From an uncultured cyanobacterium (GTDB lineage: Bacteria; Cyanobacteriota; Cyanobacteriia; Cyanobacteriales; Microcystaceae): 49,540 bases of DNA. The notes under the pieces were generated by a model. It did not search any database and was not told where the DNA came from. It saw nothing but the letters and a program-made list of their open reading frames with translations. Made by a program: the position numbers and the translations under genes. The stretch spans positions 1 through 49,540 of the forward strand of contig CAIPYC010000171.1 of NCBI GenBank assembly GCA_903869185.1. The letters run 5' to 3'. Positions 1 through 49,540 of this stretch are shown here, piece after piece. Each line of letters starts with the position of its first letter. The first letter of the stretch is position 1.

Positions 1-228
1 AAGCTTACTGACCAGAAAAGAGGATTGCCCGATGATCTCCCTTCACTTCCTCTGGAGCTATCCTACTGGATTGCAGGTAACCTCCAAGGAGCCCCGGCTG
101 AGCAGCAATATCTGCTAGATACCCAGGATACGGCGACAAGACTGCGCAGAGAGTCAGAAATACTCACCTCAACTCGCAATTACTACGCGGCAAGTACAGC
201 ACTTAAAGAGGCTCTCAAGAATAGCTAG
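1..228 (+). CDS. LON substrate-binding domain protein, C-terminal fragment
   Basis: The reading frame is open from base 1 to a TAG at 226-228, so this is the 3' end of a gene that begins before the window. The 75 visible residues include ELSYWIAGNLQGAPAEQQYL and a charged tail (RLRRESEILTSTRNYYAAST). I recognise this as the end of the stand-alone LON domain protein of cyanobacteria (about 210 aa), which carries the N-terminal substrate-binding domain of Lon protease but no ATPase or peptidase. Its role is not established. The TTG at 25 is an internal codon, not a start. The gene converges on the DUF2996 gene, and the two stop codons share the four bases CTAG. Confidence 0.75.
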   Translation, partial: KLTDQKRGLPDDLPSLPLELSYWIAGNLQGAPAEQQYLLDTQDTATRLRRESEILTSTRNYYAASTALKEALKNS

Positions 229-644
229 TTTTTAGAGAGCCATTTTTGAGCATTCAATCTTTGTAAGATATAGAGCACTAGTATATCCAATGTAGTTTTG
301 CGCTCATCGATCATAAAAGATTCCAATGTGCTGGCTTGTCCTCCTCCACTGCTGTAGGAAAAGCATTTTTTCCCGTTGAGATTTTCATCTAGAAAGTAAA
401 TGTTAAATTGATGTCCGTTGTTAAATTGACCAATCAATTGAGAACAAGAATCATTCAGTGGGTTCTTGCTCAGCATGATTGGCTGTTTCTCAAAAGAAAG
501 CTTGGCTTGAGTGATTCCTTCTTTTTCTAGTGCTTTGGCGAGCTGGGGCAGAAGATGTTCTTGAGCAAATTGGGCTAGAGGTTTATCTTCTATAGCTGGG
601 GCTTTGGCCTTGGTTGCAACTGGTTCTTTAGTTTCTTCGGTCAT
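225..644 (-). CDS. DUF2996 family protein
   Basis: A 139-residue soluble protein of a family known mainly from cyanobacteria; function unknown. The first 20 or so residues are Lys/Glu/Ala/Pro-rich and probably disordered. The conserved part then begins with PLAQFAQEHLLPQLAKAL, continues with a segment that reads like beta strands (HQFNIYFLDENLNGKKCFSY), and ends in a helix (TTLDILVLYILQRLNAQKWL). No signal peptide or membrane segment is visible. The ATG at 644 is the first residue of the conserved N-terminus. The gene lies 60 bp downstream of the methyltransferase gene on the same strand and could be the last gene of the clpB operon, or have its own promoter in that gap. Confidence 0.75.
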   Translation of the reverse strand: MTEETKEPVATKAKAPAIEDKPLAQFAQEHLLPQLAKALEKEGITQAKLSFEKQPIMLSKNPLNDSCSQLIGQFNNGHQFNIYFLDENLNGKKCFSYSSGGGQASTLESFMIDERKTTLDILVLYILQRLNAQKWLSKN

Positions 645-704
645 CGTTTTCCTAGATTGAGATAATACAGAATATTCTAGAGTAAAAAATTCTCTGGTGA
701 ATAT

Positions 705-1631
705 TTAATATGGTTTTTGGGCAATCACAGTACGGTGACGCGGACTATTGGAGATGATTGTCGGCTCAGCAAAACCCGCTTTGGTGACAGTAGCGCCAAA
801 ATCAAGCGTAAAATACTCATCCAGATGAGGCTCTGTACTTTTGAGAAGAGTCAGGATATAGGCCGGCATCTCTCTATAAATTGTAGATTGCGGATTCATA
901 TCCATCATGGCAAAGTAACCACCAGGTTTGAGTAACCGGTAGGATTCTTGCAGAATCTCTAAAGTAGGTTTTTGGGGCAATTCATGAAAAAGCAAAAAGG
1001 CCGATACTAAATCAAAAGATTTTTCTTTTAGTCCAGTGGATTCGGCTAGGGCATGTATCCATCGAATTTCAAGCTTTTTTTCCTCAGCGCGGTGTTGGGC
1101 TACTGAGAGGTAATAGGGAGAAAGATCCAAGCCGGTTAGCTGGGCTCTGGGATATATCCCGTGGAGTGCCATGGTACTCATTCCCACACTACAGCCTATA
1201 TCCAAGATACTTTGGGGTTCATCCTTGATGTATTTAACCAAATTCTCATGATAGCTTTGCCTTAGTTGAGCATCGCCATCTACTTGAGGATTCTCTCCGC
1301 CGCTCCAGATCGTAGAATGAACTGTAAGCGCGGCTGTTTCCACTTCCCAGGCAGGCTCCCAATCCAAATTCCCCTCGGGATAAGCATGAAAAGGGAGGGT
1401 ATAGTAATCTGGATAGGTTAAGCTGCGATCTCGGATTGATTCGATGATCTCGTTCCAATCGAGAGCCCTTAACTGCTCTACATTGCCTCTCCAATCGATC
1501 CCTATTTTACCAGCACGCTTTATCATCATTTCTCTTGCCTGCTTTCTGGCCAGCTGGGCTATAGGCTTGATATCCAGTACCCTACTAACGAGAACAGATG
1601 CTAAATTAAATTGATTATTGTTATTTGTCAT
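705..1631 (-). CDS. class I SAM-dependent methyltransferase
   Basis: A 308-residue Rossmann-fold methyltransferase. SAM-binding motif I is visible as ILDIGCSVGMST near residue 145, followed by the acidic end of strand 2 (LTGLDLSPYY) and the post-motif helices (FDLVSAFLLFHELP, LKPGGYFAMMDMNP). The N-terminal 120 residues carry a family-specific segment rich in Trp and Tyr (YPDYYTLPFHAYPEGNLDW) that probably shapes the substrate site. The substrate is not apparent; similar proteins occur in cyanobacteria and plants. The start codon overlaps the clpB stop as ATGA, so the two are almost certainly cotranscribed and translationally coupled, with the methyltransferase second. Confidence 0.8.
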   Translation of the reverse strand: MTNNNNQFNLASVLVSRVLDIKPIAQLARKQAREMMIKRAGKIGIDWRGNVEQLRALDWNEIIESIRDRSLTYPDYYTLPFHAYPEGNLDWEPAWEVETAALTVHSTIWSGGENPQVDGDAQLRQSYHENLVKYIKDEPQSILDIGCSVGMSTMALHGIYPRAQLTGLDLSPYYLSVAQHRAEEKKLEIRWIHALAESTGLKEKSFDLVSAFLLFHELPQKPTLEILQESYRLLKPGGYFAMMDMNPQSTIYREMPAYILTLLKSTEPHLDEYFTLDFGATVTKAGFAEPTIISNSPRHRTVIAQKPY

Positions 1632-4285
1632 GGGTTTGTCGGCTCTAAAACGAGATCTTCTAAAGTCTCTTTAATATCAATATCACTAGGCTTATGCTCA
1701 AAAATCATTTTATCTTGGTTACAGTCTATCCAGATGACATCTCCCGATGTGAAAGTATTTTCTAGGATCTTCGTGGCAATAGGGTTTTCCAATTCTCTCT
1801 GTATTGCCCTTTTGAGCGGCCTGACTCCATAAACTGGATCATAACCAATAGTTACAATCCTATCGAGAGCTGCTTCGGAAATCTCCAGGCTCAGCTTCTG
1901 TTGACTCAGTAAATTAGACAATCTACGCAGTTGAATCAAGACAATTTGACGTAGCTCATCTGTTCTAAGGGTTTGGAAGATAATCAGCTCATCAATCCTG
2001 TTGAGAAATTCAGGTCTAAAATGAGCTTTGAGCGCTTCTAGAACCTTTGCATTTCTTGCTTGGCTATCAGCTATGTTAAGTATGAATTCACTGCCAATAT
2101 TGCTGGTCATCACGATAATTGTATTGCGGAAATCTACTACCCTTCCCTGCGAATCGGTGATCCTCCCATCATCTAATACTTGTAAGAGAATATTAAAGAC
2201 ATCAGGATGTGCTTTCTCTACTTCATCGAGTAAGACTACAGAGTAGGGACGCCGCCGGATTGCTTCAGAAAGCTGACCGCCTTCTTCGTAGCCAACATAG
2301 CCTGGCGGAGCTCCAACTAGGCGTGAAACTGCATGTTTTTCCATATATTCAGACATATCGATGCGCACCATCGCCTCTTCTGAATCAAAGAGCAATTGAG
2401 CCAATGCCCTAGCTAGCTCGGTCTTTCCTACCCCAGTTGGTCCCATGAATAAGAAAGAGCCGATTGGTCTGCTCGGATCTTTCATGCCGGCCCTAGCCCT
2501 TCTTATAGCAGCAGAAACTGCAACTATCGCTTCTTCCTGACCAATCACCTGCTTGCTTAGGTGTCCCTCGAGTTGTAATAATTTTTGTCGTTCTGACTCC
2601 AGTAAACGGTTGATGGGAATGCCAGTCCAACGGGCCACTATTTCAGCAATATCGGCTTCTGTTACCTGCTCACGCAAGAGCGTAGATCCCATGGCTTGAA
2701 TCTTGGTCAATTCGGCTTCTTTTTCGATGATCGACTGTTCTAAAACCTCTAACTTGCCATATTTAAGCTGAGCGGCCTTGTTGAGATCATATGCTCTTTC
2801 AGCCTGTTCAATCTGTAAACGAATCTGTTCTTCTTCTTCTTTTAGGGAATTGATTTCCTCAAGCATCTGCTTTTCTGCCTGCCATTGGGAAGAAAGCGAT
2901 TTCTGTTTGATCTCCAATTCTTCAATTTCCTGTCTGATGCGCTCTAGCCTTTCTTTAGATGGTTTATCGACAATCAATCTTTTTTCTTCTCCCAAAATTG
3001 AGAGCTCTTCCATCTGCAGCTGCATCAAGCGTCTATCTATGGTTTCTAGCTCTGTGGGTTTAGAGGTGATTTCCATTTTCAATTGAGCCGCTGCTTCATC
3101 AATGAGATCAATTGCTTTATCTGGTAGGAAACGTTCAGTAATATAACGATCTGATAATGTGGTGGCGGCTACAAGAGCTGAATCAGTTATCTTGACTCCA
3201 TGATGTACCTCATAACGTTCTTTGAGTCCACGCAAAATAGAAATGGTATCTTCTACTGAAGGCTGCTTGACATAGACTTGCTGGAAACGACGCTCCAATG
3301 CCGGATCTTTTTCTATGTTTTTGCGATATTCATCCAAAGTGGTAGCGCCAATGCAGCGTAGCTCCCCTCTGGCAAGCATAGGTTTGAGTAAATTTCCGGC
3401 ATCCATGGCCCCATCGCGCGAACCAGTACCTACTACTGTATGCAGCTCGTCAATAAAGAGAACGATCTGTCCTTCTGAATGAGTGACCTCTCTCATCACT
3501 GAGCGTAGGCGTTCTTCAAATTCACCACGGTATTTAGCCCCGGCGATCAAGCTGCCCATATCCAGGGCAATCAACTGACGATTCTTGAGCGATTCGGGTA
3601 CATCTCCCTTGACGATCCTTTGGGCGAGACCTTCAGCAATGGCTGTTTTACCTACTCCCGGTTCACCAATAAGGACTGGGTTGTTTTTGGAGCGGCGCGA
3701 GAGTACCTGAATCACTCTGCGGATTTCTTCATCTCTGCCGATGACTGGATCGAGCTTGCCTTCTCTGGCACTTTCGGTAAGATCTTTGCCATATTTGCTG
3801 AGAGATTCGTAGCGCTCCTCTTGATTGGGTTCGGTTACCTTCTGGCTGCCGCGAATAGATCTGATGTAGGCTTCAATATCTTGAGGATCTAAATTGAAAG
3901 TTCTCAAGCACCTCCTACCGAGCCTTTCATCCTGGGCAAAACCCAACCAGATATGTTCGACTGAAATATATTTGTCCTGCCAGCTCACTCTTGAAGATTC
4001 TGCGCGATCTAGCATGACGTCCAAGCCTTTACCCAGATAAAGCTGCTCTACAGAATTAGTGCGCAGCTGACGATTGATAAAGCCCTCGATTTGTTGTTGC
4101 AGGCGTAGCTCATCTATATTGGCAATGGATAATATCCTCTGGGTTAACCCTTGCTGTTCCAGTAGAGCCAAGGCTACATGTTCTACCTCTAGGGTTTGAT
4201 TTTTAAAACGCTTGGCTACTTCTTGAGATTTAACAATTGCATCCCATGCTTGTTCTGTAAATTTACTAGCGTCGGTTGGCTGCAT
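1628..4285 (-). CDS. clpB: ATP-dependent disaggregase ClpB
   Basis: An 885-residue Hsp100 disaggregase that extracts and refolds aggregated proteins together with DnaK. Order of parts: Clp N-domain (1-150), first AAA+ module with Walker A GEPGVGKT (207-214) and VLFIDELHT, coiled-coil middle domain (about 400-530, strongly Glu/Lys/Gln-rich), second AAA+ module with Walker A GPTGVGKT (615-622) and the pore motif [13 protein letters not shown], then the small C-terminal domain. The coiled coil distinguishes ClpB from ClpC and ClpA, and no ClpP-binding loop is evident. The N-terminus ([20 protein letters not shown]) matches the clpB1 type of cyanobacteria. It is transcribed divergently from the sugar kinase across only 45 bp, in which I see no CIRCE element. 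Confidence 0.96.
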
Positions 4286-4330
4286 TCTGGCACTTTAACT
4301 TTATTACTCTCTAGAGTCTATTGTAGCCTT

Positions 4331-5575
4331 ATGAGTATGGAATATTTTTTGGGTATAGACTTTGGCACTTCGGGTGTTAGAGCAGTCATTATAGATTCTC
4401 AAAGGCAGATTCAACAGCAAAGCCGAGTTAATTACGCTATTGAGAATATAACAAGCTGGCAAATTGCTCTAGCAGAAATCTTAAAGAGTATAGAGCCAAA
4501 ATATAAAAAACAGCTTCGTTCGATCTTGATCGATGGAACTTCATCTACCGTTGTGATTTGCGATAGCTCGGGCAATCCCTTAGATGAGCCTATTCTATAC
4601 AATGATGCTCGAGGTGCTGGCTATATTTCCTATTTAGATGACATTGTAGCCCAGTCTCATCTGGTCAAAAACGCTTGCTCGAGTTTGGTTAAATTATTGT
4701 GGTGGTCAGATCAGCCGATTTTTACCAAGACAGCTCATTTTTTACATCAGGCAGATTGGTTGAGCTTTCTACTACATGGACAATTAGGGCTCAGTGACTA
4801 TAACAATGCTCTCAAACTGGGCTACGATCCAGAGCAAATGATTTATCCAGATTGGCTCACCAGTCTTCCGGTTGCCCATCTTTTACCGAAGATACTCACC
4901 CCTGGAACTCCCATAGCAAAAATCCGCACAGAGATATCCGATAAGTACAAAATTGATGGAAATTGTCAAATTGTCGCTGGAACTACAGATAGCATTGCAG
5001 CTTTTATCTCCAGTGATGCCAATTCTTTAGGTGATAGTGTAACTTCTTTAGGATCAACTTTGGTCATTAAAATGCTTGCCAGAGAAAATATCAACAACAG
5101 TCACTATGGTATCTATAGTCATCGTTTGGGGAATCATTGGCTCACCGGGGGAGCTTCCAACAGTGGCGGAGCTGTTTTAAAAGAATTTTTTTCTACAGAT
5201 CAGCTATATAATCTATCTCGCTCAATAGATCCACTGCGATCTAGCGGGCTTGATTATTATCCACTATTGAGACCGGGAGAGCGCTTTCCCTTCAACGATC
5301 CTAATTTTGCACCCCGACTTGAGCCAAGACCAAAAGATGATCAATTGTTTTTACAGGGACTATTGGAAGGGATTGCTCGGATTGAGTCCAGGGGTTACGA
5401 ACTATTGAGATCTTTGGGCGCTGGTTCTCTCACTAGGGTTTATAGCGTAGGAGGTGGAGCAAAAAATGAGTCATGGCGACAGATGAGAGAGCATATTCTA
5501 GGTGTTCGCGTATTGAACAGTTCGCAAACCGAGGCAGCCTATGGAGCAGCAAAACTGGCTATGGGGCCCTTTTAA
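4331..5575 (+). CDS. FGGY-family sugar kinase, probably D-ribulose kinase type
   Basis: A 414-residue sugar kinase of the FGGY/xylulokinase superfamily, phosphorylating a ketopentose or related sugar with ATP. Visible signatures are the phosphate-1 loop FLGIDFGTSGVRAVII at the N-terminus, the SILIDGTSST and LYNDARGAG segments of the sugar site, the central GTTDSIAAFIS, and the C-terminal nucleotide site VYSVGGGAKNESWRQ. The short length and sequence style match the cyanobacterial/plant group to which Synechococcus SePSK and Arabidopsis XK-1 belong, reported to act on D-ribulose; the substrate here is inferred. The frame is open further upstream to 4196 but that part lies inside clpB, so I place the start at ATG 4331 (an ATG at 4337 is also possible). 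It heads a same-strand run through 8726. Confidence 0.85.
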   Translation: MSMEYFLGIDFGTSGVRAVIIDSQRQIQQQSRVNYAIENITSWQIALAEILKSIEPKYKKQLRSILIDGTSSTVVICDSSGNPLDEPILYNDARGAGYISYLDDIVAQSHLVKNACSSLVKLLWWSDQPIFTKTAHFLHQADWLSFLLHGQLGLSDYNNALKLGYDPEQMIYPDWLTSLPVAHLLPKILTPGTPIAKIRTEISDKYKIDGNCQIVAGTTDSIAAFISSDANSLGDSVTSLGSTLVIKMLARENINNSHYGIYSHRLGNHWLTGGASNSGGAVLKEFFSTDQLYNLSRSIDPLRSSGLDYYPLLRPGERFPFNDPNFAPRLEPRPKDDQLFLQGLLEGIARIESRGYELLRSLGAGSLTRVYSVGGGAKNESWRQMREHILGVRVLNSSQTEAAYGAAKLAMGPF

Positions 5576-5620
5576 AATTCAACTTCTCTAGTTAGAATAT
5601 GATTTTCACCAATTGGAAAA

Positions 5621-6919
5621 ATGGGTATTGAACAGAGTGAGTATCGGCACAGAAGAAGCAAGTTAATGGAGAAAATTGGACAAGGAACGGCCATTTTTCG
5701 CAGCGCTCCAATTGCCACCATGCACAATGACGTTGAATATATTTACCGCCAGGACAGCGATTTTTATTATCTAACCGGCTTCAATGAACCAGATTCTATT
5801 GCCGTTCTTGCTCCTCATCATAGCGAACATCAATATATTCTCTTTGTCCAACCCAAAGATCCTCTCAAAGAAACCTGGACCGGTTTTTTCTGGGGCATAG
5901 AGGGAGCTCAAGAGTCCTTTGGCGCAGATGCTGTATATTCTATTGCAGATTTTTCGAAAGAAATAGTACAATATCTCACTAAATCCGAGCGTATTTACTA
6001 TCATCTAGGTAGAGATCACTCTTTTAACAACCAGATATTGAGTATTTGGCAATCAGTACTTGGTGGCAATGCTCGCAGAGGTTTTGGTCCAGTGGCATTA
6101 GAAGATACCAATCATTTGCTTCATCCTTTGCGTCAGCAAAAAACTGTAGCTGAAATTGAGATGATGCGCCATGCCATAGGGATCTCCGTAGAAGCCCACA
6201 AAGCAGCCAAGGATATAGCAGCTCCAGGGAGATATGAGTATGAAGTTCAAGCGGCAATAGAGAATATCTTTCGATCCAGAGGAGGCATGGGACCTGCATA
6301 TCCTTCTATAGTAGCTTCCGGTGATAATGCTTGCACCTTGCACTACATAGCAAACGATCGCCAAATGCTCTCAGGGGATCTGCTTTTGATAGATGCAGGA
6401 TGCTGCTATGGATACTATAACGGGGATCTCACCCGGACTTTCCCGGTCAATGGAATCATGACTCCTGAGCAACAGGCCATCTACGATATAGTCTTAGAAG
6501 CCCAGCTCAAGGCTATTGAGCAAGTCAAACCAGGAGTTCCCTACAATCAAGTTCACCATAAGGCGGTAGAGGTAATTGTTGAGGGATTGGTTGAATTGGG
6601 ATTACTAGTAGGAAATAGAGAAGAACTCATTGCCAAGGAAGCTTACAAGCCTTTTTATATGCATAACACCGGGCATTGGTTAGGGCTCGATGTCCATGAT
6701 GTTGGAAGCTATAAGTATTCAGAAGATCATTGGCAATCTCTGCAACCGAATAATATCATTACGGTAGAGCCAGGAATATATATATCCCCCAAGATTGTTC
6801 CAGTTGAAGGTCAAGGTGAGGTTGATCAACGGTGGCATGGGATTGGTATCCGTATTGAAGATGACGTATTGGTGAATAGCTTTGGCTGTGAAGTCCTTTC
6901 ACAGTCATTAGAGAAGTAG
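5621..6919 (+). CDS. pepP: Xaa-Pro aminopeptidase (M24B)
   Basis: A 432-residue aminopeptidase that removes N-terminal residues preceding proline. The N-terminal domain (about 1-165) includes the dimer/substrate part (DSDFYYLTGFNEPDS). The C-terminal pita-bread domain holds all five metal ligands: Asp258 (in LIDAGCCYG) and Asp269 (in GDLTRTFP), His352 (in NTGHWLGLDVHD), Glu383 (in TVEPGIYI) and Glu413 (in GIRIEDDV). Length and ligand spacing are those of the normal bacterial enzyme, so it should be an active dinuclear metal peptidase in the cytoplasm. It starts 45 bp after the sugar kinase and 36 bp before the permease, consistent with one transcript. Confidence 0.93.
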   Translation: MGIEQSEYRHRRSKLMEKIGQGTAIFRSAPIATMHNDVEYIYRQDSDFYYLTGFNEPDSIAVLAPHHSEHQYILFVQPKDPLKETWTGFFWGIEGAQESFGADAVYSIADFSKEIVQYLTKSERIYYHLGRDHSFNNQILSIWQSVLGGNARRGFGPVALEDTNHLLHPLRQQKTVAEIEMMRHAIGISVEAHKAAKDIAAPGRYEYEVQAAIENIFRSRGGMGPAYPSIVASGDNACTLHYIANDRQMLSGDLLLIDAGCCYGYYNGDLTRTFPVNGIMTPEQQAIYDIVLEAQLKAIEQVKPGVPYNQVHHKAVEVIVEGLVELGLLVGNREELIAKEAYKPFYMHNTGHWLGLDVHDVGSYKYSEDHWQSLQPNNIITVEPGIYISPKIVPVEGQGEVDQRWHGIGIRIEDDVLVNSFGCEVLSQSLEK

Positions 6920-6955
6920 CCTCTTATTAAAATCAGAAATCCAAACCACACACGA

Positions 6956-7939
6956 ATGAGTCAATTGCAAGATGCCTTCTCACTGTTTTTGAGCTTATTG
7001 GTAGAAGCCCTGCCATTTCTCCTGCTGGGGGTCATCTTTTCTAGTGCATTATTGGTTCTAATCAAGGAAGATCAATTTTTTAAGCATTTTCCGACCAATC
7101 CAATAGCTGGAGCCTTGCTGGGAAGCTGTATTGGTTTTATACTTCCAGTATGTGAATGTGGCAATGTGCCAGTTGCAAGACGACTGTTGATCAAGGGTGT
7201 ACCTCCAGCTGTGACTGTCGGATTTTTATTGGCAGCCCCAACAGTCAATCCCATAGTTATATGGTCTACTTGGACTGCTTTTAGGGATCAACCGGAGATT
7301 GTTGTATTTCGGGTTGTTTTTTCCCTAATCATTGCCACTATTGTAGCCTCAGTATTTAGTACGCAAAAGGATGCTCTTGTTCTTTTTAATCCCCTCCTCT
7401 CTCGCAGGATAAGATACAATAAGAGCTCGAACATTATTACAAGCAGTAGTGATAGCTTTTTGCAACCCGGCACTTTTCTTCTGAGTACTCCAGGAAATCC
7501 AATCAGACTGGATACCCAGGTAGTTTCAGCAATACCATCAGGCTGGAATGTTTTTCTCGAAAACGTAACCCAAGAACTAAGAGAACTTGGTGGAATGTTG
7601 GTTATAGGCAGTGCAATTGCTTCTTGTATTCAGGTATTTGTGCCACGCGATGTTATTTTACATCTAGGTAGCGGCGTCCTAACTTCGATCATATCCATGA
7701 TGATTCTAGGTTCAGTTGTATCTATTTGCTCAACGGTCGATGCCTTTTTTGCTCTTTCTTTTGCCTCTACCTTTACAACGGGCTCTTTAATTGCCTTTTT
7801 GGTTATTGGTCCAATGGTTGATTTTAAGAGTATCAGTCTTTTGTTGTCAGTGTTTAAGCCTAGGATAATTTTCTATCTACTGTTTTTAGCGGCACAGCTG
7901 ACATTTATTTTAGCTATCGGTTACAGTTATTTTTTCTAA
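6956..7939 (+). CDS. UPF0718/DUF318-type permease
   Basis: A 327-residue polytopic membrane protein of the permease family that includes B. subtilis YcgR and the ArsP organoarsenical exporters. About eight hydrophobic segments are visible, beginning with LSLLVEALPFLLLGVIFSSA. The family's signature turn between helices is present as LPVCECGNVPVARRLL, with the CxC pair (Cys64 and Cys66) suited to metal or thiol binding, and a second signature (STVDAFFALSFA) near residue 260. The transported substrate is unknown. A 70-residue loop (150-215) divides the two halves. It is followed after 7 bp by the TIGR03943-type gene, its usual partner. Confidence 0.82.
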   Translation: MSQLQDAFSLFLSLLVEALPFLLLGVIFSSALLVLIKEDQFFKHFPTNPIAGALLGSCIGFILPVCECGNVPVARRLLIKGVPPAVTVGFLLAAPTVNPIVIWSTWTAFRDQPEIVVFRVVFSLIIATIVASVFSTQKDALVLFNPLLSRRIRYNKSSNIITSSSDSFLQPGTFLLSTPGNPIRLDTQVVSAIPSGWNVFLENVTQELRELGGMLVIGSAIASCIQVFVPRDVILHLGSGVLTSIISMMILGSVVSICSTVDAFFALSFASTFTTGSLIAFLVIGPMVDFKSISLLLSVFKPRIIFYLLFLAAQLTFILAIGYSYFF

Positions 7940-7946
7940 ATAGTAC

Positions 7947-8726
7947 ATGAATGTTTTTAAAACACAACTTGAAAACCTTAAAAAAAGTGGCTCACAAAAG
8001 GCTCTAGATTCCTTAGCCTTGATTTTCTTGGGTGCGCTCTTCCTCAAATACACCATTACGGGGCAATTAAAATTATTAATTAATCCTAACTATACTGGCT
8101 TAGTCTGGCTTACAGCTATCGTACTATTGGTTACAGGCTACATCAAGGCAAGAGAATGTCTAAAAGGCCAGAAACCATCCGAGGTTCAGCATCTATCTAC
8201 TATCCCACCTCTTTGGAGTAGCTGGATTTTGATAGTTACAGTGATTTTGGGGTTTTTAATTCCTCCACAAGTTCTCACCAGTCGATCCGCACTCTCTCGG
8301 GGCATCAGTGATTCCTCTTTACTTACACGAAACCAGCCAGAACTTTTTCGCAGTTTTAGTAAACCGGAAGATCGTTCACTCTTGGACTGGGTCAGAACGC
8401 TCAACGCTTATCCAGAACCTAATGCCTACAAGGGGCAGAAAGCCAAAATAACGGGTTTTGTGATCCACCCACCTCAATTGGTAGAAAATTATCTTTTACT
8501 AAGTCGCTTCGTGATCACATGTTGCGCTGTAGATGCTTATCCAGTTGGTATTCTGGTTAAACTCCCCTCTGCTGGCAATAATATATATAAAGCAGATAGT
8601 TGGCTTGAAGTGGAGGGACAGATGCAACCAGATGAAGTAGGAGGCAGAAGGCAACTGACTCTATTTAGCAAGAATATCAAGTCTATTCCCACACCCAGTG
8701 ATCCCTACAGCTTCAGCGGAAATTAA
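7947..8726 (+). CDS. TIGR03943-type permease partner protein
   Basis: A 259-residue protein recognised as the partner normally encoded next to DUF318 permeases (YcgQ beside YcgR in B. subtilis). The N-terminal half has three likely membrane spans (around residues 20-40, 48-68 and 92-110). The C-terminal half is extracytoplasmic or soluble and carries the family block AKITGFVIHPPQL followed by FVITCCAVDAYPVGILV with its CC pair. The end contains WLEVEGQM. The function of the pair is not settled; metal homeostasis is one suggestion in the family. The 7-bp gap to the permease indicates strict coexpression. Confidence 0.78.
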   Translation: MNVFKTQLENLKKSGSQKALDSLALIFLGALFLKYTITGQLKLLINPNYTGLVWLTAIVLLVTGYIKARECLKGQKPSEVQHLSTIPPLWSSWILIVTVILGFLIPPQVLTSRSALSRGISDSSLLTRNQPELFRSFSKPEDRSLLDWVRTLNAYPEPNAYKGQKAKITGFVIHPPQLVENYLLLSRFVITCCAVDAYPVGILVKLPSAGNNIYKADSWLEVEGQMQPDEVGGRRQLTLFSKNIKSIPTPSDPYSFSGN

Positions 8727-8784
8727 TTTCTTTTTGAAGAGACAGCTGCTCACTATGAGAATTAAATGTTAGGATTATTAAGAA

Positions 8785-8803
8785 AAGTTTAATTATTAAA
8801 CTT
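8785..8803. promoter_or_regulatory. 19-bp dyad upstream of typA
   Basis: A perfect inverted repeat with 8-bp arms AAGTTTAA and TTAAACTT around the 3-bp centre TTA. It ends 18 bp before the typA start codon and just upstream of the likely ribosome-binding site AAAGG (8809-8812 region). It could be an operator or an AU-rich hairpin in the leader. It is very AT-rich, so chance is not excluded. Confidence 0.4.
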
Positions 8804-8821
8804 AATTTAAAGGTTTTTGTT

Positions 8822-10615
8822 ATGTCCCTGCCCATCCGCAATGTTGCTATCATTGCTCACGTTGACCATGGTAAGACCACTCTAGTTGATGCTCTACTAA
8901 GACAATCTGGTATCTTTCGCGAAGGAGAGGAGGTTCCAGAATGTGTAATGGACTCAAATGCCTTGGAGCGAGAACGTGGCATCACTATACTCTCGAAAAA
9001 CACCGCTGTTCGTTACAAAGATACCCTGATCAATATTGTAGATACTCCTGGACACGCTGATTTTGGTGGTGAGGTAGAGCGAGTACTAGGTATGGTAGAC
9101 GGTTGTATCTTGATTGTAGATGCTAACGAAGGACCAATGCCTCAGACTCGTTTTGTTTTGAAAAAAGCCCTAGAAAAAGGATTACGTCCTCTGTTGGTAA
9201 TCAATAAAATTGACCGACCAAGAGCCAATCCCAATGATGCAGTAACCAAGGTTTTTGATCTTTTTGTTGAATTGGGAGCTGACGATGATCAGTGTGATTT
9301 TACTACCTTATTTGCTTCAGGTATCTCTGGTTATGCCAAGACCAACCTGGAAGACGAGCCTGTAGATATGCAGCCGCTCTTTGAAGCCATACTACAGCAT
9401 GTTCCACCCCCAGTTGGGGATATCAACAAGCCACTTCAACTCCAAGTTACCAGTCTCGACTATTCAGATTACCTGGGTAGAATCGTAATCGGTAGAATCC
9501 ATAATGGTGTCCTCAAATCTGGACAACAAGCAGCATTGGTAAAAGAAGATGCTTCGATAGTCAAAGGAAAAATCACCAAGCTTTTAGGTTTTGAAGGATT
9601 AAAAAGAGTTGAACTCGAAGAAGCTTCAGCGGGACAAATAGTTGCAGTAGCAGGATTTGCCGATGCCAATATCGGTGAGACCATTACTTCGGCTGATAAT
9701 CCACAACCCCTCCCTCTAATCAAGGTTGATGAACCCACCTTACAGATGACTTTCTCTGTCAACGATTCTCCTTTTGCTGGACAAGAGGGTAACTTTGTAA
9801 CCTCAAGGCAAATTAGAGATCGTCTAATGCGTGAACTTGAAACCAATGTAGCCTTACGAGTGGAAGAGACAGAATCTTCCGATAAGTTCTTAGTCTCAGG
9901 TCGTGGTGAATTACACTTGGGTATTTTGATAGAGACTATGCGCCGCGAAGGTTATGAATTTCAAGTATCCCAGCCCCAAGTAATCTATCGTCAGGTCAAT
10001 GGTCAACCAAATGAACCATTTGAATATTTGGTTCTAGATGTTCCCGAAGAATCAGTAGGTTCATCTATTGAACGACTGGGACAGCGCAAGGGAGAAATGC
10101 AGGATATGCAAAATGGTGGCAATGGACGTACTCAACTTGAGTTTGTTATTCCGGCTCGTGGTCTAATTGGATTTAGAGGGGATTTCATTCGTCTAACCCG
10201 TGGTGAAGGTATCATGAATCACAGTTTTCATGAATATCGACCATATTGTGGGGATTTGGAAACTCGCTACAATGGTGTCATGATTGCATTTGAAGAGGGA
10301 GTTTCCACCTTCTACGCACTCAAAAATGCAGAAGATCGGGGCGCTTTCTTTATCAGTCCAAGTACAAAGGTCTATAAGGGAATGATTGTAGGAGAACATA
10401 ATCGTCCACAGGATGTAGAACTCAATGTTTGCAAAACTAAACAGTTGACCAATCACCGCTCGGCTACTGGAGATGAACTGGTTCAACTGCAAACTCCAGT
10501 GGATATGAGCCTCGAAAGAGCTTTGGAATATATAGGATCCGATGAGCTCGTTGAGGTGACCCCCAAGTCAATCCGTCTGCGAAAACTGAATACTAAAAAA
10601 TTAGCCAAGCGCTAG
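8822..10615 (+). CDS. typA: ribosome-associated translational GTPase TypA/BipA
   Basis: A 597-residue translational GTPase related to EF-G, which binds the 70S ribosome and supports ribosome assembly and stress growth. The G domain shows G1 [15 protein letters not shown] (around residues 11-25), the switch segment ERERGITI, G3 DTPGHADF and G4 NKIDR. It is followed by the beta-barrel domain, two EF-G-like domains ([31 protein letters not shown]) and the BipA-specific C-terminal domain. The length is standard. The ATG at 8822 follows AAAGG at a normal spacing. Its TAG stop shares four bases with the stop of the convergent exosortase gene. Confidence 0.97.
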
Positions 10616-12222
10616 GACATGTTTTCTCCTATATAACCGGACCATTGAGTATAATTTGCTGACCAGAGTGATTCAAGAAGCTGGTCGGCTTTTTCATGAT
10701 TTGTATTCTCCAATGGAGTAGAAAGCTTAAACCAGAGACAACGCTGATCGTCAAGAATATCACTGCCTAGAAGCCAAGGAACGATCCTATTGGATTTGAA
10801 ATAAAAGTTCTTACTATTTTCCTCAAATTGCTCCTGAGTCACAGTACTTTCACCTTTAGCATTAATACAGCTCACCAGATGAGCTTGATTGTGATCGTTG
10901 GTCAAAAGATAATAGCCATATTTGTTGTGGCGAATATGCCGCTTGATATCTTTACTATTACCTGCTAAATAATTTAGCCATTCATTCATCTGATTTTGAC
11001 CAGTATTAACCACATAGTAACGCTCTAAATCTAGATTGTTATTTCCCTGAAGATAATGAGAACTCTGACCAGATAACATAGCTTCGAAATGTGGAGCAAC
11101 ATCTAACTTTGGAGTATTTAATTTTTTTGTACTTATCAATTGCCAGTTATTTAATGATAAATTCTCCAGCCTTGCTGCATCCGCTCTGAGTCCTTGAATT
11201 GGAGATGAAACAAAAAATAGATAAAATATAGAGAGGAAAATAAGACATATAGCTATTATTAGGATCCGCAAACGATTTTTGCTTACCTTTGCGTTGCCAA
11301 AAATAGAAAGTAGCTTGGAAGTTGATTCATTGTTTTCATCCAAAGGGATGAGCCAGCTACATATTAAGACAAAACCTAAGGTTGCCACAGATAGGAAAAA
11401 CTGTCCTCCTTGGGAGCCATGCCAGTAATGAAAAACCTTGGAATTATTAACTACTGTTACTAGAAAAGCTACTCTTAAACAACCGAGACCAAAACCCACA
11501 CCAATAGCTGCCAGGGCAAGAGATATTTTTCTAGACCAATTCAAGGTATAGATCAATGTCATAAGGAGTGTAACCTTGAGAAGGATTAGTGTAAGCGGAC
11601 CTCCAGCGCAAATGTAGCTGACTCTTACAGTACCGGTAGGGATGGTTAAATAAGCGCCATGGAAGGTTACATCTTTTCCTAAGTAGTGCAAGATGAAGGC
11701 GGCAATTGCTGCTGTAATTTGATCAATATGAATCCATTCGTTGAAAAGAGGTGAATTGGTGGGGATTACCATGAATCCCAAGTAAAGTGCATAGATCCAA
11801 TATGAAGGAAGTTTTGACCATTCAACTGAAAGTAAGGCAAAAATAAAAGCCAGAAAATAAGCGCTGTAAATGAAAAAATCCACATCAAGCCAACTAATAC
11901 CAAGTAATCTAACTAGTATAAAAGTCAAAAATACCAAGGCTATGTATGTTTGATAAATACTGTTTTTTATCAGATTAAGAGGACGACTGCGCCAGCAAAT
12001 CAGAATCACTGCAGACCAAAAAGGAAGTTCAAATGATACCAAATCAGTAGGAAGAAGGCGATTATTTTTAATAGATACTGTTGAGAATTTCCAAGCTAGA
12101 ACAAAGTGCAATATAGCCAAAAAAACAGAAATCAATAAAAGATAGAATTTGGGACTAGCAAGTAGTTCAAGGTATTCTTTGAAATACTCAGATGACCCTG
12201 ATATGCTTTTAAGTTTTATCAT
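10612..12222 (-). CDS. cyanobacterial exosortase fused to a C-terminal associated domain
   Basis: A 536-residue membrane protein. Residues 1-295 form a polytopic exosortase, a transpeptidase that processes proteins carrying PEP-CTERM-type sorting tails. The catalytic set is visible: Cys205 in VRVSYICAGG, Arg250 in LGCLRVAF, and His265 or His268 in FHYWHGSQGG. A linker (296-315) leads to one more membrane span (about 317-340) and a roughly 195-residue hydrophilic tail containing a WLNYL block and paired cysteines. This tail resembles the EpsI-like or cyanoexosortase-associated protein usually encoded separately next to cyanoexosortase A; that assignment is inferred. The HpsJ-like gene upstream overlaps it by 14 bp, so the two form an operon. 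A plausible substrate is the broken gene at 45226-45759. Confidence 0.8.
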   Translation of the reverse strand: MIKLKSISGSSEYFKEYLELLASPKFYLLLISVFLAILHFVLAWKFSTVSIKNNRLLPTDLVSFELPFWSAVILICWRSRPLNLIKNSIYQTYIALVFLTFILVRLLGISWLDVDFFIYSAYFLAFIFALLSVEWSKLPSYWIYALYLGFMVIPTNSPLFNEWIHIDQITAAIAAFILHYLGKDVTFHGAYLTIPTGTVRVSYICAGGPLTLILLKVTLLMTLIYTLNWSRKISLALAAIGVGFGLGCLRVAFLVTVVNNSKVFHYWHGSQGGQFFLSVATLGFVLICSWLIPLDENNESTSKLLSIFGNAKVSKNRLRILIIAICLIFLSIFYLFFVSSPIQGLRADAARLENLSLNNWQLISTKKLNTPKLDVAPHFEAMLSGQSSHYLQGNNNLDLERYYVVNTGQNQMNEWLNYLAGNSKDIKRHIRHNKYGYYLLTNDHNQAHLVSCINAKGESTVTQEQFEENSKNFYFKSNRIVPWLLGSDILDDQRCLWFKLSTPLENTNHEKADQLLESLWSANYTQWSGYIGENMS

Positions 12223-12982
12223 TTTTAGAACCCTTTTTAATCAGAACTCTTACCCATCTGGTGTTTTTCCAAATAAGACCCAAACCCAAGCCACTCAACA
12301 AAGTCCCTAATACAGCTCTGGTAGTGGTTTTAAATAAATCAGTCACACTGGATTTTGCTCGGTTGATAGTGGTCAGAGTGTATTCTGTCTTCGATTTAAC
12401 CAATTCTTGTTTAGCTATTTCCTTAAGTTGTTGCTCTTTAGGCTTACCTGTCAATACTTTTTGAGGATTAATTGATTGAATAAATGCAGTAAGGTCTTGA
12501 GCCGAATTTGATGATTCTATTAGAGACTTAATTTGTTCCGATTTATTCTGAGCAGCGGCAATAGCAAAGGTTTTTTCATTTTTGTATTTGCCATATATTT
12601 CAAAGGCATTAAATAAGGTTAAAGGGAAAAGCAAAAAATAAAAAATAGATAGAATAAGTGAAAGCCAAGACAAATAGTAAAGTACCCTTAGTAAATTACG
12701 CTTAATTTGTGTATCAGCCCTATAGAAAAAAATAAGACCAAAGCCAAGAAGCGCAATCCAAATTCTATCCAACATTGAGTTGATTATTGCCAATTCCCAA
12801 AAACTATCCATAAAATGGGGTGGGATTAAAATAGCAAAAAAATCTACGAAAAAAAGTGCCAATATTATATAACCCATTTTCCGAAAGAGCTCAAAGCCTC
12901 TTATCTCCATTCCCTTTGATAGCATAAACCCCTTGTACCGGTTAATACTGGGCGTTTTTGATGATTCTAATTCTGGTTGCAT
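12209..12982 (-). CDS. HpsJ-like exosortase-associated membrane protein
   Basis: A 257-residue membrane protein. Three hydrophobic spans are visible around residues 35-55, 68-88 and 100-125, then a charged Lys/Gln/Glu-rich stretch (about 130-215) that probably forms a long helix, and a final span near 225-245 (VLGTLLSGLGLGLIWKNTRW) before a basic tail. This layout and the motif around NSMLDRIWIALLGFGLIFFYR match the HpsJ family, named for hormogonium polysaccharide secretion in filamentous cyanobacteria and also found beside cyanoexosortases. It is the first gene of a two-gene operon with the exosortase. A direct role in motility cannot be inferred. Confidence 0.7.
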   Translation of the reverse strand: MQPELESSKTPSINRYKGFMLSKGMEIRGFELFRKMGYIILALFFVDFFAILIPPHFMDSFWELAIINSMLDRIWIALLGFGLIFFYRADTQIKRNLLRVLYYLSWLSLILSIFYFLLFPLTLFNAFEIYGKYKNEKTFAIAAAQNKSEQIKSLIESSNSAQDLTAFIQSINPQKVLTGKPKEQQLKEIAKQELVKSKTEYTLTTINRAKSSVTDLFKTTTRAVLGTLLSGLGLGLIWKNTRWVRVLIKKGSKNDKT

Positions 12983-13115
12983 AATATAAGGTAATATGGT
13001 ACTGAAATTCTAGCCAATCCAAAGCAATATTGAACAATATTTTACACAAATTAAGATAGTTATCACGTAATTTCAATATTCTTCTGAAAAACTGAGTTGG
13101 TTTGCAAGAAAGTGT

Positions 13116-14954
13116 TCATTGCTGGTTGCCAATTTTAGAGGTATTTTGTATTTCCTGTTTGGAGGAATGATTGTTAGAGAAAAGTATGAAAAGAAAACCA
13201 GCTGTCACAGATGCCAGAATAAAACTAAACCCAATAAGAATAAATGAATGCCTATTGGTATTCTTTTTTGTCTGTTGCCTAGGGGATGTTATCGGTCTGG
13301 TTTGATTTTGGCTTGGTATATTAATTGGCATTTTTTCTGTTTGCACTGGATTTGAGGCATAAACAATTGGAAGAGAGAGACTAAAGTCCTTGAGATCTTG
13401 ACTTTCGATGAGTCTACAGAGAATCAGGGCTATGGTGGTGTTATCATGTCCATTCTTCTCATTGGCTATGTTTATCAGATTTACGCCAACTTCAGTTAAT
13501 TCTCTTTGAGATTCAAGTAAAGGTAAAAATTCAGATTGCCAGTACTGTTCTACCCTATCAGAATCACTTAAACCATCTGAGGTCAGAAGAATTAGGCAGT
13601 CTTCTGTGGGAAGCTGATGCTGCACATTGGGATAAAGTTCGGTTGGTGATGTTGTCCCCAAAGCTTGAGTCAATGCTCCTGAATTGGCAAGATTCACCGC
13701 CTCTCGATACAGAGAAACACCGTATCTGACAGAACAAGATGCCACATCATCATCCGCATTGAGTCTCAGGCAGCTTTCACGGGTAATCCAATAGATTCTG
13801 GAATCTCCTACGCTTGCCAAATAGAGATAATTTAATTTAACTAACCCCATCACCAAGGTAGTCCCCATACGTTGGAATTCGGTTCGCATCTCCAAGGCAT
13901 TGCGCTGCCAAATTAAATTGTTGGTTCTAACAATAGCTTCTTGGATAGCATGATGAATATTATCTGATTGAGCAAGGGATTGGGGCAGTGCTTTCAAAGA
14001 GTCTGTGGCCATTTGAGAAGCTATCTCTCCTGAATCGTGACCGCCGATACCATCACAGACTAAAGCTAGCAAGTCCGGGAATTCATCTGTTGAAATCAAA
14101 AGAGTAGAACTTTGGGGATAACAACAATCCTCATTCTGTTCTCGGCTAGGTCCTTTATCACTCAGAGTAAAAAGACTGTAGGACCATTTGTAGAAATTAT
14201 AAAATTCCTTTTGAGCATTTTCTAGGATCGAGACCAGACTTCGTGTATAGGCAATCTCCCCATTTTCAAGTTTTTCACAAATATCATATAGAAATGTCCT
14301 GATTGATGAGGATGCTTCAGTTGACCAATTGCGCCAGAGGTTAGCGAGATCCTTGAGGCTAAATTTTAGATCTATATGATCATAGTTGAGCTGCAAAAGC
14401 TGAACAAAATTACCATTGATCCGCAAAAGATTTGGATCAATCAATGTCGATACTACTCCTTGACTATTTAAGGGTTCCCATAATTTAACTATTTGTATTA
14501 ACCAAGATAATTGTTGTAAAGGAGTAGCATTAGACCAGATCTGCTCTATTGGAGGTAATAACTCTAGATAAATCGGTTCTCCATCAACTCCTATGGGTAC
14601 TGTTCCGTATTCCAATAGCCAAATATCTTGATCTTGGATGAGTTTACCAAAAACTTGCGGTACGTGAGGAGCAATATTGGAAAGCTTTAAATATGGCTGT
14701 ATGAATCTTGGTAACTTGTTTACGGCTTCTGGCATTAACCCAGGCATTTTATCCAAAAATACTTTGCTACTCTTACAGAGATATCTGCCCGACACCAAAT
14801 CTCCAGGCTTAAATAGACCCTCTATATCGTTGATGGTCCATAAATAAAGCTTAACTAATGGCAAGCCGCAGCGATGACAAAATTTCTCTCTTAGATCGTT
14901 TGAAGCCCTACAAACCCCAGAAATACATTCAACTGTGCATGCAAAACTCTCCAT
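13116..14954 (-). CDS. membrane-anchored PP2C-type phosphatase with zinc-ribbon and kinase-like N-terminus
   Basis: A 612-residue metal-dependent Ser/Thr phosphatase. The PP2C domain spans about 260-510 with SDKGPSREQNED (265-276), the metal-binding VCDGIGGHDSGE (Asp301, Gly302), GTTLVMGLV, VGDSRIYWI, LLTSDGLSDSDRV and GHDNTTIALI, so it should be active. The N-terminus has clustered cysteines (6, 10, 15, 26, 29) including CHRCGLPL, a zinc-ribbon look. Residues 55-230 read like a worn protein kinase fold (LEYG hinge-like block; GVVSTLIDPNLLRINGN where a catalytic loop would be) without catalytic residues; this is my inference. A Thr/Ser/Pro/Gln linker leads to one C-terminal span (about 570-591) that anchors it in the membrane. 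It follows ndhM by 25 bp. Confidence 0.88.
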   Translation of the reverse strand: MESFACTVECISGVCRASNDLREKFCHRCGLPLVKLYLWTINDIEGLFKPGDLVSGRYLCKSSKVFLDKMPGLMPEAVNKLPRFIQPYLKLSNIAPHVPQVFGKLIQDQDIWLLEYGTVPIGVDGEPIYLELLPPIEQIWSNATPLQQLSWLIQIVKLWEPLNSQGVVSTLIDPNLLRINGNFVQLLQLNYDHIDLKFSLKDLANLWRNWSTEASSSIRTFLYDICEKLENGEIAYTRSLVSILENAQKEFYNFYKWSYSLFTLSDKGPSREQNEDCCYPQSSTLLISTDEFPDLLALVCDGIGGHDSGEIASQMATDSLKALPQSLAQSDNIHHAIQEAIVRTNNLIWQRNALEMRTEFQRMGTTLVMGLVKLNYLYLASVGDSRIYWITRESCLRLNADDDVASCSVRYGVSLYREAVNLANSGALTQALGTTSPTELYPNVQHQLPTEDCLILLTSDGLSDSDRVEQYWQSEFLPLLESQRELTEVGVNLINIANEKNGHDNTTIALILCRLIESQDLKDFSLSLPIVYASNPVQTEKMPINIPSQNQTRPITSPRQQTKKNTNRHSFILIGFSFILASVTAGFLFILFSNNHSSKQEIQNTSKIGNQQ

Positions 14955-14979
14955 TAAAAACCTTGATCCTTAAAATCAC

Positions 14980-15336
14980 TCACCTAAACTTTCCTTCGGT
15001 TTCAGGACTTGCAAGTCTAGGTAAGCCCATACTATAGTTGAGAACCCGGGAGCCAAGATTGTAGGAAATTACACCACTTTCCAAAAGAGCGCGGATCATA
15101 TGCTCTAAATCTGATCCTATTCTTCTGAGATTGTACTCTGTCAAATCTTCATGTTCATAAGATTCTACCAGTTCATCAAATTTACGGTAGATTTGTTGCA
15201 ACGATTCCTCGCTCCAGTTAAATTCATTGTCTGGATCTACGTCCAATGTCAACATCTTTTCACTGGGAACAAGTTCATTGTTGATGATTTCCGCAGTGAA
15301 TATATGTATATGTCGTGTGGTCGATTTTAAAAGCAT
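14980..15336 (-). CDS. ndhM: NAD(P)H-quinone oxidoreductase subunit M
   Basis: A 118-residue subunit specific to the NDH-1 complex of cyanobacteria and chloroplasts, located on the peripheral arm where ferredoxin-driven electrons enter. It is recognised from the N-terminus MLLKSTTRHIHIFTAEI, the block LTLDVDPDNEFNW, and the highly conserved TEYNLRRIGSDLEHMIRALL followed by SYNLGSRVLNYSMGLP. The length is normal for the subunit. It lies downstream of ppa, a neighbour also seen in Synechocystis (slr1622-slr1623), but a terminator stands between them here. It probably shares a transcript with the PP2C gene, which follows after 25 bp. Confidence 0.93.
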   Translation of the reverse strand: MLLKSTTRHIHIFTAEIINNELVPSEKMLTLDVDPDNEFNWSEESLQQIYRKFDELVESYEHEDLTEYNLRRIGSDLEHMIRALLESGVISYNLGSRVLNYSMGLPRLASPETEGKFR

Positions 15337-15365
15337 ATTTTTCTTTTAGTTACAATTCTATCGTC

Positions 15366-15395
15366 AAAAAAAGAGAAGGGAGACAATGTTCTCCC
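15366..15395 (-). terminator. rho-independent terminator of ppa
   Basis: Read on the minus strand, a 6-bp stem GGGAGA/TCTCCC with a 6-base loop (plus-strand positions 15378-15395) is followed by TTCTC and a run of seven T (15366-15372 on the plus strand as A). It lies 12 bp after the ppa stop and before ndhM. Confidence 0.75.
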
Positions 15396-15406
15396 ACCTA
15401 TATTAA

Positions 15407-15916
15407 CTATTTGTATGCTTTAATGCATTCTTCAACTAATGGAAGAACCGCATCTACATCTTTCCAACCCAGAATCTCAGTAACTTTTTTCTCAAGATTT
15501 TTATAGGTTCTGAAAAACTCGGAAATCTCATCTAGTCGCTGCTGAGCTATATCTTTGAGGGATTTAACATGGAAATAACGAGGATCTTTATCTGGAACAC
15601 AGAGAATTTTTTCATCTCTATCTCCACCGTCAATCATTAATAGCATTCCCACGGGACGCGCAGCAATCACACAGCCAGGAAAAGTAGGCTGATCCATGAT
15701 TACCATCCCATCTAAAGGATCTCCATCATCAGCTAGAGTATTGGGGATAAAACCATAGTCATAAGGATAGCTAACGGATGAATAAAGCACACGATCAAGA
15801 GCAAAAGCGTTGGTCTCTTTGTCAAATTCGTATTTGTTTCGGCTGCCTGCTGGAATCTCAATCAATACATTAATCAATCCAGCCTTTGGCTGGGAAGGGA
15901 TACGAGATAGATCCAT
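15407..15916 (-). CDS. ppa: inorganic pyrophosphatase (family I)
   Basis: A 169-residue soluble pyrophosphatase that hydrolyses PPi and pulls biosynthetic reactions forward. The family signature is clear: [16 protein letters not shown], the substrate-side [11 protein letters not shown], and the metal cluster [15 protein letters not shown], followed by DKDPRY and later [11 protein letters not shown]. The frame extends 15 bp upstream to a TTG, but ATG 15916 is the better start: it is preceded by GGGGAGA at ribosome-binding distance and gives the usual 169-residue length of cyanobacterial enzymes. A terminator follows it. Confidence 0.95.
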
Positions 15917-16011
15917 GAATTTTCTCCCCAATAGAGTTTTTACAGTTTTGCCAAAATCATACCATTTGGGATATCCCTTAAAACCATGGTTTTGAGTATT
16001 TGGTTCTATGA

Positions 16012-16956
16012 TTATCCTAGAGATTCTTTAACTAAGCGAATATAAAGATGTTTAAAGGTTGAGCGCAATACCCGAGGTAGTCCAAAATCTATTGGCATAA
16101 GAGCTGAAGGTAATTCCCAATCGTTGACATAAAGATCCCTGGGATGACTCAGAGGAAAGTTGATTGCTGAAGTTTGGGTAGTTAAACCTAAATTTCTCTG
16201 GGCTACTAAAGTTGGAACCCAATCAGGATTGACTGATAAAATTTCAGCCATAGTCAAATCCAAGGCAAAAACATCTCTAGAAGCACCCAAAATCCCTAGA
16301 AATCTGGGCTCACCATTACTAGGTCCATTGCCTTGATGTCCAATGATCCCGTCTATAATTGTCAGCTCAGGATTAATGGCCCTTGCTGTCTCTACCAACA
16401 TTGCACCAAAACGTTCTTTGTCCTTGCCTGCCTCCATATGCCACCAGGCTTTCATTTTGCCAGGCACACAACCAAATAGATTTTTCACCCCCAGAGTGAT
16501 CGTCAATTGCATGTGAGACTTGACTTTGGGTAAATTAATCACCACATCGGCTTCCATAGCTTCCTTGGAAAGTCGTAAATGATTAAAATCCTTACAGGCT
16601 ATATCGTAGTTTTTGCCATGAAATTCGACTATCGGCAGATTTAATTCTTCTAAAATAGGTAGATAGCCATTGGATTTAGCTACTCCCCTTGCACTGCCAA
16701 AGGCTGGACTGTCCCCCAAAAATGGTTTACCACCAACTTCCATAATCAACGAGGCTACGCAATAGAGAACTTCTGCTCTGGTGATACACTCTTTTCCAGG
16801 ACGACCTGCAGTTAAAAGGTTAGGCTTGAGCAATACCCTGTCTCCGCTTTTGACAAAAGAGTCTATCCCACCAAGTGGTTCTAGGAGTTTCTCAATAGAT
16901 ATTCTCAAAGATTTTAAATCATATGAGTTTGCAGACAAAAGGCTTACTGTTGACAT
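16012..16956 (-). CDS. DUF362 family protein
   Basis: A 314-residue protein of the DUF362 family. The family core is visible as [11 protein letters not shown], the segment [40 protein letters not shown] and [16 protein letters not shown]. Some family members carry a C-terminal ferredoxin domain; this one has no CxxCxxC cluster and ends shortly after PIDFGLPR. Molecular function is unknown. No signal peptide is seen. It is separated from ppa by 95 bp and is divergent from the GTPase gene at 17086. Confidence 0.8.
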
Positions 16957-17085
16957 AAAATTTTTCAGATCAGGGTTGTTTGTCTCGTTAACAAGTGTAA
17001 TGCTTAATTTCGTATATGGAGAAACCTTTTATCCCATGGCGGCCCATCGCCTATGATAATAAGTATTTAGTTAACCAGTAACTCG

Positions 17086-18690
17086 ATGACTCTTCCCCGC
17101 TTACTAGTACTTGTAATTGGGATCAGCTTGATTCTTGCCCTAGTAATTTGGCTAGTGCAATCTATCTATAATCTTTATTTTCAGATATCCTTTACAGCGC
17201 CAATTCTGGCAAATCTTCTGCTCCTTTTGATTATAGGTCTTTTGGGTGTATTAATTGGCTATTTCGTCTATTACTTCAATTTAGCTACCAATAAAAAAAA
17301 GGGCAAATCAACTCGCTTCAATAGACTTGGGTTACCTCAACAGAAAACCGAAGCCGCTGGAGTGACCCTTAATGCAGTACGCCAACAAGTTCAGCAGATC
17401 CAGGACGAGGTTGTTCAAAAGGTTTTGCTGCGACGTTCAAAGGAAATCGAAGCTTCCCTGGCAAAGGGAGAGTACCAACTAGTAGTCTTTGGAACAGGTT
17501 CAGCCGGAAAGACTTCCCTTGTCAATGCTCTCTCAGGTGAAATAGTAGGGCAGGTTGAGCCTACCATGGGCACCACCAAAATCGGCCAATCCTATCGTCT
17601 CAAATTCAAAGGAATCAGCAGGGATATTTTAGTGACTGATACTCCCGGTATTCTAGAAGCCGGTATAGCCGGCACAGAAAGAGAGCGATTGGCCAGAGAG
17701 CTGGCTACCGAGGCAGATCTATTATTATTCGTGGTAGATAATGACCTGCGTCAATCCGAGTACGATCCTCTGCAAATGTTGGTGGAAATTGGCAAAAGAT
17801 CTTTACTGGTTTTCAATAAAACTGACATTTACACCCAAGAAGACCAGCAGATCATTTTACAAAAACTGCAACATAGGATCAGTCAATTCATGTCACCTAG
17901 CGATGTGATTTCGATTGCTGCAAATCCCCAGCCGTATCAACTACCCACTGGAGAAATAATACAAGGTGAGCCAGAAATTATCCCCCTAGTCAAGAGGATT
18001 ATTGCTGTTCTCAGGGCAGAAGGAGAGGATCTTATTGCAGATAACATTCTACTTCAGTCGCAGCGGCTTGGTGATCAAGCAAGGGCGATCATTGACCAAC
18101 AAAGACGAAGGCAATCTGAGCGAATTATTGAGCGCTATCAATGGATCAGTGCCGGTGTAGTGGCTGTTACGCCTTTGCCCATGGTTGATCTTCTTGCGGC
18201 AGCCGCAGTCAATACTCAAATGGTAATAGAAATTGGACAAGTACATGGTTGTCAATTAAATAGCGAACGAGGAAAAGAATTGGCTATCTCTCTTGGAAAA
18301 ACATTAGTTAGCCTAGGAATAGTCAAGGGAACGATTGAAGTGGTCAGTACAGCATTGCAGTTGACCTTGGCCACATATTTGGTAGGAAAGGCTATTCAGG
18401 GTGTTACGGCTGCTTACCTTACTCGTATTGCTGGCAAGAGCTTTATTGAGTATTTCCGATCTGATCAAGATTGGGGTGATGGCGGCATGAGTGAAGTTGT
18501 GCAGCGCCAATTTCAACTAAGCCGTAAGGATGAATTTATCAAAGGCTTTATCAGTGACGCACTGAGCAAAGTTGTAGTACCCTTGAAATCAACCCTGATG
18601 CCACCAGAAAATCTCGAGGATCAAGAAGAAATGATGGAAACAGAAGAACTCGAGCAGCGGTCATCTTCTTCGGATTATTGGGAATGGTAA
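17086..18690 (+). CDS. membrane GTPase with C-terminal DUF697
   Basis: A 534-residue protein of an Era-like GTPase family common in cyanobacteria. Two membrane spans lie near residues 5-27 and 38-62, then a basic linker, the G domain with P-loop GTGSAGKTS (136-144), DTPGI (starting at Asp185) and NKTD (244-247). The C-terminal third is a DUF697 domain (GVVAVTPLPMVDLLAAAAVN; GKTLVSLGIVKGTIEVVSTA), which usually contains membrane-inserting helices, and the tail is strongly acidic. Role is not established; the architecture suggests nucleotide-controlled action at a membrane. The ATG at 17086 begins directly before the first span. Confidence 0.85.
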   Translation: MTLPRLLVLVIGISLILALVIWLVQSIYNLYFQISFTAPILANLLLLLIIGLLGVLIGYFVYYFNLATNKKKGKSTRFNRLGLPQQKTEAAGVTLNAVRQQVQQIQDEVVQKVLLRRSKEIEASLAKGEYQLVVFGTGSAGKTSLVNALSGEIVGQVEPTMGTTKIGQSYRLKFKGISRDILVTDTPGILEAGIAGTERERLARELATEADLLLFVVDNDLRQSEYDPLQMLVEIGKRSLLVFNKTDIYTQEDQQIILQKLQHRISQFMSPSDVISIAANPQPYQLPTGEIIQGEPEIIPLVKRIIAVLRAEGEDLIADNILLQSQRLGDQARAIIDQQRRRQSERIIERYQWISAGVVAVTPLPMVDLLAAAAVNTQMVIEIGQVHGCQLNSERGKELAISLGKTLVSLGIVKGTIEVVSTALQLTLATYLVGKAIQGVTAAYLTRIAGKSFIEYFRSDQDWGDGGMSEVVQRQFQLSRKDEFIKGFISDALSKVVVPLKSTLMPPENLEDQEEMMETEELEQRSSSSDYWEW

Positions 18691-18769
18691 CTTGCCTTAA
18701 GATCCATCAGTCTTTATACTCACTATAATATTTAATATTTCCAAAGAAATATTTCAGAAAATTAAGCAA

Positions 18770-19468
18770 ATGACGATCACCGTTAAATATCATCTATCTG
18801 CTCAACATTCCAAGGTAAAGATACCGCCCAAGGTAATCGTTTTGGGAGATAGTATTGTTTATGGTTACGGAGATCTCACAGGTGGTGGTTGGGTAGAGAG
18901 GCTTAAGCGCCAATGGATGGTCGATGGACCTGTTCTCTACAATTTGGGGGTCAGAGGAGATCGAACCAAGGATGTTTTTGTTAGACTAGAGCAAGAGTAC
19001 TCAGTCAGGGGTGAGCTGCGCAATCAATATCCAGATCTGATTATTTTCTCGATTGGAGTCAATGATACCGCTCGGCTGGGAAAGCCCAATGGCAAAACAT
19101 TTACCAGTCAAGAGGATTTCCAGCAACATATAGAAAAACTTCTGGAACTAGGCAGCCGCCTTTGTCAGGTTGTTTTTGTAGGAATGATACCTGTAGATGA
19201 ATCTAGAATGCCTTTTTTAAGTTCTCTCTATTACAGTCAGGCTGTTCAATATCGCTACAAGGAAATCACAAGAGAAGCTTGCTTGGCAAGAGATATTCCC
19301 TATCTGGATCTCTTTGAAGCTTGGCAAGAGCGCGGTCAAGACTGGATGAGTTTACATCTTGGTGAAGATGGACTGCATCCTAACTCGATAGGATACCAAA
19401 AAATATTAGAAGAAGTCGGCAATTGGGAGCCAATCAGGCAGATAGCATCTCAATCCCTCAGATTGTAG
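18770..19468 (+). CDS. SGNH/GDSL-type hydrolase
   Basis: A 232-residue esterase/lipase-type hydrolase. The four SGNH blocks are visible: VLGDSIVYGYG (nucleophile Ser28), LGVRGDRTKD (oxyanion Gly), FSIGVNDTAR (Asn) and DGLHPNSIGY with the catalytic Asp200 and His203. No signal peptide is seen, so it is probably cytoplasmic. The substrate is unknown; relatives act on acyl esters of lipids, carbohydrates or arylesters. It lies 79 bp downstream of the GTPase gene on the same strand, and its 3' end overlaps the convergent S9 peptidase gene by 19 bp. Confidence 0.88.
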   Translation: MTITVKYHLSAQHSKVKIPPKVIVLGDSIVYGYGDLTGGGWVERLKRQWMVDGPVLYNLGVRGDRTKDVFVRLEQEYSVRGELRNQYPDLIIFSIGVNDTARLGKPNGKTFTSQEDFQQHIEKLLELGSRLCQVVFVGMIPVDESRMPFLSSLYYSQAVQYRYKEITREACLARDIPYLDLFEAWQERGQDWMSLHLGEDGLHPNSIGYQKILEEVGNWEPIRQIASQSLRL

Positions 19469-21366
19469 ATCTTGATATCTTCTCTACTGGAGTGATCATT
19501 AAATTTAAATATTTGTCCATAGAAATAAAACTCACTATCTAGGGCCAGCTTAATATTTTCAGCAATTCTAAAACCATGTTGTTCATTGGCAAAAGCTAAA
19601 TAAGCTACAGGTATACCCTTACTTTTAAGCGATTCGAGCATCATCTGGGACTGATTGGGAGGAACAATCTTATCCTCTAGACCCTGAAAGAAGATGACTG
19701 GACAATTCAATTTCTCTGTAAAGTTGATGGGCGATCTATCTCGGTATTTCTGACTCTCTTGCGGATATTTGCCAATTAGACTATCTAGATAATAAGCTTC
19801 AAATTTGTGAGTATCGCTGGCCAAAGCTTCTAGATCGCTTACTCCGTAATAGCTGGCACCAGCTTTAAATAGATCGTGAAAAGTCAGAGCTGCTAGAGTA
19901 GTATAGCCTCCGGCACTGCCACCAGAGATAGCCAATTTTTCTGGATCTACAATGCCCTGTTGGATCAAGTAATGTGCTCCATTGAGACAATCATCGACAT
20001 CCACGATACCCCACTGTCCCTCTAGCTTCTTACGATAGGCGCGACCATAGCCAGTACTGCCGCGGTAATTCACGTCAAGATAGGCAAAACCGCGACTTGT
20101 CCAGTATTGTACGCGTAGATTCAAACTTGCTGAAGCAGCGGCAGTAGGTCCACCATGGCTTTTAACCAAAAGAGGAGGTAATGTATCATCTGGCTCTTTA
20201 TAGTCCTTGCTCTTTGGTAAATATAACCAAGCATAGGCATTCTCTCCGTTACTAGTAGGAAAACAGATCGAATGTGCTTGAGAAATGTACTCTTTATCTA
20301 TCTCAAAAGAACTCGAAAATTTGATAGTCTCAAAGTGTTTTGTCTGCAAATCCAGTTTAATAAGTCCCATGCCTTCAGTGGCAGAGCCACCCAGGAAAAA
20401 AACCTGATCTCCCTTTACCTGCAATGAGCTGATATTGATATAAGGGATATTTATGGGCAAAAAAGATCCATTGCTTGGATCATAAATAGCAAGATGCCAA
20501 TTACCATTTTGAGTGAAAGAACAGATAATTTGACCATCATCGCTAAATCCGTAGTTGGAAAGCCCAAATACCCATTGAGGGTAAGCAAACTCTGCCTGCA
20601 ACGGATAAAGAGCCTTAACACCAGTACTATGATTGTAGCTAAAAAGGTTCCACCAATCATTGAGGTCACTGGAAAAGTAAAGTGTACCATCGGAGAACCA
20701 GCGCGGTTCACATATAGATTCATTCTCCCCGCCGGCAATGTAAATGGAATTGCCAAGATCATCCAATGGTGCTAAGAAAAGTGTAGCTGTATCCCAAGGC
20801 ATAAACGGATGATTCCAGGAAAGCCAAGCCAAAAACTTACCATCAGGGCTAAGGCGCGGGCAACTGTAGAAATCAGATCTCTCAAGTATGGGAATTACTT
20901 CACCATTATCGAGATCTATGCAAGCTATATAGTTTTTTATCTCTAATCCAATATGTTCTTCGACTACAGAGAAAAGCCGATTTTTGTATTTATCCAGCAC
21001 AAAATCAGCGTAGCGCCGGGATGATGGTTTAGTTAAAGCTATTGGCTGTCCTCCCGGAATCATTTTGTAGATGCATTGATCGCTATCATTGCAAAAGTAA
21101 ATAATTCCATCCTGGATCAAAACTGCTCCGCCTCCATATTCATGAACTCGACTACGAACGTTATAGCCAGATGGGGTTATATCTTCAACCTTTCCACTGG
21201 CATCTTTTCTCACCAGAACATTACGTCCTTTTTCGTGTGGCCTTGATTCTAGCCAATAAATATCCTCTCTATCTAGGTATATATCACCAAGAGTGACAAT
21301 ATCAGCCAGGATAGCCTCTGTTGTGATGGGAGATGGCCAAGCACCATAAGGTTTTATCTGTTTCAT
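19450..21366 (-). CDS. S9 family prolyl oligopeptidase-type peptidase
   Basis: A 638-residue serine peptidase of the acylaminoacyl-peptidase/dipeptidyl-peptidase branch of S9. Residues 1-370 form a WD-like beta-propeller (FSDDGQIICSFTQNGNW, FYSCPRLSPDGKFLAWLSW). The alpha/beta hydrolase domain carries the triad Ser484 (ISGGSAGGY), Asp565 (GLEDKIVPP) and His597 (NEQHGFR), with VNYRGSTGYGR before it. No signal peptide is seen, so a cytoplasmic peptidase is expected. Its ATG overlaps the stop of the upstream glycosyltransferase gene as ATGA, so they are cotranscribed, although the functional link is unclear. Confidence 0.92.
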   Translation of the reverse strand: MKQIKPYGAWPSPITTEAILADIVTLGDIYLDREDIYWLESRPHEKGRNVLVRKDASGKVEDITPSGYNVRSRVHEYGGGAVLIQDGIIYFCNDSDQCIYKMIPGGQPIALTKPSSRRYADFVLDKYKNRLFSVVEEHIGLEIKNYIACIDLDNGEVIPILERSDFYSCPRLSPDGKFLAWLSWNHPFMPWDTATLFLAPLDDLGNSIYIAGGENESICEPRWFSDGTLYFSSDLNDWWNLFSYNHSTGVKALYPLQAEFAYPQWVFGLSNYGFSDDGQIICSFTQNGNWHLAIYDPSNGSFLPINIPYINISSLQVKGDQVFFLGGSATEGMGLIKLDLQTKHFETIKFSSSFEIDKEYISQAHSICFPTSNGENAYAWLYLPKSKDYKEPDDTLPPLLVKSHGGPTAAASASLNLRVQYWTSRGFAYLDVNYRGSTGYGRAYRKKLEGQWGIVDVDDCLNGAHYLIQQGIVDPEKLAISGGSAGGYTTLAALTFHDLFKAGASYYGVSDLEALASDTHKFEAYYLDSLIGKYPQESQKYRDRSPINFTEKLNCPVIFFQGLEDKIVPPNQSQMMLESLKSKGIPVAYLAFANEQHGFRIAENIKLALDSEFYFYGQIFKFNDHSSREDIKIYNLRD

Positions 21367-22517
21367 GATGATATTCCTGCCAGATTCATATAAGATTTTT
21401 TAATTATTGCAGCGTGGCTTGACCAGGAATACTTACCCGCCTGAGCCAGCTTTAATTCTAGTGCAGGAGCCATCTCTGGATTGACTATTAATTGTGCTAC
21501 TAAATCCGTCCAGGTATCTACTTCCCCTAAAGGACAATAGAGCGCACCCTTGCCACCCACCTCTTTAAGAACGGCAATATCACTAGCTACCACTACAGTT
21601 CCACAGGCTAGAGCTTCAATGACAGGTAAACCAAACCCCTCAGCTTCACTAGTCAATAGAACCGCTAGAGATCTTTGGTAAAGTCTGGCAATAGTTGAAC
21701 GATGCAGATTCTGCAGATGTATGATTGACTCATGAAGACCTTTATCTAATATCTGCTGGGATTGATTTTGAGTCCATTGTCCTCCGATTTTTACCAATAA
21801 CAAGTGGGGATAAATAGCGCGTAACCTGCCAAATACATCCAAAAGCACATCTATTCTCTTGCGAGGTATACAGCTGCCAATATGGAGAATATAAGGTGCA
21901 TCTCCAATTTGTTTCAATATCGTCTCAGCAGTAGGATCATGATCGACATAGGGGGTAAATTCTGGCGAAATACCCAATGGAGCCTGTACCAAGCGAGAAG
22001 ACTCTATTAGATTGTACTGTTCAATCTCTTTTCTAATCTGTGCGGTAGAGTAAAAGACAATTTCTGCCGATTGAAGTCCACTTAAAATTCGGCGCGACAT
22101 ACTTCGATACCAAGCGGGTCTGAGTTCTTTCTCCGGTTCTAGAATTGAGCGAAAAGCATCAAGATCATGGCAGTACACCCCCACCCTTTGATGTGGGAGA
22201 ACATGGACTAGTTGAGCATAACTATGATCGACAATATGATAGAAATCAGATCCTCCTTCCTTCAATTTCTTCCCAAGATGGTTTGGATAGTCCCAGAACC
22301 GGTTCAATAGCCGATCCGCATTGAAAAAAAAATTCTTGTTACCCAATCTAGGGATTTTTTGTAATCGAGGATTAAATTTTGGGAGTATCTGATCAATTGT
22401 AATTTGTCTATCTTCGGAGCTATTTAAGTTTTCAAGGAGCATTTCTGCGCAGATGTCCATACTATGCCAGCATTCCTCTTGATAGTCACAAACTATAGAA
22501 AGCTTAAGTTGCACCAT
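21363..22517 (-). CDS. glycosyltransferase family 4
   Basis: A 384-residue GT-B fold glycosyltransferase. The C-terminal nucleotide-sugar domain shows LHIGSCIPRKRIDVLLDVF, the loop LLTSEAEGFGLPVIEALACG with the EX7E-type arrangement, and TVVVASDIAVLKEVGG. The N-terminal acceptor domain includes FYHIVDHSYAQLVHVLPHQRVGVYCHDLDAFRS. It most likely transfers a sugar from a nucleotide donor to a lipid-linked or polysaccharide acceptor; the sugars are not predictable. It is divergent from the tyrosine-kinase gene of polysaccharide export across about 100 bp, which supports a role in surface polysaccharide synthesis. Confidence 0.88.
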   Translation of the reverse strand: MVQLKLSIVCDYQEECWHSMDICAEMLLENLNSSEDRQITIDQILPKFNPRLQKIPRLGNKNFFFNADRLLNRFWDYPNHLGKKLKEGGSDFYHIVDHSYAQLVHVLPHQRVGVYCHDLDAFRSILEPEKELRPAWYRSMSRRILSGLQSAEIVFYSTAQIRKEIEQYNLIESSRLVQAPLGISPEFTPYVDHDPTAETILKQIGDAPYILHIGSCIPRKRIDVLLDVFGRLRAIYPHLLLVKIGGQWTQNQSQQILDKGLHESIIHLQNLHRSTIARLYQRSLAVLLTSEAEGFGLPVIEALACGTVVVASDIAVLKEVGGKGALYCPLGEVDTWTDLVAQLIVNPEMAPALELKLAQAGKYSWSSHAAIIKKSYMNLAGISS

Positions 22518-22575
22518 TCTCTACTGATCACTCGCCAATAACATTATTAGAACACTATAATAGTCTATAAATGGA

Positions 22576-22603
22576 TTAGGGTTGAATTGGGTTAGGGTTG
22601 AAT
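22576..22603. repeat. 16-bp-period direct repeat upstream of the Wzc-like gene
   Basis: The 12-mer TTAGGGTTGAAT occurs at 22576-22587 and again at 22592-22603. It lies between a TATAAT sequence (22556-22561) and the start codon at 22620, so it would fall in the 5' leader or core promoter. It may be a recent short duplication or paired binding sites. Confidence 0.55.
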
Positions 22604-22619
22604 AACGGAGAGAAAATAA

Positions 22620-24761
22620 ATGGAAGAGTATTTAAAGTTTATATCCCTGCTTAGAGCTCGTTGGCTACCCTTTACTGTGGTCACTTTCTCCGTTGTGGCC
22701 CTGTCTATAGCTAAAAATTTGTCTGAGAAACCTGTCTACCAAGCAGTAGGACAGCTTTACCTAAAGACAAGCGTCTCTTCTCCATTGGCTGGTCTTATTG
22801 GAAATGAAAATGGTTCCAATTCTAGTCCTGCTTTAGGTACTGTAGATATACCAACCGAGGTTCTTATATTGCGCTCATATCCTCTGGCACAAGTAATGTT
22901 AAACAAACTTAAGCAGGATATCAGCCCCCAAGCTTTCCTTTCCGGTCTTGTGGTAAGAAACATTGATAACACCAATGTTCTGGAGGTGGCTTATACAAGC
23001 CAAGATCCCAAACAAGCTGCCTCATATGTCAATGGTTTGATGGATGCTTATATACAAAACAGCGTTGATGTAAGCCATGCTCAGTTGAAGTCTGCTAAAA
23101 AATTCATTTTGCACCAAATGCCCATTTCTAAGTCCGATATGGCTAAGATTGAAAACGATTTGGTCAAATTCAAGGTAAAAAATGAGTCCTTTCACTTGTC
23201 AGCTAAGGGTTTACAGTCATTGGAATACGAAGTTAATAAAACCAAGGCACAAATCAAATCTTTGGATCAGCAGACAAAGAGTATTCAAAATATGTTTGGC
23301 GTATCCTCAATTGATGCCAAGGTAACTAGTTTGGTTCATGAAATGCCCACTGTTCGAGCATCTCTTATTGAGCTAAAAAAAGTACAGGAAAAGATAAAAC
23401 TTGATGGCATCCATATCACGGATAATAATCCAAGGATGATCGATCTCAAGGAGCAAGAAGCTACACTAAAGCAGAATTTGCAGGATAACATTAAAGAAAG
23501 TTTTATTGGTAAGTCTAAACAATTACACCAGAAGGTGTTGCCAGAAGATTCAATAGTTATCAGTCCCACCCAGGAAAAACTTCTGACCAAGTATGCTGAA
23601 TATAAAACACAAAGACAAGGCCTTGAGAAAAAATTAAGTGTTTTGTATGACGAAATAAAACAATACAAAAAAAAGATTGGTGTCATTCCACGCTTAGCTA
23701 TTCAGGAAGAACATCTAAACCGCGTAATGTCAGTTAACACCAAGACTTATGAAGCTCTTCTTGACAAGTATCGCGATCTTGAACTTGCGGAAAATATGCA
23801 GGTTAGTAACGCTAGAATTATTGCCCCGGCAGTGATTCCAACAGGCCCCCTGCAAAATCGTCAACAACTTAATCTAGTCCAGGGTTTACTCGGCGGACTA
23901 TTGATGGGAGCTGCAGCGGCTTTCATTGTAGAGAACCTAGACAAGACTGTCAAATCCAGGCAGGCAGTTCAAGAATTACTTCCCTATAGCTTGCTAGGCT
24001 GTATCCCTCCTTTTCCCGTTGATAAAAACAAGAAAGGAGTCAACAAAGGAAGTCGGACTAAGCGTAGTCTTGATGAAGTGATTGTTAGAAACCGTCCCAA
24101 TTCACTTATTAGTGAAGCTTTTGGGATTGTGCAAACCAATTTAAAAATATTTAACTCAGATCAGGTAATCAAATCATTAGTTATGTCTAGTTCTTCTCCT
24201 AAGGAAGGAAAGACCACCATGGCAGCCAACCTAGCTCTGACAATGGCTAATCTTGATAATAAGGTTTTGTTGGTAGATGCCGACTTACGCAAACCTGCCC
24301 AGCATAAAATATGGCAATTGCAGAATAATCTAGGTCTTAGTAATTTACTTGAAGACAGATTAAATATTGAGGATGTGGTTCATCAAGTATCTCCCAATTT
24401 ACAGGTTTTAACCAGTGGCGATAAAGATACCAATCCAGCCAACGTTCTCAACTCCCCCTACTTAGAGAGTTTCTTCGAACAGATGGAAAGCATTTATGAC
24501 TTTATAATTGTTGATACTGCCCCGATAACAGTTGCTGCGGATGTTTCAATTTTAGGTAAATTGGCTGACGGTATAGTTTTTGTAGTTCGCCCTGGAGTAT
24601 CGCGCTCCAATGCGATCAGAATGGCTTCCGGTATTCTTGAAAATGCGAATCAGAACATCTTGGGATTGATAATAAACGGTACCAATATGTACGGAGAATA
24701 CGAATACAACTACAATTACAACTACAACTACTACAATTACTACTCACGCAAAAAGGAATAA
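22620..24761 (+). CDS. Wzc-like polysaccharide co-polymerase / tyrosine autokinase
   Basis: A 713-residue inner-membrane bacterial tyrosine kinase that controls chain length and export of surface polysaccharide. Parts in order: span 1 (about 16-34), a periplasmic Wzz domain with long coiled coils (to about 410), span 2 (around 419-440, GLLGGLLMGAAAAFIVENL), then the cytoplasmic kinase with Walker A SSSPKEGKTTMAAN (Lys531), Walker A' LLVDADLRKP (Asp553, Asp555) and Walker B FIIVDTAP (Asp632). The C-terminus is a tyrosine cluster with ten Tyr between residues 691 and 708, the autophosphorylation tail. All elements are intact. It pairs functionally with the GT4, flippase and polymerase genes nearby. 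Confidence 0.93.
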   Translation: MEEYLKFISLLRARWLPFTVVTFSVVALSIAKNLSEKPVYQAVGQLYLKTSVSSPLAGLIGNENGSNSSPALGTVDIPTEVLILRSYPLAQVMLNKLKQDISPQAFLSGLVVRNIDNTNVLEVAYTSQDPKQAASYVNGLMDAYIQNSVDVSHAQLKSAKKFILHQMPISKSDMAKIENDLVKFKVKNESFHLSAKGLQSLEYEVNKTKAQIKSLDQQTKSIQNMFGVSSIDAKVTSLVHEMPTVRASLIELKKVQEKIKLDGIHITDNNPRMIDLKEQEATLKQNLQDNIKESFIGKSKQLHQKVLPEDSIVISPTQEKLLTKYAEYKTQRQGLEKKLSVLYDEIKQYKKKIGVIPRLAIQEEHLNRVMSVNTKTYEALLDKYRDLELAENMQVSNARIIAPAVIPTGPLQNRQQLNLVQGLLGGLLMGAAAAFIVENLDKTVKSRQAVQELLPYSLLGCIPPFPVDKNKKGVNKGSRTKRSLDEVIVRNRPNSLISEAFGIVQTNLKIFNSDQVIKSLVMSSSSPKEGKTTMAANLALTMANLDNKVLLVDADLRKPAQHKIWQLQNNLGLSNLLEDRLNIEDVVHQVSPNLQVLTSGDKDTNPANVLNSPYLESFFEQMESIYDFIIVDTAPITVAADVSILGKLADGIVFVVRPGVSRSNAIRMASGILENANQNILGLIINGTNMYGEYEYNYNYNYNYYNYYSRKKE

Positions 24762-24785
24762 TCAGTTACAACAACATATAATAAT

Positions 24786-24823
24786 CAAGCATGACCACTT
24801 ATAAACAAAAGCGATCATGCTTG
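24786..24823. terminator. hairpin between convergent genes, possible bidirectional terminator
   Basis: Perfect 9-bp arms CAAGCATGA (24786-24794) and TCATGCTTG (24815-24823) enclose a 20-base loop. It sits between the ends of the Wzc-like gene and the DUF3155 gene. There is no clean T-run on either side, so termination is plausible rather than shown. Confidence 0.5.
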
Positions 24824-24840
24824 GTTAATTAGATAGCTCT

Positions 24841-25152
24841 TTACTTGCCTGCCATAGCCGGAGAGGCTGGAACAACTTGCAGTGAACGTAAACTTGGAAA
24901 AAGAAAGTGATTCTCTTCTACATATTGAGCTCCAAACAATCCCTTCTCAGCCCAAAAATAACGATCAGTTGTGTGCTCATTTCGCTTTACAATTAATAGT
25001 GCTGGAGGCTCGATGCCTATCGAACTTATGTACTTGCGTGCGGCGGTTACAGGCTTGTCTTCTCCACTCTCTATGCTGTACTGTGGTACTAGCTCAAGAA
25101 TCTTTCGCCCTTCATTACGACGACGACTTTTGCGTTTGCGTTTCCTGGCCAA
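24841..25152 (-). CDS. DUF3155 family protein
   Basis: A 103-residue protein of a cyanobacterial family of unknown function. The first dozen residues are extremely basic (MARKRKRKSRRRNEG), which suggests nucleic-acid or ribosome contact. The conserved body follows with ILELVPQYSIESGEDKPVTA, ARKYISSIGIEPPALL, and a Tyr/Phe/Trp-rich block (TDRYFWAEKGLFGAQYVEEN). The ATG at 25152 opens the conserved N-terminus. It is monocistronic between a convergent gene and a divergent gene. Confidence 0.82.
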   Translation of the reverse strand: MARKRKRKSRRRNEGRKILELVPQYSIESGEDKPVTAARKYISSIGIEPPALLIVKRNEHTTDRYFWAEKGLFGAQYVEENHFLFPSLRSLQVVPASPAMAGK

Positions 25153-25387
25153 CTCAACTACCTCCTGTCTTAGCTAATCGCTGTAATTATGGTTACAAAA
25201 TTTTACTGAGATTATATCAGTTTGCTTATAGGAAATCAAGCATTTCTCATAATATGGCACATGCTCCAAATCTAGTCTGAACAAATAAAATTAGAGAAAA
25301 GGAGAATTAGGCACTACAAGAAAATTAACTCTTAGCAAACAAACTTTATATAATCCAGAAAATAGATTGAAAATATATTGGATCACA

Positions 25388-25394
25388 GGAGGAG
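25388..25394 (+). promoter_or_regulatory. ribosome-binding site fixing the histidine kinase start
   Basis: GGAGGAG is a full Shine-Dalgarno sequence 5 bases before ATG 25400. It rules against the in-frame start at 25367, which has no such sequence. Few genes in this window have so strong a site. Confidence 0.7.
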
Positions 25395-25399
25395 AAAGC

Positions 25400-26623
25400 A
25401 TGTCAAATCAGGAAAAAGCTATAATCGCTGCATCGATTTCCGGAACCAGTCCTGCCAGTAGTTATTTTGCTGACATTTGTCGTGCACAATTACTGAATCT
25501 AGATCATAGTATTCATATGGACTGGGCAGGAGTTTACTTAGCGGGGCAAAACGTTGTTGGTAAACCTCAATTGACTCCCATTGTCATTTACCCTGAAAGG
25601 CAAGAAAGTAAAGATTTGCCTTCTAAATTGATTTATCAGGGAAAATACTTTGAATCCGATTTGGATATCTCGTTAACCAAGCGAGCACGACAGATAGCAT
25701 TGCCATTGGTAGATCAAGGAGAAATATTAGGCGTTTTATTGGTAGTTCGAGATCATCGACAATGGACAGATAAAGAATTCAGGCTTATGGAATCTACTGC
25801 TAAGGTATTGTCATTGTCTAGAAAGCTGGATCTCAACTATACCAGTTCTAAAACTGAGTCTATATACTTAAAAATTGAAAAAGAAAAACAGCAGCAGTAT
25901 ATAGGAGATTTACTTCATCAACTGAGAAACCCGGTAACCGCTTTAAGAACTTTTACCAGACTTTTGCTAAAACAAATCAATCCCCAAGGTATCCACAAAC
26001 AAGCCTTGCAAGGAATTACCAGAGAAAGCGAACGAATCGCAGAACTGCTTACAGATTTACCCTCAAACGAACATTCCCTGAATACTCACAAAAAATTACC
26101 CTTATTGGCTCAAGGTGCACAATTAACCCTGGAAAATATCTCACTTGATTCTGTATTGTCACCATTAATCGATTCTTTTAGCCTAGTCGCTCAAGAAAAA
26201 GGGCTGGATTTACAATTCCAGATTAAGGACAACTCGATTTACATTAGAGCTAATAGCAGAGCCCTTATTGAAGTAATTAGTAACTTAATCGACAATGCTA
26301 TTAAATATACTCCCTCACCTGGCAGAATTTTAATCACGACAGAGACTCAGGATAAATGGATTAAAATTATGGTGATTGATAGTGGTCATGGTATACCAAT
26401 AGAAGAACAACATCGAATATTTGAGCGGCATTTTCGAGGAGAAAAAACTGAACAAATAATCCCTGGCAGTGGTTTGGGTTTAGCTATAGCAAAAGAGCTA
26501 TTAGAGCAAATGAACGGAAAAATTGAATTGCTTAGTAATCATCAAGGCACAGACGGCGGAGGCTCTACCTTTATTATTTGGCTCTTATCATCACCATTAA
26601 CCGGTAACTCCAGCAAAGACTGA
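25400..26623 (+). CDS. GAF-domain sensor histidine kinase
   Basis: A 407-residue two-component sensor kinase without membrane spans. Residues 1-140 resemble a GAF sensor domain (DWAGVYLAGQ; ALPLVDQGEILGVLLVVRDH). The dimerisation/phosphoacceptor helix carries His173 in LLHQLRNPVTALRTF. The ATPase domain shows the N box EVISNLIDNAIKYTP, G1 DSGHGIP, F box FERHFRG and G2 GSGLGLAIAKELLE. No response-regulator gene is adjacent, so the partner is unknown. It lacks the KaiB-like domain of SasA, so it is not the usual clock output kinase despite kaiABC lying 4 kb away. Its last 82 bp lie antisense to the end of the next gene. Confidence 0.88.
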   Translation: MSNQEKAIIAASISGTSPASSYFADICRAQLLNLDHSIHMDWAGVYLAGQNVVGKPQLTPIVIYPERQESKDLPSKLIYQGKYFESDLDISLTKRARQIALPLVDQGEILGVLLVVRDHRQWTDKEFRLMESTAKVLSLSRKLDLNYTSSKTESIYLKIEKEKQQQYIGDLLHQLRNPVTALRTFTRLLLKQINPQGIHKQALQGITRESERIAELLTDLPSNEHSLNTHKKLPLLAQGAQLTLENISLDSVLSPLIDSFSLVAQEKGLDLQFQIKDNSIYIRANSRALIEVISNLIDNAIKYTPSPGRILITTETQDKWIKIMVIDSGHGIPIEEQHRIFERHFRGEKTEQIIPGSGLGLAIAKELLEQMNGKIELLSNHQGTDGGGSTFIIWLLSSPLTGNSSKD

Positions 26624-27945
26624 ATCTCTTCAACTGTTAAGGCTTTTTGTGTTTCATTAGAAACTTCAACAAGAACCATGTATCCCTCGATGATACCTTG
26701 GGATGCCTGAGATATAGCTTGCAGGATTTTTGGCATGTCAGCTTTCTGTATTCTACCGAATTGATCATATTGCTCTAAAGCCGAAAGACAGCCGATTGCA
26801 GGATTCCATCCATAGCTGGCAGGAAAACGAGAAGAGGAGGCAAAAAAGTCTTGCCCTTCGCCAGTGCCATGAATCCGAATCAAGCCTCGTCCTATCTTAC
26901 CAGCCCAAAAAGTCTGCTCTATTGGAAAATAACCACGCCAAGAAGGAGGAAACAAACTCCGATAAGTAGATAAATTTGCGGGCAATTTACCATTGGCCGA
27001 GACACCTTCTTCAAATGGCAGATAGAGTTTTATTAGAGGAAACTGCCCATAAGCTCGAAAATATCGATTTTCAGCCCTTGGCATTTTTCCTTCTATTCTG
27101 TAGATTCCAGCTGGAGATTGGCCATGCTCAAATTGTGAGCGCAATCCATGAAGAGATCTTGTCAAAAGGGGAACCGACCAAAGTTGTCCGTGATCAGATA
27201 CAAAATTTCCTTTGCGATCTTTTAGTATTGCTAGACAGAGAATGGTGCGATCCTGACGACATAATACATATAGCTGAGAATGATTAGGGGCTATTTGCCA
27301 AGTTAAAAGATCCTTGAGTGACGGCAAAGTTTGTGGCTTTAACTGAAAAAGAACATCTTCTATCGTAGTGTGAAGTAAGATACTATCTGTATTAGCAAAA
27401 CGCTGTCGAACTGTATCTATCCAGTCGAGTGTTTCAGGATCCCTTGGTTCTTTAGTGACCAAAGCCTCTAGAGCCATAGCTACCCATTTCGGGTTATTAC
27501 TATGTCTGATAATCTCTAGAAAACGATCCTTAAGTATTATGGAATTTGGATTTGCTAAATAAATTTCAGTAGCACTCTGAAATGCTCTTGTGAGAACTAT
27601 ATTTTGAGAATGTGATTCAGTAAGTGCTAGTATCTTATTTAGCGTATCCTCAATATCAGGATACTTTGCTTCTTCTAAAGCAATCGCCCAAAGGATCTCT
27701 TTCCATGTTTTTTCTGTAGATTGATTAATGGGATTGATTTGTAAGTTGTACCTTTGAGGATTAAGCCATGAGAATGTCTCTTTTTTCTGCTCCTGTCTCG
27801 CTATGGCTGTAGCTTGCCCTTGATCTTGAAAATCTAAATCGTCAGGACTTAGTTTCCAAGAAGATGGAGTTTGGGCAATTGCCATAGGGGTTCTTATTAA
27901 AATTAAAGCAATAGAAAAAATTAAGCGAAAAAAAAGCCTAGACAT
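26542..27945 (-). CDS. secreted protein, putative divergent L,D-transpeptidase
   Basis: A 467-residue protein with a clear signal peptide (hydrophobic residues 4-20, likely cleavage after AIAQ near 25). Residues 60-210 are helical and repeat-like, without a known domain. The C-terminal part looks like a YkuD-type transpeptidase core: AGIYRIEGKM, IRIHGTGEG with His359, and AIGCLSALEQYD with Cys386. In YkuD enzymes the cysteine sits in (S/T)HGC; here the preceding His is missing (AIGC), so the family call is tentative and activity is uncertain. If correct, it would cross-link or modify peptidoglycan in the periplasm. Its 3' end overlaps the histidine kinase gene tail to tail by 82 bp. Confidence 0.6.
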   Translation of the reverse strand: MSRLFFRLIFSIALILIRTPMAIAQTPSSWKLSPDDLDFQDQGQATAIARQEQKKETFSWLNPQRYNLQINPINQSTEKTWKEILWAIALEEAKYPDIEDTLNKILALTESHSQNIVLTRAFQSATEIYLANPNSIILKDRFLEIIRHSNNPKWVAMALEALVTKEPRDPETLDWIDTVRQRFANTDSILLHTTIEDVLFQLKPQTLPSLKDLLTWQIAPNHSQLYVLCRQDRTILCLAILKDRKGNFVSDHGQLWSVPLLTRSLHGLRSQFEHGQSPAGIYRIEGKMPRAENRYFRAYGQFPLIKLYLPFEEGVSANGKLPANLSTYRSLFPPSWRGYFPIEQTFWAGKIGRGLIRIHGTGEGQDFFASSSRFPASYGWNPAIGCLSALEQYDQFGRIQKADMPKILQAISQASQGIIEGYMVLVEVSNETQKALTVEEIQSLLELPVNGDDKSQIIKVEPPPSVP

Positions 27946-27965
27946 AGTTCAAGATTTATTTACTC

Positions 27966-29327
27966 ATGTCATCATCTATTAAAAAATTAGCATTTAGCGG
28001 AGCACTTTGGACCTTTTTTGGTTATGGATTTGGTCAGGGAGTTAGATTAATTTCAAATCTTATCCTAACAAGATTGCTTTTTCCTGAAATTTTTGGATTA
28101 ATGTCCTTAGTCAGTACTTTTATGGTTGGAATTGGACAATTTTCAGATGTTGGACTAGGACCTAGTATTATTTATAGCCCAAAAGGCGATGATCCACTTT
28201 TTTTAAATACGGCATGGACAATCAAGGTAATAAGAGGCGTTATTCTTTGGCTATTTTCGATATTCATCTCATTTCCTTTATCCCATGTTTACAACAATCC
28301 ACAAATTCTCTATTTACTTCCTGTAATTGGTTTAAACTTCATTTTCGATGGATTTTTATCAACTTCTGTTTATACTTTAAATCGGGAAGTAAATGTAAAA
28401 AAGAATATCATTTTCGATCTATTCTTTCAGTTACTCCAAATAGCCATAATGTTAATCTGGGCCTGGTTTAATCATAGTATCTGGGCCTTAGTAGGATCTG
28501 GTCTGATTAGTTCTTTTCTCAAAATGATCGTTAGTCACTTTATCATAAAGAACTACAGCAATAAGTTTGCTTGGCAAGGCGAAATAGCCAAGGAAATTGC
28601 TAATTTTGGCGGCTGGATCTTTTTATCAACAGCAGCAACCTTTATTGCTGTTCAAGCCGACAAACTTATACTCCCAAAATTGTATCAAAATCCCAGCGAG
28701 GGATTAAAAGTCCTTGGTGTATATATAATTGCGTTGACTTTTGCAATGATTCCTCAAGATATTGTAGGAGTCCTCTCAACCAAAATAATTTTTCCAGTTA
28801 TTGCTAAATTCTCTGATTTACCCAGAGAAAATTTAAGAAGGAAGATTCTTTCAAAGCGATGGATGGTGTTATTAATTATTGGTGTGTTAGTAGCGGTCTT
28901 TTTCTGTTTTGGAGATATTTTAATATCCAAGCTTTATGACAAAAGATATCACCAAGCAAAATGGATGTTACCCATTCTGGCTTTAGGTATTTGGCCTAAC
29001 CTACTCTATCAAACAGGAGTTGAATCACTAGTGGCTGTAGGGAAACCTAAATATCTGGCTTTCAGTCAAACCACTAAGAGTATCTATATGTGCATATTTC
29101 CTGTATTAGCCTACCATTGGTTCGGTTTAATAGGATTTGTTATTGCAGTGGCAATCAATGATTTTGGACTTTACAGTTTTGTAGTCTATGGGTTATTGAA
29201 AGAAAAACTAAACTTTCTAAAACAGGATTTTGCTTGCACACTTATCTTAGCTATGGTAATTTTGATTTTGCTGACTATTAGAAATTTTGTGGGTTTAGGC
29301 TATCCAATTAATTCAATTTCTATCTAG
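27966..29327 (+). CDS. Wzx-type oligosaccharide flippase
   Basis: A 453-residue polytopic protein of the polysaccharide transporter family (MOP superfamily), which moves lipid-linked oligosaccharide across the inner membrane. The N-terminus SSIKKLAFSGALWTFFGYGF and the block LTRLLFPEIFGLMSLVSTFM are typical of this family. About twelve hydrophobic segments are visible through the sequence. It starts 20 bp from the start of the divergent L,D-transpeptidase-like gene and is followed after 33 bp by the polymerase-type gene, so flippase and polymerase probably form one operon. AT content is higher than in neighbouring housekeeping genes, as is common for such genes. Confidence 0.87.
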   Translation: MSSSIKKLAFSGALWTFFGYGFGQGVRLISNLILTRLLFPEIFGLMSLVSTFMVGIGQFSDVGLGPSIIYSPKGDDPLFLNTAWTIKVIRGVILWLFSIFISFPLSHVYNNPQILYLLPVIGLNFIFDGFLSTSVYTLNREVNVKKNIIFDLFFQLLQIAIMLIWAWFNHSIWALVGSGLISSFLKMIVSHFIIKNYSNKFAWQGEIAKEIANFGGWIFLSTAATFIAVQADKLILPKLYQNPSEGLKVLGVYIIALTFAMIPQDIVGVLSTKIIFPVIAKFSDLPRENLRRKILSKRWMVLLIIGVLVAVFFCFGDILISKLYDKRYHQAKWMLPILALGIWPNLLYQTGVESLVAVGKPKYLAFSQTTKSIYMCIFPVLAYHWFGLIGFVIAVAINDFGLYSFVVYGLLKEKLNFLKQDFACTLILAMVILILLTIRNFVGLGYPINSISI

Positions 29328-29360
29328 ATTTTCGACTTCATATTTATACTGTAAAAATAC

Positions 29361-30794
29361 ATGGAAACGAGTTACGTAACACCAAATCTCTTAGCGCAGT
29401 TAGTATTATATTTGTGGTTCCCTTTAGTTATATCCTTCCTCTTCATTTTTCCAATCAGAAAAGCGATCATTATTGCTTATATCGTTGGAGAATTATTTAT
29501 TCCTAAGTCTCTTGTATTCAAACTGCCATTAATACCTAGCTATGCCGAAGATACTGCCACAAGCTATGCTCTGCTAACAGGAATTATTATCTTAACCCTC
29601 ACCAAAACTATTGATTCGCGTCAACTCAAAGAATTTAAATTTAAATCAATAGATATTCCAATCGTTTGTGTTTGTTTGAGTCCTTTTTTTTCTTCTTTAA
29701 CTAATGGACTTGGACTGCATGATGCAATCAGTGGTGTACTTAATGTTTTTTTTACCTTTGCCATTAGCTATTTTCTAGGAAGAATTTATCTTGGCAATCT
29801 TGGTGGATTAAAAGAGCTCTGTCTAAACATAATCAAAGGTGGAATTTTATATATTCCTTTGTGTTTATATGAGATTAAAATGGGCCCATTTTTACATGCA
29901 CAATTATACGGATATAGCGCGCATAGCTCAGGGTTTATGCAGGCTCTTAGAATGGGTGGTTGGCGACCCCAGGTATTTATGACGCATGGGTTGGTAGTGG
30001 CTCTGTGGATGGTCTCGGCTACTATGACAATTCTATGGCTATATCAGTCTAAAACAATTATGAAAATTTGGTATTTAGATATAAAGTGGTTAACAGCAAT
30101 AATGTTTTTTACTTTTATATTATTAAAATCCACTGGAGCCTATATATATTTAGTCTATTATTTGATTATATTTATTTTTTCTCGCTATCTAAAGAGTAAT
30201 ATTCCAGCTTGGTTTTTAGTTTGCTTTTTAATTATATTTTTGTTAGGCAGATCAACCTTGATTCTGTCTGAGCCGCTGGTAAATTCCTATGTTGCCAAAT
30301 ATTCATCAGCAGATCGCAATCAATCATATGATTTTCGCTTAATAAACGAAGATATAATGACCAAGCATGCATGGGAAAAGCCAATTTTTGGTTGGGGATC
30401 ACATGGAAGAAATATGATAAGATCAAAAGATGAATATACAGGTGAATACAGTGGTGTAACTGTCGTTGACAGCTTATGGATCATTGAATTTGGCACAAAT
30501 GGATTTTTTGGTCTAATCAGCTTTTATTCATTTTTTATTTTACCAATCATACTTTTTTTGAGACGCTTTAAACCTAGAGAATGGTTTAATTCTGGTTTGG
30601 CACCTGTAGCATGTTTGTCCATGGTGTTATTAGTCTTTGTATGGGATAGCACGGCAAATGCTGGAATCATGTCGATATTTCCTTTAATTTGTGGTTCACT
30701 CAATGGGATATTGTCTCGCAAACCTGTTGTCAAACTTTCGAAAAAATCATTTAACAATAAACCTAGTATGATAAGAAGGAATAGGGTGACATGA
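29361..30794 (+). CDS. O-antigen ligase/polymerase-like membrane protein (Wzy type)
   Basis: A 477-residue protein with about eleven hydrophobic segments and a large loop (about residues 305-365) before the last spans. The loop contains the Wzy/WaaL-style block YDFRLINEDIMTKHAWEKPI and FGWGSHGRN. These proteins polymerise or ligate polysaccharide repeat units on the periplasmic face; which of the two cannot be told from sequence. The pairing with a Wzx-type flippase argues for polymerase. It is followed by 147 bp of AT-rich DNA and then kaiA. Confidence 0.78.
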   Translation: METSYVTPNLLAQLVLYLWFPLVISFLFIFPIRKAIIIAYIVGELFIPKSLVFKLPLIPSYAEDTATSYALLTGIIILTLTKTIDSRQLKEFKFKSIDIPIVCVCLSPFFSSLTNGLGLHDAISGVLNVFFTFAISYFLGRIYLGNLGGLKELCLNIIKGGILYIPLCLYEIKMGPFLHAQLYGYSAHSSGFMQALRMGGWRPQVFMTHGLVVALWMVSATMTILWLYQSKTIMKIWYLDIKWLTAIMFFTFILLKSTGAYIYLVYYLIIFIFSRYLKSNIPAWFLVCFLIIFLLGRSTLILSEPLVNSYVAKYSSADRNQSYDFRLINEDIMTKHAWEKPIFGWGSHGRNMIRSKDEYTGEYSGVTVVDSLWIIEFGTNGFFGLISFYSFFILPIILFLRRFKPREWFNSGLAPVACLSMVLLVFVWDSTANAGIMSIFPLICGSLNGILSRKPVVKLSKKSFNNKPSMIRRNRVT

Positions 30795-30941
30795 TAAAAT
30801 ACAGATCATAAGAACCTGTGTTTACTATGGTTCAATTAATATATATGATGTAAGTAGTGAATATTGTTTTTGTGAAATATGGATCGTTTGTTTTATCATA
30901 AAGACATTTAAGATCTAATCCTTTTATAACTTTTTGATTTT

Positions 30942-31838
30942 TTGTCTATAAGATTGTCAGTCTGTTTATTAGTCGGTGAAGAATTTTTGGCGCAGTCACT
31001 GTTAAATCAGCTGAGTCAATATAGTTTTCATGTAAAACTTATTAGAACGCAAGAAGAATTTCTGGAATTTCTAGCAGAACATGGTGAGGAAGTTGACTGT
31101 TTGGTCATTTTGCAGCAACCTGGTATTTTTCCTGTGTTTAATGAGATGTTTGAACAGGGCATATTATTGCCCATGGTATTACTCAGTCCAAACGAACAGG
31201 AAAAATTTTATTTAGATCCAACTTACGTTTATCATAGCGCCGAAATCAAGCTTTCACTAAATAATACAGAAGAATTGCCCCTTAAAATTGCCGAGGCAAT
31301 TGAGCGTTTTTTACATCTGGGGCAGAGTTGTTCACTTATAGAGAAAAACAATGAAGATGATGATCATGACTTCCAACATCCTCAAAAGCATCAGCGCTTG
31401 AAGATTTTGCAACAACGTAAATTAACTGATAAGCTTAAAGAACGTCTTGGGTATTTAGGAGTTTATTACAGAAGAAATCCCAAACTTTTTTACAGAAATT
31501 TAGATTCTGATGAAAGAAATGTATTTCTTCAGAATATTTCAGATAATTATCGACAAATTATCCTTAATTATTTTAATGGAGATATTGATATTAATACTGA
31601 AATAGATCAATATGTTAATAATCTTTTCTTTTATGATTTTTCGGTTTCTCAGGTTCTAGAAATTCATATGGAACTTATGGATAGCTTTTCTCAACAACTT
31701 AAGTTGGAAGGCAAAAGTGAAGAAATTCTTCTAGATTATAGATTGGTTATTATTGATATACTGGCGCACCTCTGTGAGATGTACAGACGGTCTATACCCA
31801 GAGAAGATGTCTCCTATGATTTTTCAATTAAAACTTAG
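30942..31838 (+). CDS. kaiA: circadian clock protein KaiA
   Basis: A 298-residue full-length KaiA, which stimulates KaiC autophosphorylation by binding its C-terminal tail. Residues 1-135 form the pseudo-receiver domain (DCLVILQQPGIFPVFNEMFE), then a linker (about 136-165), then the all-helical dimerisation and KaiC-binding domain (KLKERLGYLGVYYRRNP; VLEIHMELMDSFSQQLKLEG; LAHLCEMYRRSIPRED). The only fitting start is TTG 30942: an in-frame stop lies at 30927 and the first eleven residues align without gaps to the start of S. elongatus KaiA. A second TTG is at 30954. No Shine-Dalgarno sequence is seen, which implies weak translation. Confidence 0.95.
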   Translation: MSIRLSVCLLVGEEFLAQSLLNQLSQYSFHVKLIRTQEEFLEFLAEHGEEVDCLVILQQPGIFPVFNEMFEQGILLPMVLLSPNEQEKFYLDPTYVYHSAEIKLSLNNTEELPLKIAEAIERFLHLGQSCSLIEKNNEDDDHDFQHPQKHQRLKILQQRKLTDKLKERLGYLGVYYRRNPKLFYRNLDSDERNVFLQNISDNYRQIILNYFNGDIDINTEIDQYVNNLFFYDFSVSQVLEIHMELMDSFSQQLKLEGKSEEILLDYRLVIIDILAHLCEMYRRSIPREDVSYDFSIKT

Positions 31839-31876
31839 TAGACGAAGTATTCTGCATATGAGGATTGATTAAAGTT

Positions 31877-32188
31877 ATGAGCTCTCTTAAAAAGACATAC
31901 GTCTTAAAATTATATTTAGCAGGCAATACGCCGAATTCAGTCAAAGCACTTAAGACTTTAAAGACAATCTTAGAACAAGATCTTCAAGGTGTTTACGCGC
32001 TAAAGGTAATTGATGTTTTAAAAAATCCACAACTGGCTGAAGAAGATAAAATCTTGGCGACCCCGACTTTATCAAAAGTTTTACCTCCACCGGTGCGTAA
32101 AATTATAGGTGATCTCTCAGATCGCGAAAAAGTCTTAATTGGTTTGGATCTACTCTATGAAGAGATTCGTGCAAGTGAGCTTGAATAA
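31877..32188 (+). CDS. kaiB: circadian clock protein KaiB
   Basis: A 103-residue thioredoxin-like, fold-switching clock protein that sequesters KaiA onto the KaiC CI ring. The sequence is strongly conserved ([73 protein letters not shown]). The frame is open to a TTG at 31865 but ATG 31877 gives the standard length. It lies 38 bp after kaiA and 64 bp before kaiC, so kaiBC and probably kaiABC share transcripts. The C-terminus ends in the usual acidic tail (EEIRASELE). Confidence 0.97.
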
Positions 32189-32252
32189 TAGATGATAATG
32201 TTTTTTGTTGGAATATTTAACTAAATCATACACTCGCTCTGAATAATCAGTG

Positions 32253-33803
32253 ATGAATCAAGAGATACAAGACTACAAGAACGAAAACACCATAGGTGTG
32301 CAAAAAATCCGCACTATGATTGAGGGGTTTGATGAAATTACCCACGGAGGAATACCGATTGGACGTACTACTTTGGCTAGTGGTACTTCGGGTACCGGAA
32401 AAACCCTTGTCGCGGTTCAGTTCCTCTACAATGGCATCAAGTATTTTGATTATCCAGGACTATTTATAACCTTTGAAGAGTCCCCTTACGACATAATACA
32501 AAATGCTTATAGTTTTGGTTGGGACTTGCAGAAGTTAATCGATGAAGGCAAGCTTTTTATTTTAGATGCTTCTCCAGATCCCGATGGACAAGAGGTAGTT
32601 GGCAGTTTTGATCTCAGTGCCCTGATTGAAAGAATTCAGTATGCCATACACAAATATAAAGCCAAATTAGTCTCTATCGATTCAGTGACTGCCATATTTC
32701 AACAGTATGATGCTGCCTCAGTTGTCAGAAGAGAGATATTTCGTCTAGTTGCCAGACTCAAACTGTTGAAAGTCACCTCAATCATGACCACAGAACGAGT
32801 GGATGAGTATGGGCAGATTGCTCGTTTTGGTGTAGAAGAGTTTGTATCGGATAATGTAGTTATTCTACGTAATGTTCTAGAGGGAGAAAGAAGACGCAGA
32901 ACAATTGAAATCTTAAAATTGCGAGGTACTACACACATGAAAGGGGAATATCCCTTTACAATCACCAATGATGGTATTAATATTTTCCCACTTGGAGCTA
33001 TGCGCTTGACCCAAAGATCAAGTAATGTTCGTATTTGCTCTGGTGTCACAACACTTGACCAAATGTGTGGAGGTGGGTTTTTCAAAGATTCAATTATCTT
33101 GGCAACTGGGGCAACTGGAACAGGCAAAACTCTTCTGGTGAGCAAATTTCTCGAACAAGGGTGCAAAATCGGCGAAAGATCTATCCTCTTTGCTTATGAG
33201 GAATCGAGGGCACAGCTTTCTCGCAATGCCTTTTCGTGGGGAATTGATTTTGAAGAGATGGAGCAAAAAGGATTACTTAAACTACTTTGTTCTTATCCTG
33301 AATCGGCTGGATTGGAAGATCATCTTCAGATGATCAAATCAGAGATTGCTGAATTCAAGCCATCTAGAATTGCCATTGATTCACTATCAGCTTTGGCTAG
33401 AGGGGTTACCAATAACGCCTTTCGGCAATTTGTCATAGGTGTCACTGGCTATGCTAAACAGGAAGAAATCACTGGATTTTTTACTAACACCACAGATCAG
33501 TTCATGGGCGCACATTCAATTACCGAATCCCACATCTCCACCATTACCGATACCATATTGATGCTGCAATATGTCGAAATCCGTGGAGAGATGTCGAGAG
33601 CCATCAATGTCTTTAAGATGAGAGGTTCCTGGCACGATAAGGGAATCAGGGAGTATACCATTAGCGAAGATGGACCTAATATCAAAGACTCTTTCCGTAA
33701 TTATGAGAAAATTATCAGCGGCTCTCCTACTAAGATAATGATAGATGAAAAAACGGAACTGTCTCGCATCGCCCGCAATATTAAAGACAAATCAAAACAA
33801 TAG
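32253..33803 (+). CDS. kaiC: circadian clock ATPase/autokinase KaiC
   Basis: A 516-residue double-domain RecA-like ATPase, the core oscillator protein. CI has Walker A GTSGTGKT (44-51) and CII has GATGTGKT (286-293). The phosphorylation pair is present as Ser429-Thr430 in ESHISTITD, matching S431/T432 of S. elongatus. The C-terminal KaiA-binding A-loop and tail follow (RNYEKIISGSP; DEKTELSRIARNIKDKSKQ). A GTG at 32250 is adjacent to the ATG at 32253; I use the ATG. Everything needed for a KaiA-responsive oscillator is intact. The 3' end lies only 6 bp from the end of the convergent Ap4A phosphorylase gene. Confidence 0.98.
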   Translation: MNQEIQDYKNENTIGVQKIRTMIEGFDEITHGGIPIGRTTLASGTSGTGKTLVAVQFLYNGIKYFDYPGLFITFEESPYDIIQNAYSFGWDLQKLIDEGKLFILDASPDPDGQEVVGSFDLSALIERIQYAIHKYKAKLVSIDSVTAIFQQYDAASVVRREIFRLVARLKLLKVTSIMTTERVDEYGQIARFGVEEFVSDNVVILRNVLEGERRRRTIEILKLRGTTHMKGEYPFTITNDGINIFPLGAMRLTQRSSNVRICSGVTTLDQMCGGGFFKDSIILATGATGTGKTLLVSKFLEQGCKIGERSILFAYEESRAQLSRNAFSWGIDFEEMEQKGLLKLLCSYPESAGLEDHLQMIKSEIAEFKPSRIAIDSLSALARGVTNNAFRQFVIGVTGYAKQEEITGFFTNTTDQFMGAHSITESHISTITDTILMLQYVEIRGEMSRAINVFKMRGSWHDKGIREYTISEDGPNIKDSFRNYEKIISGSPTKIMIDEKTELSRIARNIKDKSKQ

Positions 33804-33809
33804 CAAAGA

Positions 33810-34625
33810 TCAAAGACTATAGCTTACATCGGCTAAGAGATTGAGTGGACCATGATGTGCCAATTTTTTGAAATATTCTTTGTTTGACACAAAGAAACAA
33901 CCTGCAAAGCCTAGAGAATTTAGGGAAATTTCCAGGCTTTTTTCTTTACGTCTAGGCACTAAAAGCATCCAGGTCTTGGTAATCAGCAGATTGTAAGCTG
34001 AGCCACATCCCGCTACATCCAGAAGAGTTTGATATGAACGGGCAAGTATGGCAGATGGGACAGATGATTGTTCTAAATCATAATGTACGATTGCATGAAC
34101 AAAGGGAAATACTGGACTTCTAGCTAATCTTCCTTGTGTAAAAGTAGATTCGATTACCTCTGTAACTGGAATAGCCGAAGGCGAGAGAGGAATCAACTGG
34201 AGATGTTTGTGATGCTGACTGGCACCAGCTAGTTTTCCGCCATTATAAAAAGCTAAACCATCAACTTGGCCAAGACAAATCCACAGAGCTATAAAATCCT
34301 GTAAGGTCAAGAGTGAATCTTGCTGCTCAAAAGCCTTTGTGATAATCAAAACATGGTGGTCAACAACATTGAACTTATTCAGGAGACAGACGTGGGTATC
34401 AGAAAGATTTTCAACAAAGAGATCTTCTTCATAGGGCAAAAAGGGATTGATATTTTTTTGTCCCTGTTTGACAATTGCGATTTTTTTGCGCTCAAGATCG
34501 CTGGAAATGCGAACAACAAAATTAATTCCCGAATTCTCGAGATATTCATAGGTAGTGGGAATTGGATGGAGCGCTCCGACAGCAAGAGCATGTTGATTCT
34601 GTCTGATAATTTTTTCCCAAAGCAT
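33810..34625 (-). CDS. ATP adenylyltransferase / Ap4A phosphorylase
   Basis: A 271-residue HIT/GalT-superfamily enzyme expected to split diadenosine tetraphosphate with phosphate into ATP and ADP. The active-site block is visible as AGASQHHKHLQLIPLS, containing the HxHxx-type histidines, preceded by GLAFYNGGKLAG. The N-terminal half shows NPFLPYEEDLFVENLSD and HVLIITKAFEQQ, as in the bacterial and yeast enzymes. Length is normal. It follows the 599-residue fusion gene by 9 bp on the same strand, so they are cotranscribed, and it converges on kaiC. Confidence 0.88.
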   Translation of the reverse strand: MLWEKIIRQNQHALAVGALHPIPTTYEYLENSGINFVVRISSDLERKKIAIVKQGQKNINPFLPYEEDLFVENLSDTHVCLLNKFNVVDHHVLIITKAFEQQDSLLTLQDFIALWICLGQVDGLAFYNGGKLAGASQHHKHLQLIPLSPSAIPVTEVIESTFTQGRLARSPVFPFVHAIVHYDLEQSSVPSAILARSYQTLLDVAGCGSAYNLLITKTWMLLVPRRKEKSLEISLNSLGFAGCFFVSNKEYFKKLAHHGPLNLLADVSYSL

Positions 34626-34634
34626 CTTGACAAG

Positions 34635-36434
34635 TTAGTTGGTTAAATTAATGCAATCTTGATCTTGATCGAAACAGGGAAACTGAAGAACTCCAATATT
34701 TTGTATACCAGTATCTGGCGGAAAGATTGCCACCACATGGGGCACAGGCCTGGGTTTATAGACTACCTGAGACTTACCATAGTAGACCAAGTCTGCACTA
34801 GCTCCAGAATCGACCATCACTACATCTTTGAGACCAAGTTTAACCAATATTTTACCTAAGGCTACAGAGTCCAAGTTATCCTTGGTAACCCCAATTATTG
34901 GCTGACCGGCTTGGTTGATCCCCCAAAAAGCTCTGTTTCTGGGTACATCAAAAGCATAAAGATGAGTAGCTTCAAAGGTTTCCGCTGGTTGAGGACGAGA
35001 GTTTTTCACTAACCAAGCTCCGGCAACAAAAGCATCAGTAACAGTTGAATCATCAGCAGATTCAGCGAGAATACCACTAAAACTATTGTGAATATTAGGA
35101 TCAAAGGGAATAAATTTTACCCATTTAGGACTAATGAGAACAAGAGGTCTACCTGTGATTTTCTGAATATCCCAACTATTACCAGGAATAAAAACCTTTT
35201 CATTTTGACTCAATACCGGACCAATCATCTCATTGGTATTGAGAGTCTTCATCGAAAAGAAAGTACCATCAAGAGCTGCTACAGCATCGGTATCCTGGAT
35301 GATTTTGACAACCGAGGTCCGCACCGGTGCATGAATAGTTCCGGGTTTACCGCCTATAGCCATGATAATTTTTTTATTGTCAATAAGATATATTTCCTGT
35401 CTGGGTATACTTGTAAAATCGAAAGCCTGAACTTTTGTGGGCAAAGCCATACCTCCCCAGACAATGGAAAGCAAATCCTTGAGATGATCTTGATCAAAGC
35501 GCTCTATTTCCAGAATATCAGTCGACTGACCAGCAAATTCCGGTTTGAGCTCATTAGAGATCAAGGCAGCTTCATAGCCGGATTTGATGACCCAGTTTTT
35601 TACTCTTTCATCCAATTTACTGTTGGGATAGTTGAAGTAAAGAACTGACTTACCCAGTCTCTGTTCTAGGTTTTTTTTGGATGTCAATACTTCTTCTTTT
35701 AGATGAGCTTCGCTTAGGGATGTCAAATCTTCTGGATGGGATAGAGAATTATTGGCAATTGTAACTAGAGGATTATTGGCCATTTCCTTAAGCTCACTCC
35801 AGTTGAGTCTGTCGATTTTCCCTTCTAGCGCATTGATATAAACAGAAAAAATTGCAGGATAACCATATTGCTTCAAAAGAGAATATACATACTTATAGTG
35901 CCCAGCATAGCCGCCATCAAAGCTCAGCAAAATCGGCTTTTCTGGTAATGGCATACCTGTACCAAGATGCTTGACCAGCATATCCATACTTACAGGGGTT
36001 AGTCCGGCTCTTTTGATTGCTTCAAATTGTTTGGCAAGCTTTTCATTGGTGATCCCTGAACTACTATCTTGTGCGTTAGAGACATTGTAGTAAACAATTA
36101 TGGGAACCTTTGCCAAGCGAGCATAAACATTGATCTGCGGAAAAGTAGCTGTTTCGGCATCTCCATTTTTATCTGAATTCCAGTTATTGGATATCGATTC
36201 AGCATCATAACAGTCGCTTACGTTGGTATCTTGGATGATGTTATATTCCAAGGTAAGACCCAATCCCATTTTATTACTGGGTGTTTTGTCAAATCTATCG
36301 CAGAATGAGACGCTGGAAAAATCAGCAGGCGCACTCACAACAGTCTGTTGTAGCAGAGAGAGCAGCAAAAATGCAAATGTAGCAATTACCACTAAAAAAA
36401 CAAGAGTAAATATCCTTTCCCAACGCAATTTCAT
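34635..36434 (-). CDS. membrane-anchored deacetylase-like / phosphodiester glycosidase (NAGPA-like) fusion
   Basis: A 599-residue protein with an N-terminal span (about 8-32). Residues 110-320 resemble the NodB polysaccharide deacetylase fold (VPIIVYYNVSN; ILLSFDGGYAGHYKY; YLK-type barrel strands). The metal-site motifs are altered: the usual FDDG is FDGG (Asp173, Gly174), and the usual H(S/T)xxH is NSLSH (Asn229, His233). Residues 345-595 look like the phosphodiester glycosidase/NAGPA domain (GTIHAPVRTSV; LDGTFFS; VAGAWLVKNSRP; FWGINQAGQPIIGVT; DVVMVDSGASADLVYYG). It probably acts on envelope glycans at the outer face of the inner membrane, with the C-terminal domain the likelier active one. 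It heads an operon with the Ap4A phosphorylase gene. Confidence 0.8.
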   Translation of the reverse strand: MKLRWERIFTLVFLVVIATFAFLLLSLLQQTVVSAPADFSSVSFCDRFDKTPSNKMGLGLTLEYNIIQDTNVSDCYDAESISNNWNSDKNGDAETATFPQINVYARLAKVPIIVYYNVSNAQDSSSGITNEKLAKQFEAIKRAGLTPVSMDMLVKHLGTGMPLPEKPILLSFDGGYAGHYKYVYSLLKQYGYPAIFSVYINALEGKIDRLNWSELKEMANNPLVTIANNSLSHPEDLTSLSEAHLKEEVLTSKKNLEQRLGKSVLYFNYPNSKLDERVKNWVIKSGYEAALISNELKPEFAGQSTDILEIERFDQDHLKDLLSIVWGGMALPTKVQAFDFTSIPRQEIYLIDNKKIIMAIGGKPGTIHAPVRTSVVKIIQDTDAVAALDGTFFSMKTLNTNEMIGPVLSQNEKVFIPGNSWDIQKITGRPLVLISPKWVKFIPFDPNIHNSFSGILAESADDSTVTDAFVAGAWLVKNSRPQPAETFEATHLYAFDVPRNRAFWGINQAGQPIIGVTKDNLDSVALGKILVKLGLKDVVMVDSGASADLVYYGKSQVVYKPRPVPHVVAIFPPDTGIQNIGVLQFPCFDQDQDCINLTN

Positions 36435-36673
36435 AAACCTTAATAATATAGAGTAATTTTACAGAATATAGGATTTTTTTTCAAAATAGGAGTTTGACTA
36501 TTATTAAAGATACAGGATTGCGTCTGATGTGGAAGACTAATTTTCCTAGCATATATTGAATAATATTTCATTGGAATATATACTTATTTTTTCTAAATGC
36601 GAGAATTTTTGTTGCTGATTGTTAAGTCAAGAAAAAATTGAAAATATTTTGCAAAATCGGAGATATGTTTGTT

Positions 36674-36679
36674 TATAAT
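36674..36679 (+). promoter_or_regulatory. likely -10 element of gcvH
   Basis: TATAAT stands 29 bases upstream of the gcvH start codon, followed at once by GGGCA where transcription could begin. A weak -35 candidate TTGCAA lies at 36649-36654 with a long 19-base spacer. The rest of 36435-36673 is AT-rich with no ORF; I saw no glycine riboswitch. Confidence 0.45.
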
Positions 36680-36708
36680 GGGCAATGAAATAAATCTATT
36701 GGTAAACA

Positions 36709-37104
36709 ATGGAACTTGAATATCCTGATGATCTGCAATATCTAGAAAGTCACGAGTACGTGAGAATGGAAGGGGAAATAGCTACTATTGGGATCAGCGC
36801 CTACGCCGTAGATCAACTGGGCGACATTGTCCATCTGGAATTACCAGAGGTTGGAGATGCAGTCAAAGTAAGAGAGAGCTTCGGTACTATTGAATCTGTT
36901 AAGGTATCAGAAGAGCTGTTTCCTCCTGTTTCCGGTACTGTAATCGAGAGGAATGAGACATTATTAGAATCCCCAGAGACTATAGCTCAAGATCCTTATA
37001 ATGAGGGCTGGCTAATCAAGTTAAGGGTTAATAGTTTTGATGAAACCGATCTTGATGATACTCTCAATGCCAGCGAATATCGAATTCAAGTAGAAGGCGA
37101 GTAA
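36709..37104 (+). CDS. gcvH: glycine cleavage system H protein
   Basis: A 131-residue lipoyl carrier that shuttles the aminomethyl group between the P, T and L proteins of glycine cleavage, needed in cyanobacteria for photorespiratory glycine. The lipoyl domain is complete: [36 protein letters not shown], and the lipoylation site [15 protein letters not shown] with Lys65. The downstream [20 protein letters not shown] is standard. The other gcv genes are not in the window, as usual in cyanobacteria. Its stop lies 19 bp inside the convergent purM gene. Confidence 0.96.
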
Positions 37105-38117
37105 ATCAGTTGTCCATTCCCCTCGATTACCTCACCTATAGTATAGGATGAGATATTCCTACTTCTAAACCAATCTAGAACCTCTTCGACATTGGTCGGT
37201 GTGACAATCAAGGCATAACCAATGCCCATATTGAATGTATTAAACATCTCTAGTCTTGAGATATTACCCTTATGGGCAAGAAAGTCGAAAATTGGATCAG
37301 GAGTCCAAGTATTGGTATCTAGCCTAATAGACTGTCCTTTGTTCAGGCAGCGTGGTAGATTCTCAGGCAGTCCACCCCCAGTAATATGGGACATGGCTCG
37401 AATCCCGAATCCGAATCCAGCCCTTAAAGCTCCCAGCACTTCCTTGACGTAGATTCTGGTGGGACTGAGGCATATTTGAGATAAACTCAGTTCGTCAAAG
37501 ATTTTCTCATTCCAATCCAAATTATGCTGTTCGACAATCTTACGCACCAAACTATAGCCGTTGCTGTGTAATCCACTACTGGCAAGTCCTATCACAATAT
37601 CCCCGACTGAGACTTGCGAGCCATCCAATAGATTTTCTCTTTCAACAATACCAACTGCAAAGCCGGCAACGTCATACTCATTGGGCTTATAAAAGCCAGG
37701 CATTTCAGCAGTTTCCCCGCCTAAAAGAGCGCAGCCACTCTGACGACAGCCCTCGACTATTCCGGTGACCACCTCGGATAGCTGATCTGGATTTAGTTTT
37801 CCGGTAGCCAGATAGTCCAGAAAAAAAAGTGGCTCGGCTCCAGATGTCAAAATATCATTGACACACATTGCCACTAGATCTATTCCTATACTATTGTGAC
37901 AATCGACAGCCTGAGCGATTTTCAACTTAGTTCCAACACCATCAGTACCAGAAACCAGGACCGGCTTACTATATCCTGCTGGTAACTCAAAGTATCCTCC
38001 AAAACCGCCTAATCCGCCTATTACCTCAGGTCGGTAAGTACTTTCTACGGATTTACGAATCTTGTTTACAAAGGCCCTACCGGCTTCTACATCCACTCCA
38101 GCAGTTCTATAGTCCAT
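37086..38117 (-). CDS. purM: phosphoribosylformylglycinamidine cyclo-ligase (AIR synthetase)
   Basis: A 343-residue enzyme that closes the imidazole ring to give AIR in purine synthesis, using ATP. Family blocks are clear: [89 protein letters not shown], and [14 protein letters not shown]. Length is normal and all parts are present. It follows the secreted hypothetical gene by 10 bp on the same strand. Its last 19 bp overlap gcvH tail to tail. Confidence 0.97.
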
Positions 38118-38127
38118 TTTCTCTCAA

Positions 38128-38628
38128 TCAAAAATTATATTTGGGTCTAGTGCGAAGTTCCAGTTGTAAATTGTAAGGCTCGACATAATTGAGACAGGGA
38201 ACCTTATCTGAACTTATATACTCGTTAACTAAAGGAGGGCGAACCGTAAGAAAAAGCTCACCATATTGAGCAATTGCCCGAAGTGAAGGCTCCTCTGTCC
38301 CTGTTCTAGGATCTAACAGAGGAATATTGAACGTACAATATCCTTGACGGATATCCCCTTGGGCTCTTACTTGGGATAAGATGCCATAATCTCTGGTTGT
38401 TACACCATTTAGACTGGTTACTCGATTATAGCCCCAGAGATTGATCTCAATAGCAGAGCAACTTGTAGTCGGCTTGAGAGGCAAGGCGGGATAAGGCAGT
38501 TGAACAATGCCACTGATCCCCGAGTTAGAACCATTACTCTGAGCCTTGGCTACCATCGGAAATAAAAACAATATAGCCAAAAGCACAGCAAAATGATTCA
38601 ATTTATTTGACAAAAAAATATGCTTCAT
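38128..38628 (-). CDS. secreted protein of unknown function
   Basis: A 166-residue protein I do not recognise. The N-terminus is a good signal peptide: basic start, hydrophobic FAVLLAILFLFPMVA and a likely cleavage after AKAQ near residue 30. The mature part is rich in Gly, Asn, Pro and Ser, has three cysteines (TTSCSAIEINLWGY, GYCTFNIP, KVPCLNYVEPY) and repeated aromatic/beta-like segments, which suggests a small periplasmic or outer-surface beta protein. It is encoded 10 bp upstream of purM, although no functional link is apparent. The ATG at 38628 directly precedes the signal sequence. Confidence 0.7.
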   Translation of the reverse strand: MKHIFLSNKLNHFAVLLAILFLFPMVAKAQSNGSNSGISGIVQLPYPALPLKPTTSCSAIEINLWGYNRVTSLNGVTTRDYGILSQVRAQGDIRQGYCTFNIPLLDPRTGTEEPSLRAIAQYGELFLTVRPPLVNEYISSDKVPCLNYVEPYNLQLELRTRPKYNF

Positions 38629-38681
38629 GCTTTCCTATAGTTTTATATCTCCATGATCTCATTATAAAAAGTATATAACCT

Positions 38682-38966
38682 ATGACACTTCCTTTACCGC
38701 AAGTTCCTCTCTATAATCACTCCCTCTCTTCGATAGAAAATTGGTTGAGTGATCTAGGCTGTCAGCAAGATCTAGAGAATCTACACTACTGGACTGTAGA
38801 TTATTCGGACAATCACTCAAACTGGAAAGCCAGAATAATCCTAGAAACCAAGGAAGTAACAGTGTGCTATCTAGGTGCTGCCGCTGATGGTTCTGATATC
38901 AGAAGATCATTTCAATATTCTCTCAGCAGGGAAGATATTGAAAATGCTATATTTTCAGGACCCTAA
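38682..38966 (+). CDS. DUF3143 family protein
   Basis: A 94-residue protein of a small, mainly cyanobacterial family of unknown function. The conserved pattern is visible: [19 protein letters not shown] near the start, then [30 protein letters not shown], and a C-terminal [18 protein letters not shown]. It has no membrane segment or signal peptide. It starts 53 bp from the divergent secreted hypothetical gene. Its TAA stop overlaps the carB stop (4 bp shared, convergent). Confidence 0.82.
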
Positions 38967-41900
38967 ACCGGATTCATATAATCCTGTAGAGCCTTTACAT
39001 CAAGAGGATGAGAACTTAAGGAGTGAAGGGCTGCAACTGTAGCCTTGGCGCCGGCAATGGTTGTTATAATTGGCAATTTATAATCAAGAGCCATACGACG
39101 AATGCTGCGACCATCACCTTTTCCATCCTCTCCATCAGGTGTATTGATAATAAATTGAATCTTTTGATTTTTAATCGAATCAATAATGTGAGGACGACCT
39201 TCATGCAGCTTATAAATCAGATCAACTTCTATACCGTTGTCCAGAAGAGTCTTTCTCGTTCCACTAGTAGAGACAATTTTAAAACCTAGATCAATAAGAG
39301 CCAAAACCACAGGAATAATTGCCTGCTTATGACGATCGCTGACTGAAACAAAAACTGTACCAGTTGTCGGCAGATTGACGCTTGCTGCTATTTCAGCTTT
39401 AGCAAAAGCCCGACCGAAGTCACTGTCTATTCCCATCACTTCACCGGTAGATCTCATTTCAGGACCTAAAAGTGTATCAGCTCCCGGGAATTTATTAAAT
39501 GGCAGTACGGCCTCTTTGACCGTAACGTGTCTGACCACTGGTTCTTTCGTAAAATTGAGAGATTCAAGAGTTCTACCGGACATCACCAAAGATGCCATTT
39601 TGGCCAGAGGTACTCCAATAGTTTTAGAGACAAAGGGAACAGTTCGAGAAGCTCGCGGATTGGCTTCTAGGATATAAACCTGTTCGCCTTGAACGGCATA
39701 CTGGATGTTCATTAGTCCAACTACATCAAGTGCCCTGGCTAAATTGGTTGTCCAATTGCGGATAGTGGACACAACATTGTCTGACAAAGTGACATAGGGA
39801 ATAGAACAGGCCGAATCACCTGAGTGTATTCCAGCTTCTTCTATATGCTCCATAATTGCACCGATCACCACCATTCCTGTATGGTCACAGAGGCAATCAA
39901 CATCTACTTCGATAGCATTTTCCAAGAACTTATCAATCAATATGGGATGATCTGGCTCGACCTGAACAGCATAGGTCATGTACCGCTGTAGCTCTTGATC
40001 TGAGTAAACTATCTCCATGGCTCTGCCACCTAGTACGTAAGAGGGTCTAACCACAACAGGATAGCCAATCTTTCTAGATACATTGAGAGAATCCCGATAG
40101 TTCCTGGCAATCCCATTAGCAGGCTGAACAATGTTCAAGTCATGCAAAATCTCTTGAAAACGCTCCCGATTCTCAGCCTTGTCAATGGAATCAGGTGAAG
40201 TACCCCAAATCTTGGTTGGCAGATCGCAATCGAGAGATGTTAGATATTTTTCAATAGGGATAGCCAGTTTCAGTGGTGTCTGTCCACCAAATTGAACAAT
40301 GATTCCATCTGGTCTCTCTGCTTCAATAATGTTGAGAACATCTTCTCTAGTGAGAGGCTCAAAATAAAGTCTATCACTGGTATCGTAATCGGTTGATACG
40401 GTTTCGGGATTGGAGTTGACCATGATTGTTTCATAGCCAGCAGCACTGAGTGAGAAAGCGGCATGACAACAACAATAGTCAAATTCTATCCCTTGACCTA
40501 TGCGATTTGGACCACCTCCAAGGATCATCACCTTGGATTTGGTAGATGCAGTTACTTCAGTTTCTCCGCGTTCGTAAGTGGAGTAGTAATAGGGAGTGGA
40601 TGCTTCAAACTCTGCAGCACAGGTATCAACGGATTTGTAAACCGGAATCACCCCAAGTTGTTTGCGGTATGTGCGAACACGATCTTCATTTGTATTGGTG
40701 GCAAAGGCAATCTGGCGATCGCTAAAGCCTTTTTGTTTGACCTGCCACATGGCTTCATCGTCGATGGATTCCAATGGAGTTTGTTTGAGGAAAAGCTCAA
40801 CTTCAAGGAGATCCTGCATTTTATCTAAAAACCAGATATCAATTCTCGACAATTCATTGATTTCCTCAACTGTCATACCCAACTTGAGCGCTTGATAAAT
40901 GACAAAGATGCGCTCAGGGCTGGGAGTTCTCAAGCTGGATTTGATTTGAGAAAGATTAGGTAAGATCTCCTCAATGTCGCAGCCAAAGCCAAAGCGACCT
41001 ATTTCCAAGGATCTTAATGCTTTCTGCAAGGATTCCTGGAAGGTACGGCCAATCGCCATAGCTTCTCCTACTGATTTCATTTGAGTGGTAAGAGTCGGTT
41101 CACTTCCAGGGAATTTCTCAAAAGCAAAACGTGGTACTTTGGTGACTACATAATCTATGGTTGGCTCAAAGGAAGCAGGGGTTTTTTTGGTAATATCATT
41201 GGCAATCTCATCGAGAGTATAGCCAATTGCCAGTTTGGCTGCAAATTTGGCAATTGGAAAACCCGTTGCTTTGGATGCCAAAGCAGAAGATCTAGAGACA
41301 CGGGGATTCATTTCAATGACAATCACATCACCATTAGCTGGATTGACTGAAAATTGGATATTAGAACCACCGGTTTCTACACCTATTTCACGAATGATGG
41401 ACTTAGAATAGTCTCTCAATCTTTGGTATTCTTTATCGGTCAAGGTTTGGGCAGGAGCTACGGTGATTGAATCGCCAGTATGAACCCCCATAGGATCGAG
41501 GTTTTCAATTGAGCAGATGATCATAACGTTGTCAGCCAAATCCCTCATTACTTCGAGTTCATATTCTTTCCAGCCAATGAGAGATTTCTCAACAAGAATC
41601 TGAGAATTGGGAGAACAGTCTAGACCATAGGCCGCCATTTCCTCATATTCTTCCTGGTTGTAGGCGATGCCTCCCCCAGTTCCCCCAAGTGTATAAGCAG
41701 GTCTGATAATCAGAGGATAGGAACCAATTTGCAGGGCAATAGACTTGGCTTCATCAATATTGTTAGCAATACCGGATGGGCAGATAGGTACTCCAATCCG
41801 GTTCATGGCGTTTTTAAAAAGTTCACGATCTTCTGCCATCTCAATTGCCGGTAGCTTGGCACCGATCAATTCAACTTTGTACTTTTCTAAAGCTCCATTT

Positions 41901-42211
41901 TTGGCAAGAGCTACTGCCAAATTCAATGCAGTCTGTCCACCCATAGTAGGTAGCATTGCATCAGGGCGCTCTTTAGCGATGATTTTTTCTACTATTTCAG
42001 TCGTAAGAGGCTCTATATAGGTTCTATTAGCCATATCAGGATCAGTCATGATAGAGGCAGGGTTAGAATTAACCAGGATCACCTCATAACCTTCCTCTCG
42101 CAACGCCTTGCAGGCTTGGGTACCTGAATAGTCGAATTCACAAGCCTGTCCAATTACGATTGGACCTGAACCTAAAAGTAAGATCTTTTGTATGTCGTTG
42201 CGGCGTGGCAT
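38963..42211 (-). CDS. carB: carbamoyl-phosphate synthase large subunit
   Basis: A 1082-residue enzyme that makes carbamoyl phosphate from bicarbonate, ammonia and ATP for arginine and pyrimidines. Two homologous ATP-grasp halves are visible, each starting with a GSGP/GGGP loop ([40 protein letters not shown]) and with the paired blocks [17 protein letters not shown] and [17 protein letters not shown]. The C-terminal MGS-like regulatory domain follows ([32 protein letters not shown]). The frame extends to a TTG at 42241, but ATG 42211 ([14 protein letters not shown]) matches the family's N-terminus and length. It contains the only exact HIP1 octamer I found (40715-40722). Confidence 0.97.
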
Positions 42212-42264
42212 AATTTTATCTTTTTGTGGCTTGACTACCAAGCTGCAATCATTTTTAGTGTATA

Positions 42265-42270
42265 ATTATA
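42265..42270 (-). promoter_or_regulatory. possible -10 element of carB
   Basis: Read on the minus strand this is TATAAT, 53 bases ahead of the carB ATG. The overlapping plus-strand TATAAT (42261-42266) makes the site symmetric, so direction is uncertain. No good -35 box is seen. Confidence 0.35.
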
Positions 42271-42501
42271 ACATATTTGGTTTGATTCTAACTAAAGTCT
42301 TTTTTTCGGCGCTTTGCACCCAAATCTCAAAACACAATTAATAAACTCATTGATCTGGCAATCTTAATTAGCTGTCCATTACATTTCCGCAATTGGTTTG
42401 CTTATTGCTGTCATTTTACGTCCTAGTCTGGATGGTTCTTGAGTTTTTGTGTTTTTTGGTTTCACACAATACTGTAAGGCAGCTTCATTGGCAACTGATG
42501 T

Positions 42502-42519
42502 ACTTCAAGGACTTGAAGT
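42502..42519. promoter_or_regulatory. 18-bp palindrome, possible operator
   Basis: ACTTCAAG and CTTGAAGT form 8-bp perfect arms around the 2-bp centre GA. The short centre is typical of a dimeric-protein operator rather than an RNA hairpin. It lies 136 bp upstream of the gene at 42656 and 290 bp upstream of carB. Confidence 0.4.
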
Positions 42520-42655
42520 TCGTTAAACTAGAGATAGGGGTTTGGTGCTGAATATTGCTTTACTTTGATTTCAGCTTATTGTCCGCTCCCTTTTCTGTTA
42601 TTCCTTAACCCGAACTGACGTTAAGATAGTAAATAGCTAACTAGGATGATCTCTT

Positions 42656-42931
42656 ATGTCTTTCCAAAATGATCCAAGCAATTTAGAATTAGCCCAGTCT
42701 CTAGCCCAACGGATGATCATAGAACCCAACGACTGGCATCGACTCAAGGCGAATCGTCAGGCGCAATGCTTACAACAAATAACAGCTGGACTAGTCTTCC
42801 TACTCAAAGGAGAACATCTTGAATCATTAACCAGGCTAAGGCAGGCTGTTGCTTGGCTCGAGGGCTCTATCTCGCCACCGCCATGTCCAACACATGGTCA
42901 AGTCCAGACAAAAAGAATCGAGAAGTCCTAA
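42656..42931 (+). CDS. small conserved cyanobacterial protein (DUF6439-like)
   Basis: A 91-residue protein. The conserved part, about residues 10-82, is mostly helical: LAQSLAQRMIIEPNDWHRLK, NRQAQCLQQITAGLVFLLKG, LTRLRQAVAWLEGSISPPPC. I recall a cyanobacterial family with the pattern DWHRLK...NRQA...SISPPPCPTHG, which I believe is DUF6439, but the number should be checked. No function is known. It is not membrane-bound. Its last 65 bp lie antisense to the 3' end of the anti-sigma-type gene, including the segment encoding the conserved PPPCPTHG. Confidence 0.7.
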   Translation: MSFQNDPSNLELAQSLAQRMIIEPNDWHRLKANRQAQCLQQITAGLVFLLKGEHLESLTRLRQAVAWLEGSISPPPCPTHGQVQTKRIEKS

Positions 42932-43367
42932 AATTGGCCGATGGCTTACTGATCTTCTTGTAAAGTGTCAACTGACCAGTATTACAATCCCAGCAAACCT
43001 TATCGAAAACCTTTGCTAATATACATAGTCCCCTACCATTTTCAGAATCTTGGGGGGGGAAATCGTTGCAATCAATATTATTAATCTTGAATTGTGAAAC
43101 GTCCATAAAACCCTGATCAGAAATAACCCAAAGCAGAGTATTTCTAGTTGCAGAAAATTGAACGCAAACCGTCTTACCAGGGTCTAAACTATTGCCGTGA
43201 CTGACAGCGTTGACTAGGGCCTCCTGTAAGCCGAGCCGTAAATCATCTCGCATTGCACAGGGAATAGAAAGTAGAAGTATGTCTAAAATCGGGTGGAGAT
43301 AAAGCGTAGAAGCAAAACTGATCTTACTGCAGATTTTCCCGCTAGGCGGGATAGAAATCGAGATCAC
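42867..43367 (-). CDS. anti-sigma-factor-type ATP-binding protein (RsbW/SpoIIAB-like HATPase)
   Basis: A 166-residue protein with a GHKL ATPase fold and no other domain. The N box is LGLQEALVNAVSHGNSLDPG and the later ATP-binding glycines lie in ENGRGLCILAKVFDKV, with SDQGF at the G1 position. These single-domain kinases bind and inactivate a sigma factor or phosphorylate an anti-sigma antagonist (partner switching). No sigma factor or antagonist gene is adjacent. The start is GTG 43367. A C-terminal extension of about 25 residues (after LTLYKKIS) is encoded in the part that overlaps the 42656 gene. Confidence 0.8.
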   Translation of the reverse strand: MISISIPPSGKICSKISFASTLYLHPILDILLLSIPCAMRDDLRLGLQEALVNAVSHGNSLDPGKTVCVQFSATRNTLLWVISDQGFMDVSQFKINNIDCNDFPPQDSENGRGLCILAKVFDKVCWDCNTGQLTLYKKISKPSANFRTSRFFLSGLDHVLDMAVAR

Positions 43368-43468
43368 AGGACATCCCCTAAATTAAGGTTTTAGTTAGTG
43401 GTCTTGAATGGATTCTATTTAGACAGAATTAACAACTGCACCCTTTATATAATCCGATTTTAGCATGA

Positions 43469-44827
43469 TTATTGTGCCTTCAAAAATACAATAGATTCCA
43501 CATGAGTAGTCTGCGGGAACAAGTCAGCACTCTGAATGCGAGTGATCTTATAATTCCCTGTTTGAGTTAAAAGCTTGAGATCCCTTGCTAGAGTTGGAGG
43601 TTGACAACTTACATAGACCAGGCGCGAGGCCATTATTTGACATAACTGTTCAATTACCTCAAAAGAACAGCCCTTGCGAGGTGGATCCAGAATTATCACA
43701 TCAGGTTTAATCTCTAGATTGGGTAGAATTTCCTCAACCTTACCCTGATAGAAAGTGACATTATCAATCTGATTTGCTTGAGCATTGTAATATGCTCGCT
43801 CAAGAGCAGACTCTTGGATTTCAATTCCGATTGCTTTAGCGACAAGACGGGCGATTGGTAGTGTGAAAGTACCTATTCCACAATAGGCATCTAAAACGGT
43901 CTCAGTTCCTTTTAGCTGGAGTTCTTCTATGATTATTTTCAACATCAATTCAGCCATCTCTGTATTGATTTGAAAAAATGTATCAGATCCCAGCTGTAAT
44001 TCCAAATCGGCAAATATTTCTCTGACGTAGGGTTTACCAGAGACAGAGTAGGTTTTTGGTCCAAATATCCTATTGCCCTTGCTCTGATTGATATTGAGAT
44101 TTACCCCTATCAAGTTAGGGTATTTTGATAACCATTTTTCTGCCTGTTCTTGCAAATCGGGTACATTTCCATCCGAAGAGACCAGGGTCAAAAGAACTTC
44201 ACCAGTCCTGCGTCCAATTAACATAGAAAGATGTCGTAGGAGTCCGGTATGCGTTTTTTCATCATATATGGACCAATTACGCCTTTGGATATCTTGTTTA
44301 ATTTCAGTTAGGAGTAAATTAAAATGTACGTCTTGGACAGGACATTGATTTAGATTGACTATATGATGACTTTTTGATTGATAATAGCCGGCCTGCAGCG
44401 CCCCCGACGCCGATCTTCCAAGTGGGTAGGTCACCCTGTTACGATACCCTAAAGATTCTTTTGATTTGAGAATTGGAGAAAATGGCAAATCGTCAATAAC
44501 CAAGCCACCAATTCTTCGTAAAGCTTGCTTGAGATGATCTTCTTTTAGTTGACCTTGGTAAAGATCACTTATATGTTGCCACTGACACCCACCACACTTG
44601 TCGGCAACGATGCAGCGAGGACGTTCTCTATATTGTGAAGGACGTAAGATTTCCAAAACCACAGATCGGGCATACTCATCTTTGAGATATTCTAAACGAA
44701 CTCTGGCTAGATCACCGGTAACTGTATTGGGAACAAACACTACCCTGTCTTGATAGCGACCAACTCCCTCGCCACTATTGCTGACATCGGTTATTTCAAG
44801 TTCAAGAACTACGCCTTGTTGCCACAT
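43469..44827 (-). CDS. rlmD: 23S rRNA (uracil-C5)-methyltransferase RlmD
   Basis: A 452-residue SAM-dependent RNA methyltransferase of the RumA family. It starts with a TRAM RNA-binding domain (LEITDVSNSGEGVGRYQDRV), followed by the iron-sulfur cysteines (CIVADKCGGCQWQH), the SAM motif VLDAYCGIGTFTLPIA, LDPPRKGC, and the catalytic cysteine block YVSCQPPTLARDL. The frame is open to 44965, but the extra 46 codons run through the tRNA-Glu gene, so ATG 44827 (MWQQGVVLELEI) is the true start. U1939-type specificity is inferred from the family; U747-type cannot be excluded. Confidence 0.9.
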   Translation of the reverse strand: MWQQGVVLELEITDVSNSGEGVGRYQDRVVFVPNTVTGDLARVRLEYLKDEYARSVVLEILRPSQYRERPRCIVADKCGGCQWQHISDLYQGQLKEDHLKQALRRIGGLVIDDLPFSPILKSKESLGYRNRVTYPLGRSASGALQAGYYQSKSHHIVNLNQCPVQDVHFNLLLTEIKQDIQRRNWSIYDEKTHTGLLRHLSMLIGRRTGEVLLTLVSSDGNVPDLQEQAEKWLSKYPNLIGVNLNINQSKGNRIFGPKTYSVSGKPYVREIFADLELQLGSDTFFQINTEMAELMLKIIIEELQLKGTETVLDAYCGIGTFTLPIARLVAKAIGIEIQESALERAYYNAQANQIDNVTFYQGKVEEILPNLEIKPDVIILDPPRKGCSFEVIEQLCQIMASRLVYVSCQPPTLARDLKLLTQTGNYKITRIQSADLFPQTTHVESIVFLKAQ

Positions 44828-44884
44828 ATTATTTATTATCCAAAAACATAAAGGAGGCAGATATACATCTACCTCCGAGTAAAA

Positions 44885-44957
44885 TAGCCCCAAGGGAATT
44901 CGAATCCCTGTCTTCTCCGTGAAAGGGAGACGTCCTAGGCCTCTAGACGATGGGGCC
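44885..44957 (-). tRNA. trnE: tRNA-Glu (UUC)
   Basis: On the minus strand the 73 bases fold as a tRNA: acceptor GGCCCCA pairs with TGGGGCT (with the G1-U72 pair normal for cyanobacterial and chloroplast tRNA-Glu) and A73; the D arm is CGTCTAGAGGCCTAGGACG-like; the anticodon loop is CTTTCAC giving UUC; the T arm contains GATTCGAATTC. CCA is not encoded. In cyanobacteria this tRNA also supplies glutamate for haem and chlorophyll synthesis through glutamyl-tRNA reductase. It lies 57 bp before rlmD. Confidence 0.96.
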
Positions 44958-45020
44958 AAGCTCACATTTTCTTATTGTAAAGCCGATCTTGATTTTCTGT
45001 CAAGTAACTTGCTAGGGTAA

Positions 45021-45164
45021 TCAGGGCAATCGCACACTTTTGTTAACATTATACCTACCTTGAAGGAGTTAGAAGATATATTTGAACTGTCAGAATGGAA
45101 ACAAACTCAATTCTATAAAGATACAAAACTTGAAGGTCTTTAAGAGGGTAAATTAAAAACAATA
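45021..45164 (+). pseudogene. remnant of an Rpn-family recombination-promoting nuclease / putative transposase
   Basis: In one frame the text reads IIPTLKELEDIFELSEWKQT, then QFYKDTKLEGL, a TAA stop (45141-45143), and EGKLKTI. This resembles the C-terminal tail of the PD-(D/E)XK nuclease proteins abundant in cyanobacteria, which end in a pattern like LSREEIEAMLGLxxLKQTRFYQEAKEEGRQEGKLE. Only about 45 codons survive, with an in-frame stop and a stop just upstream (45018). The catalytic domain is absent, so it is a decayed fragment. Identification rests on the tail pattern alone. Confidence 0.5.
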
Positions 45165-45225
45165 TTTGCTCACAACCCCAAAAGCCCCTGTCTCCTTGTG
45201 GGATACCTGATTTAGGGAGAAGCCT

Positions 45226-45759
45226 TTAAGCTCTTTTCTTTTTGAGATATCTCAAACCAATAAATAGTGGCACACCCAACATGAAGCCCTGTTCCGGGGA
45301 AAATTCAAAGGGGACGGTTGGTTGCGGTGGGGGTTAGTTTGGATGTTAGGATGACCCAATTATCATCCTGATCATAGCTATACGCATACGGTCCACTCGA
45401 CCCAAATACCCTAGTATTTTTTCCACTACTTTTGGCATATTCAAATCCGTTATCGTTGACCAATATCGGTGAGCTACTTGTTCCGTTCCACTTGATGGTT
45501 TGCGATGCAATACCCCAATAATTTGATAAACCAGTAATTGTCTCTGCCGAACCGCCATTAGGTGTATACGTTCCTGCAATATCCGATATTGTATATATAT
45601 CTGTATCTGTGGTGTTGAAGGTAGTTCCGTCGGTAGTGAACGTCCCGATAGCTTGTCCACCATAATCATCCGTATACGACCAGTTCCAAGGCAGGGCATG
45701 TGTCGGGGCACAAAGTGCGAGGCTGCTCTTTCAAAAAAACCAGGTTTTTGGAGTGACAT
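45226..45759 (-). pseudogene. secreted exosortase-substrate protein with PFExSP-type C-terminal sorting signal, broken by two frameshifts
   Basis: The parts lie in three frames on the minus strand. An ATG at 45759 opens MSLQKPGFF. The next frame gives a signal-peptide end (SSLALCAPTHA), then a mature domain from about 45690 to a TGA at 45305-45307: WNWSYTDDYGGQAIGTFTTD, YTISDIAGTY, ETITGLSNYW, IKWNGTSSSPILVNDNGF, SSGPYAYSY. A third frame gives PTVPFEFSPEQG, a hydrophobic FMLGVPLFIGL and the basic end KKKRA, stopping at 45226. That is a complete PEP-CTERM-like tripartite tail. Dropping one C from the run at 45329-45333 joins domain and tail; one missing base near 45712-45733 explains the other break. 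It lies 21 bp after the preceding minus-strand gene. Confidence 0.75.
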
Positions 45760-45780
45760 TGTTTGCTTTTTTAAAAAGAT

Positions 45781-46197
45781 TTACAAAGGAAAAAAAATAG
45801 ATTTAAAAAGCTGTCGTAATTGAAGCAAAAGAATTATATTTCCTATCTTTGGATTTAACTGTGCTGGGTAAGGAGTAGTTTTCAGCTTCTCCTTAATAGC
45901 AGCATATTGCAATGAATTCATTGGCTTTCCATCTAGGGGAGAGCGAGCCGTTGTGACCACCTCCGACCGCAGAACTTCTTCAGGGATATCTTCAGGAGGA
46001 GGTAAGGACAAAGCTTGTAAAGGCAAGAAATTAAAAAGTAAAACTAATCCAAAGATTAATTTAGGGCGTAGATGTCTGTTCCGGGGAATCTGTCTGTGTC
46101 TGTGGCGGGAGTGATGGCTGTGGGGGTGATGGCTGCTGCTGTGGTGTGATCTCCTTGAGCCATCTGACGATCTCTGACTGGGCGATAGTATAGACAT
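45781..46197 (-). CDS. small secreted/membrane conserved hypothetical protein, start unresolved
   Basis: The recognisable protein begins around 46075 with a hydrophobic segment (LIFGLVLLFNFLPLQALS) and continues PPPEDIPEEVLRSEVVTTAR, SPLDGKPMNSLQYAAIKEKL and a C-terminal LLLQLRQLFKSIFFPL. I know this style as a cyanobacterial conserved hypothetical with an N-terminal signal and a proline-rich PPPEDIPEE motif; function unknown. No ATG, GTG or TTG exists in frame between the signal region and ATG 46197. Starting there would add about 40 residues of Ser/His/Arg-rich sequence lying wholly within the preceding gene in another frame, which looks like a shadow. A lost or altered start codon is possible. 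Confidence 0.5.
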   Translation of the reverse strand: MSILSPSQRSSDGSRRSHHSSSHHPHSHHSRHRHRQIPRNRHLRPKLIFGLVLLFNFLPLQALSLPPPEDIPEEVLRSEVVTTARSPLDGKPMNSLQYAAIKEKLKTTPYPAQLNPKIGNIILLLQLRQLFKSIFFPL

Positions 46198-47983
46198 TAC
46201 TAGAATGATGTATCATTTGAGCAATACGTATGGCCTCCCGATAGGAGGATTGATCTGCTCGATCCCGAGCTAAACCGAGAAGTTGGCTACTCCAGAGCTC
46301 AATAGCGCTTTGGGCCTGAGGATTGGCATCCGAATAAGCGGGTATATCCTCTGCCAAACCAATTGCCCGGGCAAGATTCCCCGGGGTTCTAGATGAGGCT
46401 ATTTCATAAGCCCTATCCAGGTTATAGCTTGAGTTCATTTCTCTGTGCCAATGCCTAATTTTTGCTTGGATTTGTTCATAAAGAGGATGACCAGAAGGTA
46501 TTCTCTCTGCTGTTGCTATTGCACTTGGATAATCCTTGTTATTGGCTAAGTAATTAGCTCGATCAACAATTGGTTGGTCTTCAATATTGTAGATTTGTTC
46601 TTGCCAATAAGCTATCTTATGCTGAGCTTCGCTAAAGAGAGCCCTTCCAGAATTAATAGCTTGAGCTTGAGCAATTGCCAACCTCAAAACCGAAACATTT
46701 CCTTCTCCAAGGCGAGCGGTTTGCTCAGCCCGATTGAGAATTGGCTGATCTTCTATTGTTTCAATAGATGCCTGCCATTTGTTCATTAATTCTTGGGCTT
46801 GATGATAGCGAGGATTATTCAAAGGAATCAGACTGAGCTGAAGAATGGCATTTTGATAGTCATCAATAGTACCCATGCTGGCCAATTCATTGGACTTACT
46901 GATAAAGACAAGATCACTGGCTTCTAGTTGCCAACGATCTATAAAGGATCTAGCTTCGCTATAGAGCCTATCTCCAAGCTGGATTTTTTTCATAGCATCT
47001 ATAGCATTTTGAAAAGAATCTGGATTATCTGAAGAAGTATCTTCTATAGCAGTAAGGAAAATGTGCCACCTGTTGATTTCAGCTTGGAAAACTTGACGAT
47101 TCCCAACTGAATTCACAATAGATTGAACCTTACTCCAGTTTTTTTGAATAATATTACTATCTACGAGATCGACTACATTGTATTTATTTTTTTGAATGAG
47201 TTCTTGAGCCTGCTTATAAACATAGCTATCAGGAGGAATTTCACTGACTTCATCTAATGCTTTAAGCCAGTTTTCCAATCCACCCTCTTTAGATGCATCA
47301 GAAGCTAAATCAAGTTGTTCATGTTGTTGTTGGGCTAATTGTACTTTTTTTATAGCTCCATTGTATTGAACTGTTGACCAGTATTTATTTTTTATATTTA
47401 ATATCTCAACAGCCAATCTGAGTGCATATTCCCAGTTTGACTGTCGCAGCTGATTATCTATTTGGCTTAAGTGATCTGTGCCGATCTTCCAGATATCTTG
47501 CCATTTAACGATCCTCTTTTCTGCAACTTGATAAGATTTAGAAAAAACCGGGATTTTGTGGGCAATCTCTATTGCTTGATTCATATTTCCATCTTGAAAG
47601 TCTTTCTCTGCTAGATTGAGTAATTCTGTAGACCACTGCTCTAAAGAACGATCTATTTCTGGCCTAAGGGCATGATCTTGAGGGAGAGATCGTACTAACT
47701 CAATTGCTTGAAGCAAACTTTCTAAAGTACCATGCTGAGCATAAATCTGCGCGCAGTAAATTCGCAAAGAAGCCGAGGCTGTAGGCCAAAAAATTGTTGA
47801 ACAATTGGGTGCTTTTGGGACAAGGAAAAGATTGGAAATTGCAGTAAATCCTAAACCTCCTGAAACAGCAATCGAGAAGACAGCCCAAAACTGCCAAGGA
47901 AGCTGTTTAAATTTGGGACTTTTTTTCTTGAGCCAGGTTTTGATTGTGAAAGGGTCTGGAGGTATTTTCTTATTAGAAATCAC
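46061..47983 (-). CDS. membrane-anchored helical-repeat protein of a cyanobacterial family
   Basis: A 640-residue protein with one span near residues 33-55 (FWAVFSIAVSGGLGFTAISN) and the family block APNCSTIFWPTASASLRIYC just after it. The rest is a run of degenerate repeats of roughly 40-80 residues with the theme A..IA..IP..HPLY..AQ..I..W...I (for example TAERIPSGHPLYEQIQAKIR and AIGLAEDIPAYSDANPQAQS). The C-terminus is Pro/Gln/Thr-rich. Homologues are often labelled chromosome segregation ATPase, but no Walker motif is present here, so that name is misleading. A periplasmic scaffold role is a guess. The start is GTG 47983. It follows hslO by 54 bp on the same strand. Confidence 0.7.
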   Translation of the reverse strand: MISNKKIPPDPFTIKTWLKKKSPKFKQLPWQFWAVFSIAVSGGLGFTAISNLFLVPKAPNCSTIFWPTASASLRIYCAQIYAQHGTLESLLQAIELVRSLPQDHALRPEIDRSLEQWSTELLNLAEKDFQDGNMNQAIEIAHKIPVFSKSYQVAEKRIVKWQDIWKIGTDHLSQIDNQLRQSNWEYALRLAVEILNIKNKYWSTVQYNGAIKKVQLAQQQHEQLDLASDASKEGGLENWLKALDEVSEIPPDSYVYKQAQELIQKNKYNVVDLVDSNIIQKNWSKVQSIVNSVGNRQVFQAEINRWHIFLTAIEDTSSDNPDSFQNAIDAMKKIQLGDRLYSEARSFIDRWQLEASDLVFISKSNELASMGTIDDYQNAILQLSLIPLNNPRYHQAQELMNKWQASIETIEDQPILNRAEQTARLGEGNVSVLRLAIAQAQAINSGRALFSEAQHKIAYWQEQIYNIEDQPIVDRANYLANNKDYPSAIATAERIPSGHPLYEQIQAKIRHWHREMNSSYNLDRAYEIASSRTPGNLARAIGLAEDIPAYSDANPQAQSAIELWSSQLLGLARDRADQSSYREAIRIAQMIHHSSNVYTIAQSEIVRWLKEITPQQQPSPPQPSLPPQTQTDSPEQTSTP

Positions 47984-48037
47984 TTTTGAGCAATTGGTTG
48001 AGTGTGAATTAACTGAAATAAAAAATATGGCAAATAT

Positions 48038-48946
48038 TTAAAGGGCGGATCTTGTTTTTTCATTGATATCTGCGATCAATTGTTCTAAATTTTCAACATT
48101 AGCAGTATACACATGAGAACAAAACTGACAGATTGCCTCGGCTCCTTTGTCTTTTTCAATCATATCTTCTAGTTCGGCTACGCCCAAAAGCCTGAGAGCG
48201 CCTAACATACGCTCAAAAGAGCATCCACACTTGAATCTGACTAGTTGAACTTCGGGAAAAATATTCAAACCTAAATCTGACAGAAGAATTTTCATTATCT
48301 GTGTCAGAGTCTTACCTTCTTTCAAAAGGGTTGTAAAATTAGCCAATCCTTGAATACGCGACTCCAAAAGACTAATTAGCTGTTCATCCCTAGAGGCTTT
48401 GGGCATTACCTGGAGCAACAATCCACCTGAAGCCACAACTCCTTCGGCCCCTACAAACACACCAACCAACAAAGCTGAAGGGGTTTGTTCCGAATTGACT
48501 AGGTAATTGACAATATCCTCGCCAATTTCTCCAGAGACTATTTCTACTGTGCTTGAATAGGGATATCCATAGCCTATGTCTCTAACCACATAGACATATC
48601 CATTCTTGCCAACAGCAGCTCCGACATCTAACTTACCTTGAGCATTGGGTGGTAGTTCGATATCGGAATTGCCGACATACCCCCTAACCGTACCATCTAG
48701 TCCAGCATCTACTAATAAACCACCTAAAGGACCATCGCCTTTGATGCGAATATTAACTCTAGAGTGTTCTTTTTTCATGCTCGAAACTAGTAAGAGCCCT
48801 GAAGCCATTGCTCTACCTAAAGCTGCTGTTGCTACATAAGATAAACCATGTCTGCGTCTAGCTTCTTCTGTTAAACTTGTAGTAATGACTCCTATTGCTC
48901 TGATACCACCTTCGGCAGCTGTTGCCCGAATTAATTGATCGACCAT
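48038..48946 (-). CDS. hslO: redox-regulated chaperone Hsp33
   Basis: A 302-residue Hsp33 holdase, activated when oxidation releases zinc from its C-terminal cysteines. The zinc set is intact as CGC (in VRFKCGCSFERM) and CQFC (in AEAICQFCSHVY). The N-terminal core shows TSLTEEARRRHGLSYVATAA, GRAMASGLLL, RINIRIKGDGPLGG-type sequence and VVRDIGYGYPYSSTVE. Length is normal. It follows the ABA4-like gene by 28 bp, so the two are probably cotranscribed; oxidative stress from photosynthesis would be the natural condition for its action. Confidence 0.95.
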   Translation of the reverse strand: MVDQLIRATAAEGGIRAIGVITTSLTEEARRRHGLSYVATAALGRAMASGLLLVSSMKKEHSRVNIRIKGDGPLGGLLVDAGLDGTVRGYVGNSDIELPPNAQGKLDVGAAVGKNGYVYVVRDIGYGYPYSSTVEIVSGEIGEDIVNYLVNSEQTPSALLVGVFVGAEGVVASGGLLLQVMPKASRDEQLISLLESRIQGLANFTTLLKEGKTLTQIMKILLSDLGLNIFPEVQLVRFKCGCSFERMLGALRLLGVAELEDMIEKDKGAEAICQFCSHVYTANVENLEQLIADINEKTRSAL

Positions 48947-48974
48947 TCTGTCTTAATTTATATTAGTTTGATAA

Positions 48975-49430
48975 TTATTTAGAGAGAACAACATCTTCCT
49001 TGACAGAGGAAAAAAATCTATTCTTGACGGTTGTAGTTAAAATATGTGAAAGTAACCCGATTGGACCTGCAAACAGGCATAGAGCCAAAGAGTGGAATAC
49101 CGGGGTTTTGGTATCTTTCCCGACTAGATATATATAACGCCCAAGAAATAAATCAATCACCAGAAAATGAACCCAGCCAGCAAAAATGATTTTTTCCTGT
49201 CCAAATACGCTTGCCAGATTCGTTAAGGTGGGGTTGGCAAAAATATCAGCCGATTGAGCATCCAATCCTGTTGCAAATAGATAAATGTAGAGGACAATCA
49301 AGGGAACAAACAATAGTAGAGAGTTCATTAGTTTCTGCGTGAAGTCCCAACGTGGCAAGAAGATCATCAAAATCCAAAAGGGCAAAACATATAGGTTGGC
49401 AATGTTGAATAGAATAGACAAATGTGACAT
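48975..49430 (-). CDS. ABA4-like (DUF4281) membrane protein
   Basis: A 151-residue protein with four hydrophobic spans and the family signature FGQEKIIFAGWVHFLVIDLF followed by GRYIYLVGKD and a span starting HSLALCLFAGPIGLLSHIL. The plant member ABA4 is needed for neoxanthin formation; cyanobacterial homologues lack an established substrate, so carotenoid involvement is only suggested. The N-terminus NIANLYVLPFWILMIFLPRW is typical. It precedes hslO by 28 bp. Confidence 0.85.
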   Translation of the reverse strand: MSHLSILFNIANLYVLPFWILMIFLPRWDFTQKLMNSLLLFVPLIVLYIYLFATGLDAQSADIFANPTLTNLASVFGQEKIIFAGWVHFLVIDLFLGRYIYLVGKDTKTPVFHSLALCLFAGPIGLLSHILTTTVKNRFFSSVKEDVVLSK

Positions 49431-49511
49431 GAGAACAGAGAATCTTAAATATTTTTTAATCTAACTTAATATAACGCATTCTCGGTTTACTTGAGCTTTT
49501 GAGCATTAAAC

Positions 49512-49538
49512 AAAAAAAGGGCAGTTGTTGCCCCTTTT
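49512..49538. terminator. rho-independent terminator at the window end
   Basis: A stem GGGCA/TGCCC with a 5-base loop (49519-49533) is flanked by seven A before it and CTTTT after it, so it could work in both directions. It probably ends a gene outside the window that runs toward position 49540 from the right. Confidence 0.6.
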
Positions 49539-49540
49539 CC

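Follow-up and report, generated by a model that had tools for sequence, protein, structure and literature searches.

The segment at 45226-45759 of the window (the whole 49,540-nt stretch of cyanobacterial DNA that was analysed) is very probably a PFE-CTERM-type surface-protein paralogue that died recently and is both truncated at the 5' end and frameshifted; it would be a duplicate that decayed at a rearrangement point. Intact relatives would be exported through a signal peptide and anchored in the inner membrane by their PFE tail, and an exosortase would process them. The original prediction was of an exosortase-substrate gene split out of frame; this stood for the end of the signal peptide, the secreted domain and the PFE tail but not for the true start. 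The features on which the argument draws are as follows.

45781-46197, minus strand: upstream neighbour, a small conserved protein with an open frame
45346-45759, minus strand: spurious mechanical ORF that shares the tail frame and misreads the domain
45731-45733, minus strand: TGA in the domain frame, at the expected site of the signal-peptide core
45308-45724, minus strand: signal-peptide end remnant (SLALCAPTHA) and secreted domain in one frame, by homology to a paralogue on contig C203
45329-45333, minus strand: run of five C beside the domain/tail frame change, seen in the sequence
45226-45333, minus strand: PFE-CTERM-type tail in the other frame, with PFEFSP motif, hydrophobic stretch, KKKRA and stop
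45159-45227, minus strand: palindromic element of about 65 nt, 3' of the broken gene, from a profile search
45060-45167, plus strand: DUF2887-type piece with one internal stop, converging on the broken gene, 69% identical to a gene on contig C42
44884-44958, minus strand: tRNA-Glu, downstream neighbour
12209-12982, minus strand: HpsJ-like protein, cyanoexosortase A-associated (NF050013), adjoining the fused exosortase
10612-12222, minus strand: exosortase fused to a cyanoexosortase-A-associated domain

The domain reading frame was open over 141 codons (45730-45308, minus strand) and was closed by a stop at 45307-45305. When the 425-nt domain stretch was base-shuffled, 1 of 5000 shuffles was stop-free in one given frame; this and the match to the paralogue (E 1.3e-24) show that chance does not account for the open stretch. 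The tail, VPFEFSPEQGFMLGVPLFIGLRYLKKKRA (45315-45229, minus strand, stop 45228-45226), lies in a frame other than that of the domain. Three different frames had been claimed, but there are two in all, as the tail shares its frame with the ATG at 45759 (45759-45315 = 444 = 3 x 148). The peptide that follows this ATG (MSLQKPGFFERAAS...) is the beginning of a mechanical ORF of 137 amino acids that runs out of frame across the domain, and the ATG was rejected as the gene start; it opens a spurious frame shared with the tail.

The head of the gene is missing. DNA homology to the intact gene on C203 starts at 45724, within the last signal-peptide residues, and only 56 nt lie between this point and the upstream gene, whose stop is at 45783-45781. 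A hydrophobic core was absent from all three frames over the 75 nt upstream, where the best 10-residue means were 0.97, 1.05 and 0.22; the comparison heads of the PFE family, eight picked by us, including that of the broken C103, gave 2.03-2.71 in 8/8 cases. An in-frame TGA is present in the domain frame at 45733-45731. At the 3' end, the run of five C had been described correctly (45333-45329), and the frame does switch between it and the PFE motif. With neither homology nor a core upstream of 45724, an in-frame TGA and a change of frame near the C run, the window copy is headless as well as frameshifted. The suggestion that each junction needs no more than a one-base change is not supported, given where the 5' homology starts, the missing core and the TGA. 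Because the copy has no start, no signal-peptide core and a tail out of frame, no anchored product would be expected from it, and we infer that it is not expressed. A consensus scan of 44850-46300 found no terminator-like sites and two promoter-like sites against 2.9 expected, one of which precedes the tRNA-Glu; within 44700-46300 there were no repeats of at least 18 nt.

The source genome (G000) is a draft of 205 contigs and 2.76 Mb, in which the domain had a single further match at E<=10, that on C203 (58% protein identity). This paralogue is an open frame of 203 codons in which a signal peptide, the same domain and the tail PFEFSPEQGFMLGIPLFIGLRYLKKKRA follow one another in a single frame. 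At the DNA level the window copy and C203 were 72% identical across 569 nt, extending past the stop codon into the 3' flank. Their tails are nearly identical, with the form PFEFSPEQGFMLG(I/V)PLFIGLRYLKKKRA, and since 4 of the 6 differing tail codons are synonymous (counted by eye) the tail was under constraint until lately. For the comparison as a whole, dN/dS was 0.22/0.34, which is neither clear constraint nor clear neutrality; both points count against the reading as a pseudogene. Across 58 genomes, four (G000 included) had a domain match at E<=0.001, the others being G002, a sister genome in the same genus, G006 and G036. The five G002 copies of the domain all carry a PFE tail in frame, whereas the relative in G006 (40% identity) stops with no tail in frame and the one in G036 has a basic tail at its end and no PFE motif; the idea that homologues should end in a sorting tail was thus borne out by C203 and the G002 copies and not by the G006 and G036 relatives. 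The dN to the G002 copies was lower for the window domain than for C203 in 5/5 comparisons (two of the five copies being near-identical), and this, together with a domain still open over 141 codons, suggests that the window gene was lost recently. A recent pseudogene had been one option in the original prediction, and it is supported by the lost head, the in-frame stop, the frameshift and the intact paralogue. The domain had no Pfam family, with no match for the window piece or the copy on G002:C6 and only GLEYA at E 0.99 for C203; against NCBIfam the window piece gave a chance-level match only (E 0.13) and C203 only the PFE tail itself.

The surroundings of the relic were compared with those in two congeners, G001 and G002. 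In both, the upstream TPR/small-protein pair is followed by another gene and then a further one, neither of them a PFE gene; we take these to be an AbrB-like and then a succinate-dehydrogenase-type gene. On the other side, in G001 and G002 too, the tRNA-Glu has a homologue of the 43469-44965 gene next to it. In G002 the tRNA-Glu is then followed by a non-PFE gene, presumably of NYN type, and the G001 locus stops at the tRNA. Two congeners thus lack the PFE gene next to this upstream neighbour, and one (G002) lacks it next to the tRNA; since neither of the equivalent places holds a PFE gene, the relic probably sits where the G000 lineage was rearranged. AbrB-, NYN- and SdhB-type genes were not among the G000 loci examined. 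Across the window Rfam (gathering threshold) returned the tRNA alone. The DUF2887-type piece at 45060-45167 matches the C-terminal part of the C42 gene, mostly past the Pfam domain, and had no Pfam match of its own.

The tail had been taken for a variant sorting signal, and its best NCBIfam match was indeed PFE-CTERM (NF050011), although it scored 14.8 bits as a peptide and 12.1 in the genome scan, and C203 scored 17.3, against a cut-off of 24. Like functional members of that family, which has many paralogues per genome, the window copy has a C-terminal PFE-type motif, a hydrophobic stretch and a basic end; unlike them, it falls below the cut-off score and has neither a signal peptide nor a tail in frame. 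Homology to an intact gene combined with disabling lesions places it with the pseudogenes of PFE-CTERM-type genes. A search of the genome for further tails of this kind, as had been advised, was productive: NF050011 gave 14 matches at E<=10 in G000, three of them over the cut-off. Since 11 of 14 control genomes also matched at this E-value (none over the cut-off), the weaker matches were vetted by reading the sequences individually, part of them by DNA likeness. Open or broken status was likewise assigned by reading: nine of the 14 are open from head to tail (C76, C78, C68, C38, C54, C203, C87, C196 and C37), three lie at contig ends (C91, C32 and C42) and two are broken (the window copy and C62). 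Two further copies, found by other searches than NF050011, look broken: C103 has an internal loss and its tail in another frame, and a stop codon interrupts the head of C10, which shows no tail within the stretch examined. In G002:C112 a long open domain runs on over the tail, which lies in a different frame. Over 50 genomes, 32 matched NF050011 at E<=0.2, yet so did 2 of 14 controls, and only G000 and G002 passed the cut-off; because control genomes match as well, we make no claim on the distribution of PFE tails. We note that the C103 gene gave weak, sub-cut-off matches to the DUF3782 and PD-(D/E)XK families, and that in C10 a fragment similar to this DUF3782/PD-(D/E)XK-like gene adjoins the broken PFE-family gene.

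Several members of the family share their ends but not what lies between them. The genes on C203 and C38 have unlike domains, with no DNA match between these (C38 is built of 132-nt repeats), and have in common 336 nt of head (87%) and 132 nt of tail and sequence past the stop (97%). C203 and C54 have two stretches in common, of 126 nt (79%) and 87 nt (95%), and C10 and C62 share 262 nt of head at 89%. The palindromic element found 3' of the broken gene lies 3' of many PFE genes and, inverted, 5' of some; loci with it include C203, C62 and C192. At E<=0.05 it was present at 7/14 tail-profile loci, at 10/17 G000 loci overall and at 5/13 G002 loci, with the qualification that nine G000 copies went into the profile, so that most G000 matches arise by construction and the G002 matches and the control are independent. 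The remaining 7/17 G000 loci are without it, intact genes among them. No match at E<=1 came from the control, which comprised 20 contigs chosen by number (222,319 bases) and the rest of the window; it held no PFE tail but the window's own, and included the two classical PEP-tail genes of C65. An integron attC-like site was considered as a possible identity of the palindrome.

The C-terminal part of the C42 gene had six matches in G000, one at a contig start and five beside PFE loci, the five including the query itself and two close together on C196. The palindromic element adjoined 8/8 DUF2887 3' ends (the window, C38, C42 and two on C196; C38, C45 and C74 in G002), at loci that had been selected for PFE genes; a control DUF2887 piece on C5 was without it, but the 3' end of this piece is off the contig. 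None of the 10 profile matches in G000 was a complete DUF2887 gene, and most lie at contig ends, so this is partly the draft state. DUF2887 may play a role in copying, and it may be distantly like the Rpn recombination-promoting nucleases, from which G000 differs in that only incomplete DUF2887 pieces were found. Neither DUF2887 nor PF11103 appeared in the text of the Rpn paper (PMC5350276). A tentative proposal, which we regard as possible but somewhat unlikely, is that the PFE-CTERM genes of the genus spread and swap domains as cassettes with a common head and tail around unlike domains; that the palindrome of about 65 nt bounds many of these, direct at the 3' side and inverted at the 5' side; that DUF2887-type genes with the element 3' of them aid the copying; that the window holds a cassette minus its 5' end; and that out-of-frame tails are failed joins. 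The cassette layout is drawn from two draft genomes. Among open-licence papers nothing was found in print on shared ends, palindromic element and DUF2887-type pieces together, and none was found for DUF2887 or PFE-CTERM by name. It is this pattern, rather than the broken gene, that we consider worth pursuing.

One explanation for a broken copy in a draft of 205 contigs, with one break at a C run, is that the cell holds an intact gene and that errors of sequencing or assembly produced the breaks. We judge this very unlikely, as the head is missing altogether and not shifted, and errors would have to account for this loss as well as for the in-frame stop and the frameshift; moreover, the neighbouring genes are open, and collapse of a repeat is unlikely because the tail and flank differ from every other copy found (the nearest being 83-89% alike over 90-170 nt). 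Storage of the domain in a silent donor, a headless and unexpressed cassette that recombines into expressed PFE genes via the tail DNA, would fit the near-identical ends around unlike domains in C203 and C38, but we give it little credence: the alignment of the window copy to C203, the sole other G000 copy of the domain, is 72% identical overall and shows no mosaic block, and a single genome gives no evidence of ongoing exchange.

Another possibility, raised in the original prediction, is a phase-variable surface protein whose anchoring is toggled by homopolymer slippage. The run of five C adjoins the domain/tail junction, the broken C103 likewise has such a run at its tail, and three copies (the window, C62 and G002:C112) have their frame break between domain and tail. 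The tracts are short, however, with T7, A6 and C5 the only ones in the window copy, and a C5 run stands next to the PFE motif of the intact C203 as well. At the junctions of C62 and G002:C112 there is no tract of 6 A/T or 5 C/G, and the three breaks have no tract in common. A phase-variable gene would have a long tract framing an otherwise complete gene, and this gene is incomplete; with the head gone, no change in a single tract would restore a secreted protein. We hold a slippage switch to be extremely improbable for these reasons, and a programmed frameshift was rejected with it, as the breaks share neither tract nor site. The pattern of breaks speaks for faulty joins, or for drift in what would be a weakly constrained linker, over a programmed shift. 

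We prefer the reading of a dead paralogue, in which a gene duplicate would have landed, or been left, at the rearrangement point between the TPR/small-protein pair and the tRNA-Glu and would then have decayed, probably in that order; repeats may have had a role in the rearrangement. As a gene, this one decayed copy from a family that gains and loses members carries little weight and is of a kind to be expected among exosortase substrates, PFE-CTERM being an already curated family in which a dead member is expected, but its analysis corrects a reading that might pass for a genetic switch. Lineage-wise paralogous expansion of PEP-CTERM genes, with frequent duplication and loss, has been described (Haft et al. 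2006, PMC1569441). In the Nostoc scytonemin cluster, ScyE carries PEP-CTERM and ScyD is a duplicate of an exosortase-substrate-type gene considered a possible pseudogene by its authors; ScyD was judged by missing purifying selection and is kept across cyanobacteria (PMC4870267), whereas the lesions of the window copy are physical, and congeners lack it at the corresponding place.

Two exosortases were found in each of G000, G001 and G002 at E<=1e-4, and in G000 there are also two classes of tail, PEP and PFE; with two of each, the original suggestion that the tail marks what the window's exosortase may recognise remains tentative. The fused exosortase of the window scored 96 bits to cyanoexosortase A (cut-off 150) and 125 to the A-associated domain (cut-off 100). 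Contig C196 codes for the second in G000, a plain cyanoexosortase A that scored 251 bits and is adjoined by a gene with a PFD-type tail. PEP-CTERM substrates (TIGR04155) share the working principle of the PFE proteins, but the motif in the window is PFExSP and not PEP, and the PEP tails form a second set in G000, where 7 of 13 TIGR04155 matches at E<=1 were over the cut-off and no control genome had any. In Nostoc punctiforme a cyanoexosortase B goes with a set of surface proteins and its deletion alters the exoproteome (PMC12188702); G000 differs in having the plain cyanoexosortase A and a fused exosortase best scored by A-type models. The term cyanoexosortase was not found in the main text of PMC8205485.

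Some further observations concern the neighbourhoods and tails of other family members. After the tail of G002:C112 comes an HpsJ-family gene that scores under the A cut-off, and on C37 an HpsJ-like A gene comes after the PFE gene. The contig ends C37 1-141 and C87 2414-2554 are identical across 141 nt, and C87 and C37 are probably adjacent, with tandem PFE genes; C37 584-1660 and C87 1406-2472 are 87% alike. The HAF-repeat protein of C192 has a tail that starts PSP/PEP-like (TVPSPSTLGG) and ends PFE-type (PLFLGLRYLKKKRA), with a similar 3' flank, and this tail may be a hybrid of the two types.
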